Virus record (IMG/VR): IMGVR_UViG_3300008107_000014
Location: 1 to 64,000 of that record
Length of the DNA: 64,000 nucleotides
Strand: one strand, 5' to 3'
DNA from: a virus
Positions 1 to 64,000 of the stretch are shown here, piece by piece; the stretch's first letter is position 1, and every line of letters begins with the position of its first letter. Below the pieces are notes generated by a model, which did not search any database, was not told where the DNA came from, and saw only the letters and a list, made by a program, of their open reading frames with translations. Both the position numbers and the translations under genes were made by a program.

Positions 1-2236
1 CTGCTCCGGCGCTATTACTAGTGCCTCCACCGCCCCCGCTACCACCGCCACCAAACTTGCTACCGCTTGGCATTTTAAATTCTGGGACATTAAATGCACC
101 CTTAATATCACCATTCGCTAGCTGTTTTCGATCATTTGCACGTTCTACTTCTTTAGCTTTTTTATCATCTTCAATGGCTTTGATATTAGCTGCCCTAACT
201 CGATCGCGTTCTTCTGCTCTTGCATCTCTGTCTTTTTGTTTTGCTTCGAGTTCTTCTTTTTCTGCTTTAATCTGTTCTCTTGCAGCAGTGATACCATCTC
301 CGCCACCAAAGAATTTGGCAATTTTTTCAGCAATACTTAACCATATATCAACATAATCTAAACCAAACGCAATAAATTTATCACGTAGCCATGCCATCTT
401 ATCGCCTAGCATTTCCATAATAGAACCAAAGGTCCATCCGTTGTCCCGTAGTGCTTTAAACAGAGCAACTACCACAACGATTGCTGCGGTAATTGGTAAG
501 AATGATGCTGCAACTGCAAGCCCTGTAGCAATATACTGTGCCATGTTTGTTAACAATACAGGTATCATAGATAAGAAAGTAGGAATCAAAGTTGCACCAA
601 TGACTGTAGCAACACCTGCTAATACAGGAAGCCAATTATCTACTAAAAAATTTCGAATACTAAGGAATACCGGTAATACATTTTCTTGAATCATTTTACC
701 TAGCCAAGTAAATGCCGGTGTTAGATATTCAATAACTGTCTTCGCAGCAGCTAACAAATTATCAACCAAGTACACAAATGCCGGTATAATTAAATCAGTT
801 ATAACTGCCGCTGCAAACATAACAGCAGGTACTAGATATTCTTGAAAAATTGGAATTACATATTTTTGTACTACTTCGATAAGCATGTTCATCATACTCA
901 TCATTGAATTTAAAACACCGCTGGCATTAGCTAAAACCATTTGAAAAGTATTGCTAATTTCAGCAAGACTCTGTTTCATTGATTCCATAGCAGCAGCTTG
1001 ACCGTCAGTAGTTTTTGTAGCATCGTTTTGAGCTTTTGCTCCGTCTACCAATGCATTCTTGCCAATTCCAGCAGCAGCAGTGAACATATTTGTTTGTTTG
1101 GCAAAGTCTGCACTATATCTACCAATATCTTTAAATTGAGAATTGGCTGCTTTACCTTCTTCGGCTAAAAGATTGTTTAATTTGTTTCTTTCTTCTAAGC
1201 TAATCTGTTCTCCACGTTGCGTCTTTTGAGCAAAGTCTGCCATCATAGCGGCTGATTTTGGCATCATGGACATGAAACGTTGACTTTCTTCAGTGGTTGC
1301 AGAACCAGTGGCCATGATATCTTTAGCTACATCTCTTAAAGGTCCGGGCAATCCAGTGACTGTATTTCTAAACGATTTTGCAACGTCTTCACTCATTCCT
1401 GCCATGGCTGCTTGATATTGCGCATCGGCAGCTAGTTTAGCTTGAGCATCTTCTTGTTGTTTTCTGGACTCTCCAGTTACTTTTGCTAACAAGTCCATTT
1501 CTTTTAGGTACGATTTAGTTCCTTGTACTAATTGAGCGTTTGTCATATTAGTATTCTTACCTCCTTGCATTGCAAGTTTGGTATAGTTTGCTAATCCTTG
1601 ATTAACGTCTTCTGTAGAATATCCAAGGTTATATAAATCTTTACTTGTTGCTCTTAATGTTTTTGTGATATCAGCAAATCGCTTCCCACCGGCTTCTGTG
1701 TTACCACCTAAAAATCTAAGAGCTTCTCCGTTTTTGCTTACCAATGATGCAAAGTCTTTCATCGTCATGCCTGCATTGCTTGCAGCTCCGGCAAATGCAT
1801 TTATACTTCCACCAAAAGTTGCTCCGCTTTGTGCTGCGCCTTGATATGCCGCTGTTGTATTTTCAACAGCTTTGGCAACTGCTGCAAACACTGTGCCCAT
1901 AATAGGTATCTTATCAAATACAGCAGCAGCGCCGGAAAGACTGTCACCCATATTAGCAAGTCTATCGATTACTCCAACTACTCCGTTGCTAAAGTTAACG
2001 ATTGTCTTAGCAGCAGTTCCTAATGATCTTCCAAATTGATTAGCTGCATTGCCGGCAGCACTCATTCCACCGGCGGCTCCCCCTCCAGATCCGCCGCCAC
2101 CTCCACCACCTCCACCGCCGGCTGTATTCCGCTGAACTCCTGTCATTGCTTTAAGGATTGCTTGAAGTGTGGCTTCAGAAGCAGCGTTTTTCGCTTCTAC
2201 GTTGCCTACACCAGGAATGTCAATTGTTACAGCCAT
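1..2236 (-). CDS. Tail tape-measure-like structural protein, 3' end cut by window edge
   Basis: An open frame runs from ATG at 2236 leftwards past base 1 with no stop, so at least 745 residues are present and the C-terminus lies outside the window. The N-terminus (MAVTIDIPGVGNVEAK) is followed by a glycine-rich linker around residues 45-60, long Ala/Gln/Lys-rich helical stretches, then hydrophobic segments encoded at about 480-900 (VVVVIAATIPLFSAAVALG type), a charged coiled-coil-like stretch rich in E, K, R and A at about 130-330, and a second poly-glycine tract near the edge. This build (long helix, membrane-like segments, Gly linkers) is typical of tape-measure proteins, which set tail length and pass DNA into the cell. 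It lies beside the gp26-like gene on the opposite strand; T4 keeps genes 26, 51 and 29 in one cluster. The family call is inferred from composition and context, not from a motif. Another virion protein is possible. Confidence 0.55.
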   Translation of the reverse strand, partial: MAVTIDIPGVGNVEAKNAASEATLQAILKAMTGVQRNTAGGGGGGGGGGSGGGAAGGMSAAGNAANQFGRSLGTAAKTIVNFSNGVVGVIDRLANMGDSLSGAAAVFDKIPIMGTVFAAVAKAVENTTAAYQGAAQSGATFGGSINAFAGAASNAGMTMKDFASLVSKNGEALRFLGGNTEAGGKRFADITKTLRATSKDLYNLGYSTEDVNQGLANYTKLAMQGGKNTNMTNAQLVQGTKSYLKEMDLLAKVTGESRKQQEDAQAKLAADAQYQAAMAGMSEDVAKSFRNTVTGLPGPLRDVAKDIMATGSATTEESQRFMSMMPKSAAMMADFAQKTQRGEQISLEERNKLNNLLAEEGKAANSQFKDIGRYSADFAKQTNMFTAAAGIGKNALVDGAKAQNDATKTTDGQAAAMESMKQSLAEISNTFQMVLANASGVLNSMMSMMNMLIEVVQKYVIPIFQEYLVPAVMFAAAVITDLIIPAFVYLVDNLLAAAKTVIEYLTPAFTWLGKMIQENVLPVFLSIRNFLVDNWLPVLAGVATVIGATLIPTFLSMIPVLLTNMAQYIATGLAVAASFLPITAAIVVVVALFKALRDNGWTFGSIMEMLGDKMAWLRDKFIAFGLDYVDIWLSIAEKIAKFFGGGDGITAAREQIKAEKEELEAKQKDRDARAEERDRVRAANIKAIEDDKKAKEVERANDRKQLANGDIKGAFNVPEFKMPSGSKFGGGGSGGGGGTSNSAGA

Positions 2237-2261
2237 TATGTTTTTCCAAGAAAAGTGCGCA

Positions 2262-2269
2262 GATAAATA
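2262..2269 (+). promoter_or_regulatory. Putative T4-type late promoter for the gp26-like gene
   Basis: GATAAATA differs at one base from the T4 late octamer TATAAATA and lies 30 bases before the ATG at 2300. It forms a perfect inverted repeat with the octamer at 2282-2289. Confidence 0.45.
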
Positions 2270-2281
2270 CTCTGCTTATAT

Positions 2282-2289
2282 TATTTATC
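2282..2289 (-). promoter_or_regulatory. Putative T4-type late promoter for the tape-measure-like gene
   Basis: On the minus strand this reads GATAAATA, 45 bases before the ATG at 2236. It faces the plus-strand octamer at 2262-2269 across 12 bases, so the two predicted start points fall almost on the same bases. Confidence 0.4.
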
Positions 2290-2299
2290 GGAGATAAAA

Positions 2300-3163
2300 A
2301 TGGCAGAAATGCAGAATACAGAAATAAAAGGTACTAACCCGTTAACCCAGTACTTTAGACAACCAAAGATTTGGATCAAACTTCCGTCGGGTGGAAAATT
2401 TTATCCCAATAATGCGTTGGATCACAGTGCTAATGACGAATACCCTGTGTTTGCCATGACCGCTAAAGACGAATTATTATTTAAAACACCAGATGCATTA
2501 CTCAGCGGACAGTCAACAGTTGAAGTTATAAAGAGCTGCATCCCGGCAATTAGAGAACCATGGATGATGCCAAGCATTGATGTTGATGCTGCATTAATTG
2601 CTATTAGATTAGCTACCTACGGTGAAAATATGGAAGTAACAGTTACATGTCCTAGCTGTAAAGAAGACAACGATTACACTATGAATCTACGTGTATGGCT
2701 TGGACAATTTGATAACTTTGAGTACGACGACAGCGTTGACGTTGATCCGTTAACTATTAAAATTAGACCGTATTCATATAGAGAGATTACCAAGGCAAGT
2801 CTTCAAACACTAGAACAACAAAAATTAGTACAAATTGCTACCGACGACACTATTTCAGATGATGAAAAGATTGATAGATTTCAAAAGGGATTTATCAAAC
2901 TTACCGATCTAACTGTAGATCTTATTGCAGGATGCATTACTAGAATTGAAACTCCAGACGGCATTGTATCTGATTTAAAACAAATTAAAGAGTTTATTGA
3001 TAATGCGCCTAAAGATATTTTTGATAAAGTGCATAAACATGTTTCTAAAATTAAACATGAAATCGATCTTAAGCCGCAGGATATGAAGTGTGCTCACTGT
3101 GAGGCAGAGTTCACAACTCCAATCACAATGGATCAATCAAATTTTTTCGCGGTAAGGTCTTAA
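2300..3163 (+). CDS. 26: gp26-like baseplate hub / tail assembly protein
   Basis: This 287-residue protein resembles the T4 gp26 family (Pfam T4_baseplate), which acts in baseplate hub assembly. The N-terminal part carries WIKLPSGGKFYP and FAMTAKDELLFKTPDALLSG, typical of this family. Two CxxC pairs, CPSC at about residue 119 and CAHC at about residue 261, could bind zinc. The ATG at 2300 follows GGAGATAAAA, a usable ribosome site, and a late promoter octamer lies just upstream. It is longer than T4 gp26 (about 208 residues). The zero-frame stop at 3161-3163 is preceded by a canonical -1 slippery heptamer, so a share of ribosomes may continue to 3375 and make a fusion of about 357 residues. 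The family call is fairly firm; the frameshift is inferred from sequence signals. Confidence 0.75.
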   Translation: MAEMQNTEIKGTNPLTQYFRQPKIWIKLPSGGKFYPNNALDHSANDEYPVFAMTAKDELLFKTPDALLSGQSTVEVIKSCIPAIREPWMMPSIDVDAALIAIRLATYGENMEVTVTCPSCKEDNDYTMNLRVWLGQFDNFEYDDSVDVDPLTIKIRPYSYREITKASLQTLEQQKLVQIATDDTISDDEKIDRFQKGFIKLTDLTVDLIAGCITRIETPDGIVSDLKQIKEFIDNAPKDIFDKVHKHVSKIKHEIDLKPQDMKCAHCEAEFTTPITMDQSNFFAVRS

Positions 3164-3187
3164 GTCTTTCTGAGTCGGAGATCTTAC
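3139..3187 (+). promoter_or_regulatory. Probable -1 programmed ribosomal frameshift signal
   Basis: A AAT TTT at 3139-3145 matches the X XXY YYZ heptamer in the zero frame of the gp26-like gene, five codons before its stop. Six bases later an 8-bp stem can form between GTAAGGTC (3152-3159) and GATCTTAC (3180-3187), with one G-U pair. A second hairpin, GCGGACC-AATT-GGACCGC with one mismatch, follows at about 3194-3211. Heptamer, spacer and stem have the spacing of known -1 sites. The -1 frame is open to 3375. Confidence 0.65.
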
Positions 3188-3375
3188 TGTATGCGGACCA
3201 ATTGGACCGCCAGGCTCAGGATATTAAAAAGGATGTACTAAAAATGTGTTGGTACATGCGAGGAATGTCTTACAACGAAGGCATGCACATGAGTTATGAC
3301 GAAAGGCAAATCGTTGGAGAGATAATAAAAGATAATCTTGAAACAACTAAGAAAACAGGGTTACCGTTCTTTTAA
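3142..3375 (+). CDS. Frameshift-dependent C-terminal extension of the gp26-like protein
   Basis: This reading frame (77 codons after the slip site, ending LPFF at the TAA of 3373-3375) is open in the -1 frame relative to the gp26-like gene. Its sequence looks real: SESEILLYADQLDRQAQ and a conserved-looking CWYMRGMSYNEGMHMSYDER motif. The first ATG falls about 32 codons in and would cut off the opening helix, and no ribosome site is obvious, so translation by -1 shift from 3139-3145 is the simplest explanation. Tail assembly chaperones of many tailed phages (lambda G/GT, P2 E/E') are made this way and sit beside the tape-measure gene, as here. In T4, gene 51 neighbours gene 26, and this piece could be the local counterpart, though I cannot show homology. 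The 3' end overlaps the convergent gene at 3372 by four bases. Confidence 0.65.
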   Translation, partial: FFRGKVLSLSESEILLYADQLDRQAQDIKKDVLKMCWYMRGMSYNEGMHMSYDERQIVGEIIKDNLETTKKTGLPFF

Positions 3376-3818
3376 AGTTCGGTAACTAGTTCTTTAATTA
3401 GTACTACTTCTTTACCTTCTAGCTGTTTCCCAGCTAGAATTTTTTTGACTGCAATTTTATATTCTGGTTGAGACATTTTCTCAGAATATGCTTTGCTCAG
3501 AGACTGTTGTAAAATTACTTTGTCCGGTGCATACAATGGTGCTGATCTCAAATAATCAGCAAGTACTTTTTTAAATTCTTCAATTTCTTTTGGATTATAC
3601 TTTGATTTAACTTCACCGGAATCTTTTTCGTCTTGATAAAATGGTTTTAATGCAGGATCAAAATCCTTGGCAAACATTCCGCCAAACTTAGCAGCGCCCT
3701 TGAGTGCAGCACCAACGACACCGTTGCCTTGAGATGCTGTCTTAACAGCATCACCGGCCATCTTGGTTATATCGTCTTGCGTCTTATAGGCGTTGGGATT
3801 AAATTCGTAGAATTTCAC
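3372..3818 (-). CDS. Unknown protein with capsid-targeting-like N-terminus
   Basis: This 148-residue protein begins MKFYEFNPNAY, close to the MKFNEFN start of its upstream neighbour and to the MKTYQEF leader of T4 internal head proteins. A short Ala/Gly-rich middle (residues 25-50) is followed by a Lys/Glu-rich helical C-terminal half. No LxE or IxE cleavage site directly followed by Ala or Gly is seen near the N-terminus, unlike the neighbour. It overlaps the upstream gene by ATGA at 3815-3818, so the two are probably co-translated. I do not recognise the family. A virion or head-associated role is only inferred from the leader. Confidence 0.6.
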   Translation of the reverse strand: MKFYEFNPNAYKTQDDITKMAGDAVKTASQGNGVVGAALKGAAKFGGMFAKDFDPALKPFYQDEKDSGEVKSKYNPKEIEEFKKVLADYLRSAPLYAPDKVILQQSLSKAYSEKMSQPEYKIAVKKILAGKQLEGKEVVLIKELVTEL

Positions 3819-5455
3819 TTTAGGCTGATCCGTTTAAGCATGGTCATTACTTTTGTAGTTGTTGCAGGATCTGCTGCAACTAGAGCAACAAATGCTTGAC
3901 CACAAGCTGTCATTTGTGTACGATTAAGTTCTTTACCTTGTTTAATTGCAGTAACAGCCTGTGTTAATACTCGAGCATCTACACCCGGTAACAGGCTTGC
4001 TAGTTCGTTAACATTCAATGTGCCTTTCACATCGCCTTCTTCGCCGTCTTGTCCAGTAAATCCTGCTTTCAGTCCTGCCATGAAGCCGCCGCCACTACCA
4101 CCGGCTTGTTGTTGGCCGCCTTGTGCTGCTCCGCCGCTAGCCTGTTGACCACCTGCACCACCGGCTTGTTGCTGCCCTTGTGCTTGTTGGCCACCTGCGC
4201 CAATGCCTGCTCTAGCTGCATCCTGTGCTGCTGCTAGAAAAATCTTTGATAGTTGACCTCTGCTCAGTGCTTCTAGCAGTGCATTATACTCTTGTTCTAA
4301 TGATTCACCATAGCTAGGCTGGACATTGCGTTCCCACTCTGCATCACCTTGTGCTCCTGCCGCTTTCTTTTTCTTTTGTTTAGGAGGTACTGGATTCTGT
4401 TGTGGTTCCTGCGGTTTCATTGTAACTGGATTAGATCCCATTTGTGTTTTAACAAACTGGTCTAATGCACTGCTAGTACTGTTTGCACCGTTAGCTGGTT
4501 GACCTGCTCTCTTTGCTCTTTTAGCAATTGCCCCTGGAGTTTGACTTGGTCCGGCACCTGCAACTCTACCACCACCCTGTGGACGATTGCCTGCGGGTTG
4601 TGTTGGTGCTGCACTGCCGTCCGGTGCAGGTTCAGCTGCTGGCTCAGTTGCTGTTGCATTAGCTGCTGGAGCTGCTTGTTGTCCAACCGTACTACGTGGG
4701 TCAGTGGTGCTAGGAACTCCGCCTTGCACTCCCGGAGCAACAGGCGTACCTGGTTTATTTGTCATAGTTGTTGGATCAAACGTACCGCCTGTGCTAATAG
4801 TTTGTTTTCCACCAGCTGTTTGATTATTAAAATTAGGTTTTGCTGCTCCTGCTGCTTTATCCGCAGCATCGGATGCATCTCTATCAGCTTGAGTTTTAAA
4901 TGGCTCTCCAGTATTACCGTCAAATCCAAAACCAGTGCCGCCGGCCTTTGGACTAGCACCCGGTGTTCGTGCTGCTGTCCCTGCATCAGCTGCTGGCTTT
5001 TCAGCGCCTGCTTGTGGTTGTTCTGCACCAGAGGCTGCTGGATCTTTTGTTGCATCGGCACCGGCAGCTGTTTTTTTAGCTGCATCGCCGGCGGCTGCTG
5101 GTTCGTCCATGGTAGGTTCAATACGTTTTGGACTTCCGCCACCGGCTGCATTATCAACTGCACCCTTAGTATCTCCACCAGACTGAGCCATGATAGCTTC
5201 TGCACCCTTTGTAGGAATGCCCTTTGACTTTAGAAACTGAATAACATTTTCGGGCTCTGCTTGATCACCTGTTTGCCCTAGGTAGCTCTTAAATTCAGAG
5301 TATAACTGATTAGCCATGGTACCAGTTTGTAACTTACCAGCAGCAGTTGAGCTAACCTTAGATAGTGAAGTTAATCCAAAAGTTTTTAACGCACCCATTG
5401 GTGCTTCAGTTAAGTTATTTGTATTTTCGTTTTTATTGAATTCGTTAAATTTCAT
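3815..5455 (-). CDS. Ala/Gly/Pro/Gln-rich protein with a T4 CTS-like leader, possible internal head protein
   Basis: This 546-residue protein begins MKFNEFNKNENTNNLTEAPM. T4 internal proteins carry a capsid-targeting leader (MKTYQEFIAE, then A) that the prohead protease gp21 removes after (I/L)xE. Here the MKFxEF start and LTE-A at residues 15-18 fit that plan, and a second LLE-A site is at residue 395. Residues about 70-375 are low complexity (Ala, Gly, Pro, Gln, Thr) and probably disordered. Residues about 375-546 are more ordered, with a poly-Gly/Gln linker near 425-455 and a helical end (LLPGVDARVLTQAV and QMTACGQAFVALVAADP). Long open frames in other phases across this gene follow from its composition. 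A role inside the head or as an ejected protein is inference. A structural protein with an unrelated leader is the alternative. Confidence 0.6.
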   Translation of the reverse strand: MKFNEFNKNENTNNLTEAPMGALKTFGLTSLSKVSSTAAGKLQTGTMANQLYSEFKSYLGQTGDQAEPENVIQFLKSKGIPTKGAEAIMAQSGGDTKGAVDNAAGGGSPKRIEPTMDEPAAAGDAAKKTAAGADATKDPAASGAEQPQAGAEKPAADAGTAARTPGASPKAGGTGFGFDGNTGEPFKTQADRDASDAADKAAGAAKPNFNNQTAGGKQTISTGGTFDPTTMTNKPGTPVAPGVQGGVPSTTDPRSTVGQQAAPAANATATEPAAEPAPDGSAAPTQPAGNRPQGGGRVAGAGPSQTPGAIAKRAKRAGQPANGANSTSSALDQFVKTQMGSNPVTMKPQEPQQNPVPPKQKKKKAAGAQGDAEWERNVQPSYGESLEQEYNALLEALSRGQLSKIFLAAAQDAARAGIGAGGQQAQGQQQAGGAGGQQASGGAAQGGQQQAGGSGGGFMAGLKAGFTGQDGEEGDVKGTLNVNELASLLPGVDARVLTQAVTAIKQGKELNRTQMTACGQAFVALVAADPATTTKVMTMLKRISLK

Positions 5456-5978
5456 AGCGATGCATTATCCTAATATCGTAGTGTATTTATTAGAACGAAG
5501 CGATGCTTCGTCATTCGTATTTGCTTCGCAAACACTCATATTTTTCTTCTTCTTAATAATAGAAGCAGTGTTATGTGCGAAGCACTTTAAATATTATCTA
5601 GATTCGTCAGTCACAATTGCCCGTTTGCACGGGCAAAAAAATGTAAAAAACATTATCTGAGTTCTTACAGTCACTAGCGTTATAGCATTACTAAGGCGGT
5701 TGTCCGGTACCTCTAGCTACGTTCTTGTCCTTGCGGAAACAACGGCAGTTTATATAATATACGCTAACATAATATATAAACCTGGGATATTTCTTCCCTC
5801 ATTGGGCTCTATTAAATTATTTTCAAACAGCAAAACCGCGGCAGTTGCGATCTACGTCCTGTAAAGGATAGTTGCTGAGTGCTCTTGGCGGCAAGAGACT
5901 TCCGTCCGGGTGTAGTTAAACCCCTTTTCCTAGGCGCCCGATATTAGCTGGCGCTTGCTTTAAACCGCGTTATTTTGC
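5456..5978 (-). other. 523-base non-coding, hairpin-rich region
   Basis: No plausible gene lies here on either strand. The left part has two short hairpin systems built on CGAAGC: CGAAGC/GCTTCG at 5496-5510, and GCTTCGC (5523-5529) with GCGAAGC (5577-5583). An 8-bp stem, TTGCCCGT/ACGGGCAA, is at 5617-5636. The right part is richer in GC than its surroundings and foldable: CTCTTG/CAAGAG at 5882-5897 with a four-base loop, GCGCC (5934-5938) with GGCGC (5950-5954), enclosed by CTAGGC (5930-5935) and GCCTAG (5977-5982), which includes the stop of the GIY-YIG gene. An AT-rich inverted repeat, GTTTATATA...TATATAAAC, is at about 5748-5781. It could be a structured RNA, a mobile remnant or a 3' processing region. 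No tRNA, tmRNA or intron core could be identified. Confidence 0.4.
5484..5491 (-). promoter_or_regulatory. Putative late promoter octamer for the CTS-like pair
   Basis: The minus strand reads AATAAATA, one base from the T4 late octamer, 28 bases before the ATG at 5455. Confidence 0.35.
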
Positions 5979-6413
5979 CTAGATTTGTTGAAGTTTGATA
6001 ATATGCGAACCGTGTACACGTACTTGAATATGACCATTATAATAGTCATTTGTTTCTAAAACCTTACGTGCAAATTGCTCACGAGCCTCGATGTAGCTGC
6101 ATTCTGATTTGGATTTACAGTAAAAAAGTATTTCTCTGGTGAAGTTTTCTGCGCCTAGTGCCACAACATCTTTGGTTAGTTCAGGGCTAGAACCGTAATA
6201 TTCTTGCCAGTCACTGTCAATTTTGCTGCGGATTTTCTTCTTTTTCTTTGTGCCGTTTTTAAGTTTTACTGTTTTATAGGTGGTTTTGCTGAATTTGGCT
6301 AATTTTTTGCCTATGTATTTGCGCCCAGAGAAATTATTTGTGATAAGATAGACAAAGCCGATACAATCTTCTGGTAGTTCTGTGATAATTGTATTCTTGT
6401 ATAGCCATGTCAT
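5979..6413 (-). CDS. GIY-YIG family putative endonuclease
   Basis: This protein of about 144 residues has a GIY-YIG nuclease signature: FVYLITN at about residue 21 (the GIY element), KYIGKK at about residue 33 (the YIG element), a basic stretch KNGTKKKKKIRSK, and a downstream YIEAREQF that would supply the metal-binding Glu. It resembles Seg-type and other phage GIY-YIG proteins, which are often homing endonucleases that cut DNA. The start could be ATG at 6413 or GTG at 6416; both overlap the upstream stop. It is last in the minus-strand run gp55-gp47-gp46, directly before the structured non-coding region. Because it shares this operon tightly it may be a resident gene and not a recent insertion. 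The nuclease fold call is good; the target is unknown. Confidence 0.7.
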   Translation of the reverse strand: MTWLYKNTIITELPEDCIGFVYLITNNFSGRKYIGKKLAKFSKTTYKTVKLKNGTKKKKKIRSKIDSDWQEYYGSSPELTKDVVALGAENFTREILFYCKSKSECSYIEAREQFARKVLETNDYYNGHIQVRVHGSHIIKLQQI

Positions 6414-6643
6414 CACGTAGTTATCTTGGGGGGTCTGCCTAGTATTCCTTTTCTGGCCTCTTTTCTTGCCTTTTGTTTATCTTGTATTTCGTTGCGCCTT
6501 GTGCTTGCTTCGTTGCGAATTTCGCTGAGCCAATATCTTGCCTTAATTCCTGCCTCTTTTGATTTCTTATACTCAAACCGATCCTGCCACTTAAAATATT
6601 GCTGAAAAGCATAGATCATTTTGTCGTGGCTGTCTGAGCTCAT
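6413..6643 (-). CDS. Small basic protein of unknown function
   Basis: This 76-residue protein is rich in Lys, Arg and Glu and is predicted mostly helical (FQQYFKWQDRFEYKKSKEAG then a run of KQKARKEARK). The C-terminal GRPPKI resembles an AT-hook core and suggests nucleic acid contact. It overlaps gp46 upstream (ATGA at 6640-6643) and the GIY-YIG gene downstream, so it belongs to the recombination operon. I do not recognise a named family. A role with DNA is inferred only from charge and position. Confidence 0.6.
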   Translation of the reverse strand: MSSDSHDKMIYAFQQYFKWQDRFEYKKSKEAGIKARYWLSEIRNEASTRRNEIQDKQKARKEARKGILGRPPKITT

Positions 6644-8415
6644 ACAATATCTACATCGTTTGCATAGCTAGTGAAGCCGTTTTCTTTGACAACACGTAGC
6701 ACTTGATTAACACGATTTGTTAAATCGTCTCTATGACTAATTAAGAAAATGTTTTTATCACGTTCACGGGCCATCTTTTTAAGGATAGCAATTGAACTTT
6801 CAACTCCGCTAGCATCCATGCCGCTGTCTACTAACTCGTCAATAAACAGTAAATTAATACCTTGATACAAGTTTTCCCAAACATCACGGAAAGAAAAACT
6901 TAGACTTAGAATCAAACGATTACGCTCGCCTCTAGATAAGTTATCAAAGTCTAGATCCTGCCCAAGCTGTGTGATCAAAACTGTTAAATCGTTTTGAAAT
7001 TTAACTTGATGCGGTAATCCGATCCGATCTAGATAGTAAGTTAATCGATTGTTTAAGAAACTTAGATTTTGATCGATGATCTTTTTGCGAATAAATGAAT
7101 CTTTGTTAGTCAGCAGCTTTAACAAGAACTCTTGATGGTCTTTTAATCTTGTTAAGTTATTAATATTATCCCAATCAATGACCTGTACTGCTGTATTTTT
7201 AAGTTCGTCTACTTGATCTTGATAAGGATCTGCTTCTGCGGCTTTTGCCTTAGCATCTTTTTCTAAATTATCAAGAGTGTTTTTATGATTTAATGCTTGT
7301 TCTAAAGTATCGTAGGTAACTTTAGGACAATCTGCTAGTGGCCCTAGTAAAGTTAATGCTTCTTTAAACTCTGCAAGTTCTTGTTCAAAGCCTGCAACTG
7401 CTTGACTGCTTTCGTTGCGTTGTGTTTGTTTAGCAGAAACCATTGTTTCGTGCTTCTCGTCATGCACATCTTGTCCACAACTATGGCACTTGTGTTCTGC
7501 AAGCAATAAAATTTCTTGATCTAGCTTGTCTAAAACACGTTGTTCTTTATCTAATGTAGTTTGTTGTCTAGCAATCAATGAAGTAATGCTGTCTACATCT
7601 TTACGATGCTTGTTCCACTCAATTAATGCACGTTGATCTGCAATCTCTTTATCGATGTCAATGCTTTGCATTGTCTTGATGTCTTTGTTTAGACGTGCAA
7701 CAGCTTCACTATTAGTCTGCAACCATAGTTTTTGCTTGCGTTCAAGTGAGTCGATGCTAAGTTGAATCTTGTCGTTGCTTACTTTGATTGTTTCAATCTT
7801 GGTATTTTCTTGTGAGATAAGATCTTTGTTGATACGGATGCCTTCTTTAAGTGCATCTGCTTTCTCACTAAGGATAGTAATACCTAATAGCTGTTCGATG
7901 ATAGCACGTTGATCTGCTGCCTTCATAGACAAGAATGGTTCGGTGTATGTGTTCAACGCAAGAATATGTTTGAACATATCATGTGTCATTCCGAATACTT
8001 CTTCAATTGCTTTCTGCGTTTCACGTGAATCGCCTTGGCTTTCGTCTTGATCTTGTGCTTTTAATTCTAAACCGTTGATTGTAAACTTCAATAAGTTGGG
8101 TTTACGACCGCGTTCAATCTTATAATCGATGCCGTCCTTTTCAAAGCTCATAGTAACTAGCATGGCTTTGCTGTTGATCTTATTAACTAAGTTGTCTTTC
8201 TTAATGTTTGTTAATGCATTGCCGTAGATAGCATAGCTAAGACCGTTAATAATAGTAGTCTTACCGGTGCCGTTGCGTGATCCGCTGCCATCTCCGCCTA
8301 GGTCTAAGTTCTCACCTAGTACTAAAGTTAAATGTCCTTTGTCAAAACTAACAGCCTGGGTTTGATTACCCACGCTCATAAAGTTCTTAACAGTTAAATT
8401 CTTAATTTTGATCAT
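6640..8415 (-). CDS. 46: gp46-like SbcC/Rad50-type recombination endonuclease subunit
   Basis: This 591-residue ATPase pairs with gp47 to process DNA ends for recombination-dependent replication and host DNA breakdown. The Walker A motif is GTGKTT around K52. Long coiled-coil arms flank a zinc-hook CHSCG near residue 308. The ABC signature LSRGERNRL, the Walker B strand LLFIDE and the switch-region LISHRDD are near the C-terminus. Length is close to T4 gp46 (560 residues). The start overlaps the gp47 stop by ATGA at 8412-8415, so translation is coupled. Nothing is missing from the catalytic set that I can see. Confidence 0.95.
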   Translation of the reverse strand: MIKIKNLTVKNFMSVGNQTQAVSFDKGHLTLVLGENLDLGGDGSGSRNGTGKTTIINGLSYAIYGNALTNIKKDNLVNKINSKAMLVTMSFEKDGIDYKIERGRKPNLLKFTINGLELKAQDQDESQGDSRETQKAIEEVFGMTHDMFKHILALNTYTEPFLSMKAADQRAIIEQLLGITILSEKADALKEGIRINKDLISQENTKIETIKVSNDKIQLSIDSLERKQKLWLQTNSEAVARLNKDIKTMQSIDIDKEIADQRALIEWNKHRKDVDSITSLIARQQTTLDKEQRVLDKLDQEILLLAEHKCHSCGQDVHDEKHETMVSAKQTQRNESSQAVAGFEQELAEFKEALTLLGPLADCPKVTYDTLEQALNHKNTLDNLEKDAKAKAAEADPYQDQVDELKNTAVQVIDWDNINNLTRLKDHQEFLLKLLTNKDSFIRKKIIDQNLSFLNNRLTYYLDRIGLPHQVKFQNDLTVLITQLGQDLDFDNLSRGERNRLILSLSFSFRDVWENLYQGINLLFIDELVDSGMDASGVESSIAILKKMARERDKNIFLISHRDDLTNRVNQVLRVVKENGFTSYANDVDIV

Positions 8416-9422
8416 AGGTTATGGTAAATGTCCAGCAATAGGTTCTTGTCAAAGGCATCGGATTCGATGGTTGTTAGTTGATTAACAACAATAGTGTCAA
8501 CACTTTCAAATGTAATGTCGCCTACAAATGCGTTATCACCTACTTCTTCTTTTTGCGGAATTAACATCAGCTCTCTTAAGCTGAATTGTTTCATAAATGT
8601 TTCTTTGATAAAGTTTGCTTCTTCAAAGCTTAGTGGCAAATCAATGTTTACCCTGGCATGCATCTTATCTCGCAGATGCTTTTCTGGTTCGTCGAGTAGC
8701 TGACTTAGTTTGAATACTCTAAATACAGGTTGATCCGGCCAAGTCTTGTATTGTGGCTTACCTCCCCACTCTAAGATCATCATACCACGATCGTCGTCGC
8801 CTGCATCTGCGTAGTTATGTGGGAAAGCATTGCCCATATAGACAATGTTTCCGCGTTCTTGACGCTTATGGAAGTGTCCAGTAAACACGTATTCTTGATT
8901 TACAAAGTGATTACTTTGTAATTGTCCGTGATCGGGCATTTGTACCATGGCATTCATATAGAAACTAGGTAGTTCTAAGTGTCCAAAGATATAACGACTC
9001 TTAAGTTTTTCAACATGTTTCCACTCGTCAGCAATCAACCAAGGCATGATAGTTACATCGCCTTCGGTAATTGCTTCGTTGACTAGAACAATGTTTGGAA
9101 ATAATCGTCCAAACTCTAAACTGTGGATCTCACGTTTGTCTTTGTAAAACATATCGTGATTGCCGGTGATGACATAGACTTTCTCAAAGCTAGCATTGAG
9201 TCGTTCTAGATTAGATACTGTATAATTCATAGTACTCACGTCAGTGGTACTACGGTTGTGATGCCAGTCACCTAAGAAGATGCAAGTTTCTGCGCCTTCT
9301 GCTTTAGCAGTATCACAAAACCATTTAACAAAGTCTTCGCAATCTTGGTTATGAATTCTACTACCGCTTTTAAGTCCAAAGTGTATATCGGTAAAACAGG
9401 CTACTTTTTTAAATAATGACAT
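8412..9422 (-). CDS. 47: gp47-like SbcD/Mre11-type recombination nuclease subunit
   Basis: This 336-residue metallophosphoesterase is the nuclease partner of gp46. Phosphoesterase motifs occur in order: FTDIHFG near residue 10 (D and H ligands), GDWHHN near residue 51, TGNHDM near residue 86, and GHFHKR near residue 182. Length matches T4 gp47 (339 residues). The ATG at 9422 follows a strong AAAAGGAGATCAAT ribosome site. It follows the gp55-like fragment, as in T4 where genes 55, 47 and 46 are neighbours. Confidence 0.95.
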   Translation of the reverse strand: MSLFKKVACFTDIHFGLKSGSRIHNQDCEDFVKWFCDTAKAEGAETCIFLGDWHHNRSTTDVSTMNYTVSNLERLNASFEKVYVITGNHDMFYKDKREIHSLEFGRLFPNIVLVNEAITEGDVTIMPWLIADEWKHVEKLKSRYIFGHLELPSFYMNAMVQMPDHGQLQSNHFVNQEYVFTGHFHKRQERGNIVYMGNAFPHNYADAGDDDRGMMILEWGGKPQYKTWPDQPVFRVFKLSQLLDEPEKHLRDKMHARVNIDLPLSFEEANFIKETFMKQFSLRELMLIPQKEEVGDNAFVGDITFESVDTIVVNQLTTIESDAFDKNLLLDIYHNL

Positions 9423-9473
9423 ATTGATCTCCTTTTACATTGTACTACCTTACAACGAGAAGATCAATCCCAA

Positions 9474-10049
9474 TTAGGTATACCCGCGGACGTTTCCTCT
9501 AGTTGCATATCTTTCACATAACTTAATAAACATGCGAGCTAGATTATTAGTCATCTTGCCGTGTTCTTTGTTAAATTCGCCGAGCTGTACATCACCTTTC
9601 CAGTGACTCTTTCCTACACAAACTAGGTTATCATTTTCGTCAAACTTCCAATGCTGGAATGGGGGGAAGTTTACCTTCTCGTGACTGTCTGCCCTAGACT
9701 TTACAGTCTTCTTTCGACCCGGTGCAAGGGGAACATGATCAAAGGTCATTACTCTAAACACTACATCTTGCTTGCCGACTTTCTTATAGTCGACTTCAAA
9801 GTTTTTCTGCATTGCTTTCTTGTCTGTTAACAACGCCTGCTCGTGCAGTTGTTTGCCTAGTTTAACAGCTTTTGCACGTTTTGCTTCGGCAATAGTTCGG
9901 ATATTAATTTTACTTAGGTCCGTGACAATCAGGTCATAATTATGATAGTCAGGATTAATAAAGGAGCAATATGTGTTCTTGCTTAAATGGATTTCTTTTA
10001 GTAGATCTTTGTTTGTTAAGTACTTAATCTTCGGTATTGTTATTGTCAT
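9474..10049 (-). CDS. 55: gp55-like late sigma factor, apparently truncated
   Basis: This 191-residue product looks like the N-terminal part of a T4-type late sigma factor (gp55), which directs host RNA polymerase to TATAAATA promoters. The opening IKYLTNKDLLKEI resembles T4 gp55 YVNNKELLQAI, and position before gp47 agrees with T4 order. Near the end, LARMFIKLCERYATRGNVRGYT resembles the T4 stretch LIAEGLSKRFNFSGYT, after which homologues continue through the core-binding region 2 and a C-terminal clamp-binding tail. Here a TAA follows GYT directly, and only 51 bases separate it from gp47, so the rest is not encoded next door or elsewhere in the window. Region 141-165 (SHWKGD...GEFNKEHGK) is as I recall it in marine phage homologues. 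Family identification is by remembered similarity and is moderate. Possible causes are a frameshift, a split gene with the second half elsewhere, or a mobile-element junction. Confidence 0.5.
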   Translation of the reverse strand: MTITIPKIKYLTNKDLLKEIHLSKNTYCSFINPDYHNYDLIVTDLSKINIRTIAEAKRAKAVKLGKQLHEQALLTDKKAMQKNFEVDYKKVGKQDVVFRVMTFDHVPLAPGRKKTVKSRADSHEKVNFPPFQHWKFDENDNLVCVGKSHWKGDVQLGEFNKEHGKMTNNLARMFIKLCERYATRGNVRGYT

Positions 10050-10096
10050 TAAAAATGTATCCTCAGTTACTTATAATAATAGCACATTTTACTACG

Positions 10097-10104
10097 AATA
10101 AATA
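10097..10104 (+). promoter_or_regulatory. Putative late promoter for the baseplate block
   Basis: AATAAATA, one base from the T4 late octamer, lies 28 bases before the ATG at 10133 in the divergent gap between the gp55-like and gp48-like genes. Confidence 0.45.
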
Positions 10105-10132
10105 GAGTAAACAGGAACTAATATAACCAATT

Positions 10133-11311
10133 ATGGCACTCCCAGTTAATCCTTTATCAAAACTCATTGGCCTAGCCAGCGCCAGTGTTGCTGCGTCTCA
10201 AAGTCCCGCTGGCACCGACGGTAGCGCCTATGGTGCAGTTACTTCATCGTTGGGCACAGCTTCACAGAAAGCTGCGTTGGACTCACAGATATCAGCGGCC
10301 AGCGGCGGCCTTAACTCTCCGTTAAACGGCGTCACAGGTGGCGGCCGATATAATATTGAAAATTGGACAGGTACACTGTCTATGACTTCGGGACAAAATG
10401 CTGCTAACCAAACAGCAGTTGGCGGCATCCGAGGTTCACTAAACAACGGAACCGAATCGGTTGGAACTATTTCTAATTCTGGTGCAAGTGCCACTGATGC
10501 TATTGCTGCTCTAACAGGCGGTGGTAGTAATGGTGGTAGTAGTGGTAACGGTGGTGGCGGTAGTAGCGGCGGAATTGGATCCGGGCTTGCAAAGCTAGCA
10601 GGTGCATTAGGTGCCGCAGCCGCAGCCGCCGGGCAAATTAACAATTTAATAAGTCTTGCTCGTGGGTTCAATTTACCTAGCGGTGCAGAGTTGTTTAAGA
10701 CCTTAAACAAAGTAAAGATTACTCCGTCGATTGAAGGCGACTGGCGGGTACGACTAAACTGTGATTTTGACACACTGTTTGGCAAAGGAACTTTTTCTAG
10801 ATTAACAGACACTGCCGGAATGGTGTTTCCTTTTACACCTAACATGTCTATCAGCAGCAAAGCAACCTATTCTACTATTGATCCAGTACACAGTAACTTT
10901 CCCTTTCAAGCATACAAGAATAGTGCAATTGAAGATATTCAAATATCCGGAGATTTTCCATGCGAAAACGAAAAGGATGCAGAATACTATCTTGAAGCGA
11001 CTATGTTTTTAAGATCTGCTACAAAAATGTTTTATGGTTCTGGAAACTTTGCCGGTAACCCGCCAATCATTTGTCAACTATCTGGATATGGCCCGCAGAT
11101 ACTAAACACTGTGCCTGTGGTCGTTAAGTCTTTCTCAATGGAACTCAAAGACGATGTCAACTATATTAAGGTCACAAAGAATGGTAAATTGAATTGGGTT
11201 CCAGTAATATCAACTATCTCAATTACAGTATCTCCAGTTTACAACAGAGAGCGTCTAAGAAAATTCAGCCTGCAAGATTTTGCTGCTGGAAAAGAAATAG
11301 GAATCATGTAA
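10133..11311 (+). CDS. 48: gp48-like baseplate tail-tube junction protein
   Basis: This 392-residue protein starts the plus-strand baseplate block. Residues 1-150 are low complexity, with a Gly/Ser run near residues 125-150. The C-terminal two thirds (about 185-392) match the pattern I know for marine T4-like gp48 and related tube-initiator proteins: MVFPFTPNMSISSKATY, then a short hydrophilic turn, IQISGDFPCENEKDAEYYL, then FLRSATKMFYG. In T4, gp48 caps the central hub and primes tail tube polymerisation with gp54. The next gene starts two bases after the stop. No gp54 homologue is evident nearby. Alternative: gp54 itself, which shares the fold. Confidence 0.6.
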   Translation: MALPVNPLSKLIGLASASVAASQSPAGTDGSAYGAVTSSLGTASQKAALDSQISAASGGLNSPLNGVTGGGRYNIENWTGTLSMTSGQNAANQTAVGGIRGSLNNGTESVGTISNSGASATDAIAALTGGGSNGGSSGNGGGGSSGGIGSGLAKLAGALGAAAAAAGQINNLISLARGFNLPSGAELFKTLNKVKITPSIEGDWRVRLNCDFDTLFGKGTFSRLTDTAGMVFPFTPNMSISSKATYSTIDPVHSNFPFQAYKNSAIEDIQISGDFPCENEKDAEYYLEATMFLRSATKMFYGSGNFAGNPPIICQLSGYGPQILNTVPVVVKSFSMELKDDVNYIKVTKNGKLNWVPVISTISITVSPVYNRERLRKFSLQDFAAGKEIGIM

Positions 11312-11312
11312 G

Positions 11313-11612
11313 ATGGCTACATATAGAAATAATAGTCCTTGGTTCACCACAGCGCAAAATAACTTGTATCTTGAAACACTTAACATCCGTCCGGTGCCTT
11401 CAGAACCGGATGATTTTTTGTATGCAATTGAGCAGCAATATAAATTTAGACCAGACTTATTAGCATATGATCTTTACGGTGATTCAAAACTGTGGTGGGT
11501 GTTTACACAGCGTAATATGAATATATTAAAGGATCCTATTTTTGATTTTACAGCAGGTACTAGAATTTATTTGCCTAAGAAATCTAATCTTTCACAATTC
11601 TTAGGAGTCTAA
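11313..11612 (+). CDS. 53: gp53-like baseplate wedge protein (LysM-type)
   Basis: This 99-residue protein has the motif RPDLLAYDLYGDSKLWWVF, then ILKDPIFDFTAGTRIYLP, which fits the compact LysM-like fold of T4 gp53 and other short phage baseplate proteins that clamp the wedge to the hub. It is about half the length of T4 gp53 (196 residues), so only the core fold is present. Start ATG at 11313 lies two bases from the previous stop. The wedge role follows from fold resemblance and position. Confidence 0.6.
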   Translation: MATYRNNSPWFTTAQNNLYLETLNIRPVPSEPDDFLYAIEQQYKFRPDLLAYDLYGDSKLWWVFTQRNMNILKDPIFDFTAGTRIYLPKKSNLSQFLGV

Positions 11613-11613
11613 G

Positions 11614-13938
11614 TTGCCAATTAGTGTTTACAGCCCCCAGGTAGCTGCACCTGCAACTAAAGTATCGCAGGGTTCTGCAACAGTTACTACTAATGAAAGA
11701 CCCGCAGCCGCAGCCGCACCTGTGCAACAAAATGCAGACGGTTCTAAATCTGCCCCACCTTCGTCTGGAAATACTAACAATGCTTCATCTAGTAGCGGAG
11801 GTGGAGGCAGCGCACAGACTTATTCCCCATCATACATATCTGAATTAGTAGGTAATCCATTAGATAACTTTGCATCATATGCTCCGTTATGGACGCTGGC
11901 TGTTTTAACTCCTAAACAATTTAACGATCCAACATCATACAGATCTGATGACGCTAGTTTTGCAGGTAATTCATACTTTGATGCAGCAGGTAATGTTGTT
12001 AAGTCTGGCGTTGTTTTCTCTTCGGCGGGAAGATACGATCAGTATAGAGTTAACACTGAATATGGTGCCCCGGAATATTTTGTTAATAACTTTGTTATGA
12101 ATTCTGTGATTGCTCCAACAGGTAAAACAGGCAACTCAAATGCTATTAAATTCTCATTTGATATTTTTGAACCCTACTCAATGGGTCTGTTATTACAAAG
12201 TTTACAGAACGCTGCTATTAAAGCTGGTTATGCCAGCTACCTTGATAATACTCCGTATTTGTTAAGATTGGATTTCGTTGGATATACTGATGACGGCACT
12301 CCTTCAAAGATTCAACGATCTAAATTCTTTACCTGCAAGTTGTTATCAGTTAAGTTCGATGTTACAGAATCAGGCAGCAATTATAAAGTTGAAGCTATTC
12401 CATATAATCATCAAGCTTTTGGCAAAGTAACAAATACATTATATAAAGACTATACTTTGATCGGCGGAAGCATTCAAGAATTATTAGCCACTGGTGAACA
12501 ATCACTATCGGCAATTTTAAATAAAGAACAAGAAGATAATGTAGCCAACGCAAAAAATCAAGCTAAGGCTAATGAGTATGTTTTTGTATTTCCTAAAGAT
12601 GCACACGATTCAATTGGCGTTACTGTTACTGCAACAGCCGGCGACGGCGGTGCAACAAGTAACAAGTTTCAATACAAGCCGATTACTGTAAAAGCTCCAC
12701 CTGCAGAAACAACAGACTTTGGCAATAACATGATTGGCGATTCTGATATGGGGTTTACCGCAGGCTCGGGCGGAACTTATCCGGCTAGTAAAGAAGCTGA
12801 CGTCTATGACGAAGACACAGGCAGATTTGATAAATCAAAAGTTCAATTAAATGCTACTAAACGCCAGTTCCAGTTTACTCAAGGGCAAACGATTACACAC
12901 ATTATTACACAATTAATATTAAGTAGTTCTTTTGCTAAAAATGCGTTAACTGAAGCAAAGTTAAAACCGGACGGTACTATTACTTGGTTTAAAATTGATG
13001 TTCAAATACAGTTAAAAGAATACGATGTGCTTGCTAAGGATTTTGCTAAAAAAATAATTTATAGAATTGTTCCATATTCTGTTCACTCGAGCGTGTTTCA
13101 AAATCCAACAGCAACTCCTGTGGGATATAAACAGTTAGAAAAAAAGATTGCTAAAAGATACGATTACATCTACACAGGACAAAATAATAGTATTATTAAA
13201 TTTGATCTGCAATTTAATACTTCTTTCTTTGCAGGTGCAAATCCGTCGAGTCCGGAAAAGTCCGGCAATGTTGCTAACCCCGGATCTAGTAGCTCTTCCA
13301 AAGAAGAAAACACAAAATATGCAGCAGTTGCTGGATCTGGAGCAGCGGCACAAACTGCACTAACTGGCATGGCACCGGTTAAGAACGACCCAGCACTATT
13401 AGACAAACAATATTCAGGCGGTTCTGGAGATTCTACTCCAGAAAAGAAAGTAGCAGAATCATTTCAACGTAGTTTTTTAAACAGCGGCGACATGATTACC
13501 TGCGGCATTGAATTAATAGGTGATCCTTACTGGATGGTTGACAGTGGTATTGGCAATTACATTGCTAAGAAAGTAACAGATGCAGTTACAGAAGACGGTA
13601 CTATGACCTATGATGGTAGTGATGTATACACATATATTACATTTAGAACTCCGTCGGACGTTTTAGAAGGCACTGGATTAATGGGATTTCCTAACCAGGG
13701 CAAAGTAAGTGGCTTTAGTGGAATTTATAAAGTACTTTCGTGTGAAAGTAGATTCACAGACGGCAAATTTACACAACAATTAAAACTTGTAAGAATGCCC
13801 GGTCAAGCAACAGACTTCAATCTTGAGAAACAACCTGCAGAAAATAGATCTAGTGTATTCCAGGTTGTACCAATCGGTGTAGTAACGAATGTAGATGATA
13901 CTACTACGCCTGCAAATAATACGGATACCGCAGCATGA
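11614..13938 (+). CDS. 27: gp27-like baseplate hub protein
   Basis: This 774-residue protein starts at TTG (11614), one base after the gp53-like stop, with TTAGGAGTC as ribosome site; no better start lies upstream. After a low-complexity N-terminus (to about residue 70) come hub-like domains, with FSFDIFEPYSMGLLLQSLQ near residue 180-200 and LLSVKFDVTESGSNYKVEAIPYN near 245-270. Residues about 535-590 are Ser/Gly-rich, and a further beta domain (MITCGIELIGDPYWM) follows at about 625. In tailed phages this arrangement precedes the spike, as here (gp5-like gene overlaps by ATGA). A hub trimer that connects tube and spike is the likely role. Low direct similarity to T4 gp27 (391 residues) makes the name tentative. 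Confidence 0.55.
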   Translation: MPISVYSPQVAAPATKVSQGSATVTTNERPAAAAAPVQQNADGSKSAPPSSGNTNNASSSSGGGGSAQTYSPSYISELVGNPLDNFASYAPLWTLAVLTPKQFNDPTSYRSDDASFAGNSYFDAAGNVVKSGVVFSSAGRYDQYRVNTEYGAPEYFVNNFVMNSVIAPTGKTGNSNAIKFSFDIFEPYSMGLLLQSLQNAAIKAGYASYLDNTPYLLRLDFVGYTDDGTPSKIQRSKFFTCKLLSVKFDVTESGSNYKVEAIPYNHQAFGKVTNTLYKDYTLIGGSIQELLATGEQSLSAILNKEQEDNVANAKNQAKANEYVFVFPKDAHDSIGVTVTATAGDGGATSNKFQYKPITVKAPPAETTDFGNNMIGDSDMGFTAGSGGTYPASKEADVYDEDTGRFDKSKVQLNATKRQFQFTQGQTITHIITQLILSSSFAKNALTEAKLKPDGTITWFKIDVQIQLKEYDVLAKDFAKKIIYRIVPYSVHSSVFQNPTATPVGYKQLEKKIAKRYDYIYTGQNNSIIKFDLQFNTSFFAGANPSSPEKSGNVANPGSSSSSKEENTKYAAVAGSGAAAQTALTGMAPVKNDPALLDKQYSGGSGDSTPEKKVAESFQRSFLNSGDMITCGIELIGDPYWMVDSGIGNYIAKKVTDAVTEDGTMTYDGSDVYTYITFRTPSDVLEGTGLMGFPNQGKVSGFSGIYKVLSCESRFTDGKFTQQLKLVRMPGQATDFNLEKQPAENRSSVFQVVPIGVVTNVDDTTTPANNTDTAA

Positions 13939-15509
13939 GTAATTCAAATACAGACACTAGACCGTCAGCCGCTGTCAGCGGTAAGAAGAATATGGGGCCT
14001 GGAATCTATAAGGCCACAGTTGTTGGTCACATGGATCCTAGTTACATGGGTGGTCTTAAAGTTGTTTTGCAAAAAGAGCAAGGCAATGATAAAAACAGAG
14101 AAGGTCAGCAGTTTCTTATTAAATGTGCTAGTCCGTTCTATGGGGCCACTGATTTTAATCACCAAGGCGAAAATCTAGCTTCAGAAACAGACGGTGCCAC
14201 AGGCTTTAACGACACACAAAAATCCTACGGTATGTGGTTTGTTCCGCCTGATATCGGCGGAACAGTTCTTTGCGTATTTGTCAACGGTGACCCCGGCGAA
14301 GGGTACTGGATTGCTTGTGTCCCAGACAAATTTGCTAACCACATGATTCCTGCTATTGGCGGAAGTTTAGATTTAGATATTAGTGCCGACGACAAAAAGA
14401 AATACAGTACCGATATGCCCTTACCCGTTGGAGAGATCAACAGGCTTGTCAACGATTTAACAAAAAATGAAAGTATTGGCACTATTAAAAAGCCGGTGCA
14501 CCCTATTGCTGATAGATTTTTAGAGCAGGGGTTGTTAGAAGATGACTGCCGCGGAACTAGCCCATCTAATGTAAGACGCAGTTTGCCTAATATGTTGTTT
14601 GGTATTAGCACTCCTGGTCCGTTAGATCAAGAAGGTAAAAAGAAAAACATTGGCAGTTCGGATAAACCACAGCCAGTAAGTCGATTGGGCGGCACACAGA
14701 TTGTCATGGATGACGGTGACGATCAGTATCAACGTAAAAAACCCGCCAGCGAGGGTGGTGTAGAATATGCAGATACACTGGCAAAAGAAAAAGGCCAGCC
14801 TAATATTCCTTATAGTGAATATTTCCGTATTAGAACTCGTACTGGTCATCAGCTATTAATGCACAACAGTGAGGATTTAATTTACATTGGCAATGCCAAA
14901 GGTACTACCTGGATTGAACTAACTGCCAACGGTAAAATTGATATATTTGCAGAAGATAGTATTAGTATTCATACTCGAAATGATATTAACTTTCGTGCAG
15001 ATCGTGACGTGAACATTGAAGCAGGTCGCAACATTAATATGCGAGCCGAGTCTGGTAGATTCCAGTTAGATGTGTTTACGGACTACAATATAACAGTTGG
15101 ACAAAACGGTAAAATTACCGTAGGCAAAGAATACGAAACAGTAGTAGGCGGGAGCACTAAACTTACCACTACAAATAATTATGACGTTAACACCGGTAAA
15201 TCAAATGCGTTTACAGCAGGGTCAAACACTGACATACTAAGCTCAGGATACCATACAGAACAAGCCGCCCGTATTGATATGAACGGTCCAAAAGCTAAAG
15301 CAGCCGTAGCGGCCAAGCCTATTAATCCTTTGATACTAAGAGAAAACTTTATCACAGACACAACATTGGGCTGGGAAAAGAAATATCAAGACACAAAAAC
15401 ATTGTCAAGCATTATGCGTAGAGTACCTATGCACGAACCTTGGCTAGGGCACGAAAACTTTGCTCCTAATATTTGGACCAAAGAAAATACGGATAGGGAA
15501 AAAGAATAA
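13935..15509 (+). CDS. 5: gp5-like baseplate central spike, no lysozyme domain seen
   Basis: This 524-residue protein has an N-terminal OB-fold-like region (about 15-150) with GIYKATVVGHMDP, GMWFVPPDIGGTVLCVFVNGDP and GYWIACVPD, as in gp5/VgrG spikes. A linker region follows. A C-terminal repeat region (about 340-430) of the form ISIHTRNDINFRADRDVNIEA then GKITVGKEYETVVGG is the beta-helix needle pattern. T4 gp5 carries a lysozyme between these parts; no Glu-Asp-Thr lysozyme motif or fold signature is visible here, so cell wall cutting must be done elsewhere or by another protein. It overlaps the hub gene by ATGA. Spike identity is well supported by repeats and order. Confidence 0.8.
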   Translation: MSNSNTDTRPSAAVSGKKNMGPGIYKATVVGHMDPSYMGGLKVVLQKEQGNDKNREGQQFLIKCASPFYGATDFNHQGENLASETDGATGFNDTQKSYGMWFVPPDIGGTVLCVFVNGDPGEGYWIACVPDKFANHMIPAIGGSLDLDISADDKKKYSTDMPLPVGEINRLVNDLTKNESIGTIKKPVHPIADRFLEQGLLEDDCRGTSPSNVRRSLPNMLFGISTPGPLDQEGKKKNIGSSDKPQPVSRLGGTQIVMDDGDDQYQRKKPASEGGVEYADTLAKEKGQPNIPYSEYFRIRTRTGHQLLMHNSEDLIYIGNAKGTTWIELTANGKIDIFAEDSISIHTRNDINFRADRDVNIEAGRNINMRAESGRFQLDVFTDYNITVGQNGKITVGKEYETVVGGSTKLTTTNNYDVNTGKSNAFTAGSNTDILSSGYHTEQAARIDMNGPKAKAAVAAKPINPLILRENFITDTTLGWEKKYQDTKTLSSIMRRVPMHEPWLGHENFAPNIWTKENTDREKE

Positions 15510-15511
15510 TT

Positions 15512-15952
15512 ATGGCTAATAAACTTTACAGTCAAAAACGAGTAGCAGTTAATAAAGCTACGACAGGAGATGCTAACTCGGGCTTCTTTACCTATAAAGG
15601 ATTCAGTAGTCAACAAACTAAAAAGAAGTTTAAGCTCTACGATATTGAGTTAGTTAAGCAAGACTTGATCAATCATTTTCATATCCGTAAAGGCGAGAAG
15701 TTAGAAAATCCAGACTTTGGTACAGTTATTTGGGATATGTTATTTGAACAAATGACTGAAGAAAACAAACGCATTATTACCAAAGATGTTGAAGACGTTA
15801 TTAACTCTGATCCAAGAATTTCTATCAACGGTGTAACAATCGACTCAACTGACCAAGGAATCCGCATCGAAGTGGACTGCGTATATATGCCCTTTAACAT
15901 CAACGAGCGTATGAGCTTTAACTTTGACAAGACAAATAACATTATTAGATAA
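15512..15952 (+). CDS. 25: gp25-like baseplate wedge protein
   Basis: This 146-residue protein fits the gpW/gp25 family: a basic start (KLYSQKRVAVNKATTG), then LVKQDLINHFHIRKGEKLENPDFGTVIWDMLFEQ and a beta-strand end (GIRIEVDCVYMP). T4 gp25 (132 residues) links the wedge to the sheath and starts sheath assembly. It lies between the spike and gp6 genes, as expected for contractile tails. Confidence 0.85.
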   Translation: MANKLYSQKRVAVNKATTGDANSGFFTYKGFSSQQTKKKFKLYDIELVKQDLINHFHIRKGEKLENPDFGTVIWDMLFEQMTEENKRIITKDVEDVINSDPRISINGVTIDSTDQGIRIEVDCVYMPFNINERMSFNFDKTNNIIR

Positions 15953-15998
15953 AACAGCACTTAATTTTGTCTGGTAAATATGTAATAGGGATAGCAAA

Positions 15999-18900
15999 AT
16001 GACTACAACTGCAAGACAAAATAACTTAATTTTAGCAGAAGATTGGACTAAAATTTATCAGACATTTAGAAGTGCTGACTTCAAATCGTACGATTTTGAA
16101 AATCTGCGCAGAGTAATGATCACGTATCTTCGTGAGAATTATCCAGAGGATTTCAACGACTATATTGAAAGTTCTGAATATCTTGCGCTAATTGATGTTA
16201 TCGCATTCCTTGGACAAAGTCTATCGTTCCGCATTGACCTGGCTTCTAGAGAAAACTTTATTGACCTAGCTGACAGAAAAGAGTCAGTGTTGCGTCTAGC
16301 CCAGATGTTATCCTATAATGCTAAACGTAATAAACCATCAAGCGGATTATTAAAGTTTGACACTATTTCAACTACTGAAACTATCAAAGATAGCAACGGT
16401 AAAAATCTTTCTAAGCAAACAATTATTTGGAATGACCCTACTAATTCTAATTGGTATGAGCAGTTCGTTCTAATCTTAAATTCAGCTATGGCATCAAACT
16501 TAGAGTTTGGTAGAAGCCAAGGCGAAGCAGTAGTTGACGGCATTAAAACACAACAGTATGTGTTCAATACCTACAGCACTGATGTTCCTGTATTTGCATT
16601 CTCCAAAGCTGTAGCAGCAAGAAATACAGTTTTTGAATTAGTCAGCACATTGGTTAATACTACCACTTCTACAATTGAAGAAGAAGCTCCAACACCAGGA
16701 ACACAAATTGGATTTGTGTTTAAGACAGACGGCAAAGGATCAGCTAGTGCCAACACTGGTTTTTACATGATGTTTAAACAGGGCAGTTTAGAACTAGCTG
16801 ACTTTGCAATTGCACAGCCAACTACTAATGAAAAAGTTTCAATTGAAAATCCTAACATCAATAATGATGACGTATGGTTATTTTCTCTAGGCTCAACAGG
16901 AATCCAAGGAGAACAATGGACTCCTGTTTCGAGTTTATCCGGCAACAATATATTGTATAACAGTATAAACAAAAATATTAGAAACATCTACAGCGTTATT
17001 ACTAAGCCAGATGATAAAATTGATTTACAGTTCTCAGACGGTATCTACGGTAATTTGCCACAAGGCAGCTTTAGAGCTTATTACAGAGTTTCAAACGGTT
17101 TATCTTATTCTATTGCCCCAACAGAAATGCGCGGCATTAATATCGACATTCCATATGTTAATAAACAAGGCAGTGCTCATACTTTAACAATTAGCATGGG
17201 GTTGAAATATACCGTATCTAATTCAGCAGCAACTGAAGACATTGAAAGCATTAGAACAAAAGCACCGGCAATTTATTACACACAAAATAGAATGATTACT
17301 GCGGAGGATTACAATCTTGCTCCGCTAAATGCATCACAGGAAATTTTAAAAGTCAAAGCAATTAACAGAACTGCCAGCGGCATTAGTCGTAATTTTGATA
17401 TTATTGATGCCACTGGAAAATATTCTACTGTTAACGTATTTGCTGACGATGGTCTAATTTATAAAAATGAAATTGAAAAATTAGTATCTTTTAAATTTAC
17501 AAATAGATCACAGTTAATAAACTTTGTTAGAAATATTGTGGAAGACGAAATTTCTAATACCGGAATTTATAATTTTTATCTAACTAAGTTTGATAAGATT
17601 ACTATTGCCGATAATGCCACGGCATGGCTCCAGGTCACAAAAGATATCGGTATATCAACAGGATATTTTCAAAATAGCAATGATTCGGCAAAAATTAGAG
17701 TTAGCAATTATACATCTACAAATATGCGATTTGTTGAAACTGGGTCGTTAGTTAAGTTTGTACCTCCAGCCGGTAAGGCTTTTAAGAGAGGAAAACTAGT
17801 AACTGCCAACAGCACAGATGCCGCACAAACTGATAGACTATGGGCAAAGATAGTAAGCGTAGTAGGCGATGGAACAAATGCAAATAGAGGTGCGCTAGCC
17901 AGCGGACTTGGTCCTATAACATTTGATGAAGAAATTCCCACTGGTGCAATTGCAAAAAGAATAGTTCCAAAATTTTTAACAGACTTTGATTCTGCATTAG
18001 AATCTGAAATTGTTAATCTAATGTTTAATTTAACTACCTTTGGGCTACGATATAATATCGAAACTCGATCATGGAAAATTATTACTTCATCTAATTTAAA
18101 CATAAGCAGTCCATATTTCAATCCTGCAACTAGTGGAGATGTATCCGGCACTAATGCAGATAATTCTTGGTTGTTGTCGTTTGTTTATACTGGTGTACAA
18201 TACAATGTTACAGTTAGAGAATTGGATTACGTTTTTGAAAGTGAACAACAAAATAGATTCTATTTTGATAATCAAGAAAAAATATATGATTCAAAGACAG
18301 GATCAGTTGTTAAAGATCAAGTTAATATCTTAGGCATTAACGCAGACTATACTTTATTAAGTCCTCTTAAGAACGATGTTAAATTTGAAATTAGCGATGG
18401 TGTTCGATACACCGACGGATATCAAAGTACAAGTTCAGTCAAGCTAGGATTCTTCGATGCAGACGATGATGGTATCATTGATAACCCGGAGGCATTTGAG
18501 TTAGTTGCCGGCGGAGATCAAAATTTAAAATATCTATTTTTCCGCCGCACAATAGATGAATACGGTGCAGAGATTTACAAATATATTGACAATACTAACG
18601 GTAGTATTTTAATTAGAAATAAAACAACAGATGTAGATATTAATGATGCAGAATTTACTGTAGGAACACTTGTTTATTTTTATGACATTGACGAAGATGT
18701 AGTAAAGAAAGTATCGTTGACATCGAATGGAAGTAAAATTTTTGAAATTGATAGTTCTTACAGAGCCAATATAGGTAGAGACAAAATCAAATTCCAATAC
18801 ATACATCATGCAGGAGTTGATAGACGAATCGATCCAAGTGTTAGTAACATCATGGATGTTTACCTATTAACTCGTTCTTATGAAACTGCTTATGTTAACT

Positions 18901-19424
18901 GGTTAAGAAACCAAGGATCGAAACCAGTTGCTCCAAATAGCAACGAGTTAAAAACACAGTTTGGCTCAAATCTTAGTGCAATTAAATCAGTAAGTGATGA
19001 AGTAATTTATCATCCTGTGCAATTTAAACCTTTGTTTGGTGCAAAAGCTGATGTTCAGTTTAGAGCACAATTTAAAGTTGTTAAAAATCCAAATAAAACA
19101 ATCAGTGACAACGATTTAAAAGTTCGAATAGTAAGTGCTATTAACGAATTTTTTGCAGTTGACGGTTGGGACTTTGGCGACAAGTTTTATTTTAGTGAAT
19201 TAGCAACGTATGTTATTAACACCGTTTCGCCAGATGTAAGCAATTTTGTAATTGTTCCAAGGCAATCTACTCAAGAGTTTGGTAGCTTATTTGAGATTCA
19301 ATCAAGACAAGATGAAATTTTTACCAACGCTGCAACAGTAGACGACATAGTAATAGTGACTGGAATTACTGCTTCTGAAATCAATCTAGCAGTAAATTCT
19401 GTAATCAGTAACACGAGCCAATAA
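15999..19424 (+). CDS. 6: gp6-like baseplate wedge protein
   Basis: This 1,141-residue protein belongs to the gp6 (baseplate J) type that forms the iris ring of the wedge. The N-terminus has the typical LRRVMITYLRENYPEDFNDYI, then EYLALIDVIAFLGQSLSFRIDL and ENFIDLADRKESVLRLAQML, followed by J-like domains with YNLAPLN near residue 440. T4 gp6 has 660 residues; the extra length is mainly in the C-terminal half, which carries beta-rich insertions. The upstream gap of 46 bases has GGTAAATATG at 15974-15983 but no clear late octamer. The ATG follows ATAGGGATAGCAAA. Confidence 0.85.
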   Translation: MTTTARQNNLILAEDWTKIYQTFRSADFKSYDFENLRRVMITYLRENYPEDFNDYIESSEYLALIDVIAFLGQSLSFRIDLASRENFIDLADRKESVLRLAQMLSYNAKRNKPSSGLLKFDTISTTETIKDSNGKNLSKQTIIWNDPTNSNWYEQFVLILNSAMASNLEFGRSQGEAVVDGIKTQQYVFNTYSTDVPVFAFSKAVAARNTVFELVSTLVNTTTSTIEEEAPTPGTQIGFVFKTDGKGSASANTGFYMMFKQGSLELADFAIAQPTTNEKVSIENPNINNDDVWLFSLGSTGIQGEQWTPVSSLSGNNILYNSINKNIRNIYSVITKPDDKIDLQFSDGIYGNLPQGSFRAYYRVSNGLSYSIAPTEMRGINIDIPYVNKQGSAHTLTISMGLKYTVSNSAATEDIESIRTKAPAIYYTQNRMITAEDYNLAPLNASQEILKVKAINRTASGISRNFDIIDATGKYSTVNVFADDGLIYKNEIEKLVSFKFTNRSQLINFVRNIVEDEISNTGIYNFYLTKFDKITIADNATAWLQVTKDIGISTGYFQNSNDSAKIRVSNYTSTNMRFVETGSLVKFVPPAGKAFKRGKLVTANSTDAAQTDRLWAKIVSVVGDGTNANRGALASGLGPITFDEEIPTGAIAKRIVPKFLTDFDSALESEIVNLMFNLTTFGLRYNIETRSWKIITSSNLNISSPYFNPATSGDVSGTNADNSWLLSFVYTGVQYNVTVRELDYVFESEQQNRFYFDNQEKIYDSKTGSVVKDQVNILGINADYTLLSPLKNDVKFEISDGVRYTDGYQSTSSVKLGFFDADDDGIIDNPEAFELVAGGDQNLKYLFFRRTIDEYGAEIYKYIDNTNGSILIRNKTTDVDINDAEFTVGTLVYFYDIDEDVVKKVSLTSNGSKIFEIDSSYRANIGRDKIKFQYIHHAGVDRRIDPSVSNIMDVYLLTRSYETAYVNWLRNQGSKPVAPNSNELKTQFGSNLSAIKSVSDEVIYHPVQFKPLFGAKADVQFRAQFKVVKNPNKTISDNDLKVRIVSAINEFFAVDGWDFGDKFYFSELATYVINTVSPDVSNFVIVPRQSTQEFGSLFEIQSRQDEIFTNAATVDDIVIVTGITASEINLAVNSVISNTSQ

Positions 19425-19425
19425 A

Positions 19426-22400
19426 ATGACAGATAAAGTTTTTAACCAAAGCGGATTACCAATTAGAAGAACGGTAGATTTTCTACCTTCTGTTTTTAAA
19501 ACAGAAACAAACAGTAAGTTTTTAGGGGGTGTATTAGACCCTCTAGTGCAACCTGGCGTATTAGAAAAACTATCTGGATTTATCGGAAAGAAATACGGTA
19601 AAACATTTAACGGCAAAGATGTTTACATTGATTCTGATGATACATTAAGAAGTCGTTATCAATTAGAGCCGGGTGTAATTGTTACAAATAAAAAGAAAAC
19701 AATTACTAATTTCTACGATTACTTAGATTTTAAAAATCAATTAAACTTTTTTGCTAATGATATTCAGCGGGATGATTTAATTACCAAGGATGAATGTTAT
19801 AGCTGGGCTCCTCCAATTGATTGGGATAAGTTTGTTAATTTTAGAGAATACTATTGGCAACCAAGTGGACCACCGTCTGTCGCAGTATTAGGGCAATCTC
19901 AAAAGATCGAATCAACGTTTAGAGTTAGAGCAGTTGAAAACGGTGATTTACCAACCTGGTTATTCTATCCAGACGGGCTAACCTATAATCCAACGATTAT
20001 TCTATACAGAGGTCAAACCTACAATTTTGAAGTTAATTCCCCTAGAAATAAATTTTCTATTAGACGTACCGGGTCTATTGATCTAGTTCAGGGGCAATTT
20101 AACCCGTTGATGTTTTATACAGCCGGTGAAGTAGTTGCCTACAATAATAAATTGTGGAAGGCAAAAGTTGATATTCAAGGCGACGGCAGTTCAATCAATG
20201 AATTTTCACAAGACTGGGAAGCCACTGACCTAACTGATGTTAATACCTATAATACTGGAGTTACCAACAACGGTATCGAAGTGGGGACTTTAACATTTAC
20301 AGTTCCCAACGATGCTCCGGACAGCCTATTTTACATCAGTGAACAAGAACCCCTGCGAACCGGGCAATTCATTATCAAAGATATTTTAGAAAATACCTTT
20401 ATTGACATTGAAAAAGAAATACTACAAAAGAAAACATACACTAGTAGTAACGGTGTTAAGTTTACCAATGGCATGGTTATCGGTTTTGCCGGTAAGACAA
20501 GTCCTACAAAATATGCAACCGGTAGATGGTTAATTGAAGGCGTTGGCTCTAGCATTACTCTAATTGAGTTTGACAGATTAACTCCGCCAGTCTTAGATAA
20601 TACAAATACAGAAGTATTATTTGATAACGAAGGATTTGATACATTACCATATGACGAAGCAACATCATTTCCCGGCGTAAAAGACTATATTATTTCTAAT
20701 CGTGCCAGCATTGACGGAAATCCGTGGAGTAGAAATAATAGATGGTTTCATAAAAGTGTTTTAGAATATTCTCACAGCCTTAATAATTCTAGTTTAGATG
20801 CAGATGAAAGTCTACGTGCAAAACGTCCCATCATCGAATATGCACCTAATGTTCAATTATTCGACCATTGTGCAATTGCTAAAGTAGCAGTTGATTTTAT
20901 AGATAACTTTACTAAAGATGTTTTTAGCACCATTGAAGGTAAGTCGGGTTATAGCATAGACGGGGAACGCCTATTCCAGGGCGCAAGAGTACTAGTCACA
21001 GCAGATACAGACAATTTAGTAAAAAATAAAATTTATAGAGTTAATTTTATTGCTACTCAGTATAGCGGAAATACCGGAACACAAATTAGTTTAGTTGAAG
21101 ATACTGATGCTATTAGTCAAGCAGGCGATGGAGTGTTAGTATTAAAAGGTGCAACCTATCGCGGTAAGATGTTCCACTTTAATGGCACCACTTGGAAAAT
21201 TAGTCAATCAAAGACTACGGTTAATCAACCAATATTATTTGATGTATATGACACCGATGAAAACTCATTCGGTGATACATTGACATATCCAGTGAGCACA
21301 TTTACAGGTACAACGATACTTGGTTATAAGATAGGCAATGGAGTAGTAGATAAAGAACTAGGTATCTCATTGAGCTACCTAAACATTGATAACATCGGTG
21401 ATGTATTGTTTACTGCTAATTGGGATACTGATACATTTGCGTATCAGCAGCCATCTATTGCAACGAAAAAAATCAATACTGGTTTTTTAAAAATCAATGC
21501 AGCTAATCGATCGTCCTCATACACTAACACTTGGGAAATTACAGCATCTGACTATCTACAACCAGTTGTGGATAGTATTTTAATAACCAAGGCTACTAAT
21601 ATTGTTGCATTTGACAGTGTGTATTGGAATCAAGCATCTAAAGAAAAAATTGTGTTTTATAAAAATGGTCTGTTGTTTAACAAACCCTTTACAAGACAAG
21701 GGCTACGTAAAGAGCAATTCGTCTTTGAGAAAAACTTTGCAGTTGATGATGTAATTTCTATTAAGGTATACTCCGATGCTGAGGCGGATCAGGGGTTTTA
21801 CGAAATACCCACAGGATTGGAAAAGAATCCTCTTAATCAAGATTTAGTAGAAATTACCTACGGACAAGTGCTTGATCATCTAGGAACAATGGTTGAACTT
21901 GATACCGCATTTACTGGAGTATTTCCCGGATCGAGCAATATTAGGGACATCACTGGTTTCCAAAAATACGGTCGCCGCCTAGTTAAACATGAAGGCGTAT
22001 TACCGTTATCGTTAATGCTAATCTGCGATAAAGATGTAAACGTAATCAAGTCTATTAATTACTCTGCATTATCGTATCAACAGTTTAAAAACAATTTCTT
22101 AACATTGGCAACAACGTTAGAATATGATCAAAATCCTGTAAATTTTGTTGATGCTATTCTTAACGAAATGTCTAAAATTAAGAACATCGACAATGCATTT
22201 TCTGACTCAGACATGATCGGCGCAGGATCGCATAAAAATTTAATATACAAAGTCGAAGATCAAGTAAAGACATTTGCACTAACAACAAAATTTGATTTAA
22301 ATTCATTATCTAGAATAGCAGTGTATGTTTATAAAAATCAAACACAGTTATTACACGGTACCGATTACACATTTAATAAAACATTCGGATATCTAAATTT

Positions 22401-25400
22401 ATTAATAGACGTGGCCGACGGCGATGTTATTGAGATTAGAGAATACAATTCTACATCTTACGCTTTTATTCCGTCTACCCCAACCAAGCTTGGGTTGTAT
22501 AAAAAATATACTCCGACTATGTTTATTGACGACACCTACATTACTCCAACACAGGTAATACAAGGTCATGATGGCAGCATTGTAGTTGCTTATGATGATT
22601 ATCGTGACGAGTTGTTAATGGAATTAGAAAAGCGCATTTATAATAATATTAAAGCTGAGTATGACCCTGCAAAGTTTGATATTGATGCTATCCTTGGTGG
22701 TTATTACGGTACAGGTGTTTATACAAAAGCACAACTAGATAAAATTCTAGAACCACAATTTCTTTCGTGGATCACTAATAGTAATGTTGACTATGTAGAG
22801 AACAGTTATTTAGACACTGAAAATAGTTTCACTTACACCTATAGTGATATGACCGATTTCACTCAAGAACGAAACTTATTAGGCTGGTGGAGAGGCATTT
22901 ACTTATGGTTCTATGACACTGATAGACCGCACACCAGTCCATGGGAAATGCTAGGGTTTAGCCAACGACCAACGTGGTGGGAAAGTGAATACGGTCCTGC
23001 TCCATATACTCGGGGCAACACATTACTATGGGAAGACCTACGTGATGGCATTATACGTCAAGGTACTCGTGCTGGAACTTACAATCGATATGCAAGACCA
23101 TCGCTATTATCACATTTGCCAGTAGATGATCAAGGACGACTAATTTCTCCCTTGCAGTCTAATCTAGCACAAAACTTTAGTTTAATTAATGCAACTGGTA
23201 ATTTTAAATTTGGTGACGTTGGACCTGCAGAAGCAGCTTGGAGAAAGAGCCCAAGTTATCCGTTTGCAATTGTAACAGCATTATCGTTAATGAAACCTTT
23301 TGAGTTTATTCCAAAAGCCATTGACGTGTCGAGAATTAAGAAAAATAAAATTAATCAAACAGTTCATACAGATACAAATGTATTTTTAAGTATTGATGCA
23401 ATTCAATTACCGGTTCCATTGGTAACACAAACTTCTGGATTATTAAATTATATTGCTGATTTCTTAAAAGGAAAAGATCAATCGTTGTCTATCCTTACTG
23501 ATAAAGTTAAAAATATTGATGTTAGATTATCTAATAAAATAGGAGGATTTGTTGATCAAGCTCAGCAAAGGTATCTCCTAGACAGCAAAAATCCTAAATC
23601 AAAATCTAGCAGTGTGTTTATTCCGCAAGAAGATTACGACATTATTTTTAACATAGGAACACCGTTTTTAACAATTAATTATAGCGGTGTAATTGTTGAA
23701 AAAGTTAATACAGGTTGGAAACTTTCTGGTTATGATAATAAAAATCCGTTCTTTAATTATTATCAAGCATTAGAATCAAAATCTGATCCTTTAGTTTCTG
23801 TAGGCGGAGTTACTGATACATTTTTAGTATGGACTGCATCACAATACTACGCAGTAGGCGAAGTTGTAAAGAACGGTGACAAATACTATCGTGTTGTTAA
23901 AGGTCATACAAGTGGTAACACATTTGATGATACTCAATTTAAACAACTAGCTCGACTTGATCAAGTTGGCGCAGTTGAAGTAAACAAGCGTCAGTATTTT
24001 AACAAAACTGAAACTAAAAAGATTGCCTATAGTACAGTATTACCGACGTTGCAATCTGTTGCAGATTTTCTATACGGATACGAGCAATATCTATTATCTC
24101 TAGGAATTGTGTTTGATGAATACAATTACACCACACAGTCAGTTAATGACTGGAGCACTTCAATTAAGGAATTCTTATTCTGGAGTAAACACAATTGGGC
24201 CGAAGGTCAATTAATTACTCTAAGTCCAGCGGCATATAAATTTGATATTAGATTCCTTATGGGATCAGTTGACAATTTGCTTGACAGTTTCTACGAATAT
24301 ACAATTTTTAAGAAAGACGGAAATATCTTATTACCGGCATTTATTAATGTAAACAGAGATTATCAAACATTTTCTATTAGTGTAACTGATACCACAGATG
24401 GCATTTACTTTGTTAATTTAAATTTTGTACTTAAAGAGCACGTTGTTGTGTTTAAGGATAAAACTGTGTTTAACGATGTGTTATATGATAAAACATCGGG
24501 CTATAGACAAGATAGAGTTAAAGTTATTGGCTATAGAACCACAGATTGGGACGGTGACTATACTAGTCCGGGATTCTTGTTTGACAATGTAAACATCCAG
24601 GAATGGCAACCGTTTATAGACTATGGCCTAGGTGACATTGTAAGTTATAGAGAATTTAATTGGACAAGTCAAGCTAAACAAACCGGTACTGAAGAATTTG
24701 ATGATACTAAATGGACAAAACTTGACAGTCATCCCACTAAAGGCTTAGTAGCAAACTTTGATTATCGAATTAATCAATTCGAAGATTATTACGACTTAGA
24801 TGCAGACGGATTAAGTTCTAGTCATAGAGACTTGGCTAGACACGCTGTAGGCTATCAGCAGCGTGACTACTTGAACAACCTGAGCCAAGACCCAGTATCA
24901 CAATTTAAAATCTATCAAGGATTTATTAGAGAAAAAGGGACAGCAAATGCAATCACAAAAATATTTGATAAGCTTAGCCGAACAGACTCTGATAGTATTA
25001 GTCTAAAAGAAGAATGGGCGTTTAGAGTAGGAGATTTTGGTGGAACAGATCAATTCACTGAATTTGAATTTTTGCTTGACAAAGGCAAATTTAAACTAAC
25101 TCCGCAGCCGATTATTATCAGCGAATACCCAACAAATGCAGTTGATACAAGTGATTTATATTATAGAATTCCGTTAACTGATTTTACAATTAAATCAGTT
25201 GGTGCAACTAGTGCGGTATTACCAATGGCACATTACGATGTACCGAATAGAAATGCTGGCTATGTAAAAATTGATCAAGCTGATGCAATTGTTAAAACCA
25301 TAGACGATATTACATCGTTATCAGTGACTGACATTAGTTATGGAAGTCATGTATGGATTACTTTTGACCCGTTGAAACAATGGAACGTTCTAAGATATAC

Positions 25401-28400
25401 TAGATCTAACATGTTTGTTCAAAGTGTTATTAGGGATAATACTACAAAGATTATTACAGTTACTTGTAATATGCGCCATGGGTTTAATGTAGGTGATGTT
25501 ATTAGCATAAGTGGAATTGTTAATCTATCTGGTTTCTTCAAGATATTAACAGTTGATGGTTATGATTTTGGAATTAAAACTTCAGTAACTGACGAGCCTA
25601 TTTTAGAAGATAGTTATCTTGCAGCCGTTGGTTATTTTGAGCCTGCAAGATTTAATGATGCTAGATCAATCAGTCCGACTGAATTTGCAAAATTAAAAGT
25701 TGGAAATCGATTATTTCTTGATGTTGACGAAAATGATCGTTGGGAAGTATTGGAGAAAATTAATTCGATTTACTCAAGTAACTTGATTGACGAATACGGA
25801 TTCACACAACCAGTTAATGCCGGAGTTGCAGTACTTCAATTAATAATTAGAAATCAAACTATCGTATCAATCCCTGGATCGAATGCGGTTGTTGCATATA
25901 CCGATACCTTTGATGGCAAATTACGCAGCTTTCAGACCTTAACAGCACCGGACTTTCTTGAAACTAGATTGTTAGGTAAATTTGGTTATGTATTAAATGC
26001 AACACCTGATGAGAAATGGCTATTCGTTGGTTCTCCGTTAGTTAGTGGTGTTGGTTCTAGATTCCAAGGAGATTTCTCTACAACTGCATTTTATAATCAA
26101 AATGACATTGTAATATTTGCAGGGAAATTATGGAGAGCATTGCGTAATGTTAATGGCGACGGTAGTTCTATTAACGTTTACACTCAAGATTGGGAAATTG
26201 CTACAAATATTCTTGCAGACACATATAATAGCATCTATGTTAATACCAAGTACTATAGAAAAGGTTCAATAGTACAATACGGATCTTTGTCTTATATTGC
26301 ATTGCAAAATACAACCGGTCGTTTACCGATTGATACTGCTTATTGGGCAATAACTACAGCAGGTAATGCGGGCTATATTAAACAAGGGGTTGTAACAGTA
26401 TATCAGTGGAAAAATGAACAGTGGACTGAAAAAGAAACATTTGTAAGTCCAAGACCACAACCAGAAGAAAAGTTTGGATTTAGTATTTCTTCAGCTGTAT
26501 TGGCTGACGGCTCTTATCAATTGGCAGTTTCTGCACCAGGAGCAACCAACAACACAGGTGCAGTATATCTGTACAAGCTAAACAGTACTGATCCATTGTT
26601 GCCAGAGTGGGAATTGATTGAAGACAGTACTTACCTTGGTATCTACGATCAAACGAGATTTTATCCAGCTGGGTCAATTGTTTGGTACGGAAATAAATTA
26701 TGGAAGGCATTAGCTGACAACAACGGCGACGGCAGTTCGATCACAGTTAACTCTGCTGATTGGATTGAGATGTCAGACACTATAACGCAAAGTTCGTTGC
26801 CAACAAGTGCAGCAATTATAGAAGACGGACTAATCACAGAAGTTGGTATTTTAAACGGTACCACATTTAGACTTCCGGAAATTGTTAAAGCAGGAGACGA
26901 GTTTGGACATTCGATATCTCTAAGTACTGACGGACTTACTCTTGTAGTCGGATCTCCGTATGGCGATGAAAAATCGATCACAAACTATAAAGGCGTTTGG
27001 GTATCATACCAACTATATACCAGCGGCGATGTTGTAAGATACAACACTGAATATTATAGAGTAACTGCTTCTACCAGCATCAACGATATTCCGGCAACTT
27101 TAGTTAATTGGACATTTATTAATTTTGCTGACTCTGATAGTGCAAGTAAAAAGTTTGGTAAGCTGTTTGTCTACAAACGTAATTCGATCGGAGTGTATCA
27201 GCTATTTCAAACAGTAAGTAATTCTACTATTCCGTCAATTACTGATATCGGCCTAGAAGTACTAGAAGCAGGCGATCGATTTGGCGCTTCAGTTGATACT
27301 AACAAAGATGGTACAGTTATCATTGCTTCTGCACCATTTGGCAATATTAATTTTGCCGACAACGGTTATGCTTATGTTTTAAAATACTCATCTACTGAAA
27401 ACAAATACAAGCTTACTAATAAATTTTCCGGTATCGAATCTTCTAACTTTGAATTGTTTGGAACCCAAGTTAAAGTAACCGACGATGCAGACAAAATTGT
27501 TATTTCTGCACAAAATTCTATAACAAAACTTAAAGTTAAGTTTGATAATAATTCTACAACATTTGATAAAAAGACAACTGGCTTCTTTAAAGAGCAAGGT
27601 AGTACCGGTAGAGTTTATGTATATGAACAACAATTCACAGAATACTTCCTTGCTGAAGAATTAGATGCTACATTTATTGCAGATGAATCTTTTGGTTCTT
27701 CTTTAGATGTTAAGAACAATACTATTGTTGTTGGATCGCCTACTTATAAAGTTGGCGGTTTGCCGTTTGGACAAGTTAGAAAATTTAAAAAGCAACAAGG
27801 TGAGTTAACATGGAATACAATTGGCGCACAACCGTTACAGGTTAATATTGGTTTACTAAAAAGTATTGGAATCTATGATACTGATAAAAACGAGCTAATC
27901 AGCGATATTGATATTGTTGATCACTACAAATACAAGTTTTTAGGAATTGTTGAACAAGAACTTGATTTTAAAGTTCCTTATGATCCTGCAATTTACTCGT
28001 TCGGTACTGACGAAGGTGTGACGGTTGACACTGGCCAAACTTGGTACGAAAAAAATGTTGGCAAAGTCTGGATTAACATGAAAAATGTTAAATGGATAAA
28101 CTACGAGCAAGGAGACATTGCTTATAGAGCCGGGCATTGGAACGAACTTGCTAAAGGAGCAACCGTTGATGTTTTTGAATGGGTTGAAACTTTAATTGTA
28201 CCTAGCGAATGGTCTACAATTGCCGATACTACTGAGGGACTTTCACTTGGTATCTCCGGACAGCCGTTGTATCCTAACGATACTTCTTATAATACAAAGA
28301 TAATATACGATGAAGCAACAGGTACTGTTGCAAAGAGACTGTACTATTATTGGGTTAAAAATTCTGCAAATATTCCAGATGTTCCGGACAGAAAATTATC

Positions 28401-31400
28401 GACCGCTGCGGTTGCATTATACATTACTAATCCAACTACTGCGGGTATTCCGTTTGTAGCAATGATTGATGAAAACAAATTCCTTGCATACAATTTTGAA
28501 AAATATCTACCAAGCACACCTGGTACATTTAACTTTAAATTTTATAAAAATGACAGTCGAATTAATCTAGTCCATCACGAGTACCACTTATTAACTGAAG
28601 GTGTTGCAGGTAGTGTACCTACAACTAATCTTGAGAATAAGTGGATTGATAGTTTAATTGGCTACGATATGATTGGCAATACTGTTCCTGATCCTGCGTT
28701 ATCACCAAAGCAACGATATGGCACCGGCTATCGTCCAAGACAGAGCATGTTTGTTAACAGACAAACAGCACTAAAAGTATTCATTGATGAAGTAAATTCA
28801 ATTTTAGAAACTGATTCATTCGCTGATATTATTGATTTTACAACGTTGAATTCAATTGACGAGATACCTAATTCTAAATTAAATCTATATGATATTACAT
28901 TAGATACATATGCAGACCTAATTACTGTTAACATTGCAAGGATTAAACCTGCACTAATTAAAGGAAATTTAGTTGACGGCAAATTAACATCGATTGATAT
29001 TATTGATGCTGGATTTGGTTATCGTGTTGCACCTCCAGTAGTTATTACTGGAACTGGAACTGGAGCATCTGTTACATTAACAATTGATAATTCGGGACGT
29101 GTTTCTGGATATAAAATCAATAATGCTGGTAAAAAATATGACTCGGTTACATTAACAGTAAGAGCATTCTCTGTACTGGTTAACAATGATGAAACATATA
29201 ATAACTATTGGTCTGTGTATCAATTTGATAGCAAGAGTACGTCATTCTTTAGATCGCTGACGCAAGATTTTGACACTACTAGATATTGGTCTCTAAAAGA
29301 TTGGTGGGCTATGGGCTATGGCAGTTCAAGCAGAGTAGTTGAAGAAATTCCGGGTACCTATTACGAGCCACAGTTAGCAAGAACTATTGAACTTAAATTA
29401 AATGATCTAATTAAAATTACCGAATATGGTAATGGCGGTTGGGCAGTATTAAAGTTAATCAATGAATCTGCAACTACTATTAATGAAAAATATCAAATAG
29501 TAGGTAGACACAATGGTACATTTGAATTTTCATCACTGTTGTATGACGAAAGTATAAATGAAATCGGATATGACAATATAGGTAGTTATGATTCTAATTC
29601 CTATGATAGACAGCCTGTTAGTGAAACTCGCAATATCATCAAAACAATTCGTGATGATATTTTAATTAACGACTTAGCGGCTAGATGGAATCAACTATTC
29701 TTTAATAGTGTTCATTATATTTTCTCTGAGCAACTATACGTTGACTGGGCATTTAAAACAAGTTTCTTAAATGCAATACATCGTGTGGGTGGCCTAGATC
29801 AGAAAACACATTATAAAAATGATAATCTAGAAAGCTACGAAGAATATCTAAAAGAAGTTAAACCATATAGAACTAAAATTAGAGAATATACAAGTAGCTA
29901 CGATCATTTAGATAATACAAACTCTGCAATGTCAGATTTTGACCTGCCTCCTTACTACGACGAAGTTGAAGGTAAATTAGTTCCTGTTAAATCTAACAAT
30001 GAATTATTAAATACCTATCCGTGGAAAGCTTGGAAAGATAACAATACATTTAAAATAACTGATATCGTAGTCTATGACGAGGGTAGTGAATATATTAATA
30101 CTCCGTCAGTTGATATTAGTGGCGGCGGAGGACAAGGGGCAAAAGCACAGGCATTTACATCAAATGGTGTAGTCACCGGAGTAGTTGTAACTGAGCAAGG
30201 TTTTGGTTATACATCTGCGCCTACTATTACACTAGTTGGTGGATATCAAACCAGCGGAACTGAAGCAAAGGCCACAGCATTTATTGGCAACGGAGTTGTG
30301 CGTTCGTTTGATGTTACTATGAAATTTGATAGAATTTCTAAAACTGGAACATATCAAAATTTCTTTAAAACTGAAACTATCACAGCCGACGGACTTACTG
30401 CAATATACGATTTAAAATATCCACCAACCACTGATAAATCTAAGATTACTGTTTCAGTTAATGGATCACTATTGTTGTCAAATGAATACAACATTATGTT
30501 GTTTAATGACGTTATAGACGGGCTAACTGTTCTTAAAGGAAAACTTGCTTTTACTAGTACACCGATTGAATTGTCGACTATTACTATATCATATGAAAAG
30601 AATGACGATATTTTAGACAGTATTGACCGGATTAACAAACATTATGTTGCCAAAGACGGCATGTTAGGAAAAGATCCTAAACAATTAATGACCGGCTTAG
30701 ACTTTGGCGGTGTAGTTATACAGGGCAGTTCTTTTAACTCAACTGGCGGTTGGGATGCCCTGCCTTGGTTTAGTGACAGCTGGGACAGTGTTATTCCTAA
30801 TGCAGACTACTATATAGTTGCCGACGGAAGCACAACAAGTATTACGTTGCCATATACTCCGTCAGTTGGTCAGGCCATTAACATTTATATTAAGCGTGGA
30901 GATTTTTCTACACTACCAGATAAGACTGGTAGATTTAGTAGAATAGATGATCCTTACTTTAATTTATATGACGGATCGACTATACAAGCTAATGGTAATA
31001 GTGTAGCAGCCGAAGGCGCAATAATGAATACATTTATTGGCAACGGTGTTACTAAAGAAATAAACCTACCATATAGTCTACATACACAAGCTGGTGATAT
31101 TTTAATCTTTAGATCTAGCGATAGTGACGGTACTGTAAGTATTACTGATACAAACGTTCAGGACACTACATTATCCGGTGGTAATTTATCTAACATTAAT
31201 AATGCATATTCTACCGCTAATGGCCTAACTGCTGACGAAATATCCATTAATGGTGATACATTTATTAGTCCATATCAAGTTCCTGCTCCGGAAGAAAATG
31301 TTCCCGGCCAGGTGCTAGATTCTGTATCTATTAAAACGTTCCAACGTACAAGCACTGGTGCTGCACAGGTTAGAAGTGTTGTCAAATATACAGACGGTGC

Positions 31401-33336
31401 AACTAAAATTTTTAAAATTGGCCACCCCATTCTTGAATCGAAGTCAGTTATTGTATATGTTGATAAGATTAAGCAAACTCAAAGTTTAGATCCTTATAAC
31501 ATAACCTATGATTATTATCTTAACTTAATAGATCAACAAATTGAATTTAATGTAATTCCGCCAGCAGGAAAGATTGTAGAAGTTGTTACTATCGGTCCGG
31601 GCGGATACCAAATTCTTGACTATGAAGAATTTGTAGGCGACGGTACAACTACGTTATTTTTAACAAGTGCAAGATTTGAAGATACTCGTTATATTCTAGT
31701 CACAGTCAACGGAATTGAGTATCCAGCAAATTTCATTACTTCTAAAGGATTATTAAATGACAAAGATAATACTGTAATTCAGTTTGCCGTTCCACCTGCA
31801 TTTAGGGAGTCAATTAAAATATTAGTACTAGCTGATAGTATTGAATCTGATAGTTCCGGACAAAGTGTTATTAGGATCAATGAACAATTCATTGTGCATG
31901 ATGGAAGTACAATGATTTATAATTTGGATAAATTTGTAAATCTGGATAGAAGTTCAGCAGCCGGTAACATGATAGTTGAAGTTAACGGGCGATATATTGA
32001 TTCTGCCGATGCGCTATTCTTTAAGTATGACGGAATTAATAATTCTATTATCATTGGACAAGATCCTCTATACAATCCTGGTAGTATTGATGTTAGAAAT
32101 ATTAAAGTTTATATTGATGAGCAGCCAATTGACTTTATTAGACAATGGAGCTTCAATGGTATCGATAATCGATTAACAGTGCTTACAGAATATTTAAAAC
32201 TTGGAGCAGAAATAAGAATAGAAGTTCAACGAGATGACTTTTATCGAGTTGAAAATGATAATCTACGTTTATTGCCATCGTTGACAATAGCAGCCGGTGA
32301 TATTATTAAAGTAACATGGTTCAGTGAATATCCAACAATGTCAATTATCAAAGATAGATTTCCGGGAAATCGAGGAGTCTTTAAATTAAGACGACAGGTT
32401 GATAATTTTTCAACAGTATGGATTTACAAAAATGGTACAAGATTGACTCCTGATGTTGATTACTCAGTTGACATCAACTTTAGTTTTATTAAGTTAAAAA
32501 ATTCTGCGTTAGCAACAGACGCTATTACATTGATTGTATTTGGACAAAAAGATTATGAATTGCCTATCTCTTATGAAATTTTTAAAGATATGCTAAACGT
32601 TAATCATTATAAGCGTTATTCAATCGGCACAGTAAAATTAGATCAGCCATTGAATTATTACGATACTGAAATTATTGTGAATAATGCATCTGATCTAATT
32701 ACGCCTGATCTGCCAAATAGAGTACCTGGCATGTTGTTAATCAACAACGAACGTATCGAATACTATACTAAAACAGGTAATGTCCTGGGTCAGTTGACTA
32801 GGGGAATTCAAGGATCTTCTACACCAGAAGTACACGCCGCAGGAACTGATGTTGCCGATGTATCGGTAACTGAAAGTTTACCGTATCGTGAATATCAAGA
32901 AAAAGAAGAGTTTATCAGCGATGGTAGTAGTTTATTAATTGGACCGTTAATGAATACCCCAGTAAAGGCTACTCCGACTACATGGTATCGATCATCAATT
33001 CCTAGTAACTTTGGACCAAATCATCAGTACGAAGTGTTTGTTAACGGAAAACGTTTACGTAAAGATCCGTATGCGCAATACTTGGAAAATAATGGATCTT
33101 ATAGTCCAGCAGCCGATATTAATGTTGAAGCAGAGTTCTCCGTTGACGGAACTACAGCATATATTAGACTTACGTCAAAAGTACCTGCAGGAACCAAGAT
33201 TACAATCATTAGTCGTAGCGGTAAAATCTTCTACGATAGTGGGTTAACGACACCTGCATCGGGTGCTTCACTAATTTTAAACGATTCTGTGGTCGCTAAG
33301 TTTTTAAGAAATAAGCGCACAAAATTACCAGAATAA
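19426..33336 (+). CDS. 7: Giant gp7-like baseplate wedge protein with adhesin-type repeats
   Basis: This 4,636-residue protein takes over a fifth of the window. Position after gp6 and the start (SGLPIRRTVDFLPSVF, then FLGGVLDPLVQPG) fit gp7 of marine T4-likes; T4 gp7 has 1,032 residues. Repeats seen: seven CBM5/12-like modules with the pattern Y..G..V.Y....Y.A...........W at about residues 229, 1475, 1727, 2222, 2276, 2412 and 2530, three with the matching GDGSSI turn; FG-GAP or integrin-like repeats near 2350, 2492, 2619, 2675 and 2755 (GDEFGHSISLS, GDRFGASVD); GFGY..P.V.ITG repeats near 3200 and 3550-3610; and FVGDGTTTLF...VTVNG type fibre repeats from about 4080 to the end. T4 gp7 forms the outer arm of the wedge. 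The repeats suggest an added polysaccharide-binding role. No frameshift is visible. One very large adhesin fused to a wedge domain is the alternative view. Confidence 0.75.
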   Translation: MTDKVFNQSGLPIRRTVDFLPSVFKTETNSKFLGGVLDPLVQPGVLEKLSGFIGKKYGKTFNGKDVYIDSDDTLRSRYQLEPGVIVTNKKKTITNFYDYLDFKNQLNFFANDIQRDDLITKDECYSWAPPIDWDKFVNFREYYWQPSGPPSVAVLGQSQKIESTFRVRAVENGDLPTWLFYPDGLTYNPTIILYRGQTYNFEVNSPRNKFSIRRTGSIDLVQGQFNPLMFYTAGEVVAYNNKLWKAKVDIQGDGSSINEFSQDWEATDLTDVNTYNTGVTNNGIEVGTLTFTVPNDAPDSLFYISEQEPLRTGQFIIKDILENTFIDIEKEILQKKTYTSSNGVKFTNGMVIGFAGKTSPTKYATGRWLIEGVGSSITLIEFDRLTPPVLDNTNTEVLFDNEGFDTLPYDEATSFPGVKDYIISNRASIDGNPWSRNNRWFHKSVLEYSHSLNNSSLDADESLRAKRPIIEYAPNVQLFDHCAIAKVAVDFIDNFTKDVFSTIEGKSGYSIDGERLFQGARVLVTADTDNLVKNKIYRVNFIATQYSGNTGTQISLVEDTDAISQAGDGVLVLKGATYRGKMFHFNGTTWKISQSKTTVNQPILFDVYDTDENSFGDTLTYPVSTFTGTTILGYKIGNGVVDKELGISLSYLNIDNIGDVLFTANWDTDTFAYQQPSIATKKINTGFLKINAANRSSSYTNTWEITASDYLQPVVDSILITKATNIVAFDSVYWNQASKEKIVFYKNGLLFNKPFTRQGLRKEQFVFEKNFAVDDVISIKVYSDAEADQGFYEIPTGLEKNPLNQDLVEITYGQVLDHLGTMVELDTAFTGVFPGSSNIRDITGFQKYGRRLVKHEGVLPLSLMLICDKDVNVIKSINYSALSYQQFKNNFLTLATTLEYDQNPVNFVDAILNEMSKIKNIDNAFSDSDMIGAGSHKNLIYKVEDQVKTFALTTKFDLNSLSRIAVYVYKNQTQLLHGTDYTFNKTFGYLNLLIDVADGDVIEIREYNSTSYAFIPSTPTKLGLYKKYTPTMFIDDTYITPTQVIQGHDGSIVVAYDDYRDELLMELEKRIYNNIKAEYDPAKFDIDAILGGYYGTGVYTKAQLDKILEPQFLSWITNSNVDYVENSYLDTENSFTYTYSDMTDFTQERNLLGWWRGIYLWFYDTDRPHTSPWEMLGFSQRPTWWESEYGPAPYTRGNTLLWEDLRDGIIRQGTRAGTYNRYARPSLLSHLPVDDQGRLISPLQSNLAQNFSLINATGNFKFGDVGPAEAAWRKSPSYPFAIVTALSLMKPFEFIPKAIDVSRIKKNKINQTVHTDTNVFLSIDAIQLPVPLVTQTSGLLNYIADFLKGKDQSLSILTDKVKNIDVRLSNKIGGFVDQAQQRYLLDSKNPKSKSSSVFIPQEDYDIIFNIGTPFLTINYSGVIVEKVNTGWKLSGYDNKNPFFNYYQALESKSDPLVSVGGVTDTFLVWTASQYYAVGEVVKNGDKYYRVVKGHTSGNTFDDTQFKQLARLDQVGAVEVNKRQYFNKTETKKIAYSTVLPTLQSVADFLYGYEQYLLSLGIVFDEYNYTTQSVNDWSTSIKEFLFWSKHNWAEGQLITLSPAAYKFDIRFLMGSVDNLLDSFYEYTIFKKDGNILLPAFINVNRDYQTFSISVTDTTDGIYFVNLNFVLKEHVVVFKDKTVFNDVLYDKTSGYRQDRVKVIGYRTTDWDGDYTSPGFLFDNVNIQEWQPFIDYGLGDIVSYREFNWTSQAKQTGTEEFDDTKWTKLDSHPTKGLVANFDYRINQFEDYYDLDADGLSSSHRDLARHAVGYQQRDYLNNLSQDPVSQFKIYQGFIREKGTANAITKIFDKLSRTDSDSISLKEEWAFRVGDFGGTDQFTEFEFLLDKGKFKLTPQPIIISEYPTNAVDTSDLYYRIPLTDFTIKSVGATSAVLPMAHYDVPNRNAGYVKIDQADAIVKTIDDITSLSVTDISYGSHVWITFDPLKQWNVLRYTRSNMFVQSVIRDNTTKIITVTCNMRHGFNVGDVISISGIVNLSGFFKILTVDGYDFGIKTSVTDEPILEDSYLAAVGYFEPARFNDARSISPTEFAKLKVGNRLFLDVDENDRWEVLEKINSIYSSNLIDEYGFTQPVNAGVAVLQLIIRNQTIVSIPGSNAVVAYTDTFDGKLRSFQTLTAPDFLETRLLGKFGYVLNATPDEKWLFVGSPLVSGVGSRFQGDFSTTAFYNQNDIVIFAGKLWRALRNVNGDGSSINVYTQDWEIATNILADTYNSIYVNTKYYRKGSIVQYGSLSYIALQNTTGRLPIDTAYWAITTAGNAGYIKQGVVTVYQWKNEQWTEKETFVSPRPQPEEKFGFSISSAVLADGSYQLAVSAPGATNNTGAVYLYKLNSTDPLLPEWELIEDSTYLGIYDQTRFYPAGSIVWYGNKLWKALADNNGDGSSITVNSADWIEMSDTITQSSLPTSAAIIEDGLITEVGILNGTTFRLPEIVKAGDEFGHSISLSTDGLTLVVGSPYGDEKSITNYKGVWVSYQLYTSGDVVRYNTEYYRVTASTSINDIPATLVNWTFINFADSDSASKKFGKLFVYKRNSIGVYQLFQTVSNSTIPSITDIGLEVLEAGDRFGASVDTNKDGTVIIASAPFGNINFADNGYAYVLKYSSTENKYKLTNKFSGIESSNFELFGTQVKVTDDADKIVISAQNSITKLKVKFDNNSTTFDKKTTGFFKEQGSTGRVYVYEQQFTEYFLAEELDATFIADESFGSSLDVKNNTIVVGSPTYKVGGLPFGQVRKFKKQQGELTWNTIGAQPLQVNIGLLKSIGIYDTDKNELISDIDIVDHYKYKFLGIVEQELDFKVPYDPAIYSFGTDEGVTVDTGQTWYEKNVGKVWINMKNVKWINYEQGDIAYRAGHWNELAKGATVDVFEWVETLIVPSEWSTIADTTEGLSLGISGQPLYPNDTSYNTKIIYDEATGTVAKRLYYYWVKNSANIPDVPDRKLSTAAVALYITNPTTAGIPFVAMIDENKFLAYNFEKYLPSTPGTFNFKFYKNDSRINLVHHEYHLLTEGVAGSVPTTNLENKWIDSLIGYDMIGNTVPDPALSPKQRYGTGYRPRQSMFVNRQTALKVFIDEVNSILETDSFADIIDFTTLNSIDEIPNSKLNLYDITLDTYADLITVNIARIKPALIKGNLVDGKLTSIDIIDAGFGYRVAPPVVITGTGTGASVTLTIDNSGRVSGYKINNAGKKYDSVTLTVRAFSVLVNNDETYNNYWSVYQFDSKSTSFFRSLTQDFDTTRYWSLKDWWAMGYGSSSRVVEEIPGTYYEPQLARTIELKLNDLIKITEYGNGGWAVLKLINESATTINEKYQIVGRHNGTFEFSSLLYDESINEIGYDNIGSYDSNSYDRQPVSETRNIIKTIRDDILINDLAARWNQLFFNSVHYIFSEQLYVDWAFKTSFLNAIHRVGGLDQKTHYKNDNLESYEEYLKEVKPYRTKIREYTSSYDHLDNTNSAMSDFDLPPYYDEVEGKLVPVKSNNELLNTYPWKAWKDNNTFKITDIVVYDEGSEYINTPSVDISGGGGQGAKAQAFTSNGVVTGVVVTEQGFGYTSAPTITLVGGYQTSGTEAKATAFIGNGVVRSFDVTMKFDRISKTGTYQNFFKTETITADGLTAIYDLKYPPTTDKSKITVSVNGSLLLSNEYNIMLFNDVIDGLTVLKGKLAFTSTPIELSTITISYEKNDDILDSIDRINKHYVAKDGMLGKDPKQLMTGLDFGGVVIQGSSFNSTGGWDALPWFSDSWDSVIPNADYYIVADGSTTSITLPYTPSVGQAINIYIKRGDFSTLPDKTGRFSRIDDPYFNLYDGSTIQANGNSVAAEGAIMNTFIGNGVTKEINLPYSLHTQAGDILIFRSSDSDGTVSITDTNVQDTTLSGGNLSNINNAYSTANGLTADEISINGDTFISPYQVPAPEENVPGQVLDSVSIKTFQRTSTGAAQVRSVVKYTDGATKIFKIGHPILESKSVIVYVDKIKQTQSLDPYNITYDYYLNLIDQQIEFNVIPPAGKIVEVVTIGPGGYQILDYEEFVGDGTTTLFLTSARFEDTRYILVTVNGIEYPANFITSKGLLNDKDNTVIQFAVPPAFRESIKILVLADSIESDSSGQSVIRINEQFIVHDGSTMIYNLDKFVNLDRSSAAGNMIVEVNGRYIDSADALFFKYDGINNSIIIGQDPLYNPGSIDVRNIKVYIDEQPIDFIRQWSFNGIDNRLTVLTEYLKLGAEIRIEVQRDDFYRVENDNLRLLPSLTIAAGDIIKVTWFSEYPTMSIIKDRFPGNRGVFKLRRQVDNFSTVWIYKNGTRLTPDVDYSVDINFSFIKLKNSALATDAITLIVFGQKDYELPISYEIFKDMLNVNHYKRYSIGTVKLDQPLNYYDTEIIVNNASDLITPDLPNRVPGMLLINNERIEYYTKTGNVLGQLTRGIQGSSTPEVHAAGTDVADVSVTESLPYREYQEKEEFISDGSSLLIGPLMNTPVKATPTTWYRSSIPSNFGPNHQYEVFVNGKRLRKDPYAQYLENNGSYSPAADINVEAEFSVDGTTAYIRLTSKVPAGTKITIISRSGKIFYDSGLTTPASGASLILNDSVVAKFLRNKRTKLPE
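20113..27150 (+). repeat. CBM5/12-like and FG-GAP-like coding repeats inside the gp7-like gene
   Basis: Related coding units lie at about 20113, 23848, 24604, 26089, 26251, 26659 and 27013. Three share near-identical DNA around GGCGACGGCAGTTC (20176, 26155, 26724). Four FG-GAP-like units alternate with the last modules between 26011 and 27750. The spread suggests internal duplication or recombination. Confidence 0.6.
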
Positions 33337-33339
33337 ATA
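33332..33339 (+). promoter_or_regulatory. Putative late promoter octamer
   Basis: AATAAATA overlaps the end of the gp7-like stop region and lies 16 bases before the ATG at 33356. This would give a very short leader. Confidence 0.3.
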
Positions 33340-33355
33340 CACTGTGAGAAATATT

Positions 33356-33994
33356 ATGTCGAACAAAGAAAATGAAAAAATTATGACTAAACCGAACGAA
33401 ACGCTAGGCTTTCATATTGAAGGCCATATTAAAATATGGGATCCAGCAACTGGTGAAATATTTCGTGATAAACGAAATGCAATTCATTATGAAAATATGA
33501 GCCAGGCACTAGCCCAAAGCTTATCAGTTCAGGGCAAGGGCACTGTTTATCAAATGGTATTCGGAACCGGCGGCACAACTGTTGACCCTACTGGGCTGAT
33601 TACTTATCTAACTCCAAATACTACAGGTACTAATTCTAGTCTTTATAATCAAACCTACGCCAAAGTAGTTGATCAAAGTGCTAAAGAAAATTTGGATCCT
33701 GTTAGAAATAAGATGGAAGTTAGACATATTAGTGGTGCAACTTATTCCGACATTATTGTAACTTGTTTCTTAGACTACGGAGAACCTTCCGGACAAGAAG
33801 CCTTTGACAACAGTCAAACGATGGATGGTAATTTTATATTTGACGAACTTGGATTAAAGGGATTCGATGCAGCCGGTAACGGTAAGTTGTTAACTCATGT
33901 TGTTTTCCATCCAGTTCAAAAATCTTTGAACAGACTGATGCAGATTGATTACACTGTACGTATTCAAAGTTTAACTGGTTTTAACGAGGTATAA
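33356..33994 (+). CDS. Baseplate/tail protein in the gp8 position, family unclear
   Basis: This protein of about 212 residues follows the gp7-like gene, where T4 has gene 8. ATG at 33356 (MSNKENEKIM) follows GTGAGAAAT; GTG at 33344 and ATG at 33383 are other possible starts. Features include GFHIEGHIKIWDPATGEIF, a Gly/Thr-rich middle (MVFGTGGTTVDP), and a C-terminal FDELGLKGFDAAGNGKLLTHVVFHP. It is shorter than T4 gp8 (334 residues), and I cannot confirm homology. A baseplate or fibre-connector role is inferred from position between gp7 and the fibre genes. Confidence 0.6.
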   Translation: MSNKENEKIMTKPNETLGFHIEGHIKIWDPATGEIFRDKRNAIHYENMSQALAQSLSVQGKGTVYQMVFGTGGTTVDPTGLITYLTPNTTGTNSSLYNQTYAKVVDQSAKENLDPVRNKMEVRHISGATYSDIIVTCFLDYGEPSGQEAFDNSQTMDGNFIFDELGLKGFDAAGNGKLLTHVVFHPVQKSLNRLMQIDYTVRIQSLTGFNEV

Positions 33995-33995
33995 C

Positions 33996-36125
33996 ATGCC
34001 ATATATTGTAACGTTTACTGAAAAAGATCAAAAGGTACCTATTACTGTATATGACAATACGTCAAATACTGATACCTCTATTACACTGCCTGGCCGTAAT
34101 GTAACCGGCTATGGGCAAATTATTGCAGAAAATTTTATTAGATTGTTAGAAAATTTTGCAGGACCGGGAAGACCGACCAACCCCGTTGAAGGACAGTTGT
34201 GGTATAACACAACCAACGAGCAATTACAGATATGGGATAATGTTGACTGGAAAGCAGCTAGTAATATTCAAACTAGTGTTGCTACACCAGATGCAGCGGC
34301 TAGTAGAAAAGGCGATTTATGGGTTGATACTAATAAACAACAACTTTCTATTTACTCCGGCAACAAATGGATATTAGTTGGTCCATATGTTAGTACAATT
34401 GACGGAAAACGAACCGGACCTATTGTTGAAACTATCATTGGATCGGATAACTTAGATAAGACAGTAGTAACGTTTTATATTGATGATTCTCCTATTATGA
34501 TTATCAGCAAGGAGCAATTTTATCCCAAAGCAGATATTGCGGGATTTACAGCACAGGGGATTAAACCCGGAATCAATATTACCGCAGAAACATTTGTAAC
34601 AGGATTTCCAACTAGATTACTGGGAGTTGCTACATCGTCTGAAGCACTTAGAGTTAACGAAGCAGATGTTGCTGCATCTTTATTTTTAAGATCCGACGCA
34701 ATTAACACCACCGAATATCAACTTAATGTTCGAAATAATTCTGGTATTACAGTTGGTGCTGATAGTACATTTAATATTTTAAGTGGTTCATCGGGCGGCA
34801 AACTTTATAATTCGTTGGCCGGTGGATCAATTGACATTCAAACATCTAAATTAGGTTTGCCAGCTACGATTCTTCGTGTTAAAGAAGATAATGTCGGCAT
34901 TAATACACTTGAACCACAAGCGTCCTTGCATGTCACTGGCGATGCAATTATTACTAATGTAGTTAATTTAACCAGCGCAACTGATGCAGTTAACGTCAAT
35001 AGTGGAGCATTACAGGTCACAGGCGGTGTTTCAATTAAAAAGAAATTAGTAGTTGGCGGTAACATTGATTCTCAAAGCACATTATCTACAAGAACAATTC
35101 TACCAGCCGTATCTAACACCTACGATATTGGAACAAGCGAACTTAGATATAACAACATCTATTCTAAAAAAATAACAGCCCAAGAGTTTGATGGTGCATT
35201 TACAGGTAACATTTCCGGTAATGCTGATACTGCTAATGCATTAAAAAATACAACAACCTTTAAATTCAAAGGAGCAGTTACATTAAAAACTGACGTTGTC
35301 TTTGACGGATCTGGAACAGCAACTGTCAAAGAGTTTGATACTGTACTGTCGCTTGACTTTATTGCTAATCAGAACACCCTAAGTACTTCGACTTATGATA
35401 CTAGTGTATTGGTATATGTTCCTCGTTCATTGTCATCTAATAAACTTGGAAAAATGACTCGAGACGACTTTGTTGGAGAACTAGGAGTCCCCATTGGTAC
35501 AATTATGCCATTTGCTGGTGACATTGTGCCTAAGGGTTATTTGTTGTGTGACGGTAGTGAAGTTTTTAGAAATCAATATTCTGATTTGTATAATCTTATA
35601 TTAGACAAATATGTTCCTAGTGGATATGTATGGAAATCAGGATCGGACTATCAAACATATTTTAAATTACCTGATCTTCGAGGTCGATTCCCACTAGGCG
35701 CAGACAATATGTCTAATGGATTAACAATAGCATCAACATCTGTTTCGGCAGGTGGCGGCTCAGTTAATCGCGTATCTGGTACAGAAGCAAGTAGACTAGG
35801 CGGATCATCTGGTCAAGCTGCCTATGGATTAACAACTGGTAATTTACCGCAGCATCAACATGATATGAGAGGTGTACGTCCAGACGGAACACCAGGCGAA
35901 CAGTACTATGCGGTTAACGCAACCACCGCAACTCCTATTGATGCTAGTGCAACATTAAGAGCAGGCGGTGTGCCTGTAGCTGGTCAGTTAGCTAGTTTAG
36001 CAAGTTCTGGAAATATCAAAGATCAAACTCAACTGGCTCAACAATTTCCATTGATGAACCCATACCAAACTATTAATTACATTATTAGATATGGTCGCGA
36101 CTTCTTTGATGCAGCTAATAGATAA
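33996..36125 (+). CDS. Tail fibre-type protein with C-terminal collar domain
   Basis: This 709-residue protein has the N-terminal module shared by four neighbours (residues about 1-130: VTGYGQIIAENFIRLLENFAG, PTNPVEGQLWYNT, GDLWVDTNKQQLSIYSG). The middle is beta-rich with fibre-like repeats (FTGNISGNADTANALK). Residues about 497-709 form a phage tail collar domain: VPIGTIMPFAGDIVPKGYLLCDG, FKLPDLRGRFPLG and QHQHDM, the last a possible metal-binding tip. T4 gp12 has a similar collar and metal-bound knob. This is probably the short fibre or a receptor-binding fibre. It starts two bases after the previous stop. Confidence 0.75.
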   Translation: MPYIVTFTEKDQKVPITVYDNTSNTDTSITLPGRNVTGYGQIIAENFIRLLENFAGPGRPTNPVEGQLWYNTTNEQLQIWDNVDWKAASNIQTSVATPDAAASRKGDLWVDTNKQQLSIYSGNKWILVGPYVSTIDGKRTGPIVETIIGSDNLDKTVVTFYIDDSPIMIISKEQFYPKADIAGFTAQGIKPGINITAETFVTGFPTRLLGVATSSEALRVNEADVAASLFLRSDAINTTEYQLNVRNNSGITVGADSTFNILSGSSGGKLYNSLAGGSIDIQTSKLGLPATILRVKEDNVGINTLEPQASLHVTGDAIITNVVNLTSATDAVNVNSGALQVTGGVSIKKKLVVGGNIDSQSTLSTRTILPAVSNTYDIGTSELRYNNIYSKKITAQEFDGAFTGNISGNADTANALKNTTTFKFKGAVTLKTDVVFDGSGTATVKEFDTVLSLDFIANQNTLSTSTYDTSVLVYVPRSLSSNKLGKMTRDDFVGELGVPIGTIMPFAGDIVPKGYLLCDGSEVFRNQYSDLYNLILDKYVPSGYVWKSGSDYQTYFKLPDLRGRFPLGADNMSNGLTIASTSVSAGGGSVNRVSGTEASRLGGSSGQAAYGLTTGNLPQHQHDMRGVRPDGTPGEQYYAVNATTATPIDASATLRAGGVPVAGQLASLASSGNIKDQTQLAQQFPLMNPYQTINYIIRYGRDFFDAANR

Positions 36126-36138
36126 TAGGGTATAAAAC

Positions 36139-38052
36139 ATGGCATACATAGTTAATAAAACAGACGGCAATATTTTATCAACTGTTTCAGATGGGCAGAT
36201 TGATCAATTAAGTTCGTCTTTAACATTAATTGGAAAAAATTACAGCGGGTTTGGAGAATATCTTAACGAAAATCTTGTTAAGTTATTAGAAAATTTCTCG
36301 AATAATACTCGTCCTTCTCGATCAATACGGGGACAATTGTGGTTCGATACCGGTGAATTACGTTTAAAAGTTTATACAGGATCTGACTACAAAGCAGTTG
36401 GATCAGCAGCATTAACATCTATCCAACCAGTTGGGTTGGGATCTGGAGATTTTTGGTATAACACCAGTAAGGATCAATTATTCTTTTATGACGGTACTAC
36501 TCCGTTATTGGTATCACCTGCATATAGTAAAACACAATTAAAGAGTGGATTTATAATTGAGACAGTTAGAGATACATTAGGATCGGACCAAACTGTTGTT
36601 CTACTCTATGCTGGCGGTAATTTATTAGGTGTGTTTAGTAAAGCGCGATTTAAACCAGTTAATCCTATCATTGGTTATCCAGCTGATTCTTTCATTAACA
36701 TTGGTTTTAACTCTGGAAAATTTCCAGGATTAGAAACAGATTCTGCGTATGATGTTAAATTTGACACCACTGTAAGTAATTCGATATTATTAAATGGGCA
36801 ACCTATTACATCTTTTGTTAGAACAGACACACCCGCTGTTACTATTTTAGGTTCTATTACAACAGCCAGTGACGACGGTTTTACGTTTGGATCTCAAAAC
36901 CAAGGCAGTTTAAAAATTTCCGCACTAGGCGAGCTAGTACTCTCAAACAGAGCTAGAGGGCAAGACATCAATATTCAAGTTAATAAAAACGACGTTGAAT
37001 ATAGAACAGTAATTGCAATTTCAGCGGCTACTGATGTAACAAACATCTATCAAAACGTTCCGGACAGTTTACTTAAAGTTGGCGGCAGTGTTGAGATTAC
37101 TGGTAATCTATCGGTACTGGGCGATGTTTTAACAGTTAATACATCAGTAATGACCATTGAAGATAAGAATATTGAGCTTGCTAGAGTCCCAAGTCCAAGC
37201 GATGATATTGCCAGCGGTGGCGGACTGATACTCAAAGGCGGCACAGTCGGTGGCGGACTAAAAGACCATGTGTTAATTTGGTCACAGACTAACGAAGCAG
37301 CAGTCGGAACACTTCCGGCATTAAAGTCACAGGCATGGAATAGCTCAGATGATTTCAATATTGCAGCTAATAAAGCATATTACGTCAACGGTGCCAAGGT
37401 AATTGACGGCAGTTCTTTGGGCGTTGGGATTACATCTGCTCCGGGATTAACATCCTTTGGTACATTTAGTGACTTTACAGTTGATGATATTTTTATTAAT
37501 GACAATGAAATTTCAACTCGATTCACTAACACTGACTTAGTGTTTAATCCATCTGGAACTGGTACAATTAGAGTAAGTGGCACTGAAATTAAAGATCTAA
37601 AATTTGTTTACAACTCGTTTACACAACAAGTTGAAAGTCCACTATTGCCAAATGATGCAGCGCCTAAGGGTTATGTTGACTTTGCAGTTAAAAAAGCTCC
37701 TTTGGCGTTTGCCATGGATATAAGTGATCCTAGTAACCCAGGTTCGCAATTATCAAACGCTGCGATTGCTGTTTTCCTAGCACAGGTATTTCCAGTCGTC
37801 GAACACATAGCTGGAACAACACTAAGAGTATTATGTTCATATCTTACCAACAGCGTTGAAACATTATCTATCAGTACAGAATTAAACAAACAATATAGAA
37901 CAGTTGTTACTGGAGTAAGTCCAACTACTACGGGCACTGCATTGGAAGACATAACTATATCATCGATCACGTTACCGACCAGCGATTTAATTCTTACTAG
38001 AACAGTTAAGACTTACACGCTTGATTCGGGTGTGTGGACTTTCCAATCATAA
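36139..38052 (+). CDS. Tail fibre-type protein, paralogue 2
   Basis: This 637-residue protein shares the N-terminal module with its neighbours (LIGKNYSGFGEYLNENLVK, SIRGQLWFDTGELRLKVYTG, GDFWYNTSKDQLFFYDG). The C-terminal half differs from the first gene: a VTTDEVT-free beta region with SLLKVGGSVEITGNLSVLGD, LTVNTSVMTIEDKNIELA and GLILKGG, like trimeric fibre shafts with a variable tip. It has no collar domain. Gene spacing is 13 bases. A fibre attached to the same baseplate site, or stacked with the paralogues, is inferred. Confidence 0.65.
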   Translation: MAYIVNKTDGNILSTVSDGQIDQLSSSLTLIGKNYSGFGEYLNENLVKLLENFSNNTRPSRSIRGQLWFDTGELRLKVYTGSDYKAVGSAALTSIQPVGLGSGDFWYNTSKDQLFFYDGTTPLLVSPAYSKTQLKSGFIIETVRDTLGSDQTVVLLYAGGNLLGVFSKARFKPVNPIIGYPADSFINIGFNSGKFPGLETDSAYDVKFDTTVSNSILLNGQPITSFVRTDTPAVTILGSITTASDDGFTFGSQNQGSLKISALGELVLSNRARGQDINIQVNKNDVEYRTVIAISAATDVTNIYQNVPDSLLKVGGSVEITGNLSVLGDVLTVNTSVMTIEDKNIELARVPSPSDDIASGGGLILKGGTVGGGLKDHVLIWSQTNEAAVGTLPALKSQAWNSSDDFNIAANKAYYVNGAKVIDGSSLGVGITSAPGLTSFGTFSDFTVDDIFINDNEISTRFTNTDLVFNPSGTGTIRVSGTEIKDLKFVYNSFTQQVESPLLPNDAAPKGYVDFAVKKAPLAFAMDISDPSNPGSQLSNAAIAVFLAQVFPVVEHIAGTTLRVLCSYLTNSVETLSISTELNKQYRTVVTGVSPTTTGTALEDITISSITLPTSDLILTRTVKTYTLDSGVWTFQS

Positions 38053-38066
38053 CAGGAAATTAAAGC

Positions 38067-39881
38067 ATGTCATATCAGATTAATAAATGGAACGGTGACG
38101 AATTAACTGTTCTTGAAGACGGAAGGATAAATGCCAACACTAGTATTAAACTAGTAGGCAGAAATTATTCAGGCTATGGTGAGATTCAAAACGAAAACTT
38201 TTTGTTTTTATTAGAAAATTTTGCAGGACAAGGTGCTCCGGCTAAACCGATAACTGGACAAATTTATTATAATACAGTAACTAAAATTTTAAGTTTGTAT
38301 GATGGAAATGATTGGAATCCGGTATCAGCAGCATCCATTGCTGATGATCCGTCTATTACTCCTGCCGAAGGTGAACTTTGGATTAAAAATTCTACTAAAC
38401 AACTTTTTATCTATGACGGCACTTCGCCGTATACCGAAGCAGGTTGGAAATTAATTGGTCCGGAAGCAGTTGAGCCACCATTTGGTGTTACTAGATTAGT
38501 AAGTGCAAGAATTCGAGATTTATCTTTAAATTATCATGCTATCAGCAAATTAATAGTCAACGACATTGTATTAGCAATTCTTAGTGCTGATATCTTTACA
38601 ATTAATTCGTTGGATGCAATTCCTGGTTTTTCGTCAATCACTAAAGGCATTAACCTATCGTTACTAGCAGGATTCCAAGGGGACGTTAGCGGCAATGCTG
38701 GTAGTGCCAATCAATTAAGAATACCAAGAAAGATCAACGGAGTTGATTTTAATGGAACAGCAGATATTTCAATCAGTGCCACATTAATAAATTCCCTTTC
38801 ACGCGGAACACATCTAATTGGCGGCGCCACCGGATTTAATGGATCTGCTAGTTCGACTTGGAGTGTAGATGCATCTACTACCCAAAACGGTAAAATTGTT
38901 TTAAGAGATATTATTGGTAATTTCACAGCTAACGAAATTACAGCAAACCTAGTAGGCAATGTAAGAGGTGATCTAACTGGTGATGTTTATGCAACTAGTG
39001 GCACAAAAGTTTTAGAAAGCGGCACAACTGGCGGTAATGCTACGTTTACAGGTAGTGTTACTGGTAATGTTACTGGTAATGCAGATACTGCAACTAAGCT
39101 AATACAGTCTAGGACAATTAACGGTGTTGCATTTGATGGTACTCAAAATATTACTATCAGTGCATCGGCAGCATCGGGATTAACAGCCGGTGCATATATT
39201 ACTGTTAACGGGGGATCTGGATCTACATTCAATGGCGCAGAAATACAAACATGGAATGTAAAAGCCGATACCGGACCAGTTCCATTATTTTTAGTTGCTA
39301 GAGATGCTTCGGGTGATTTTGCTGCGAGAGAAATCACAGCAACTAAGTTTATTGGAAATGCAGACACTGCTACAAAATTAGTTTCTGCAAAGAATATTAA
39401 CGGTGTAGCATTTGACGGCACACAGAGCATTACAATTAGTGACAACACTAAGATGCCAAACGCTGGCGGACAGTTTACCGGGTTTATAACCTTACATGCT
39501 AGACCAACACAAGAATTTCATGCTGCTACCAAAGAATACGTAGATTATAAAACGAAGTCTGTTGCAGATTCAATCCCGCCTATTTTTATTAGCTTAGATA
39601 CTCGTGGATTAAATGAAACTACATCCGGTCCTGGTACAGTAGTTGAATTATTAAACACATTAGCACCTCCGAGTCAGTTTGCAGCAGGCGTGTTGTGTCG
39701 AGTGGCATCAACTATTCAAAACGTAAGCACTTCAGTTACTGCATCTACTGGTAGTTTTATTGGTAGAGCGTTTTTAACAGGTGTATCAGTGACCACTACA
39801 GTTAGTGATCCTGGTAGAAACAATGATTTAGTTTATAGAACTAATAGTCTAAGAACAAGTTGGGAATATGTATCAGGATAA
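38067..39881 (+). CDS. Tail fibre-type protein, paralogue 3
   Basis: This 604-residue protein opens with the shared module (LVGRNYSGYGEIQNENFLFLLENFAG, KPITGQIYYNT). The middle has repeats of the form FVGNADTATKL....INGVAFDGTQ.ITIS at about residues 210, 340 and 435, with spacer GNVTGNADTATK. These are common in marine phage fibres. The C-terminal end (from about 480) is Ser/Thr-rich without a collar. Its last 14 bases overlap the 2OG-Fe(II) oxygenase gene. The variable tip suggests a separate receptor specificity, by inference. Confidence 0.65.
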   Translation: MSYQINKWNGDELTVLEDGRINANTSIKLVGRNYSGYGEIQNENFLFLLENFAGQGAPAKPITGQIYYNTVTKILSLYDGNDWNPVSAASIADDPSITPAEGELWIKNSTKQLFIYDGTSPYTEAGWKLIGPEAVEPPFGVTRLVSARIRDLSLNYHAISKLIVNDIVLAILSADIFTINSLDAIPGFSSITKGINLSLLAGFQGDVSGNAGSANQLRIPRKINGVDFNGTADISISATLINSLSRGTHLIGGATGFNGSASSTWSVDASTTQNGKIVLRDIIGNFTANEITANLVGNVRGDLTGDVYATSGTKVLESGTTGGNATFTGSVTGNVTGNADTATKLIQSRTINGVAFDGTQNITISASAASGLTAGAYITVNGGSGSTFNGAEIQTWNVKADTGPVPLFLVARDASGDFAAREITATKFIGNADTATKLVSAKNINGVAFDGTQSITISDNTKMPNAGGQFTGFITLHARPTQEFHAATKEYVDYKTKSVADSIPPIFISLDTRGLNETTSGPGTVVELLNTLAPPSQFAAGVLCRVASTIQNVSTSVTASTGSFIGRAFLTGVSVTTTVSDPGRNNDLVYRTNSLRTSWEYVSG

Positions 39882-40365
39882 AATTAAAAAGATAGAAAAT
39901 TTTTTAACCAATGCTGATGAAATTATTGCGTTAGCAGAGCAACATATTGAAAAATTTTCTATCAGAAGTCCTGGAAAGTTAGATAATTTTGAAACACCGT
40001 ATGGTAGTAGCAATTTAAAAAGTTTGTTTTACTATAATGCCAGTCAAGAGTTACAAGACGCAGTATGGAAAACTCTTCCGTATGACAAATACACTAGGGG
40101 AGATTTTGTTATTAACAGATACGATCCGGGTGATTTTTTATTAAGACACAAGGATAGTCAAGGGTGTTATTGGAAGTTTCAATTGGTGTTTTTGCAGTCC
40201 GACGAAAACCATTTTGTTTGGTATGACGAAGATAACAATCAAAACATAGTTGAAGAAAAACCGGGCATGTTATTAGACATGCCTCTATATGTAGAACATG
40301 AAGTTACTACAATAGGAATAAATGAAAGACCTAAATACAGTTTAGTTCTTTATTGGGGAATATAA
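39868..40365 (+). CDS. 2OG-Fe(II) oxygenase-like protein within the fibre block
   Basis: This 165-residue protein has a double-stranded beta-helix oxygenase pattern: H-x-D in RHKDSQG near residue 93, a strand pair FQLVFLQSDENHFVW, then the distal His in PLYVEHEVTTIG near residue 146 and an Arg/Lys that could hold 2-oxoglutarate in ERPKYSLVLYW. Enzymes of this kind hydroxylate proteins or small molecules using 2-oxoglutarate and oxygen. It overlaps the preceding fibre gene by 14 bases and touches the next gene (40366), so co-expression with fibres is likely. Hydroxylation of a fibre protein is a reasonable but unproven guess. It is short for the family. Confidence 0.6.
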   Translation: MYQDKIKKIENFLTNADEIIALAEQHIEKFSIRSPGKLDNFETPYGSSNLKSLFYYNASQELQDAVWKTLPYDKYTRGDFVINRYDPGDFLLRHKDSQGCYWKFQLVFLQSDENHFVWYDEDNNQNIVEEKPGMLLDMPLYVEHEVTTIGINERPKYSLVLYWGI

Positions 40366-40842
40366 ATGGCAAAAGAAACAAGAACGTTATTATTTTTAAA
40401 ATCTACAGGTGTGCTCATTGGCGAGTTGTCTGACAAAACATCAACTGAGTTTATGGATCTTGCTAAGTTTGATACTAAATCTGTAGACCTAGATGAAGGC
40501 GCCGGGGATTATTACTACGGTGATTATGCAACAGGCGAAGTACGGAATCACTATGAGAAGCCAGTCATTAACGAAAGTCTCGTTAAGTATGCCGCTAACG
40601 TAAAAATTTTAAATGCTTACCCTATACACAAGCAGATTAATATCATTATAGAGATGTTAAATGCCAATGAATCCTTGGTAAAAACTGAAAAATTCAATGA
40701 AATGATTGCATTTTTAAATGCACAGCGTCAGGCTTACATTGACAAAGTTGCTGGTTTTTCAGATCCCAATTCATTCCACTGGATCGGTGAAGCGGAAGAG
40801 CAGGCTACAAAAGTAGCCAAGCGCGGCGTGAACCTATTGTAA
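40366..40842 (+). CDS. Unknown protein in the fibre block, possible fibre assembly factor
   Basis: This 158-residue protein starts directly after the oxygenase stop. It has a short beta N-terminal half and a helical C-terminal half (YPIHKQINIIIEMLNAN, then MIAFLNAQRQAYIDKVAG). The Y-P-x-x-K-Q-x-N-I pattern resembles C-terminal parts of phage tail fibre assembly proteins, but the match is by eye. It precedes a late octamer and the fourth fibre gene. The function is not known. Confidence 0.45.
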   Translation: MAKETRTLLFLKSTGVLIGELSDKTSTEFMDLAKFDTKSVDLDEGAGDYYYGDYATGEVRNHYEKPVINESLVKYAANVKILNAYPIHKQINIIIEMLNANESLVKTEKFNEMIAFLNAQRQAYIDKVAGFSDPNSFHWIGEAEEQATKVAKRGVNLL

Positions 40843-40848
40843 CAAACA

Positions 40849-40856
40849 AATAAATA
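40849..40856 (+). promoter_or_regulatory. Putative late promoter for the fourth fibre gene
   Basis: AATAAATA, one base from the T4 late octamer, lies 17 bases before ATG 40874 and just after the preceding stop. AACGGAGCAGACA supplies a ribosome site. Confidence 0.4.
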
Positions 40857-40873
40857 TAAGAACGGAGCAGACA

Positions 40874-42718
40874 ATGGCATACCAAGTTGATAAATTTAAT
40901 GGAACTTTCCTAACTAACGTACCGGACGGTACAATTGATTCTACTACAGATCTACGATTTGTTGGTAAGAATTATGCTGGTTACGGTGAAGTTCAGAACG
41001 AAAACTTTCTACATTTACTAGAAAATTTTGCAAATACCACGCAGCCCCCAAAGCGTATTTCTGGACAAATTTGGTATGACAGCGGTAAGAAGCGTTTGCG
41101 ATTCTTTGACGGTTCTCAATTCAAAGTTGCTAACGGTGCTGAAATCGGCGATATTGCTCCTACAGGATTGCAAATTGGCGAGATGTGGTTAGACACTGGT
41201 ACAAATCAACTTAAAGTATGGACGAATACTGGATTTGTATTGGTTGGACCACAGACAGCACCTGGATTTGGTGCTTCGACATTTAGTGCAGTGGTAGTTA
41301 GAGCCGAAGGCGGTACAAACTATGCTATTGTAAAGGTATTAGTTGCTGACGAAACTGTTGCTGTTATCAGTAAAGCTGCATTTAAAATTGATTCAACAAT
41401 TAATCCGGTTCCGGGATTCAGTGAAATTAAAAAAGGATTTACTCTACCAGAGGCTAATGGTACTACTGGAGTTACTGCATTAAACTGGAAATTCTGGGGT
41501 ACGGCAGCAAATGCAGATAGACTAGGTGGTGCACTGGCCAGTGAATACATTAAAACCAGCGAAGCTAGCTTTAGTAATCCAGTTACATTTACCAACGACG
41601 GTTTTGAAGTTGGTTTTCCTGGAGGTAAACCATTTAGAGTGTTTATTGAAGGCGGCGAGTTTCCAATTATTCAAAACTCTAAAGGTCTTAACGGTGACCC
41701 GGGTACACTAACGTTTCGAATTAAACAAGTTGACGTAGATAGAGATCCGATCGTAATTAATAAAGATGGATTTTATCCTATTCTTCCGTCTGGCACAACT
41801 TTACCTGTATTTGATATAGGTAAAACAGATAGCAAATATAGAAACGTTTATGCTACAACAGTGTATGCAAATACCCAAGGTAATGTCATAGACTCTACAG
41901 GAACTAAAACATTACTAAATGTCACTGATAGATCATTTGCTGGTAATATTATTGCCAATGACGGTACTACATCGTTTAACGCTCAGACTAGAGTTTTCAA
42001 CGGATTCTTTACTGGATCTGTAGGAACAACCCAAGTACCTGCGGCAGTTATCGGAGACGTTACAGGCAACGTTACTGGTCGTTCGGGCACATTGGTAGTT
42101 GACGGCGGCGAAGCTAGATCTGCAACATCAACCGGCATACTAGTCAACACAGTAGCAGCTAGGGATGTCAATGGCGACTTAACTGCCCGTATTTTTAAAG
42201 GCACTTCGGAAAAATCCGATAAATTAAAAGTAGGCAGTTCCGAATATTATACTGCATCGATCGCAGTTCCATCAGGCGGCGACAAAACTTCCATTGTATC
42301 TAGAGACAACAACGGCGATATCAACGTTAATGTTATGAACGGTACTGCTACCGCAGCACGTTATGCTGACTTAGCAGAAAAATATCTTCCTGATGCAGAC
42401 TATGAAGCTGGCACTGTAGTGGTGATTGGTGGAGAGAAAGAAGTTACTGCTAGTTCATGGGGACAACGTGCTATTGGTGTAGTAAGTACTAACCCAGCTT
42501 ATATGATGAATAAAGACCTAGAAGGCGGCGTATATATTGCACTTAAAGGTCGTGTACCAGTTAAAGTTATTGGTCGCGTTAAAAAAGGCGACGAATTGAT
42601 TGCAGCAGATAATGGATATGCAATGATGGCAGTTCCTCATGCTAGCAGAGTTTTTGCAGTAGCTTTAGAAAGTAATAATGACGAAGGCGGGAAGGTCATT
42701 GAAGCTTTAATTTTATAA
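40874..42718 (+). CDS. Tail fibre-type protein, paralogue 4, with YADLAE-type C-terminal domain
   Basis: This 614-residue protein has the shared N-terminal module (FVGKNYAGYGEVQNENFLHLLENFAN, KRISGQIWYDSG, GEMWLDTGTNQLKVW). The C-terminal 120 residues (about 495-614) begin YADLAEKYLPDADYEAGTVV and contain GVVSTNPAYMMNKDLEGG, VALKGRVPVKV-like strands and a GDELIAADNGYAM turn. This domain occurs at the tips of many marine phage structural proteins and resembles the Peptidase_G2 or autoprocessing caps that cut themselves off after trimer folding. Whether it is cut here is unknown. It is the last of the four tandem fibre genes. Confidence 0.7.
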   Translation: MAYQVDKFNGTFLTNVPDGTIDSTTDLRFVGKNYAGYGEVQNENFLHLLENFANTTQPPKRISGQIWYDSGKKRLRFFDGSQFKVANGAEIGDIAPTGLQIGEMWLDTGTNQLKVWTNTGFVLVGPQTAPGFGASTFSAVVVRAEGGTNYAIVKVLVADETVAVISKAAFKIDSTINPVPGFSEIKKGFTLPEANGTTGVTALNWKFWGTAANADRLGGALASEYIKTSEASFSNPVTFTNDGFEVGFPGGKPFRVFIEGGEFPIIQNSKGLNGDPGTLTFRIKQVDVDRDPIVINKDGFYPILPSGTTLPVFDIGKTDSKYRNVYATTVYANTQGNVIDSTGTKTLLNVTDRSFAGNIIANDGTTSFNAQTRVFNGFFTGSVGTTQVPAAVIGDVTGNVTGRSGTLVVDGGEARSATSTGILVNTVAARDVNGDLTARIFKGTSEKSDKLKVGSSEYYTASIAVPSGGDKTSIVSRDNNGDINVNVMNGTATAARYADLAEKYLPDADYEAGTVVVIGGEKEVTASSWGQRAIGVVSTNPAYMMNKDLEGGVYIALKGRVPVKVIGRVKKGDELIAADNGYAMMAVPHASRVFAVALESNNDEGGKVIEALIL

Positions 42719-42731
42719 TTAGGATAATACA

Positions 42732-43649
42732 GTGGCAAATATTACAGCTGACTCATTTAATATTGATCTAAGGCAAAAAATTGCAAGTGTTCTTGTAAGT
42801 GGTTACGGCGGTACGATGTTGTCTTCGCCAATTATTCGAGATCCAGGAACAAATTTGTACCCCTTAGTTGACGACTCAGAATGGGATAATTTAAGATTAG
42901 ATGCTCTAGCAGCTCGTGTACATCAGATTGGTACATCGCCTGCATTTGCTGAAGTAAATGCCAATGATCTAATTTCCACAGCAGTATTTGATCGATATCT
43001 AACCCTAGCAGAACAAATAGTATTAGACTCGGGTGATGTTGCAGTTGGGCAGTATCAGGATATTGTGCCAACTAATTTAGTCAATCCAACACTAACAGTA
43101 AGTTTTGGTAAAACTGCATATCATAGAACCACTGTGACTTTTGCTAATGCCGCGGCCGCTAATCAATTTTTTAACTCGGGCGGCGGATTTTTAATGAGAT
43201 TTGAATTTACTCCTACCCTTACTGGGCCGGCAGGTGCTCAAAGTAGAATATTTGAATCATTGAGCAGTCAAATGGGTCAACAATTTTATGGAAAAACCCA
43301 GTGGACATCAGCAACAACTAACTATGTAAACTGGGCAACTCCCACAGTGTCTGCTGATTCGGCATATGGCGGTAACTATCTTAGATTCAGAGCAGCAACA
43401 AATACTTCTAATCACTTACTAGCAACTCAATTAACCTTTGAAGTATTGCTAGAGTCTGTATATACCACATTTGGTCCTAGCGGAAGTGGTGCTGGAGCAA
43501 TTAGCTACGGCGATCAAGTTGGTGGATTTGCAGCTATTGACATTGTACAACGAAGAAGTTATATAAACAATCCAAGTCCGGTAACCACTGAGTTTTGGAA
43601 CTACGATGCTAATTGGACTGTTCAGGGTCAGCCTGTTACCTATCCGTGA
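42732..43649 (+). CDS. Structural protein of unknown family, paralogue A
   Basis: This 305-residue protein starts at GTG 42732 after AGGATAATACA. It is paralogous to the next gene: ITADSFNIDLRQK, DDSEWDNLRLDALAARVHQ and the C-terminal VLLESVYTTFGP plus GAGAISYGDQV. The C-terminal half is beta-rich with a Gly/Ser turn, like a small tail or head decoration protein. I do not recognise the family. Position directly after the fibre genes and late strand support a virion role. Confidence 0.55.
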   Translation: MANITADSFNIDLRQKIASVLVSGYGGTMLSSPIIRDPGTNLYPLVDDSEWDNLRLDALAARVHQIGTSPAFAEVNANDLISTAVFDRYLTLAEQIVLDSGDVAVGQYQDIVPTNLVNPTLTVSFGKTAYHRTTVTFANAAAANQFFNSGGGFLMRFEFTPTLTGPAGAQSRIFESLSSQMGQQFYGKTQWTSATTNYVNWATPTVSADSAYGGNYLRFRAATNTSNHLLATQLTFEVLLESVYTTFGPSGSGAGAISYGDQVGGFAAIDIVQRRSYINNPSPVTTEFWNYDANWTVQGQPVTYP

Positions 43650-43682
43650 GTAGATATATAATAAGATAACAGGAAAAATACA

Positions 43683-44669
43683 GTGCCAAAAATTAGTGCA
43701 GATTCGTTTAACATAGATATAAGAAAACCCCTGGGGGCAGTGCTTGACAGCGGCAATACCTATTGGGTAGTTGGCGATACACAATATGCTAATAGATTCC
43801 AATTTGGTTACGGTGTACCCCTAGCACAATCAGTAGCGATTACAAAATCAGATAACATCGACGACCCCGAGTGGGATAATTTAAGATTAGATTTAATTAA
43901 AGCTAGAACTCACCAAAAAGGTCTTACGTGGGTTACTAATAACTTAGGTCTGCAAAACGATAGAACTGGAAATAATAACGCAAATGATGTAACCACAGGC
44001 GATAAGGTGTTAAATTCAGTATACACCAAATATCAAACTGTTGCATCTGATCTATTAACTGATAAATTTTTAGTTGCCTCTGGAGAATTTGAAGAAATAA
44101 CTCCAGCACAATTGAGCTCATCAGCAACAACTATAACATTTTCAACCAGGGCAACTTGGCAATTTGTAGTAACTTGGGCTAATGCTGCTGCTGCTAACGC
44201 ATTCTTTAATGCAGGCGGTGCATTCCTTTTTGGTATTGACGCCACCAACGGTGTTTACACGGGCTTTCAGCGATTACAAAGTGATGCATTTGCTAATTTA
44301 CTCGCCCCTGGCGGAACTCCAACTTTGTTAACTTTTCAAGCAGCAAACTGGTATGGAAACGCAAGCACAACTGGGTATACTTTGATATCTTATAATCTAG
44401 CAGATGCTCGATATAGTACAAATCGAGTTGATATTAGAGTACTAACTAATACAAATACAATCGGCTCTTCAAGCAGACTAACCATACGAGTTGTACTCGA
44501 GTCAGTTTATGCAGGTGGTGCGACGAGTGGCGGGGGTGCTGGAGCGGTCGGCTACGGAGATTCGGTGTCGTTGACTTTAGAACCCCAAGTCACTGAACGT
44601 CGAAGTACTAATACTATTATATCACCTGTGCCGACTAGCTATGCATACGGCACTTGGTCCTTCAATTAA
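43683..44669 (+). CDS. Structural protein of unknown family, paralogue B
   Basis: This 328-residue protein starts at GTG 43683 after AACAGGAAAAATACA. It shares ISADSFNIDIRK, DDPEWDNLRLDLIKARTHQ and VVLESVYAGGATSGGGAGAVGYGD with paralogue A; the middle is less alike and longer. Tandem duplication with divergence is the simplest origin. The function is unknown; it may be a fibre-tip or decoration protein. A consensus late promoter follows. Confidence 0.55.
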   Translation: MPKISADSFNIDIRKPLGAVLDSGNTYWVVGDTQYANRFQFGYGVPLAQSVAITKSDNIDDPEWDNLRLDLIKARTHQKGLTWVTNNLGLQNDRTGNNNANDVTTGDKVLNSVYTKYQTVASDLLTDKFLVASGEFEEITPAQLSSSATTITFSTRATWQFVVTWANAAAANAFFNAGGAFLFGIDATNGVYTGFQRLQSDAFANLLAPGGTPTLLTFQAANWYGNASTTGYTLISYNLADARYSTNRVDIRVLTNTNTIGSSSRLTIRVVLESVYAGGATSGGGAGAVGYGDSVSLTLEPQVTERRSTNTIISPVPTSYAYGTWSFN

Positions 44670-44691
44670 GCAAAATATAAACAGAGTACTT

Positions 44692-44699
44692 TATAAATA
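44692..44699 (+). promoter_or_regulatory. Consensus T4-type late promoter for the sugar cluster
   Basis: TATAAATA is a perfect T4 late octamer, 25 bases before ATG 44725. It precedes thirteen tightly coupled genes, which places the cluster under late control by inference. Confidence 0.65.
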
Positions 44700-44724
44700 A
44701 CTGCATACAATTACAGGGTTATTT

Positions 44725-45075
44725 ATGGAAGATATTCTTAAATCTGCTTTAGAATTTTCTAATTTTAGAAAAAATCTTGAACTACAAAAGAAAACATTAA
44801 AAGATAAGTTAGCTGCAAACTTAACGATTGGGTATGACGGCGGCATATTTCATATTGATCAATCGTTGATAGTTTTTGTAGAATTTTTAATTTCAAAATC
44901 TCGAATTGAAAATATTCCTATAATTGATTGCAATCAAAATCCAATCAATGTAAAAAGTGTTTTAGAATTTCAAGAAAAAATACTCGATGTGTATTTTACT
45001 TCTACTAACAATTATTTGTTAGAATTTGAAAAACTTAAAGTTACACGCTCAAATACTGATTTGTTAAAACTATGA
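44725..45075 (+). CDS. Unknown small protein, first gene of the sugar cluster
   Basis: This 116-residue protein is Lys/Glu-rich and predicted helical at both ends (FRKNLELQKKTLKDKLAAN, and EFQEKILDVYFTSTNNYLLEFEKL), with a beta middle (TIGYDGGIFHIDQSLIVFVEFL). No motif is recognised. It is the first gene after the late promoter and overlaps the next by ATGA at 45072-45075. It could be a small virion or assembly protein. Confidence 0.5.
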   Translation: MEDILKSALEFSNFRKNLELQKKTLKDKLAANLTIGYDGGIFHIDQSLIVFVEFLISKSRIENIPIIDCNQNPINVKSVLEFQEKILDVYFTSTNNYLLEFEKLKVTRSNTDLLKL

Positions 45076-45887
45076 GTCGTGGTATTTTAATATACGCTCA
45101 TAACAACGAAACGCTCGACTATGTTTCGTTGGCATGTGCATCGGCTAAATTAGCATCGACTCATTTAGGTTATCCCGTGACATTAGTTTCTGACAACGAA
45201 TCTATCAATTCAACTTCGTCATCTTATTCTAAATATTTTGAAACGGTTGTATTAGTTGATAAACCCCACAATCAAAATAAACGTATTGTCAACGGAAGTA
45301 TTTCTTCTTTTTTAAATGGTAATCGATCTTCGGCATGGGATACTACCCCCTATGATCATACTCTTGTAATTGATGCAGACTATTTTACCTTCACAGACAA
45401 ATTAAACAATTATTGGGATATTGATCAAAGTTTTATGATTGCTAGTGCGGCTAATTTTTTTATAGATTCATTAAAGGGGTTTTTAGATAACAAAACATCT
45501 AGTCAAGGACTTCCTTTAAAATGGGCTACCACTCTGATGTTTAAAAAGGATCAGGAATCGAAAATGATCTTTGATCTTGTGGACTCAATTAAATCAAACT
45601 ACCATTATTTTTATAGTCTTTATAACTTTGATAATCGAATATATCGCAACGATATTGCATTCACAATTGCCTGCCATATTCTAAGAGGACATTTAACCGG
45701 ATCAGATTACGAACTTCCTGCAATTAATACGGTATATAGTCAAACCTCAATTATTAGCATTGATCCGGATTCAAAATTAAAATTATTAATTCAGCCTCAT
45801 GATCCTTATATCCTTTCCACAAGTGGCATTGATTTGCATTTTTTAAACAAAGAGGATTTAATGCCTCACTTAGGAAAATTTTTATGA
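45072..45887 (+). CDS. GT-A-type glycosyltransferase-like protein
   Basis: This 271-residue protein has a Rossmann-like start (GILIYAHNNETLDYVSLACASAK, then PVTLVSDNES) and VIDADYF near residue 98-104, where DAD is a DxD-type metal and sugar-nucleotide motif. Downstream are FNYMLF-free helical parts with NDIAFTIACH, as in GT8-like proteins that hold D-A-D and a late N-D/H element. It overlaps both neighbours by ATGA. It is paralogous in plan to the next gene. Sugar donor and acceptor are unknown; the glycosyltransferase call rests on fold pattern and neighbours. Confidence 0.55.
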   Translation: MSRGILIYAHNNETLDYVSLACASAKLASTHLGYPVTLVSDNESINSTSSSYSKYFETVVLVDKPHNQNKRIVNGSISSFLNGNRSSAWDTTPYDHTLVIDADYFTFTDKLNNYWDIDQSFMIASAANFFIDSLKGFLDNKTSSQGLPLKWATTLMFKKDQESKMIFDLVDSIKSNYHYFYSLYNFDNRIYRNDIAFTIACHILRGHLTGSDYELPAINTVYSQTSIISIDPDSKLKLLIQPHDPYILSTSGIDLHFLNKEDLMPHLGKFL

Positions 45888-46732
45888 GCTTTGGATATTT
45901 AATAATTGTTTCCGATAGTTCAACAGCAAATTACCACAGACTTGCTCATGCTCTAGCATTGTCTATTAAAACTACCCAACCTCTAGGATATGATAATGTT
46001 GCAATTGTAACTGACAGTGAAGAATGGCTTCCTATCCTTAGCCATATATGGGCGTTTGATAAAGTTATATTTTGGAATAAAGAAACATACTGGGACGGCC
46101 GATCGCATATGGATGAATTAAGTCCATGGGACTCAACAGTGTGCCTTGATGCGGACATGTTATTTCTTTCGGATTACAGTCACTGGATACAAAAACTTGA
46201 AGAATTTACACCATTATATATTCCGTCAACAGTGACTACATTTAGGGGTGATATAGTTACTAGCGACTATTATCGTCGACTACAAACTTTAAATAACATC
46301 CCTACGCTTTATTCGGCATTCACATATTTTAAAAAAGCTGATCCAATGACAGCAGAATTTTTTAATTTAGTAAGATACATAACTAAATACCCTGATGAGT
46401 TTAGAAATCTATTGTTAAATGTTGATAACGGGGTAGTTTTAGGAACCGACGAAATATTTGGATTAGCTTCAAAAGTCCTAGGACTAACAGATAATATATC
46501 TTTTAGTCTACCGTTTCCTAGAATAGTTCATATGAAATCGCAGATACAAGATTGTATGAATTTAAACGAAGATTGGGTTAATGATTTAAAATTTTCTTTT
46601 GATAGAAGTGCAACTCTAAAAATTGGAAATTATGAACAGACTGATATTGTACATTATGTTAACAAGAAATTAATTACAATTGACGAAATTAATACCTATA
46701 ATAGAATAACACGAAAAAGGATTAAACTATGA
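45884..46732 (+). CDS. GT-A-type glycosyltransferase-like protein
   Basis: This 282-residue protein begins FGYLIIVSDSSTANYHRLA, with VAIVTDSEEW, and VCLDADMLFLSDYS near residue 87, where DAD fits a GT-A metal site. Later SAFTYFKKADP and LGTDEIFGLA agree with a GT8-type layout. It is linked by ATGA to both neighbours. It looks like a distant paralogue of the previous gene. The product probably adds a sugar to a surface glycan or virion protein, by inference. Confidence 0.6.
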   Translation: MSFGYLIIVSDSSTANYHRLAHALALSIKTTQPLGYDNVAIVTDSEEWLPILSHIWAFDKVIFWNKETYWDGRSHMDELSPWDSTVCLDADMLFLSDYSHWIQKLEEFTPLYIPSTVTTFRGDIVTSDYYRRLQTLNNIPTLYSAFTYFKKADPMTAEFFNLVRYITKYPDEFRNLLLNVDNGVVLGTDEIFGLASKVLGLTDNISFSLPFPRIVHMKSQIQDCMNLNEDWVNDLKFSFDRSATLKIGNYEQTDIVHYVNKKLITIDEINTYNRITRKRIKL

Positions 46733-47358
46733 GTTTCCAAGAAAAAGTAGATCAATTTATTAAAGACGCCACTCCGGTTTGGCATATTACCTACAACGAA
46801 GTAAATTATAGAATCTTGGGAATACATCCTAAAGATCCTAGAAATTCTCCAATTCAAAATCCACTACTTAGTGTTCGAGTTAAACCAATTGATGATGATC
46901 AATTATCGTTGGTTGAAGAAATACTAGCTAGAGGAATTTTTAATTATGATGTAGATAAAGATACATTAAAAATTAAATTAAGAGACAGATCTAAATCTGC
47001 TAACGACTACGGTGATTTTGTTAGAATCGAATTTACACCAGATCTAGATCCTACAAATTTAGATACATCTTTGTCAATTTTGTTAGCGCAAAAAGTTTTT
47101 AAGGTTAAATTATTAACAGATGCAGCAGTTGCTAGAGTCTCTTCAATGTTAAACACTCCTGAAGAAGATCCTAAGATGCGATTTTATATTACTGAATATA
47201 ATAATCCCAACAAATTATTGCATCCGATTGTACTTCCAGCTAGAGTACTAGCAGAACAACGAGAAGTTGATATACATTTTGACGGTGCTGATCTTCCTCA
47301 AGATATTAGCATCTACTATATTAAGATCTTTGATAATATTAGATTTGAGGTTCGATGA
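46729..47358 (+). CDS. Unknown protein inside the sugar cluster
   Basis: This 209-residue protein has an alternating charged and beta pattern (YNEVNYRILGIHPKDPRNSP, LLSVRVKPIDDDQLSLVEEILARG, VRIEFTPDLDPTN). No catalytic motif is visible. It is linked to the genes on each side by ATGA, so it is part of the co-translated set. Nothing identifies it as sugar-active; it could be structural. I do not recognise it. Confidence 0.5.
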   Translation: MSFQEKVDQFIKDATPVWHITYNEVNYRILGIHPKDPRNSPIQNPLLSVRVKPIDDDQLSLVEEILARGIFNYDVDKDTLKIKLRDRSKSANDYGDFVRIEFTPDLDPTNLDTSLSILLAQKVFKVKLLTDAAVARVSSMLNTPEEDPKMRFYITEYNNPNKLLHPIVLPARVLAEQREVDIHFDGADLPQDISIYYIKIFDNIRFEVR

Positions 47359-48248
47359 AAGTAATAGAATTTGATACTGTTTTTCTTAGCTATGACGAAC
47401 CAAATGCTGAGAAAAATTATGCAGACTTGTGCAATAAGGTACCTTGGGCTAAACGCATCCATGGTGTTAAGGGCAGTGACAAAGCACATAAGGCAGCAGC
47501 AGACATTGCAGAGACTGAGTGGTTAGTTACTGTAGATGGAGACAATGTTGTTGACTCCGGTTTCTTTGACATGGACCTTGACATGTCAAATCCTAAGATA
47601 CAAGTATATGGCTGGTGTGGGATTAATTCCATTAATGGACTCCAATACGGTAATGGCGGATTAAAAATTTGGCATCGTGACTTTATTAAGAATATGAAGA
47701 CTCACGAAGAAGCAGAGACTCCTCAAGCACAGGTAGATTTTTGTTGGGAAGATGGTTACAAAAATCACCCTAAGACATTTAGTCAAAGCAACATTCATTA
47801 TACTCCATACCAAGCATGGAGAGCAGGGTTCCGAGAAGGTGTTAAGATGACTTTGCTCGACGGAGTTAAAGTTAAACCTACAGAAATCAAACGGTCAGTA
47901 TGGTGGCACAATATACATAGACTTAAGATATGGTCAACAGTTGGTGCTCATGTTGACAACGGTCTATATGCAGTACACGGTGCTAGACTTGGAACATATA
48001 TGACAAACTGCACCGATTGGGATTATGTTCAGGTTAGAGATTTTGAAGTACTTAAAGAAATATACGAACAAAAAGTAAATCATGATAATCTCGAACAAGA
48101 TATAAAAGATCTTGGTTATGAGTTACACACTAAGTTAGGATTTGATTGGCCTTACTTAGATGAAAAACAAAGTAAATTTACCGTGGACATTTATAGAGAA
48201 ACTATGGATCTTTGCGCTACTTATTATTTTCCAGATCGTAATGTATGA
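47355..48248 (+). CDS. Glycosyltransferase-like protein, single domain
   Basis: This 297-residue protein starts VIEFDTVFLSYDEPNAEKNYADL, then RIHGVKGSDKAHKAAADIA and WLVTVDGDNVVD, where DGD is a DxD-type site near residue 60. NGLQYGNGGLKIW and YTPYQAWRAGFREGVK follow. The same blocks appear in the C-terminal domain of the next gene, so the two arose by duplication. The fold plan is GT-A (GT2-like). The sugar and the acceptor are unknown. It overlaps its neighbours by 4 and 8 bases. Confidence 0.55.
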   Translation: MKVIEFDTVFLSYDEPNAEKNYADLCNKVPWAKRIHGVKGSDKAHKAAADIAETEWLVTVDGDNVVDSGFFDMDLDMSNPKIQVYGWCGINSINGLQYGNGGLKIWHRDFIKNMKTHEEAETPQAQVDFCWEDGYKNHPKTFSQSNIHYTPYQAWRAGFREGVKMTLLDGVKVKPTEIKRSVWWHNIHRLKIWSTVGAHVDNGLYAVHGARLGTYMTNCTDWDYVQVRDFEVLKEIYEQKVNHDNLEQDIKDLGYELHTKLGFDWPYLDEKQSKFTVDIYRETMDLCATYYFPDRNV

Positions 48249-49278
48249 TTTATTTTTCATTGATCAAGGTACTCCGTCGTCAACAGAACGATGGCACCTT
48301 TTAAAAAAACAATTTCCTCACGCTCAAAAACGAGCATCGGTGCAAGAAGCACTATCGCATACTTTTACTAAATTTGCTTGGATTGTAGACGACGACTGTG
48401 ATATTAATTATACATTTGATTATGTTGTTCCGGATTGGGACAAACAATATATTCATCGATTTTTACAAGACAATAAAAGCTATCTAGGTGTATACCTGAT
48501 TCCACGTGGAACACAAATTACAAATAGAGAATGGCAGTATCAATTCTTTACCGGTAAGATTAAAGATATTCAGATTAATGCCACTTGCAGTATTCCAAGT
48601 GATGTTGTCTTTATTTCCTACAACGAATCTTTTGCTGATAGAAACTATAAAATGCTTCTTAAAGCCTGTCCTACGGCAAAGCGTGTACACGGTATTAAAG
48701 GCATACATCAAGCGCATATAGAAGCTGCTAAACAAGTTACAACACCAATGTTTTGGGTAGTAGATGCAGATGCAGAACTAGTCGACGACTTTAACTTTGA
48801 TTACTATGTTCCAAAGCACGATAGGGATATTGTTCATGTTTGGAGAAGTCGCAATCTAGTTAACAACTTAGAATACGGCAACGGCGGAGTTAAGTTATTA
48901 CCTACTAACTTAACAATTACAGTCGATGTTAACAGTCCGGACATGACAACTAGCATAAGCAAAAAGTTTAAATCTATGCCAGCAATTAGTAATGTCACTG
49001 CATTTAATGTAGATCCGTTTACAACCTGGCGCAGTGCATTTAGAGAATGTGCGAAATTAAGTAGTCGAACAATTATTGGTCAAGTCAACGATGAAACGCA
49101 GCAGCGTCTTGATGCATGGTGTACTGTTGGTGCAGATAGTGCATTTGGTGAATATGCAATATCAGGAGCCATTGCTGGTCGAGATTACGGTACAACTCAC
49201 AAAGACAACATTACTGCCCTTAAACATATAAATGACTATATGTGGCTAGAGGAGCAATTTAATGCAAGACATAAGTAG
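48241..49278 (+). CDS. Glycosyltransferase-like protein with two related domains
   Basis: The best start is ATG 48241, overlapping the previous stop by eight bases; a longer open frame from 48160 would add a hydrophobic run encoded on the previous gene and is unlikely. The 345-residue product has an N-terminal partial domain with FAWIVDDDCDINY near residue 45 and a C-terminal domain with VFISYNESFADRNYKMLLKACP, RVHGIKGIHQAHIEAAKQV and WVVDADAELVDD near residue 180. The C-terminal half is homologous to the preceding protein. Two DxD-like sites suggest a bidomain enzyme or one active and one decayed domain. Confidence 0.6.
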   Translation: MYDLFFIDQGTPSSTERWHLLKKQFPHAQKRASVQEALSHTFTKFAWIVDDDCDINYTFDYVVPDWDKQYIHRFLQDNKSYLGVYLIPRGTQITNREWQYQFFTGKIKDIQINATCSIPSDVVFISYNESFADRNYKMLLKACPTAKRVHGIKGIHQAHIEAAKQVTTPMFWVVDADAELVDDFNFDYYVPKHDRDIVHVWRSRNLVNNLEYGNGGVKLLPTNLTITVDVNSPDMTTSISKKFKSMPAISNVTAFNVDPFTTWRSAFRECAKLSSRTIIGQVNDETQQRLDAWCTVGADSAFGEYAISGAIAGRDYGTTHKDNITALKHINDYMWLEEQFNARHK

Positions 49279-50626
49279 AATCAAAAAGTTCATTCCAATA
49301 ATGGAAGAAATTTCTCCTACATTTTGCATGGCCAAGTGGCATCACACTACTATCTACTTACAAACAGGAGAGACACATAGTTGTTATCATCCTGCTCCTC
49401 ATGCAATTCCGTTAAAAGAGATTATGATTAATCCTAACGCATTGCATAACACACAACAAAAAATTTCAGAAAGAGCTGCAATGGTTGCAGGAGAAAAACC
49501 CGCAGGTTGTAACTATTGTTGGAATATCGAATCTTTAGGTGATGAGTATATAAGTGATCGTAAAGAACGTAATGCCAGCATTTATACCGATCAAAGATTT
49601 GCCGATATAAAACAATCTCCATTAAAGCCAGTTAACCCGCAGTACATTGAAATTAGTTTTGGCAATGAATGTAATTTTAAATGTGGATATTGTCATCCAA
49701 AGCATAGCAGTGCCTACTACAAAGAGATCAAAGACTTTGGTCCGTATGACATGGTTAAAAATCATCGTAATGATATCGATTGGTTTCAAATCAATGAAGA
49801 GGAATCTAATCCTTATGTTGCAGCCTGGTGGGAGTGGTGGCCAGAGGTTCGTAAGTCATTAACAATCTTACGTATCACAGGTGGTGAACCATTATTGCAA
49901 AAAAGTACATGGAAGTTATTAGAAGATTTAGAAAATAATCCACTGCCAGATTTAGAATTAAACATTAACAGTAACTTTGGTGTTAAGCCTATTCTTATCG
50001 ATCGACTTGTAGAAAAAGTTAATAGTCTAGTTAGTAATAAAAAAATTAAAGATTTTAAAATATTTACAAGCATTGACACTTGGGGTAAACCGGCTGAGTA
50101 TATTCGCACTGGATTAGATTTAGAATTATGGGAACGTAATTTAGATACCTATCTAACTAAAACTAATATGCCAATTACATTTATGATAACATTTAACATT
50201 TTATCAGTTACCAGTTTCCAACTGTTGTTAGAAAAGATTTTAGAATGGCGTGTTAAGTACAACGGCACTGATCAAAACAAATGGCAACGTATTCGATTCG
50301 ATACTCCTTTTCTAAAAGAACCACTACAGTACGACATGAATATCTTACCTAAAGAAGAATTTATGTCGTATATGTACAGTCATTTGCAATACATTAAAGA
50401 CAATCTAAATGACACCGATAGATCAAAATTTAGTGACCTTGAATATGAGAAGTTTTTACGTGTTGTTAAGTACATGGAAACTACTAACTATAGTGAAGAA
50501 AAGATAGTAGAAGGTCGTCGAGATTTTTTTAATTGGTTTGTTGAATATGATCGCAGACGCAATGTCTCATTTTTAGAAACATTTCCAGAGCTTGCTGATT
50601 TTTTTATTAATTGTAAAAATGTCTAA
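49262..50626 (+). CDS. Radical SAM protein (twitch/SPASM-type)
   Basis: This 454-residue protein carries CNFKCGYC (C137, C141, C144), the CX3CX2C site that binds the 4Fe-4S cluster with S-adenosylmethionine, and GGEPLL near residue 207. An upstream CNYCWNIESLGDEY pattern near residue 82 occurs in phage and bacterial twitch-type radical SAM proteins. The start ATG 49262 follows GAGGAGCAATTTA and overlaps the previous gene by 17 bases. Radical SAM enzymes catalyse difficult C-H chemistry; the substrate here is unknown, but position in a sugar cluster suggests a sugar, a nucleotide-sugar or a peptide target. The fold call is firm. Confidence 0.8.
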   Translation: MQDISRIKKFIPIMEEISPTFCMAKWHHTTIYLQTGETHSCYHPAPHAIPLKEIMINPNALHNTQQKISERAAMVAGEKPAGCNYCWNIESLGDEYISDRKERNASIYTDQRFADIKQSPLKPVNPQYIEISFGNECNFKCGYCHPKHSSAYYKEIKDFGPYDMVKNHRNDIDWFQINEEESNPYVAAWWEWWPEVRKSLTILRITGGEPLLQKSTWKLLEDLENNPLPDLELNINSNFGVKPILIDRLVEKVNSLVSNKKIKDFKIFTSIDTWGKPAEYIRTGLDLELWERNLDTYLTKTNMPITFMITFNILSVTSFQLLLEKILEWRVKYNGTDQNKWQRIRFDTPFLKEPLQYDMNILPKEEFMSYMYSHLQYIKDNLNDTDRSKFSDLEYEKFLRVVKYMETTNYSEEKIVEGRRDFFNWFVEYDRRRNVSFLETFPELADFFINCKNV

Positions 50627-51923
50627 AAAAATAAATTTAGTATATGAATGGATCGGGCCTCGGGGCCCAATAACGAATAATCGAGTGCCTACGCTAATTG
50701 ATATAGCAACAGCCGCTACTGGCGAAAGTTTTGAGAATTCCGGTTACAAACATGATCTGCATCAGCGTCCGCATTTCTATCGACGATTCACTGGACTTGT
50801 TAATTATGTTCCTGCATTTGATGCTGATGTATCGCCGTTCTTATACGAGTTAAATTTTCATAATTATCATTATCGAGATATTCTTAATGCGTTTAATCAC
50901 AATGACGGATTGATTGAAAATGCTAGTCCTAGCAGAAATATTATAACACTCATTAAAGAAAAAAAAGGTTATGTGTTGGTAACTTTATTGTATGAAGGGT
51001 TCTTAGACGATTTATTTTTAAAAGGATTAACTGAATATTTTTCTAGAAAAAACATTCCGTTAACACAGATCGTTTATGTTTCGAATTGTTATAATGGACA
51101 GGAAGTCTACGAAAATTTTTGTAAAAGAAATAATATTCTTCCAGAAATAAAAACGGAATATCTTCCAGTATTTAGAATTGATAAAACTGATATTGCATTA
51201 ATTTTGAATACTAATATTTCTTATAGTACAGCCCCAAAGAAAAAACTGTTCCTTTGTTTTAATCGAAGACATACAGAGCATAGAATTTTATTCTATATTA
51301 TGATGTCAAAATTGCAATTAATTGATAGGTGTTTTTATAGCATGAGCAAAGAACACCCCGGGTCAGAACAGCCATTTATTGAAAATGCAAAAAATTTAAG
51401 TTCTAAGTACAAAGAACTTTACATTCTAGATAATGACATTACGGTTGCAGATGCACAACTTCCATTAATACTTGATACTGGTGATTTTAGTAAGTATCCT
51501 ATGGAAATTGGAATAGATGATGTAAAGCCGTTCTATGATAATAGCTATATTAATATTGTAATGGAAACATATTTTTTTAATAACATCATCCACATAACTG
51601 AAAAAACATATAAGCCAATTGCATTCATGCAACCTTTTATTATGTTTGCCGCACCCAATGGTTTACAGCATATTAAGGATATGGGATTTAAAACATTTAA
51701 TCAATTCTGGGACGAAAGCTACGATAGCGAAACTGACCACATAATTAGATTTTTAAAAATTGCTCAAGAAATTAGAAAAATATCAAACTGGTCGCAAGAA
51801 ACACTTGATCAGTTTGCAAAAGATGTCCGACCTATTCTAGAATTCAATAGGGAACATCTTAAAAATATGAAAGACATTGAAGTAGATCAGTTTGTTGAAA
51901 AATACGGAGTAGAAGGACAATGA
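50619..51923 (+). CDS. TEK-motif glycosyltransferase-like protein, paralogue 1
   Basis: The start is probably ATG 50619 (MSKKINLVYEW), overlapping the previous stop; TTG 50592 is less likely. The 434-residue product has LFLCFNRRHTEHRILFYIMM near the middle and, near the C-terminus, HITEKTYKPIAFMQPFIMF, then LQHIKDMGFKTFNQFWDESYD. This block recurs in two more genes of the cluster (52872, 55293). Its TEK...KPI...PF layout resembles the sugar-nucleotide-binding half of GT10-type fucosyltransferases (TEK...AL...PVY), though I cannot prove it. ATGA links it to the epimerase gene. Confidence 0.5.
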   Translation: MSKKINLVYEWIGPRGPITNNRVPTLIDIATAATGESFENSGYKHDLHQRPHFYRRFTGLVNYVPAFDADVSPFLYELNFHNYHYRDILNAFNHNDGLIENASPSRNIITLIKEKKGYVLVTLLYEGFLDDLFLKGLTEYFSRKNIPLTQIVYVSNCYNGQEVYENFCKRNNILPEIKTEYLPVFRIDKTDIALILNTNISYSTAPKKKLFLCFNRRHTEHRILFYIMMSKLQLIDRCFYSMSKEHPGSEQPFIENAKNLSSKYKELYILDNDITVADAQLPLILDTGDFSKYPMEIGIDDVKPFYDNSYINIVMETYFFNNIIHITEKTYKPIAFMQPFIMFAAPNGLQHIKDMGFKTFNQFWDESYDSETDHIIRFLKIAQEIRKISNWSQETLDQFAKDVRPILEFNREHLKNMKDIEVDQFVEKYGVEGQ

Positions 51924-52882
51924 AAAAAATATTAGTATGTGGCGCTGGGGGATTTATTGGCAGTCATTTAGTAACAAGTTTAAAACAACAAGGGCATTAT
52001 GTAATTGGTGCTGATTTAAAATATCCCCAATTTAATGAGATTAATGCAGATGAGTTTTATATTAGAGATCTCCGAGATCCTAATACTGTAGCAAATTTAA
52101 TTACAGAAGATTTAGATGAAGTATATCAACTTGCGGCCGATATGGGCGGCGCCGGATTTATTTCTACAGGCGATAACGATGCTGACATCATGCACAATTC
52201 CGCAATGATTAATCTTAACATTGCAAGTGAAATGACAAAAAAAGGTGTAAAGAAAGTATTTTATACAAGCAGTGCATGTGTTTATCCAGAGCATAATCAA
52301 GAAGACCCAGATAATCCGTTATGCAGTGAAGATAGTGTATACCCTGCTGATCCCGATAGTGAATATGGATGGGAAAAGTTATTCAGCGAAAGAATTTATC
52401 TTGCATATGCTAAAAATCATGGTCTTGATATTCGTATTGCCCGCTTACATAATATATATGGTCCGCAGGGTTCGTGGAATGACGGAAGAGAAAAAGCTCC
52501 CGCAGCTCTGTGCAGAAAAGTTGCAATGTGTGCCACTGGTGGAAATATTGAAGTTTGGGGACCAGGTATACAGACACGTAGTTTCTTATACATTGACGAA
52601 TGTATCAAAGGTATCCATAAGTTAATGGACAGTGATGTTAAACAGCCAATTAATCTAGGCAGCGAAAGATTAATTAGTATCAATGAGCTAGTTGAGTTAA
52701 TTTCTAAAATTGCAGACAAGGAAATTACTGTAGTAAACATTGAAGGTCCGAGGGGGGTTATGGGAAGAAATAGTCATAATAAATTAATTAAAGAATTATT
52801 AAATTGGACACCAAATGAGGACCTAGAGTATGGTATGGAACAAACATATATCTGGATTAAGGAACAAGTTGATGCTTTATAG
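51920..52882 (+). CDS. GDP-mannose 3,5-epimerase-like enzyme
   Basis: This 320-residue short-chain reductase-type epimerase has the NAD site GAGGFIG (residues 8-14), LAADMGG (71-77), the catalytic set SSACVYPE (C120), YGWEK (Y149, K153) and REKAPAALCRK. The YxxxK and Cys positions and the phrases HNIYGP and TRSF..IDECI closely follow plant GDP-mannose 3,5-epimerase (GME), which turns GDP-D-mannose into GDP-L-galactose and GDP-L-gulose. Spacing from the Cys to the Tyr (29 residues) equals that in plant GME. The role here is probably supply of an activated sugar for the transferases around it. It overlaps neighbours by ATGA and 11 bases. Related GDP-fucose or UDP-sugar enzymes are less likely given the Cys and the GME-type phrases. 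Confidence 0.85.
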   Translation: MKKILVCGAGGFIGSHLVTSLKQQGHYVIGADLKYPQFNEINADEFYIRDLRDPNTVANLITEDLDEVYQLAADMGGAGFISTGDNDADIMHNSAMINLNIASEMTKKGVKKVFYTSSACVYPEHNQEDPDNPLCSEDSVYPADPDSEYGWEKLFSERIYLAYAKNHGLDIRIARLHNIYGPQGSWNDGREKAPAALCRKVAMCATGGNIEVWGPGIQTRSFLYIDECIKGIHKLMDSDVKQPINLGSERLISINELVELISKIADKEITVVNIEGPRGVMGRNSHNKLIKELLNWTPNEDLEYGMEQTYIWIKEQVDAL

Positions 52883-54020
52883 TAAAACAGGAAAGTTTCA
52901 TCACATCAAATATAACTGTGTTGCTACACTAGATAACTGGTCTCCAAACGACCCTGGAATATTCTATCATCATTTTTATGATGATCAACAACACGGTGTT
53001 AGATTTGCCAATTGTCTCGACGAAGTTCATTGGGAATATTTAAGAAATAATCCGTCTGCAAAACTGTTGCACGAAAATTGTGGCGAAACATTTAATATGC
53101 TATTTGTTGATGAGATATCAGAACTAATAGCTAATCACAACATTAATCCTTCTCAAATTTTTATTATTGTAGCCGATGAGTTACATAAATCTTTTTTAGT
53201 AACAAATTTGATTAGCCGAGACATTAACGGAGTTAATATTGAAATTTATAATTTTCTAATGAGTAAGGTATCAATGGATTCTTTTGATGTGCCTATTATT
53301 AAAAAATTTAGCGTATTGAGTCGTAACTATCGATCTTCTCGACTGCAACTGTATTGCAAATTGTTAGAGGCAGATTTATTAGACCAATTTTTATATTCGT
53401 TCTACAATATTCATCCATATGAAAAAACTATATTCTCTGTAAAAGATATGATATTAGATTTGCAGAATGCAACGGTGCCGGTAACTGATAAAATTATAGA
53501 GTGGTTATACGGTGTGCCTTATTCTATTAGCACCACTGATAATGTTTACGATAAGTGGGCCGATGTTACATATCAAACAGTAGCATCAGCTGATTTTCAT
53601 ATCATTATTGAAACATTCTTTGATCCGTTTTTAAGCCACATTAACGGAAAATATAAAAAAGGATATGCTCCTAATTTTATAACAGAAAAATTATATAAAC
53701 CTATTGCTTGTAAAAAACCATTTATTGTATTTGGTCCACAGTATATGCTTGAGGATCTACAATCGATGGGCTATAAAACATTCGATAGATTTATAAACGA
53801 ATCGTATGATATAGAAGAATCTCCCGAAAAACGTCTTGATATGATAGTTGACGAAATTAAGAAAATACTAGCTTTGCCAAAAGACGAATATCAAAATATT
53901 GTAAATAGTATGCAGGATATTTGCAATTATAATTATAATGTGTTAGCCGCTCAGAAAAATTACACTATTACAAATCCAGCATTTACTTTTATAAAAGATA
54001 ATACAGGATGGAAATACTAA
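52872..54020 (+). CDS. TEK-motif glycosyltransferase-like protein, paralogue 2
   Basis: ATG 52872 (MLYSKTGKFHH) follows AAGGAACAAGTTG and is preferred over GTG or ATG positions upstream. The 382-residue product has NFITEKLYKPIACKKPFIVFG near residue 275, then LEDLQSMGYKTFDRFINESYD, matching the block in paralogues 1 and 3. The N-terminal half is different and may bind the acceptor. It overlaps the epimerase gene by 11 bases and the oxygenase gene by 13. Glycosyltransferase function is inferred from the block and context. Confidence 0.5.
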   Translation: MLYSKTGKFHHIKYNCVATLDNWSPNDPGIFYHHFYDDQQHGVRFANCLDEVHWEYLRNNPSAKLLHENCGETFNMLFVDEISELIANHNINPSQIFIIVADELHKSFLVTNLISRDINGVNIEIYNFLMSKVSMDSFDVPIIKKFSVLSRNYRSSRLQLYCKLLEADLLDQFLYSFYNIHPYEKTIFSVKDMILDLQNATVPVTDKIIEWLYGVPYSISTTDNVYDKWADVTYQTVASADFHIIIETFFDPFLSHINGKYKKGYAPNFITEKLYKPIACKKPFIVFGPQYMLEDLQSMGYKTFDRFINESYDIEESPEKRLDMIVDEIKKILALPKDEYQNIVNSMQDICNYNYNVLAAQKNYTITNPAFTFIKDNTGWKY

Positions 54021-54700
54021 ACTTTTTTAAAAATTTATCTAATACTGATAACTTAGCTGCTCAGTATACATCTGCAACTCCGCTGCCTCACGTAATTGTA
54101 GATAACTTCTTGCCGGATGAAATTTTTAAAAATTTATGTACAGACATTCGACAGTATCCTCCTAATAAATGGATTGTTAAACAGTTAAGCGATACTAGCG
54201 GAATTCGAAAAGAAGCAAGAGATTTTAACGATTCATATACTCTGCAAAACATTATGCTTAATCTTACTGGCCATAATTTTGTATCTTGGATGAATAAAAT
54301 AACCGGCGCTACTAATATAATTCCCGATCTCCATCATCTTGGCGCAGGATTAACAGCAGCACCTTCTGGTGCAACACTAGGGCTTCATGTTGATTTTAAT
54401 TGGAACGATACTTTAAAATTAAACAGAAAATTTAATTTAATTTTCTACGCAAATGATTCGTGGGAAGATTCGTGGAATGGTGAATTAGAGTTTTGGAATA
54501 AAGAAGGAACAAGTTGCCTTTATACAATTAAGCCAACTCCTAATAGATTGGTATTTTGGGAGTATGAGCAAGAATTAATACACGGATTTACAAAACCGTT
54601 AGCTTGTCCAGCCGGCGTTGAACGATTAAATTTAATGACAATTTACTATACAAGTAATGCATCGCCGACATCGGATCCTCATAAGTCTCGATTTTATTAA
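54008..54700 (+). CDS. 2OG-Fe(II) oxygenase (prolyl hydroxylase type)
   Basis: This 230-residue protein opens with LPHVIVDNFLPDEIFKNLC, a usual entry for phage 2OG-Fe(II) oxygenases. The motif set is complete: H-x-D in LGLHVDFNWN near residue 127, WNGELEFW, the second His in ELIHGFTKPL near residue 190, and Arg in GVERLNLMTIYY as 2-oxoglutarate ligand. Such enzymes hydroxylate amino acid side chains, sugars or small molecules. It sits in the sugar cluster and overlaps the previous gene by 13 bases. The substrate is unknown. Confidence 0.8.
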   Translation: MEILNFFKNLSNTDNLAAQYTSATPLPHVIVDNFLPDEIFKNLCTDIRQYPPNKWIVKQLSDTSGIRKEARDFNDSYTLQNIMLNLTGHNFVSWMNKITGATNIIPDLHHLGAGLTAAPSGATLGLHVDFNWNDTLKLNRKFNLIFYANDSWEDSWNGELEFWNKEGTSCLYTIKPTPNRLVFWEYEQELIHGFTKPLACPAGVERLNLMTIYYTSNASPTSDPHKSRFY

Positions 54701-54701
54701 T

Positions 54702-55292
54702 ATGGCAAATTTTCATAAGTATTCTATTCCTCATTTATTATATGCATCGTACAACAAAAGTGACGATATTATTGTAGAAATAGGTAGTGAGCGCGGAGAA
54801 GGTTCTACTAAATTTTTTGATACCTATTCTAAAGATTTAGGAATTCCGTTTTACAGTATTGATATAGAAGATAATGCAAAGATCCAACTCAGCGAATTAA
54901 AGCACACTAATTGGATAATTTCCTCAGGCTCGGTTTGGTCTAAAGAACAATTACCGTTATTAAATAAAAAAATCAAAGTGTTATATCTTGATAACTTTGA
55001 TTGGAATCATAATCCAACAATTCCAACAGAAACTGGGTTTGATAAATTATACGAGAAACATAATACTATCTGGACCAACTTAAATTGTGTTGCCGAGCAT
55101 CTTCACCAGATGATTAACTGTTTACCGTATATGGCCGAAAAGTCTATTATCATTTGTGACGACACTCCTTATCAAGATCACAGCGGAATCTATATTGGAA
55201 AATGTAGTGCAGTTATTCCGCTGCTTATAATTCACGGTTATACAATTGTTCACTCAGCAAACAACGGCGTAATATTAATTCGAGATTCCTAA
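54702..55292 (+). CDS. Class I methyltransferase-like protein
   Basis: ATG 54702, one base after the oxygenase stop, is the likely start; an in-frame ATG at 54657 lies inside the previous gene. The 196-residue product has DIIVEIGSERGEGSTKFF (motif I, SAM binding), FYSIDIED (acidic loop after strand 2) and KVLYLDNFDW (motif IV-like). ICDDTPY near the end also fits. It resembles the Methyltransf_24 type used on sugars and other cell-surface substrates. The target is unknown. Confidence 0.6.
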   Translation: MANFHKYSIPHLLYASYNKSDDIIVEIGSERGEGSTKFFDTYSKDLGIPFYSIDIEDNAKIQLSELKHTNWIISSGSVWSKEQLPLLNKKIKVLYLDNFDWNHNPTIPTETGFDKLYEKHNTIWTNLNCVAEHLHQMINCLPYMAEKSIIICDDTPYQDHSGIYIGKCSAVIPLLIIHGYTIVHSANNGVILIRDS

Positions 55293-56528
55293 GTGAGATG
55301 TTATTTTGATAATCATAGACAACTTAACATTAATTTAGTTAAGCAAATAAACAGCATACGATCGTTTGATGATTTTGAACTTAGGTATTGTCATCCTAAT
55401 TTAAATTTTACATATAGCACAAATTATGATTCTCAAGGAATATATCTTGTCGAAGTTAGCACACATGCGCACCTTTGGTGTAGTTCAAACCATCATAGCA
55501 ATAGTTTTAATTTAATTGAATCTATTCCTCATCACGTAATAGATGCTGCAAAACTAAAAAAAATACGAATAGTAATTATTGCAGTAGTCGAAGGGGATAG
55601 CTACGAAAACGATGGAGTAGATGCATACGAAGAATTAACTGCATCAATGTGGAAAATTGGACTACCGCAATATAGCGTACTAATTATTAGTGGCAATTTA
55701 AATGCAAATGCTCAATATTTAGAATGGTGTAATAAAAACGAAGAATTTCCTTGGATTGAATTCTCAGAAGGTATTGATTGGACAGGGCAGCGTAACTGGC
55801 CTAAACAAATAGATCCTATTTTTTCTAAATCTCTAACAACTGCCAAATTTCTTTATAACAGCTTAAATCGTGCTCATCGTAGCCACAGATCTGAGCACTT
55901 ATATTTTTTAGCACATAACAATCTATTGACAAACGGATTGGTATCCGGTGGCATATGGTTTAACGACATGCCTGGATACGATAAAAACTTAGACCTAATT
56001 TCGTCACCAGAATATATTGACGCATATATAGACAACTATCGAACAGTACTAAGAGCAAATTATCCAAAGACAGTCGATTCAAATGTAACTTCTCTACGCA
56101 ACAATCATTTTGCGGGAATAAGCAATTTGAATATTTTTAAGGATTCGTTACTAACAGTATCTACAGAAAGTCATTTTGATGACAATCAAGGTTTGTTTAT
56201 AACAGAAAAAACGTTTCGCCCTATAGCAATGGGACATCCGTTTATAGTATTAGGTCAGCCTAATCTTTTAAAAAAATTACAAAGTTTTGGATTTAAGACT
56301 GATTTTATTGATACTAGTTATGATGAAATTTTAGACAATAAAAAAAGATTCGCAACATTTCACGAATCTTTTTTAAATTGGATCAACGACGATAAAGAAA
56401 AATACTTTGCAAAATGGCAGTTATATGTTGAACATAACTTATACATATATCAACATACAAACTTTAGAAAACTATACATCGGCGATGCAGTAGAACGCAC
56501 AACTAGATATTTTAAAGAATTGTCTTAG
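55293..56528 (+). CDS. TEK-motif glycosyltransferase-like protein, paralogue 3
   Basis: GTG 55293 directly follows the previous TAA. The 411-residue product carries FITEKTFRPIAMGHPFIVLG near residue 300, then LKKLQSFGFKTDFIDTSYDE, the same block as the two earlier paralogues. The middle has NDMPGYDKNLDLI and the repeated RAH-RSH helix. It is the last cluster gene and overlaps the convergent gene at 56512 by 17 bases, so no terminator is seen between the two strands. Function is inferred from the family block. Confidence 0.5.
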   Translation: MRCYFDNHRQLNINLVKQINSIRSFDDFELRYCHPNLNFTYSTNYDSQGIYLVEVSTHAHLWCSSNHHSNSFNLIESIPHHVIDAAKLKKIRIVIIAVVEGDSYENDGVDAYEELTASMWKIGLPQYSVLIISGNLNANAQYLEWCNKNEEFPWIEFSEGIDWTGQRNWPKQIDPIFSKSLTTAKFLYNSLNRAHRSHRSEHLYFLAHNNLLTNGLVSGGIWFNDMPGYDKNLDLISSPEYIDAYIDNYRTVLRANYPKTVDSNVTSLRNNHFAGISNLNIFKDSLLTVSTESHFDDNQGLFITEKTFRPIAMGHPFIVLGQPNLLKKLQSFGFKTDFIDTSYDEILDNKKRFATFHESFLNWINDDKEKYFAKWQLYVEHNLYIYQHTNFRKLYIGDAVERTTRYFKELS

Positions 56529-56817
56529 TAGATTTTTTAATATCGGTTTTTAGTTTACTAATATCAATGTCAAAGTCAACGCCTTTAATTTCTTCATGAT
56601 ATTCTTTAAATGTGTCAAGTAATTTAGTTGATAATGCATCGCTGCCTATTTCCTCAACAAGTTCTGCAACATTAATTTCCCATACCCTTCCATCTTCAAA
56701 TTTAATTTGCATTACTTTTGTATAATGCAAAGGCATGGTACTCATATACATATCTTCAAAAATTTCAGGCCACTCTTTAATTATTTTACTAGGTGGTCTA
56801 AAGAATTTTTTAGGCAT
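56512..56817 (-). CDS. Conserved-looking phage protein of unknown function
   Basis: This 101-residue protein starts MPKKFFRPPSKIIKEWPEIFEDMYM and has a beta middle (VMQIKFEDGRVWEINV) and a helical end. I recall similar open frames in marine T4-like phages but no function. It overlaps the upstream gene by eight bases (56810-56817) and the last sugar-cluster gene by 17. Confidence 0.55.
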   Translation of the reverse strand: MPKKFFRPPSKIIKEWPEIFEDMYMSTMPLHYTKVMQIKFEDGRVWEINVAELVEEIGSDALSTKLLDTFKEYHEEIKGVDFDIDISKLKTDIKKSTKTIL

Positions 56818-57424
56818 CAGCAGTTTCTTTAGCCTTAGTTGCTTTCTTAACAGGTGGATCTAATTCATCTGCCTGTTTGCGCAACTTTGCAGCTTCCTTA
56901 TACATGGCATCTGCTTGGCTACGGAACTGTTTAGCAAGTGCTGAATCGTCAAGTACATCTGGCGCTTTTTCTGTTTCCTGCACTGGCACTTCGTTGACAC
57001 GAGCAATTTCTTTAACTTCGGCGCCCGGTTTAACTCCGATAAATCCTGCTAGCTCATCAATAGCTAGACCTTTTTGCTCGGCAATTAGCGCATTTAGTTC
57101 TGACAACTGAACTATATTACTAGTATCAGGTGTCATCAATACATCCGATGTACCTACCTTAATAAGTTTACCGTCTGAATGTAATGCTTCCAACATTAAA
57201 CGCCCGTCTGGAAAATGTCTAATACCTAGAATATCTCCGAACTCATTTGCATCTTGTGCTTGTGCGCTTTCAACTAATTGAATAATTGCGTTGTGATAGC
57301 TATCGGACAAACTTGCTGTGCCAACAACTAATCCAAAGTATGGGTCACCGGGTAGTGTACGAAAAACAACAAGCACTTTCGCGTTGTTATTTTTCATTTT
57401 CCCAACGTGTTTAATTTGGGCCAT
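56810..57424 (-). CDS. Conserved-looking phage protein of unknown function
   Basis: This 204-residue protein begins AQIKHVGKMKNNNAKVLVVFRTLPGDP with LSDSYHNAIIQLVES near residue 39; it ends in a long Lys/Ala/Glu-rich helix (QADAMYKEAAKLRKQADELD). It resembles hypothetical proteins known from marine T4-likes, with a globular N-terminal half and a coiled tail. ATG 57424 follows AAAGGACAATAATC. It is not T4 gp45 or RegA by motif. The function is unknown. Confidence 0.55.
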   Translation of the reverse strand: MAQIKHVGKMKNNNAKVLVVFRTLPGDPYFGLVVGTASLSDSYHNAIIQLVESAQAQDANEFGDILGIRHFPDGRLMLEALHSDGKLIKVGTSDVLMTPDTSNIVQLSELNALIAEQKGLAIDELAGFIGVKPGAEVKEIARVNEVPVQETEKAPDVLDDSALAKQFRSQADAMYKEAAKLRKQADELDPPVKKATKAKETADA

Positions 57425-57426
57425 GA

Positions 57427-57648
57427 TTATTGTCCTTTAGTAACTTGTGTTAAAAAGTTGTTTAAACGATTATACGTTTTGCCAACAGCTTCTAGTTCGT
57501 TGGCTTTGAATGCACCGCGTCCGCTTGCGACATCGATGATTGCTTTTAATGCCTGTAGATCGCTGATGTTTAATTCAGTTGATTCTGCAGGTGCTTCCTG
57601 ACCAGTAGTTTGTTCTTCTGGGACTGGTTGTGTTACTTGCTCTTCCAT
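57427..57648 (-). CDS. Small acidic phage protein of unknown function
   Basis: This 73-residue protein has a Gln/Pro/Glu-rich disordered start (residues 1-25) and a helix that begins LNISDLQALKAIIDVASGRGAFKANEL. ATG 57648 follows a strong AAGGAG site. It is in the same minus-strand run as its neighbours. The function is unknown. Confidence 0.55.
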   Translation of the reverse strand: MEEQVTQPVPEEQTTGQEAPAESTELNISDLQALKAIIDVASGRGAFKANELEAVGKTYNRLNNFLTQVTKGQ

Positions 57649-57924
57649 TTAAGTTCTCCTTATGTTTGGATATGCTAACATAAAAAAAGTAAGTTCTTTT
57701 GAATCTTCAAAAGCTACAAACTTCTTTGTTGTTGTCTTGTTACCGTCCGACGAGTGAGGCAAGTTTACAATTGCGTACCTACCATGTAGTTTAGATTCAA
57801 TCCAATCTTCCATGGTATTATCAAACAGAAAATCTTGTTCTGCTACCTGTATCTTTGAAAAATGAACAGGCAGAAAACTAACTTTCCTTTTCTTGCAAAC
57901 ACTCAAAGGGTTTAATTTTAACAT
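57649..57924 (-). CDS. Small unknown protein
   Basis: This 91-residue protein is Lys-rich at the start (VCKKRKVSFLPVHF) and has an alpha/beta plan (MEDWIESKLHGRYAIVNLP, FVAFEDSKELTFFML). The stop abuts the next start codon. No motif is recognised. Confidence 0.5.
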   Translation of the reverse strand: MLKLNPLSVCKKRKVSFLPVHFSKIQVAEQDFLFDNTMEDWIESKLHGRYAIVNLPHSSDGNKTTTKKFVAFEDSKELTFFMLAYPNIRRT

Positions 57925-57945
57925 ACTTTTATTTAAACTACAGAT

Positions 57946-58347
57946 TCAATCGTGGCTTGATTCTTGAGCGAGTAATTTAGCAAGTGCCTTGCTGGCACCC
58001 ATCTTCTTTACATCTCCAGAAAATAAGTACAGCTCAAATGCTGTTTTTTCCGACAATACTGTAATACCTTTCTTGTTTATGAAATATGGTGATTTTATAA
58101 AGTTGTCTAACCATATTAACACCTGCGGTGTAACACTTAGACCTTTTGGAAACTCTATAAAGTAAGATTTTATCTCGGCTTTGGTAGTTACAAACTCTAA
58201 GCCTTGTTCGGTTAATCGCAGCCCGCCCTCATTTTTATTTCTAAAATTTAACCACCAAACAGATTTGTAATCCTTAAGGGCAGTTTCGGTTGGTGTAATG
58301 TTAACTGCTTTTAAAAATACAGCAGTATAGCGATCTTTTACATCCAT
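57946..58347 (-). CDS. Conserved-looking phage protein of unknown function
   Basis: This 133-residue protein includes KSVWWLNFRNKNEGGLRLTEQG, VLIWLDNFIKSPYFI and ISEKTAFELYLFSGDVKKMG-like phrases that I have seen in other marine T4-like phages without a function. The pattern is a compact alpha/beta domain. It has one base between its start and the next upstream stop. Nothing catalytic is seen. Confidence 0.55.
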   Translation of the reverse strand: MDVKDRYTAVFLKAVNITPTETALKDYKSVWWLNFRNKNEGGLRLTEQGLEFVTTKAEIKSYFIEFPKGLSVTPQVLIWLDNFIKSPYFINKKGITVLSEKTAFELYLFSGDVKKMGASKALAKLLAQESSHD

Positions 58348-58348
58348 T

Positions 58349-58636
58349 TTAAATTGTTATTTCTTCACCTGATGTAAGTTTATATACTGCGAAGTCTGAA
58401 GTTTTAAACAAACGATTTAATTTCTTTGCTAGATTGTGTGCATGTCCGGGATTACTAAATGATACTTTTTTATATTTAGGTCCAGGATAACTAGCCACTA
58501 GGCTACCGCTCTTTAGATTAAAAGGTTGCCCTTTAAAAAACACCGCCCAGATAGCTTCCGACTCTAGGATTTGTTCTAGTTTATAATTATCCTTGCTAGC
58601 GTGTTCTAGAAGGACTTTAGGTTTTGGTCGACTCAT
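58349..58636 (-). CDS. Conserved-looking phage protein of unknown function
   Basis: ATG 58636 (MSRPKPKVLLEHA) is preferred over 58711: the 95-residue product then starts 26 bases after a late promoter octamer, and the longer version would overlap the upstream gene. ASYPGPKYKKVSFSNPGHA and KLNRLFKTSDFAVYKL are present. The function is unknown. A late promoter here would give this gene its own expression timing. Confidence 0.55.
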   Translation of the reverse strand: MSRPKPKVLLEHASKDNYKLEQILESEAIWAVFFKGQPFNLKSGSLVASYPGPKYKKVSFSNPGHAHNLAKKLNRLFKTSDFAVYKLTSGEEITI

Positions 58637-58662
58637 ATATGCATATCCGTTATGTACGCATA

Positions 58663-58670
58663 TATTTATC
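58663..58670 (-). promoter_or_regulatory. Putative late promoter octamer
   Basis: The minus strand reads GATAAATA, 26 bases before ATG 58636 and partly after the upstream gene stop at 58674. Confidence 0.45.
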
Positions 58671-58673
58671 TCT

Positions 58674-58922
58674 CTAGAACGATCCGCCGTCCATCTTAAC
58701 TTCAACAACACCTTGATTTGCTTCTAATTTATGTAGACTTTCACGTATATCTTGCACATGATTAGCCATTTTGGAAGTCAATATAGATAAGTCGGTTATA
58801 ATCTCTCGAGCTTCTTGTATTGACATCTTGATTTCTCGTTGATTACTTAATTCAGCACTTTTTAAGCGTTGTACTAGTTTTTCAACACTAGTTAATCGTT
58901 CTGGTAGTTTATCGTGAGACAT
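58674..58922 (-). CDS. Small coiled-coil protein
   Basis: This 82-residue protein is predicted as one or two long helices (LTSVEKLVQRLKSAELSNQR, EAREIITDLSILTSKMANHV), a coiled-coil pattern. No motif is recognised. It overlaps the upstream gene by 14 bases at 58909-58922. Confidence 0.5.
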   Translation of the reverse strand: MSHDKLPERLTSVEKLVQRLKSAELSNQREIKMSIQEAREIITDLSILTSKMANHVQDIRESLHKLEANQGVVEVKMDGGSF

Positions 58923-59385
58923 TTGATAGCGCCTGTTTTAAATCGTTTTCTGTTTTATATGGACCACGATATTCGTATCTATCAAGTGTGATAAATTTTG
59001 GACAAAAACTTTTAACCCAACCTTTATCGAATTTAATGATGTAATGACCTGCACAATATAAACTTTTAGAATCACTGCTTTTGGTAAACAGTGGTAGTCG
59101 TCTTTTAATGTCAAACATTGCATTATGTGGTTCAACACTTGTAGAGTATCCGTGTACTTCGTTTACTGGTGCGTTGTCTGCTTCTTTAATAATCTTTGCA
59201 ATAAAAAAGTCTTTACCAAATTGTTTAGTAACACTTTCTTTATTTTTAAAAATTTTAATTCCAGTTGCATTAGACATTACAAATCTATTTTCTTCGTCTT
59301 TTCGTAATGTAGCGTATCTACTTCCGTCTTTCTCGACGATCCAGAATTTATTTTCAATTACTGGTTTTGCCTGTAAGTCTGTCAT
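58909..59385 (-). CDS. Conserved-looking phage protein of unknown function
   Basis: This 158-residue protein has NKFWIVEKDGSRYATLRKDE near the start, then GYSTSVEPHNAMFDIKRRLPLF and a C-terminal HYIIKFDKGWVKSFCPKFI. The last block resembles hypothetical proteins of marine T4-likes. Two Cys residues (YCAG, SFCP) are spaced so that they could pair with metal or each other, but no motif is firm. It overlaps the RNase H gene by ATGA at 59382-59385. Confidence 0.5.
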   Translation of the reverse strand: MTDLQAKPVIENKFWIVEKDGSRYATLRKDEENRFVMSNATGIKIFKNKESVTKQFGKDFFIAKIIKEADNAPVNEVHGYSTSVEPHNAMFDIKRRLPLFTKSSDSKSLYCAGHYIIKFDKGWVKSFCPKFITLDRYEYRGPYKTENDLKQALSNVSR

Positions 59386-60368
59386 TGTTTATACCTCGCA
59401 TTTAATGGTTCGGCATATGCTTGAGCTTGATCTGCAATTTTCTTTAGGTCATAAAGATTGCAAAACTTTATCAATCTAATACCTACCTGGCTGATATTTT
59501 TATCGGCTGCAATAGCAGTATCGATAGTATCAGTAATTATAGTTCTAATTTCGTCTGGTTGTTTTGTTAGATCAATCAAAGTGCAATTTCGAGTGTAGTC
59601 ATCTAGTACACGATGCTCTACACCTTCATGATCGGTCCAACGTTGCAACATCATGTTGTTCCAGTTGAATCCTTTTGTGTTGCGATCTGCAAATGCTTCT
59701 TTTAATCCAACTTTTTTCTTTGTGCCTTCTTTGCGAACACCTGGATATGCACTAAACACATTATCGCTAGTATCACCTCTCATGCACTTTTCAAATAACA
59801 ACCATTCTGGATTTGGAATTTCTTTAGGCAACTGTGTTTTCTTATCGATTACATAATTACCTTTTTCGTCAAAGTATCCTTCGTGTGTAATTGTTGTTTC
59901 GCTTACACCGTTGTATTGTTTTACATTGGGTGCAATTAATTGAACAAAGTCTGTGTCAGTGCTAATAATTACATGATCATCATTTGGATGACTTTGAATC
60001 CATCCAGCAATTAAATCATCGGCTTCTAACTGCGAATGTTGCAATACTGTGCAATTAGTTTTTTCTGTAATGAAGTCTTTAAATGTATCAAATGCTTCCC
60101 AGAACAATTTTTCTTCTTCTTGTTCACGTTCGTTATGTGCAGCACGGGCATCACTACGATTTCTTTTATATGGAGCATAATGGTCTTTGCGCCAACTGCG
60201 CCCTTCAAGGCAAAAAATTACATGACTTCCGTTAAAGTCTTTCCATGCTTTCTTGATGGAGTTTAACGTAATGTGAAAAGCCATGCCAAGCTTGATATCA
60301 GCGTCACCGTTGATAACATGCCTAGCACGGAAAAAAGTATTTGCTGTATCTACTAAAATATATGTCAT
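59382..60368 (-). CDS. rnh: T4 RNase H-like 5'-3' exonuclease
   Basis: This 328-residue FEN-type nuclease removes RNA primers and flaps on the lagging strand. Acidic clusters are in place: LVDTANTFF with D7, EADDLIAGW near residue 111, STDTDFVQL near residue 136 and GDTSDN near residue 190, which begins the helix-hairpin-helix region. FCLEGRSWRKDHYAPYKRNR fits the helical arch. Length matches T4 RNase H (305 residues). It overlaps both neighbours by four bases. Confidence 0.85.
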   Translation of the reverse strand: MTYILVDTANTFFRARHVINGDADIKLGMAFHITLNSIKKAWKDFNGSHVIFCLEGRSWRKDHYAPYKRNRSDARAAHNEREQEEEKLFWEAFDTFKDFITEKTNCTVLQHSQLEADDLIAGWIQSHPNDDHVIISTDTDFVQLIAPNVKQYNGVSETTITHEGYFDEKGNYVIDKKTQLPKEIPNPEWLLFEKCMRGDTSDNVFSAYPGVRKEGTKKKVGLKEAFADRNTKGFNWNNMMLQRWTDHEGVEHRVLDDYTRNCTLIDLTKQPDEIRTIITDTIDTAIAADKNISQVGIRLIKFCNLYDLKKIADQAQAYAEPLNARYKQ

Positions 60369-60820
60369 GAAACTTCTGCTTTACCTGGGGCAATTTTCTT
60401 AACGTCAACATATCCTGCCCCACGGCGATCCATGCTAACACCTTCCTCTTGTCCAATGTCTCCGCACAATGCACGGAACCATCGATCTGCAATTTCTTCA
60501 TCTGGATCACCATCATAGCCATATCCTTGCAACTTCAATTGTACAATAAACTCATCGTTCCAATCAAGCTCAAAGAATCCATTACGTAGATTGTCTTTGT
60601 TAACATGTGTGTCAAGTACAGCTACCCACGGCTCGCCCTTTTGTGTAGCACGTTCTTTAGGAGTTAACTTAGCTTCTGCTGCTTTTGCTTCAGCTGCAAT
60701 TGCTTCTTCTAAATGCTGTTTAGCAATACTCTTTGCAGTCTCTGCTTCTGCTAGTGCGTTTTGTGTTGCATCTTCTAATGCTTGTAAGCCTGTAATCTTT
60801 TTAAAGAATTGTTTAATCAT
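60365..60820 (-). CDS. Conserved-looking phage protein of unknown function
   Basis: Start at ATG 60820 (MIKQFFKKITG) uses TAATG overlap with the QueE stop and follows GGGGAACT; an upstream ATG at 60832 would lie inside QueE. The 151-residue product has an Ala/Glu helix (residues about 15-50) and a C-terminal domain with WVAVLDTHVNKDNLRNGFFEL, LDWNDEFIVQLKLQG and EEIADRWFRAL. It resembles hypothetical proteins of marine T4-likes. The function is unknown. Confidence 0.5.
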   Translation of the reverse strand: MIKQFFKKITGLQALEDATQNALAEAETAKSIAKQHLEEAIAAEAKAAEAKLTPKERATQKGEPWVAVLDTHVNKDNLRNGFFELDWNDEFIVQLKLQGYGYDGDPDEEIADRWFRALCGDIGQEEGVSMDRRGAGYVDVKKIAPGKAEVS

Positions 60821-61674
60821 TAAGTTCCCCACTCATTTTTAAATAACGGTACTTGTAGTCTGTCGCTATAACGTAAACCGTTTTTCATTGCTAGTAATGC
60901 TACATTCTTATTGTTTAATGCGTAGACACTTTCAACACCACCTACCGGCATTAGATAAACATGTCCTTTAAAGCCTGCTTTGCGATATGCGGCAATAGCA
61001 CATTCGGCATCGGTAAAATCTTGTTCTGTGGCAATAACAAATTTCAAATATGCTGTACCGAAATTTTCGTATTCACAAACTACTTCTGGAAGAATTGCTT
61101 CTTCCCATTTCTCTCCACTACATGGTAGTTTAGCACTTACGCTAAATGTAACTTCTCTAGCAAAATCCATGTTAGGCATTTGCCATTCTACCAGATATTC
61201 TTTAAACTCTTCTGTTAGCTTTTGAGTGCCATTTGTTTCAAATGTAATCTCTTTCAAGCCTGACATCTTAGGGTGACTCAACAAGTCTGGATAAGCACGT
61301 TGCCAACCCAGCAATGGTTCACCGCCTGTGATAACAAGATGCTCGTCCTTCCAATGATCTTGCGGAAGTATTTCCATAATTCGATCTACGATAGCATCAC
61401 TTGTAAGCATTGGACTAAGATCCTTAAAACTAGGATGCCAGCTAGCATAGCTATCACACCCCGTAGAAACCAAAGGTAGTTCTTCATATTTGTTATATAG
61501 ATATGCAACTTCTGCAATATCTTCAGCTTCGTTGCTTAATTCACCACGACTCATGCCAAAACCTGCACATTTAAAGTTACAACCAAATGTGCGTAAAAAC
61601 ACAGAAGGCACACCCATGTAGCGACCTTCACCTTGAATGCTGTAAAACAGCTCTGCGATTTTAATTTTACTCAT
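60820..61674 (-). CDS. queE: QueE-like 7-carboxy-7-deazaguanine synthase
   Basis: This 284-residue radical SAM protein starts KIAELFYSIQGEGRYMGVPS, the QueE entry phrase, and carries LVITGGEPLLGW and ITFETNGT. QueE makes the 7-deazaguanine ring (7-carboxy-7-deazaguanine) from 6-carboxytetrahydropterin. The cluster motif differs from CX3CX2C: C32 and C36 are there, but residue 39 is Phe, and the third Cys is probably C73 in STGCDSY, after a 34-residue insertion. I recall this insertion from other phage QueE. The gene is near FolE at the right edge. Products of the pathway are used for phage DNA 7-deazaguanine bases or tRNA queuosine. QueD and QueC are not seen in this window. Confidence 0.85.
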   Translation of the reverse strand: MSKIKIAELFYSIQGEGRYMGVPSVFLRTFGCNFKCAGFGMSRGELSNEAEDIAEVAYLYNKYEELPLVSTGCDSYASWHPSFKDLSPMLTSDAIVDRIMEILPQDHWKDEHLVITGGEPLLGWQRAYPDLLSHPKMSGLKEITFETNGTQKLTEEFKEYLVEWQMPNMDFAREVTFSVSAKLPCSGEKWEEAILPEVVCEYENFGTAYLKFVIATEQDFTDAECAIAAYRKAGFKGHVYLMPVGGVESVYALNNKNVALLAMKNGLRYSDRLQVPLFKNEWGT

Positions 61675-61680
61675 ACGTTA

Positions 61681-61854
61681 TTATACACTCTTTTTTGTTA
61701 AAGTCCAAGAGCCATCCTTGTTATCTGTCCAAACAAGTGTATCTCCTTCTTTCCAACCTGCTTGTTCTAATAGCTCAGGCGGAAATGTTATTATTGCATC
61801 GCCGGTATCTGGATCTTCCTCAACCGGTACAGTCCATTTAGATAAGTTGTTCAA
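61681..61854 (-). CDS. Small AbrB/MazE-type protein
   Basis: This 57-residue gene starts at TTG 61854, with AGGAG six bases upstream, and overlaps the dCMP deaminase end by 17 bases. The product includes LSKWTVPVEEDPDTGDAII, then FPPELLEQAGWKEGDTLVW and GSWTLTKK, which fits the swapped-hairpin AbrB/SpoVT/MazE fold common in phage. Such proteins bind DNA as dimers, as regulators or antitoxins. It fills the gap between QueE and dCMP deaminase. No partner toxin is seen. Confidence 0.65.
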   Translation of the reverse strand: MNNLSKWTVPVEEDPDTGDAIITFPPELLEQAGWKEGDTLVWTDNKDGSWTLTKKSV

Positions 61855-62299
61855 CAGTTACTCCTGATTTTTCCAGAAACGTGATACCACTGGTATCCCT
61901 ATAAGTGTTCCGATATAAAACACTGCTAATACCACTTTGGTAGATAAGTTTGGCACAGTCCAAACATGGAGCATGGGTAATAAACATAGTAGCACCCAAA
62001 CCAGATTCGTTAGATTTAGCCAGTTTGGCAATCGCATTTGTTTCAGCATGTAATACCTCGGGTCTAGTTTTTAACTCACCGGTGTTGACTAACTTACTGC
62101 CAACACCGTATTCGGTTTGAAATTCTGTTACTTCATATTCACAGTTATTATCCCAACCTGCTGGCATACCATTGTAGCCAATAGAGATAATCCTATCATC
62201 TTTGGCTACGATTGCACCTACATGCAATCGCCGAGCATGACTAAGCTCTGCAAATGTCTCCGCAGTTTTCATGTATGCTTGTTTTAATTTTTGTTTCAT
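61838..62299 (-). CDS. dCMP deaminase
   Basis: This 153-residue zinc enzyme converts dCMP to dUMP for thymidylate synthesis. Zinc ligands are HAET near residue 86 (His and the catalytic Glu) and PCLDC near residue 111. The entry ETFAELSHARRLHVGAIVAKDDRIISIGYNGMP is typical of the dCMP deaminase family. ATGA links it to the upstream small gene at 62296-62299. T4 has an equivalent (cd). Confidence 0.85.
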   Translation of the reverse strand: MKQKLKQAYMKTAETFAELSHARRLHVGAIVAKDDRIISIGYNGMPAGWDNNCEYEVTEFQTEYGVGSKLVNTGELKTRPEVLHAETNAIAKLAKSNESGLGATMFITHAPCLDCAKLIYQSGISSVLYRNTYRDTSGITFLEKSGVTVEQLI

Positions 62300-62484
62300 T
62301 CGGGTAGGCTTGTAAAGCGTTGTTCAAAACTTTCTATATAGCAACTATATTCTCTAGGCTCAAGAACTTTGTCATCTCGATAATGAACCCATGTATGTCC
62401 ATCAACTTCAACTACATGGATTACAATAAATTTTTTATCAGTGCCTGAACCCCAACGACTTCCTGGTAAAATTTCTTTCTTCAT
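62296..62484 (-). CDS. Small unknown protein
   Basis: The start is ATG 62484, overlapping the phosphoribosyltransferase stop as ATGA; GTG 62496 would lie inside that gene. The 62-residue product has PGSRWGSGTDKKFIVIHVV then HTWVHYRDD, a small beta-barrel-like pattern seen in several phage proteins. The function is unknown. Confidence 0.5.
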   Translation of the reverse strand: MKKEILPGSRWGSGTDKKFIVIHVVEVDGHTWVHYRDDKVLEPREYSCYIESFEQRFTSLPE

Positions 62485-63014
62485 TTTGTCCACCACTCCT
62501 CATAAGGAAATTCAATCCAAACATCTTCTTCGGCTTTGTTTACTTCCATGCCCCAATAATTCATTGGAGCTTTACATTTACTAGATAGATTATCTACAAT
62601 AACTGCAAATCGAACATTGTTATTCCAAATTTCTTCCCATCGTTCGTCATTTGGAAAACAACCACTCGGCCAGTCTTCCATAATCCAGTTTAGTGTACTA
62701 CCTTGATCATTGATATCGTCTACAATAAGGATATTTTTTCTACCATCACCTGATGACATTGGGTCGTGATTGATATACCCAAACGCATCTTCTGCCATAC
62801 CTAGATTACTAACGCATTCGCCTCCGTCACGCAGACTAACGTCTAATGATTGCATGGGTACATTTAAGTAATGACTAATCATAACAGCAGGTAGTAGCCC
62901 GCCTCTAGTTAATCCCACAACATAATCAGGTTTCCAGTTGCTTAATGCAATATCTCTACAAATCTTATTGACTAGACCTTTAAAGTCGTCATTGTTAATT
63001 ACTAACTTTTTCAT
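62481..63014 (-). CDS. Phosphoribosyltransferase-like protein
   Basis: This 177-residue protein has a PRPP-binding loop, ILIVDDINDQGSTL near residue 95, and an upstream DYVVGLTRGGLLPAVMISHYL. These match the purine phosphoribosyltransferase fold (xanthine or hypoxanthine type). The substrate cannot be named. It begins 20 bases inside the cupin gene and is followed by nucleotide enzymes, so nucleobase salvage or base modification is likely. Confidence 0.75.
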   Translation of the reverse strand: MKKLVINNDDFKGLVNKICRDIALSNWKPDYVVGLTRGGLLPAVMISHYLNVPMQSLDVSLRDGGECVSNLGMAEDAFGYINHDPMSSGDGRKNILIVDDINDQGSTLNWIMEDWPSGCFPNDERWEEIWNNNVRFAVIVDNLSSKCKAPMNYWGMEVNKAEEDVWIEFPYEEWWTK

Positions 63015-63459
63015 ATCTTTCCTTAAGGTACTGCTCGTGTTGCACCCACTTATTATTAACTAAAAATCCCCATTCTCTTTTTTGAGGACCCGGCATAAAC
63101 AAAGTCCAAGCAGTTATTCCAGGAACCAATTCGATACGATGATAGCTGTGAGAACTGCATAAGCGGAAGTGACCAGGACCACGCCAATGCTTTGTTTCTC
63201 CAACCATTTTGCCATATTCGAAATTAGGAGTGTATTCATAGTAACCACCTTTGAGTATTAGTGTAGCATACGGCCACGGATGATCATGAACATCATCTGG
63301 GTCGCCCTTTAAAAACTTATGTAGGAATATATTAAATGGAAATGTTTTCCTATCTTTTAGAAACAAGTAATAGCGTTCAAGATACGGCTCGTCGCATTGA
63401 CGATCCATAACAATACGCTTACGACCTAGCCGATCTAAAAGATTAAGAAACCATTTCAT
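62995..63459 (-). CDS. Cupin-fold protein
   Basis: This 154-residue protein has VHDHPWPYATLILKGGYYEY near residue 57, with a likely metal set of His residues, then SHSYHRIELV near residue 106 and an AWTLFMPGPQKREWGF strand. This fits a cupin barrel with metal-bound centre. Cupins catalyse varied oxidations or isomerisations, or only bind ligands. The partner is unknown; the gene overlaps its neighbours by 4 and 20 bases. Confidence 0.65.
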   Translation of the reverse strand: MKWFLNLLDRLGRKRIVMDRQCDEPYLERYYLFLKDRKTFPFNIFLHKFLKGDPDDVHDHPWPYATLILKGGYYEYTPNFEYGKMVGETKHWRGPGHFRLCSSHSYHRIELVPGITAWTLFMPGPQKREWGFLVNNKWVQHEQYLKERYEKVSN

Positions 63460-63674
63460 TCTACATCCTCACTAAACCACTCGTCTACCATATCCTCGGC
63501 TTCGTCTTGTGTTAATGCAGGAACAAATAACCTTGCTGGTTGTCCTACAGTATGTTGAATATTAAAACGAACAATGCCAGTTGGAATTTGATCAAAGTCT
63601 CTTTCTACAATAAATTCTTGAAGATTCTTTGCACGATAGATTAAATGATCTGTTAGGTCTTTAGCTGTTGTCAT
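63456..63674 (-). CDS. Small unknown protein
   Basis: This 72-residue protein has a helical start (DLTDHLIYRAKNLQEFIVE) and an acidic end (DEAEDMVDEWFSEDVE). It overlaps the FolE-like gene by ATGA at 63671-63674 and the cupin gene by four bases. No motif is recognised. Confidence 0.5.
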   Translation of the reverse strand: MTTAKDLTDHLIYRAKNLQEFIVERDFDQIPTGIVRFNIQHTVGQPARLFVPALTQDEAEDMVDEWFSEDVE

Positions 63675-64000
63675 CTTGGGGCAAACTCCTGTTGTAGTTT
63701 AATGTTGTCAAAGAATTCCTTCTTTGTATGAGGATCATTTTTAAATGTTCCTTTTAATACTGTAGTCTGTGTTAGACTGCTATGTGCCATGATGCCGCGA
63801 TTTTCACAGCAACCGTGTGTTGCTTGAATGTAAACTGCTACGTTCTCTGAGTCAGTAGCTCGGCTAATCTCGCGGGCGATGTCGTTACAAAGTTCCTCCT
63901 GGAGAGTACCCCGTCTTGCACACCACTGTGCGATTCTTGTGTACTTGCTAAGTCCGATAAGTTTTTCGGCAGCAATAATACCAATATAAGCAACGCCAGC
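63671..64000 (-). CDS. folE: GTP cyclohydrolase I-like, 5' end cut by window edge
   Basis: The C-terminal 109 residues are present. KLIGLSKYTRIAQWCARRGTLQE, then ENVAVYIQATHGCCENRGIM and TQTTVLKGTF match GTP cyclohydrolase I, which makes dihydroneopterin triphosphate, first step of both folate and 7-deazaguanine pathways. In phages the latter is common with queE, as here. HGCC provides the catalytic zinc-binding His/Cys region. The N-terminal part lies beyond base 64000. Confidence 0.85.
   Translation of the reverse strand, partial: AGVAYIGIIAAEKLIGLSKYTRIAQWCARRGTLQEELCNDIAREISRATDSENVAVYIQATHGCCENRGIMAHSSLTQTTVLKGTFKNDPHTKKEFFDNIKLQQEFAPR

Follow-up and report, generated by a model that had tools for sequence, protein, structure and literature searches.

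The gp26-like gene of an uncultured T4-type phage very likely makes two tail assembly chaperones, a short form (TAC-N) and a long form (TAC-NC), by programmed -1 frameshifting. The case is built on sequence, namely a slippery site, the relation of the two frames, covariation in a downstream stem, coding selection in the -1 frame and the absence of a conserved start for that frame; frameshifting in vivo, and its rate, are inferred from these features. The gene lies in the window, by which we mean the whole stretch of DNA analyzed, i.e., the initial 64 kb of an IMG/VR record 115 kb long. The features of the locus are as follows.

1 to 2236, minus strand: tape-measure-like neighbor, divergent from the gp26-like gene and running off the window
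2300 to 3163, plus strand: gp26-like gene, predicted short tail assembly chaperone (TAC-N), 287 aa (PF12322 T4_baseplate, phrog_150)
3139 to 3145, plus strand: slippery heptamer A AAT TTT (from sequence; 48 of 55 distinct relatives)
3142 to 3148, plus strand: second slippery heptamer T TTT TTC, overlapping the first and unchanged in all 55 distinct relatives (core of the slip site)
3142 to 3375, plus strand: predicted -1-frame extension (TAC-C domain), FFRGKVLSL...TGLPFF, 77 codons plus stop (conservation, coding pattern, structure model)
3152 to 3159, plus strand: 5' arm of the predicted stimulatory stem, GTAAGGTC (compensatory changes)
3161 to 3163, plus strand: 0-frame stop TAA, inside the stem loop
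3180 to 3187, plus strand: 3' arm of the predicted stimulatory stem, GATCTTAC (compensatory changes, folding)

The open reading frame at 2300-3163 begins with ATG, ends with TAA and encodes a protein with two Cys-X2-Cys pairs that matches PF12322 T4_baseplate (E 9.8e-21; 74.9 bits, with a curated cut-off of 24.5) and phrog_150, "baseplate hub" (E 5.2e-23). When the structure model of this N-terminal part (N-part) was subjected to fold comparison, mainly T4-type baseplate hub proteins were matched. The placement of a gp26-like gene beside a tape-measure-like gene, as originally predicted, was borne out: the two are adjacent and divergent, with a weak tape measure profile match of the neighbor in the window (phrog_167, E 0.0033) and stronger ones in relatives, i.e., L094 (E 1.1e-6) and HTVC008M (phrog_58, E 8.4e-12). 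In HTVC008M a small gene separates the gp26-like gene from the tape-measure gene, and in one relative a portal gene of T4 type adjoins the tape-measure-like gene. The part of the genome examined holds a single copy of the N-part and a single copy of the C-terminal part (C-part). Elsewhere in the window, AAA/SMC and metallophosphoesterase matches at 6640-9422 mark gp46/gp47-like genes, and this pair is adjoined by a segE-like GIY-YIG homing endonuclease gene (5979-6416, minus strand; PF19835, E 4.8e-32). Contigs L094, L095 and L096 are listed under metagenome-assembled genomes of Rickettsiales, Pacearchaeota and Neomarinimicrobiota, respectively; because all three carry the phage gene pair, they probably stem from phages and were binned with those genomes.

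A search of IMG/VR with the -1-frame peptide found 472 related stretches, 80 of which were kept; 55 distinct uncultured junctions were compared. The elements of the predicted signal were all found in the window sequence: A AAT TTT lies five codons (TTC GCG GTA AGG TCT) before the TAA at 3161-3163, with a 6-base spacer and an 8-bp stem behind it. Both A AAT TTT and the overlapping T TTT TTC are in phase, the 0-frame codons of the former being AAT TTT, and a slip at either heptamer yields the same product, ...QSNFFRGK. The relatives shifted the emphasis between the two, since A AAT TTT, the heptamer first proposed, is present in 48 of the 55 junctions, but the deeply conserved core is T TTT TTC, kept in all 55 despite divergence of gp26 to 45-60% identity. 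The seven junctions without A AAT TTT have GGA, GAC, AAC or TAA before the T run and still retain T TTT TTC, which identifies the latter as the core. The distance from the slip site to the 0-frame stop is also the same in 52 of 55 relatives.

Codon choice at the slip site is frozen, with Asn as AAT in 49/49, Ser as TCA in 32/34, and the two Phe codons as TTT in 55/55 and TTC in 55/55; among background codons, TTT occurs 464 times and TTC 107 times (TTC about 19% of Phe), and TCA makes up about 40% of TCN. This freezing is partly explained by the reading of FF in both frames, which itself entails translation of both frames through the slip site. In one relative (L050) a -1-frame TAA directly precedes TTTTTT, so that the slip site is the only possible entry into its -1 frame. 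By itself the 10-mer AAATTTTTTC is not beyond chance in the A+T-rich window (1 found, 0.98 expected), and the case therefore rests on conservation. The predicted tryptic junction peptide of the window's protein is CAHCEAEFTTPITMDQSNFFR if shifted and CAHCEAEFTTPITMDQSNFFAVR if unshifted.

The T run could instead act on RNA polymerase, whose slippage would produce transcripts with an altered number of U residues and so fuse the frames. The conserved T6 run, which is longer in phiM12, Cr30 and HTVC008M, fits such a mechanism. Efficient polymerase slippage is known from runs of about 9, however, and six bases fall short of this; moreover, polymerase slippage needs neither a covarying stem, nor a conserved AAA before the T run, nor the X XXY YYZ phase. 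We regard this explanation as very improbable.

As had been claimed, the -1 frame runs open for 77 codons beyond the slip site, as far as the TAA at 3373-3375, and has no start of its own. Among the 54 ungapped relatives it is stop-free in all 54, the other two frames being always closed, and wherever a locus showed both parts, they were offset by -1. After the 0-frame stop, differences at the three codon positions of the -1 frame number 25232, 14799 and 50802, respectively, a coding substitution pattern that agrees with the earlier impression of a protein-like frame; as judged from sequence, the -1 frame is under purifying, protein-coding selection. Conserved in its product are FFR at the junction, which is invariant, and the motifs WYMRG and NLETTKK. 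AlphaFold placed the beginning of a confident helical domain at the junction (mean pLDDT 92.6). Sequence searches of Pfam, PHROG and PDB with the window's C-domain returned nothing useful, and neither Pfam nor PHROGs matched it directly to a tail chaperone. Its fold comparison gave no match in the PDB and only weak viral matches, one of them (E 1.1) to the "Tape measure chaperone" of Citrobacter phage Moogle. Similarity to the cyanophage/T4 C-domain is modest (hhalign E 4e-5, 70%, over 33 columns).

These data also bear on the idea that the junction is an assembly or sequencing error, or a decayed gene. The junction is indeed a homopolymer, and a near-identical contig has a deletion here, but over 50 different contigs, drawn from many metagenomes, share the same -1 junction with 13 phages in culture, and the C-part frame is under purifying selection. 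Homopolymer error or decay was thus refuted by independent genomes, and we give it next to no weight. The contig with the deletion, L002, is about 99% identical to the window and lacks window positions 3173-3363, i.e., 191 nt comprising most of the -1 frame; no repeat is evident at its deletion junction (L002 4856-4874), and misassembly and a defective variant are both possible explanations.

Alternatively, the downstream frame might be a gene in its own right, with ribosomes re-initiating by translational coupling close to the gp26 stop; databases annotate it as such ("gp51" or hypothetical). An ATG does lie a few codons past the slip site in P-SSM2, Phosso, Atu_ph07 and KVP40, where annotators place a separate coding sequence. 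In the window, the -1 frame has no ATG, GTG or TTG ahead of the slip site; its earliest candidate is TTG at 3202, 20 codons in. An upstream start is likewise absent in 43 of the 55 junctions of this lineage, and the first downstream candidates vary and come after the conserved FFR..L; a conserved separate start for the -1 frame was accordingly rejected. Nor does an ATG occur nearby in the C-part frame of Syn9, HTVC008M or PA5oct, and re-initiation leaves both the invariant TTTTTTC and the stem unexplained. As the sole source of the C-part, re-initiation is therefore improbable; it may add a free C-domain in some cultured relatives with a close ATG, but this is unlikely in the window's lineage.

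The putative downstream stimulator of frameshifting is an 8-bp stem with compensatory changes. In the window the stem contains one G-U pair and closes a 20-nt loop, and folding of positions 3146-3200 gave -18.7 kcal/mol (z -2.6). The spacer is 6 nt from A AAT TTT (TTCGCG, 3146-3151) and 3 nt from T TTT TTC; the latter is short for a stimulator, and 6 nt is the better distance. Conservation of the heptamer and of the stem among relatives had been proposed as a check on the frameshift, and the 55 junctions upheld it on both counts, with an invariant T TTT TTC and compensatory changes in the stem. Pairing was counted directly between columns 11-18 and 39-46 of alignment A1: 91.5% of cells are paired versus 82.9% in shuffles, double-changed cells number 30 versus 6.7, and the observed score was reached by none of 500 shuffles. 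When the partner arm was slid by 1-3 columns, pairing fell to 26-51%. Parsimony on a tree of the N-part requires at least 11 pair-to-pair double-change events, and examples of arm pairs from relatives are GTAAGATC/GATCTTAC, GTAAAATC/GATTTTAC, GCAAGATC/GATCTTGC and GCAAAATC/GATTTTGC. The inner five pairs almost never fail, and the outer pairs fail in some divergent members. A consensus fold by RNAalifold (51-column alignment, 55 sequences) predicted no pairs. Both frames are coding in the part of the stem region before the 0-frame stop and only the -1 frame after it. For the 60 nt after the slip site in cultured relatives, z scores were -5.0 in S-PM2, -3.2 in PA5oct, -3.0 in Atu_ph07 and -2.8 in P-SSM2, with weaker support in the others, several near zero. 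Because folding support varies in this way, the stem is not universal, and it is lineage-specific in form. Altogether, the 472 related stretches, the slip site in 55 of 55 junctions and the covarying stem support the original reading of the locus as a programmed frameshift.

The same -1 junction was found in 13 cultured phages. The jumbo phages Phosso, Atu_ph07, PA5oct, PBECO4 and Vibrio 2.275 carry ATTTTTTC or GTTTTTTC; the 0 frame then closes within one to a few codons, and the C-part lies in the -1 frame. Their C-part is annotated as a separate hypothetical gene, as a truncated call, or not at all. Profile searches placed a TTT TTC junction in the cyanophages P-SSM2, S-PM2 and Syn9 and a TTT TTT junction in the pelagiphage HTVC008M; KVP40 and W-14 likewise have TTT TTC, and Cr30 and phiM12 have TTT TTT. 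Two of the cyanophage/pelagiphage records were inspected for annotation, and both name the C-part as a baseplate hub assembly catalyst ("gp51"). The ackermannvirus Vi01 (a Salmonella phage) has a gp26-like gene with its C-part in the -1 frame and no canonical heptamer (GAA ATT TTC ATT TAA).

In T4 and RB43 the slip site is absent, the -1 frame is closed, and a separate long paralogue, gp51, is present instead. T4 gp51 consists of the N-part and C-part in one frame, and T4 gp26 of the N-part alone; both match PF12322 (E 4e-52 and 9e-64, respectively), and the tail of gp51 aligns with the cyanophage C-part (phrog_634). T4 genes 26 and 51, paralogues of one Pfam family, lie on opposite strands (L097, 5803-7229). 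T4 gp26 ends in GAG TTC TTT GAG, with a terminal FF as at the slip site but encoded by TTC TTT. We consider it reasonably likely that the T4 superfamily originally made its two tail chaperones by a -1 frameshift at T TTT TTY and that T4 and its close kin replaced this device by duplication (gp26/gp51). The frameshift would then have been kept in cyanophages, pelagiphages, KVP40, and rhizobial and jumbo phages, and the covarying hairpin of the window's lineage would have been kept under a double coding constraint.

By programmed frameshifting, most ribosomes would terminate at 3161 and release the short TAC-N of 287 aa. A minority, on reaching A AAU UUU UUC, would be held up by the hairpin that follows it, shift by one base in the 5' direction along the U run and continue in the -1 frame as far as 3375; their product would be a TAC-NC of about 360 aa with a helical C-terminal domain. 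The lambda G/GT model and the tape-measure-like gene next door are the grounds for proposing chaperone roles. If the two forms act as gpG and gpGT do in lambda, the tape measure protein would be coated by the short one, and tail tube subunits would be recruited by the long one, which would be rare. The lambda system is alike in having a short protein and a -1-shifted longer form, a slip site close to the 3' end of the short gene, and a phage tail gene located beside a tape-measure-like gene. It differs in that no sequence relation was seen, the gene here belonging to the PF12322 family with its Cys-X2-Cys pairs, and in that the tape measure gene lies here on the opposite strand, not directly downstream. 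T4 gp26/gp51 (PF12322, phrog_150) share a homologous N-part, have the C-domain in gp51 and exist in short and long forms, but in T4 and RB43 these are two genes and the slip site is gone. The gp26/"gp51" pair of cyanophages and HTVC008M (phrog_150, phrog_634) has T TTT TTC or T TTT TTT with the C-part in the -1 frame; unlike the window's, it is annotated as two genes, and its C-domain has diverged and is only distantly similar to that of the window.

Xu, Hendrix and Duda reportedly described in 2004 a conserved -1 frameshift in the tail assembly chaperones of tailed phages. A 2016 review calls this frameshift conserved "except T4" (PMC5009743). Vladimirov, Gautam and Davidson (2022, Virology 566:9) identified T4-like tail assembly chaperones in a paper whose title favors another mechanism; where the PRFect paper cites it, "some T4-like phages" are said to have a short gene and a long fused gene (PMC10885494), and the phage Adele paper cites it for poly-T signals of frameshifting in the TAC-N genes of T4-like phages (PMC12846349). 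The original prediction had held that such a signal in T4-type gp26 is not well described; given the 2022 paper and the later one crediting it with poly-T signals, this was only partly right. The TAC gene of Vandenendeviridae/Andersonviridae, represented by Adele, likewise has a poly-T site near the end of TAC-N, conserved across genera, and a -1 frame open for more than 200 bp; its core is GTTTTT instead of the TTTTTTC found here, and the passages on the Adele gene mention no covarying stem (PMC12846349). A frameshifted tail chaperone is thus a known kind of element, and its presence in T4-like phages is probably known as well; new, as far as checked, are the covariation in the stem and the breadth of sampling among uncultured phages and jumbo phages.

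If the frameshift extends across the wider T4 family, annotations that call "gp51" a separate gene would be corrected, and KVP40, S-PM2 and P-SSM2 would be cultured systems for measuring the ratio of short to long form and what it does to tail assembly. T4 is the textbook contractile-tail phage, yet it is listed as an exception to the conserved tail-chaperone frameshift; a frameshift across the wider T4 family would make its gp26/gp51 pair a derived state.
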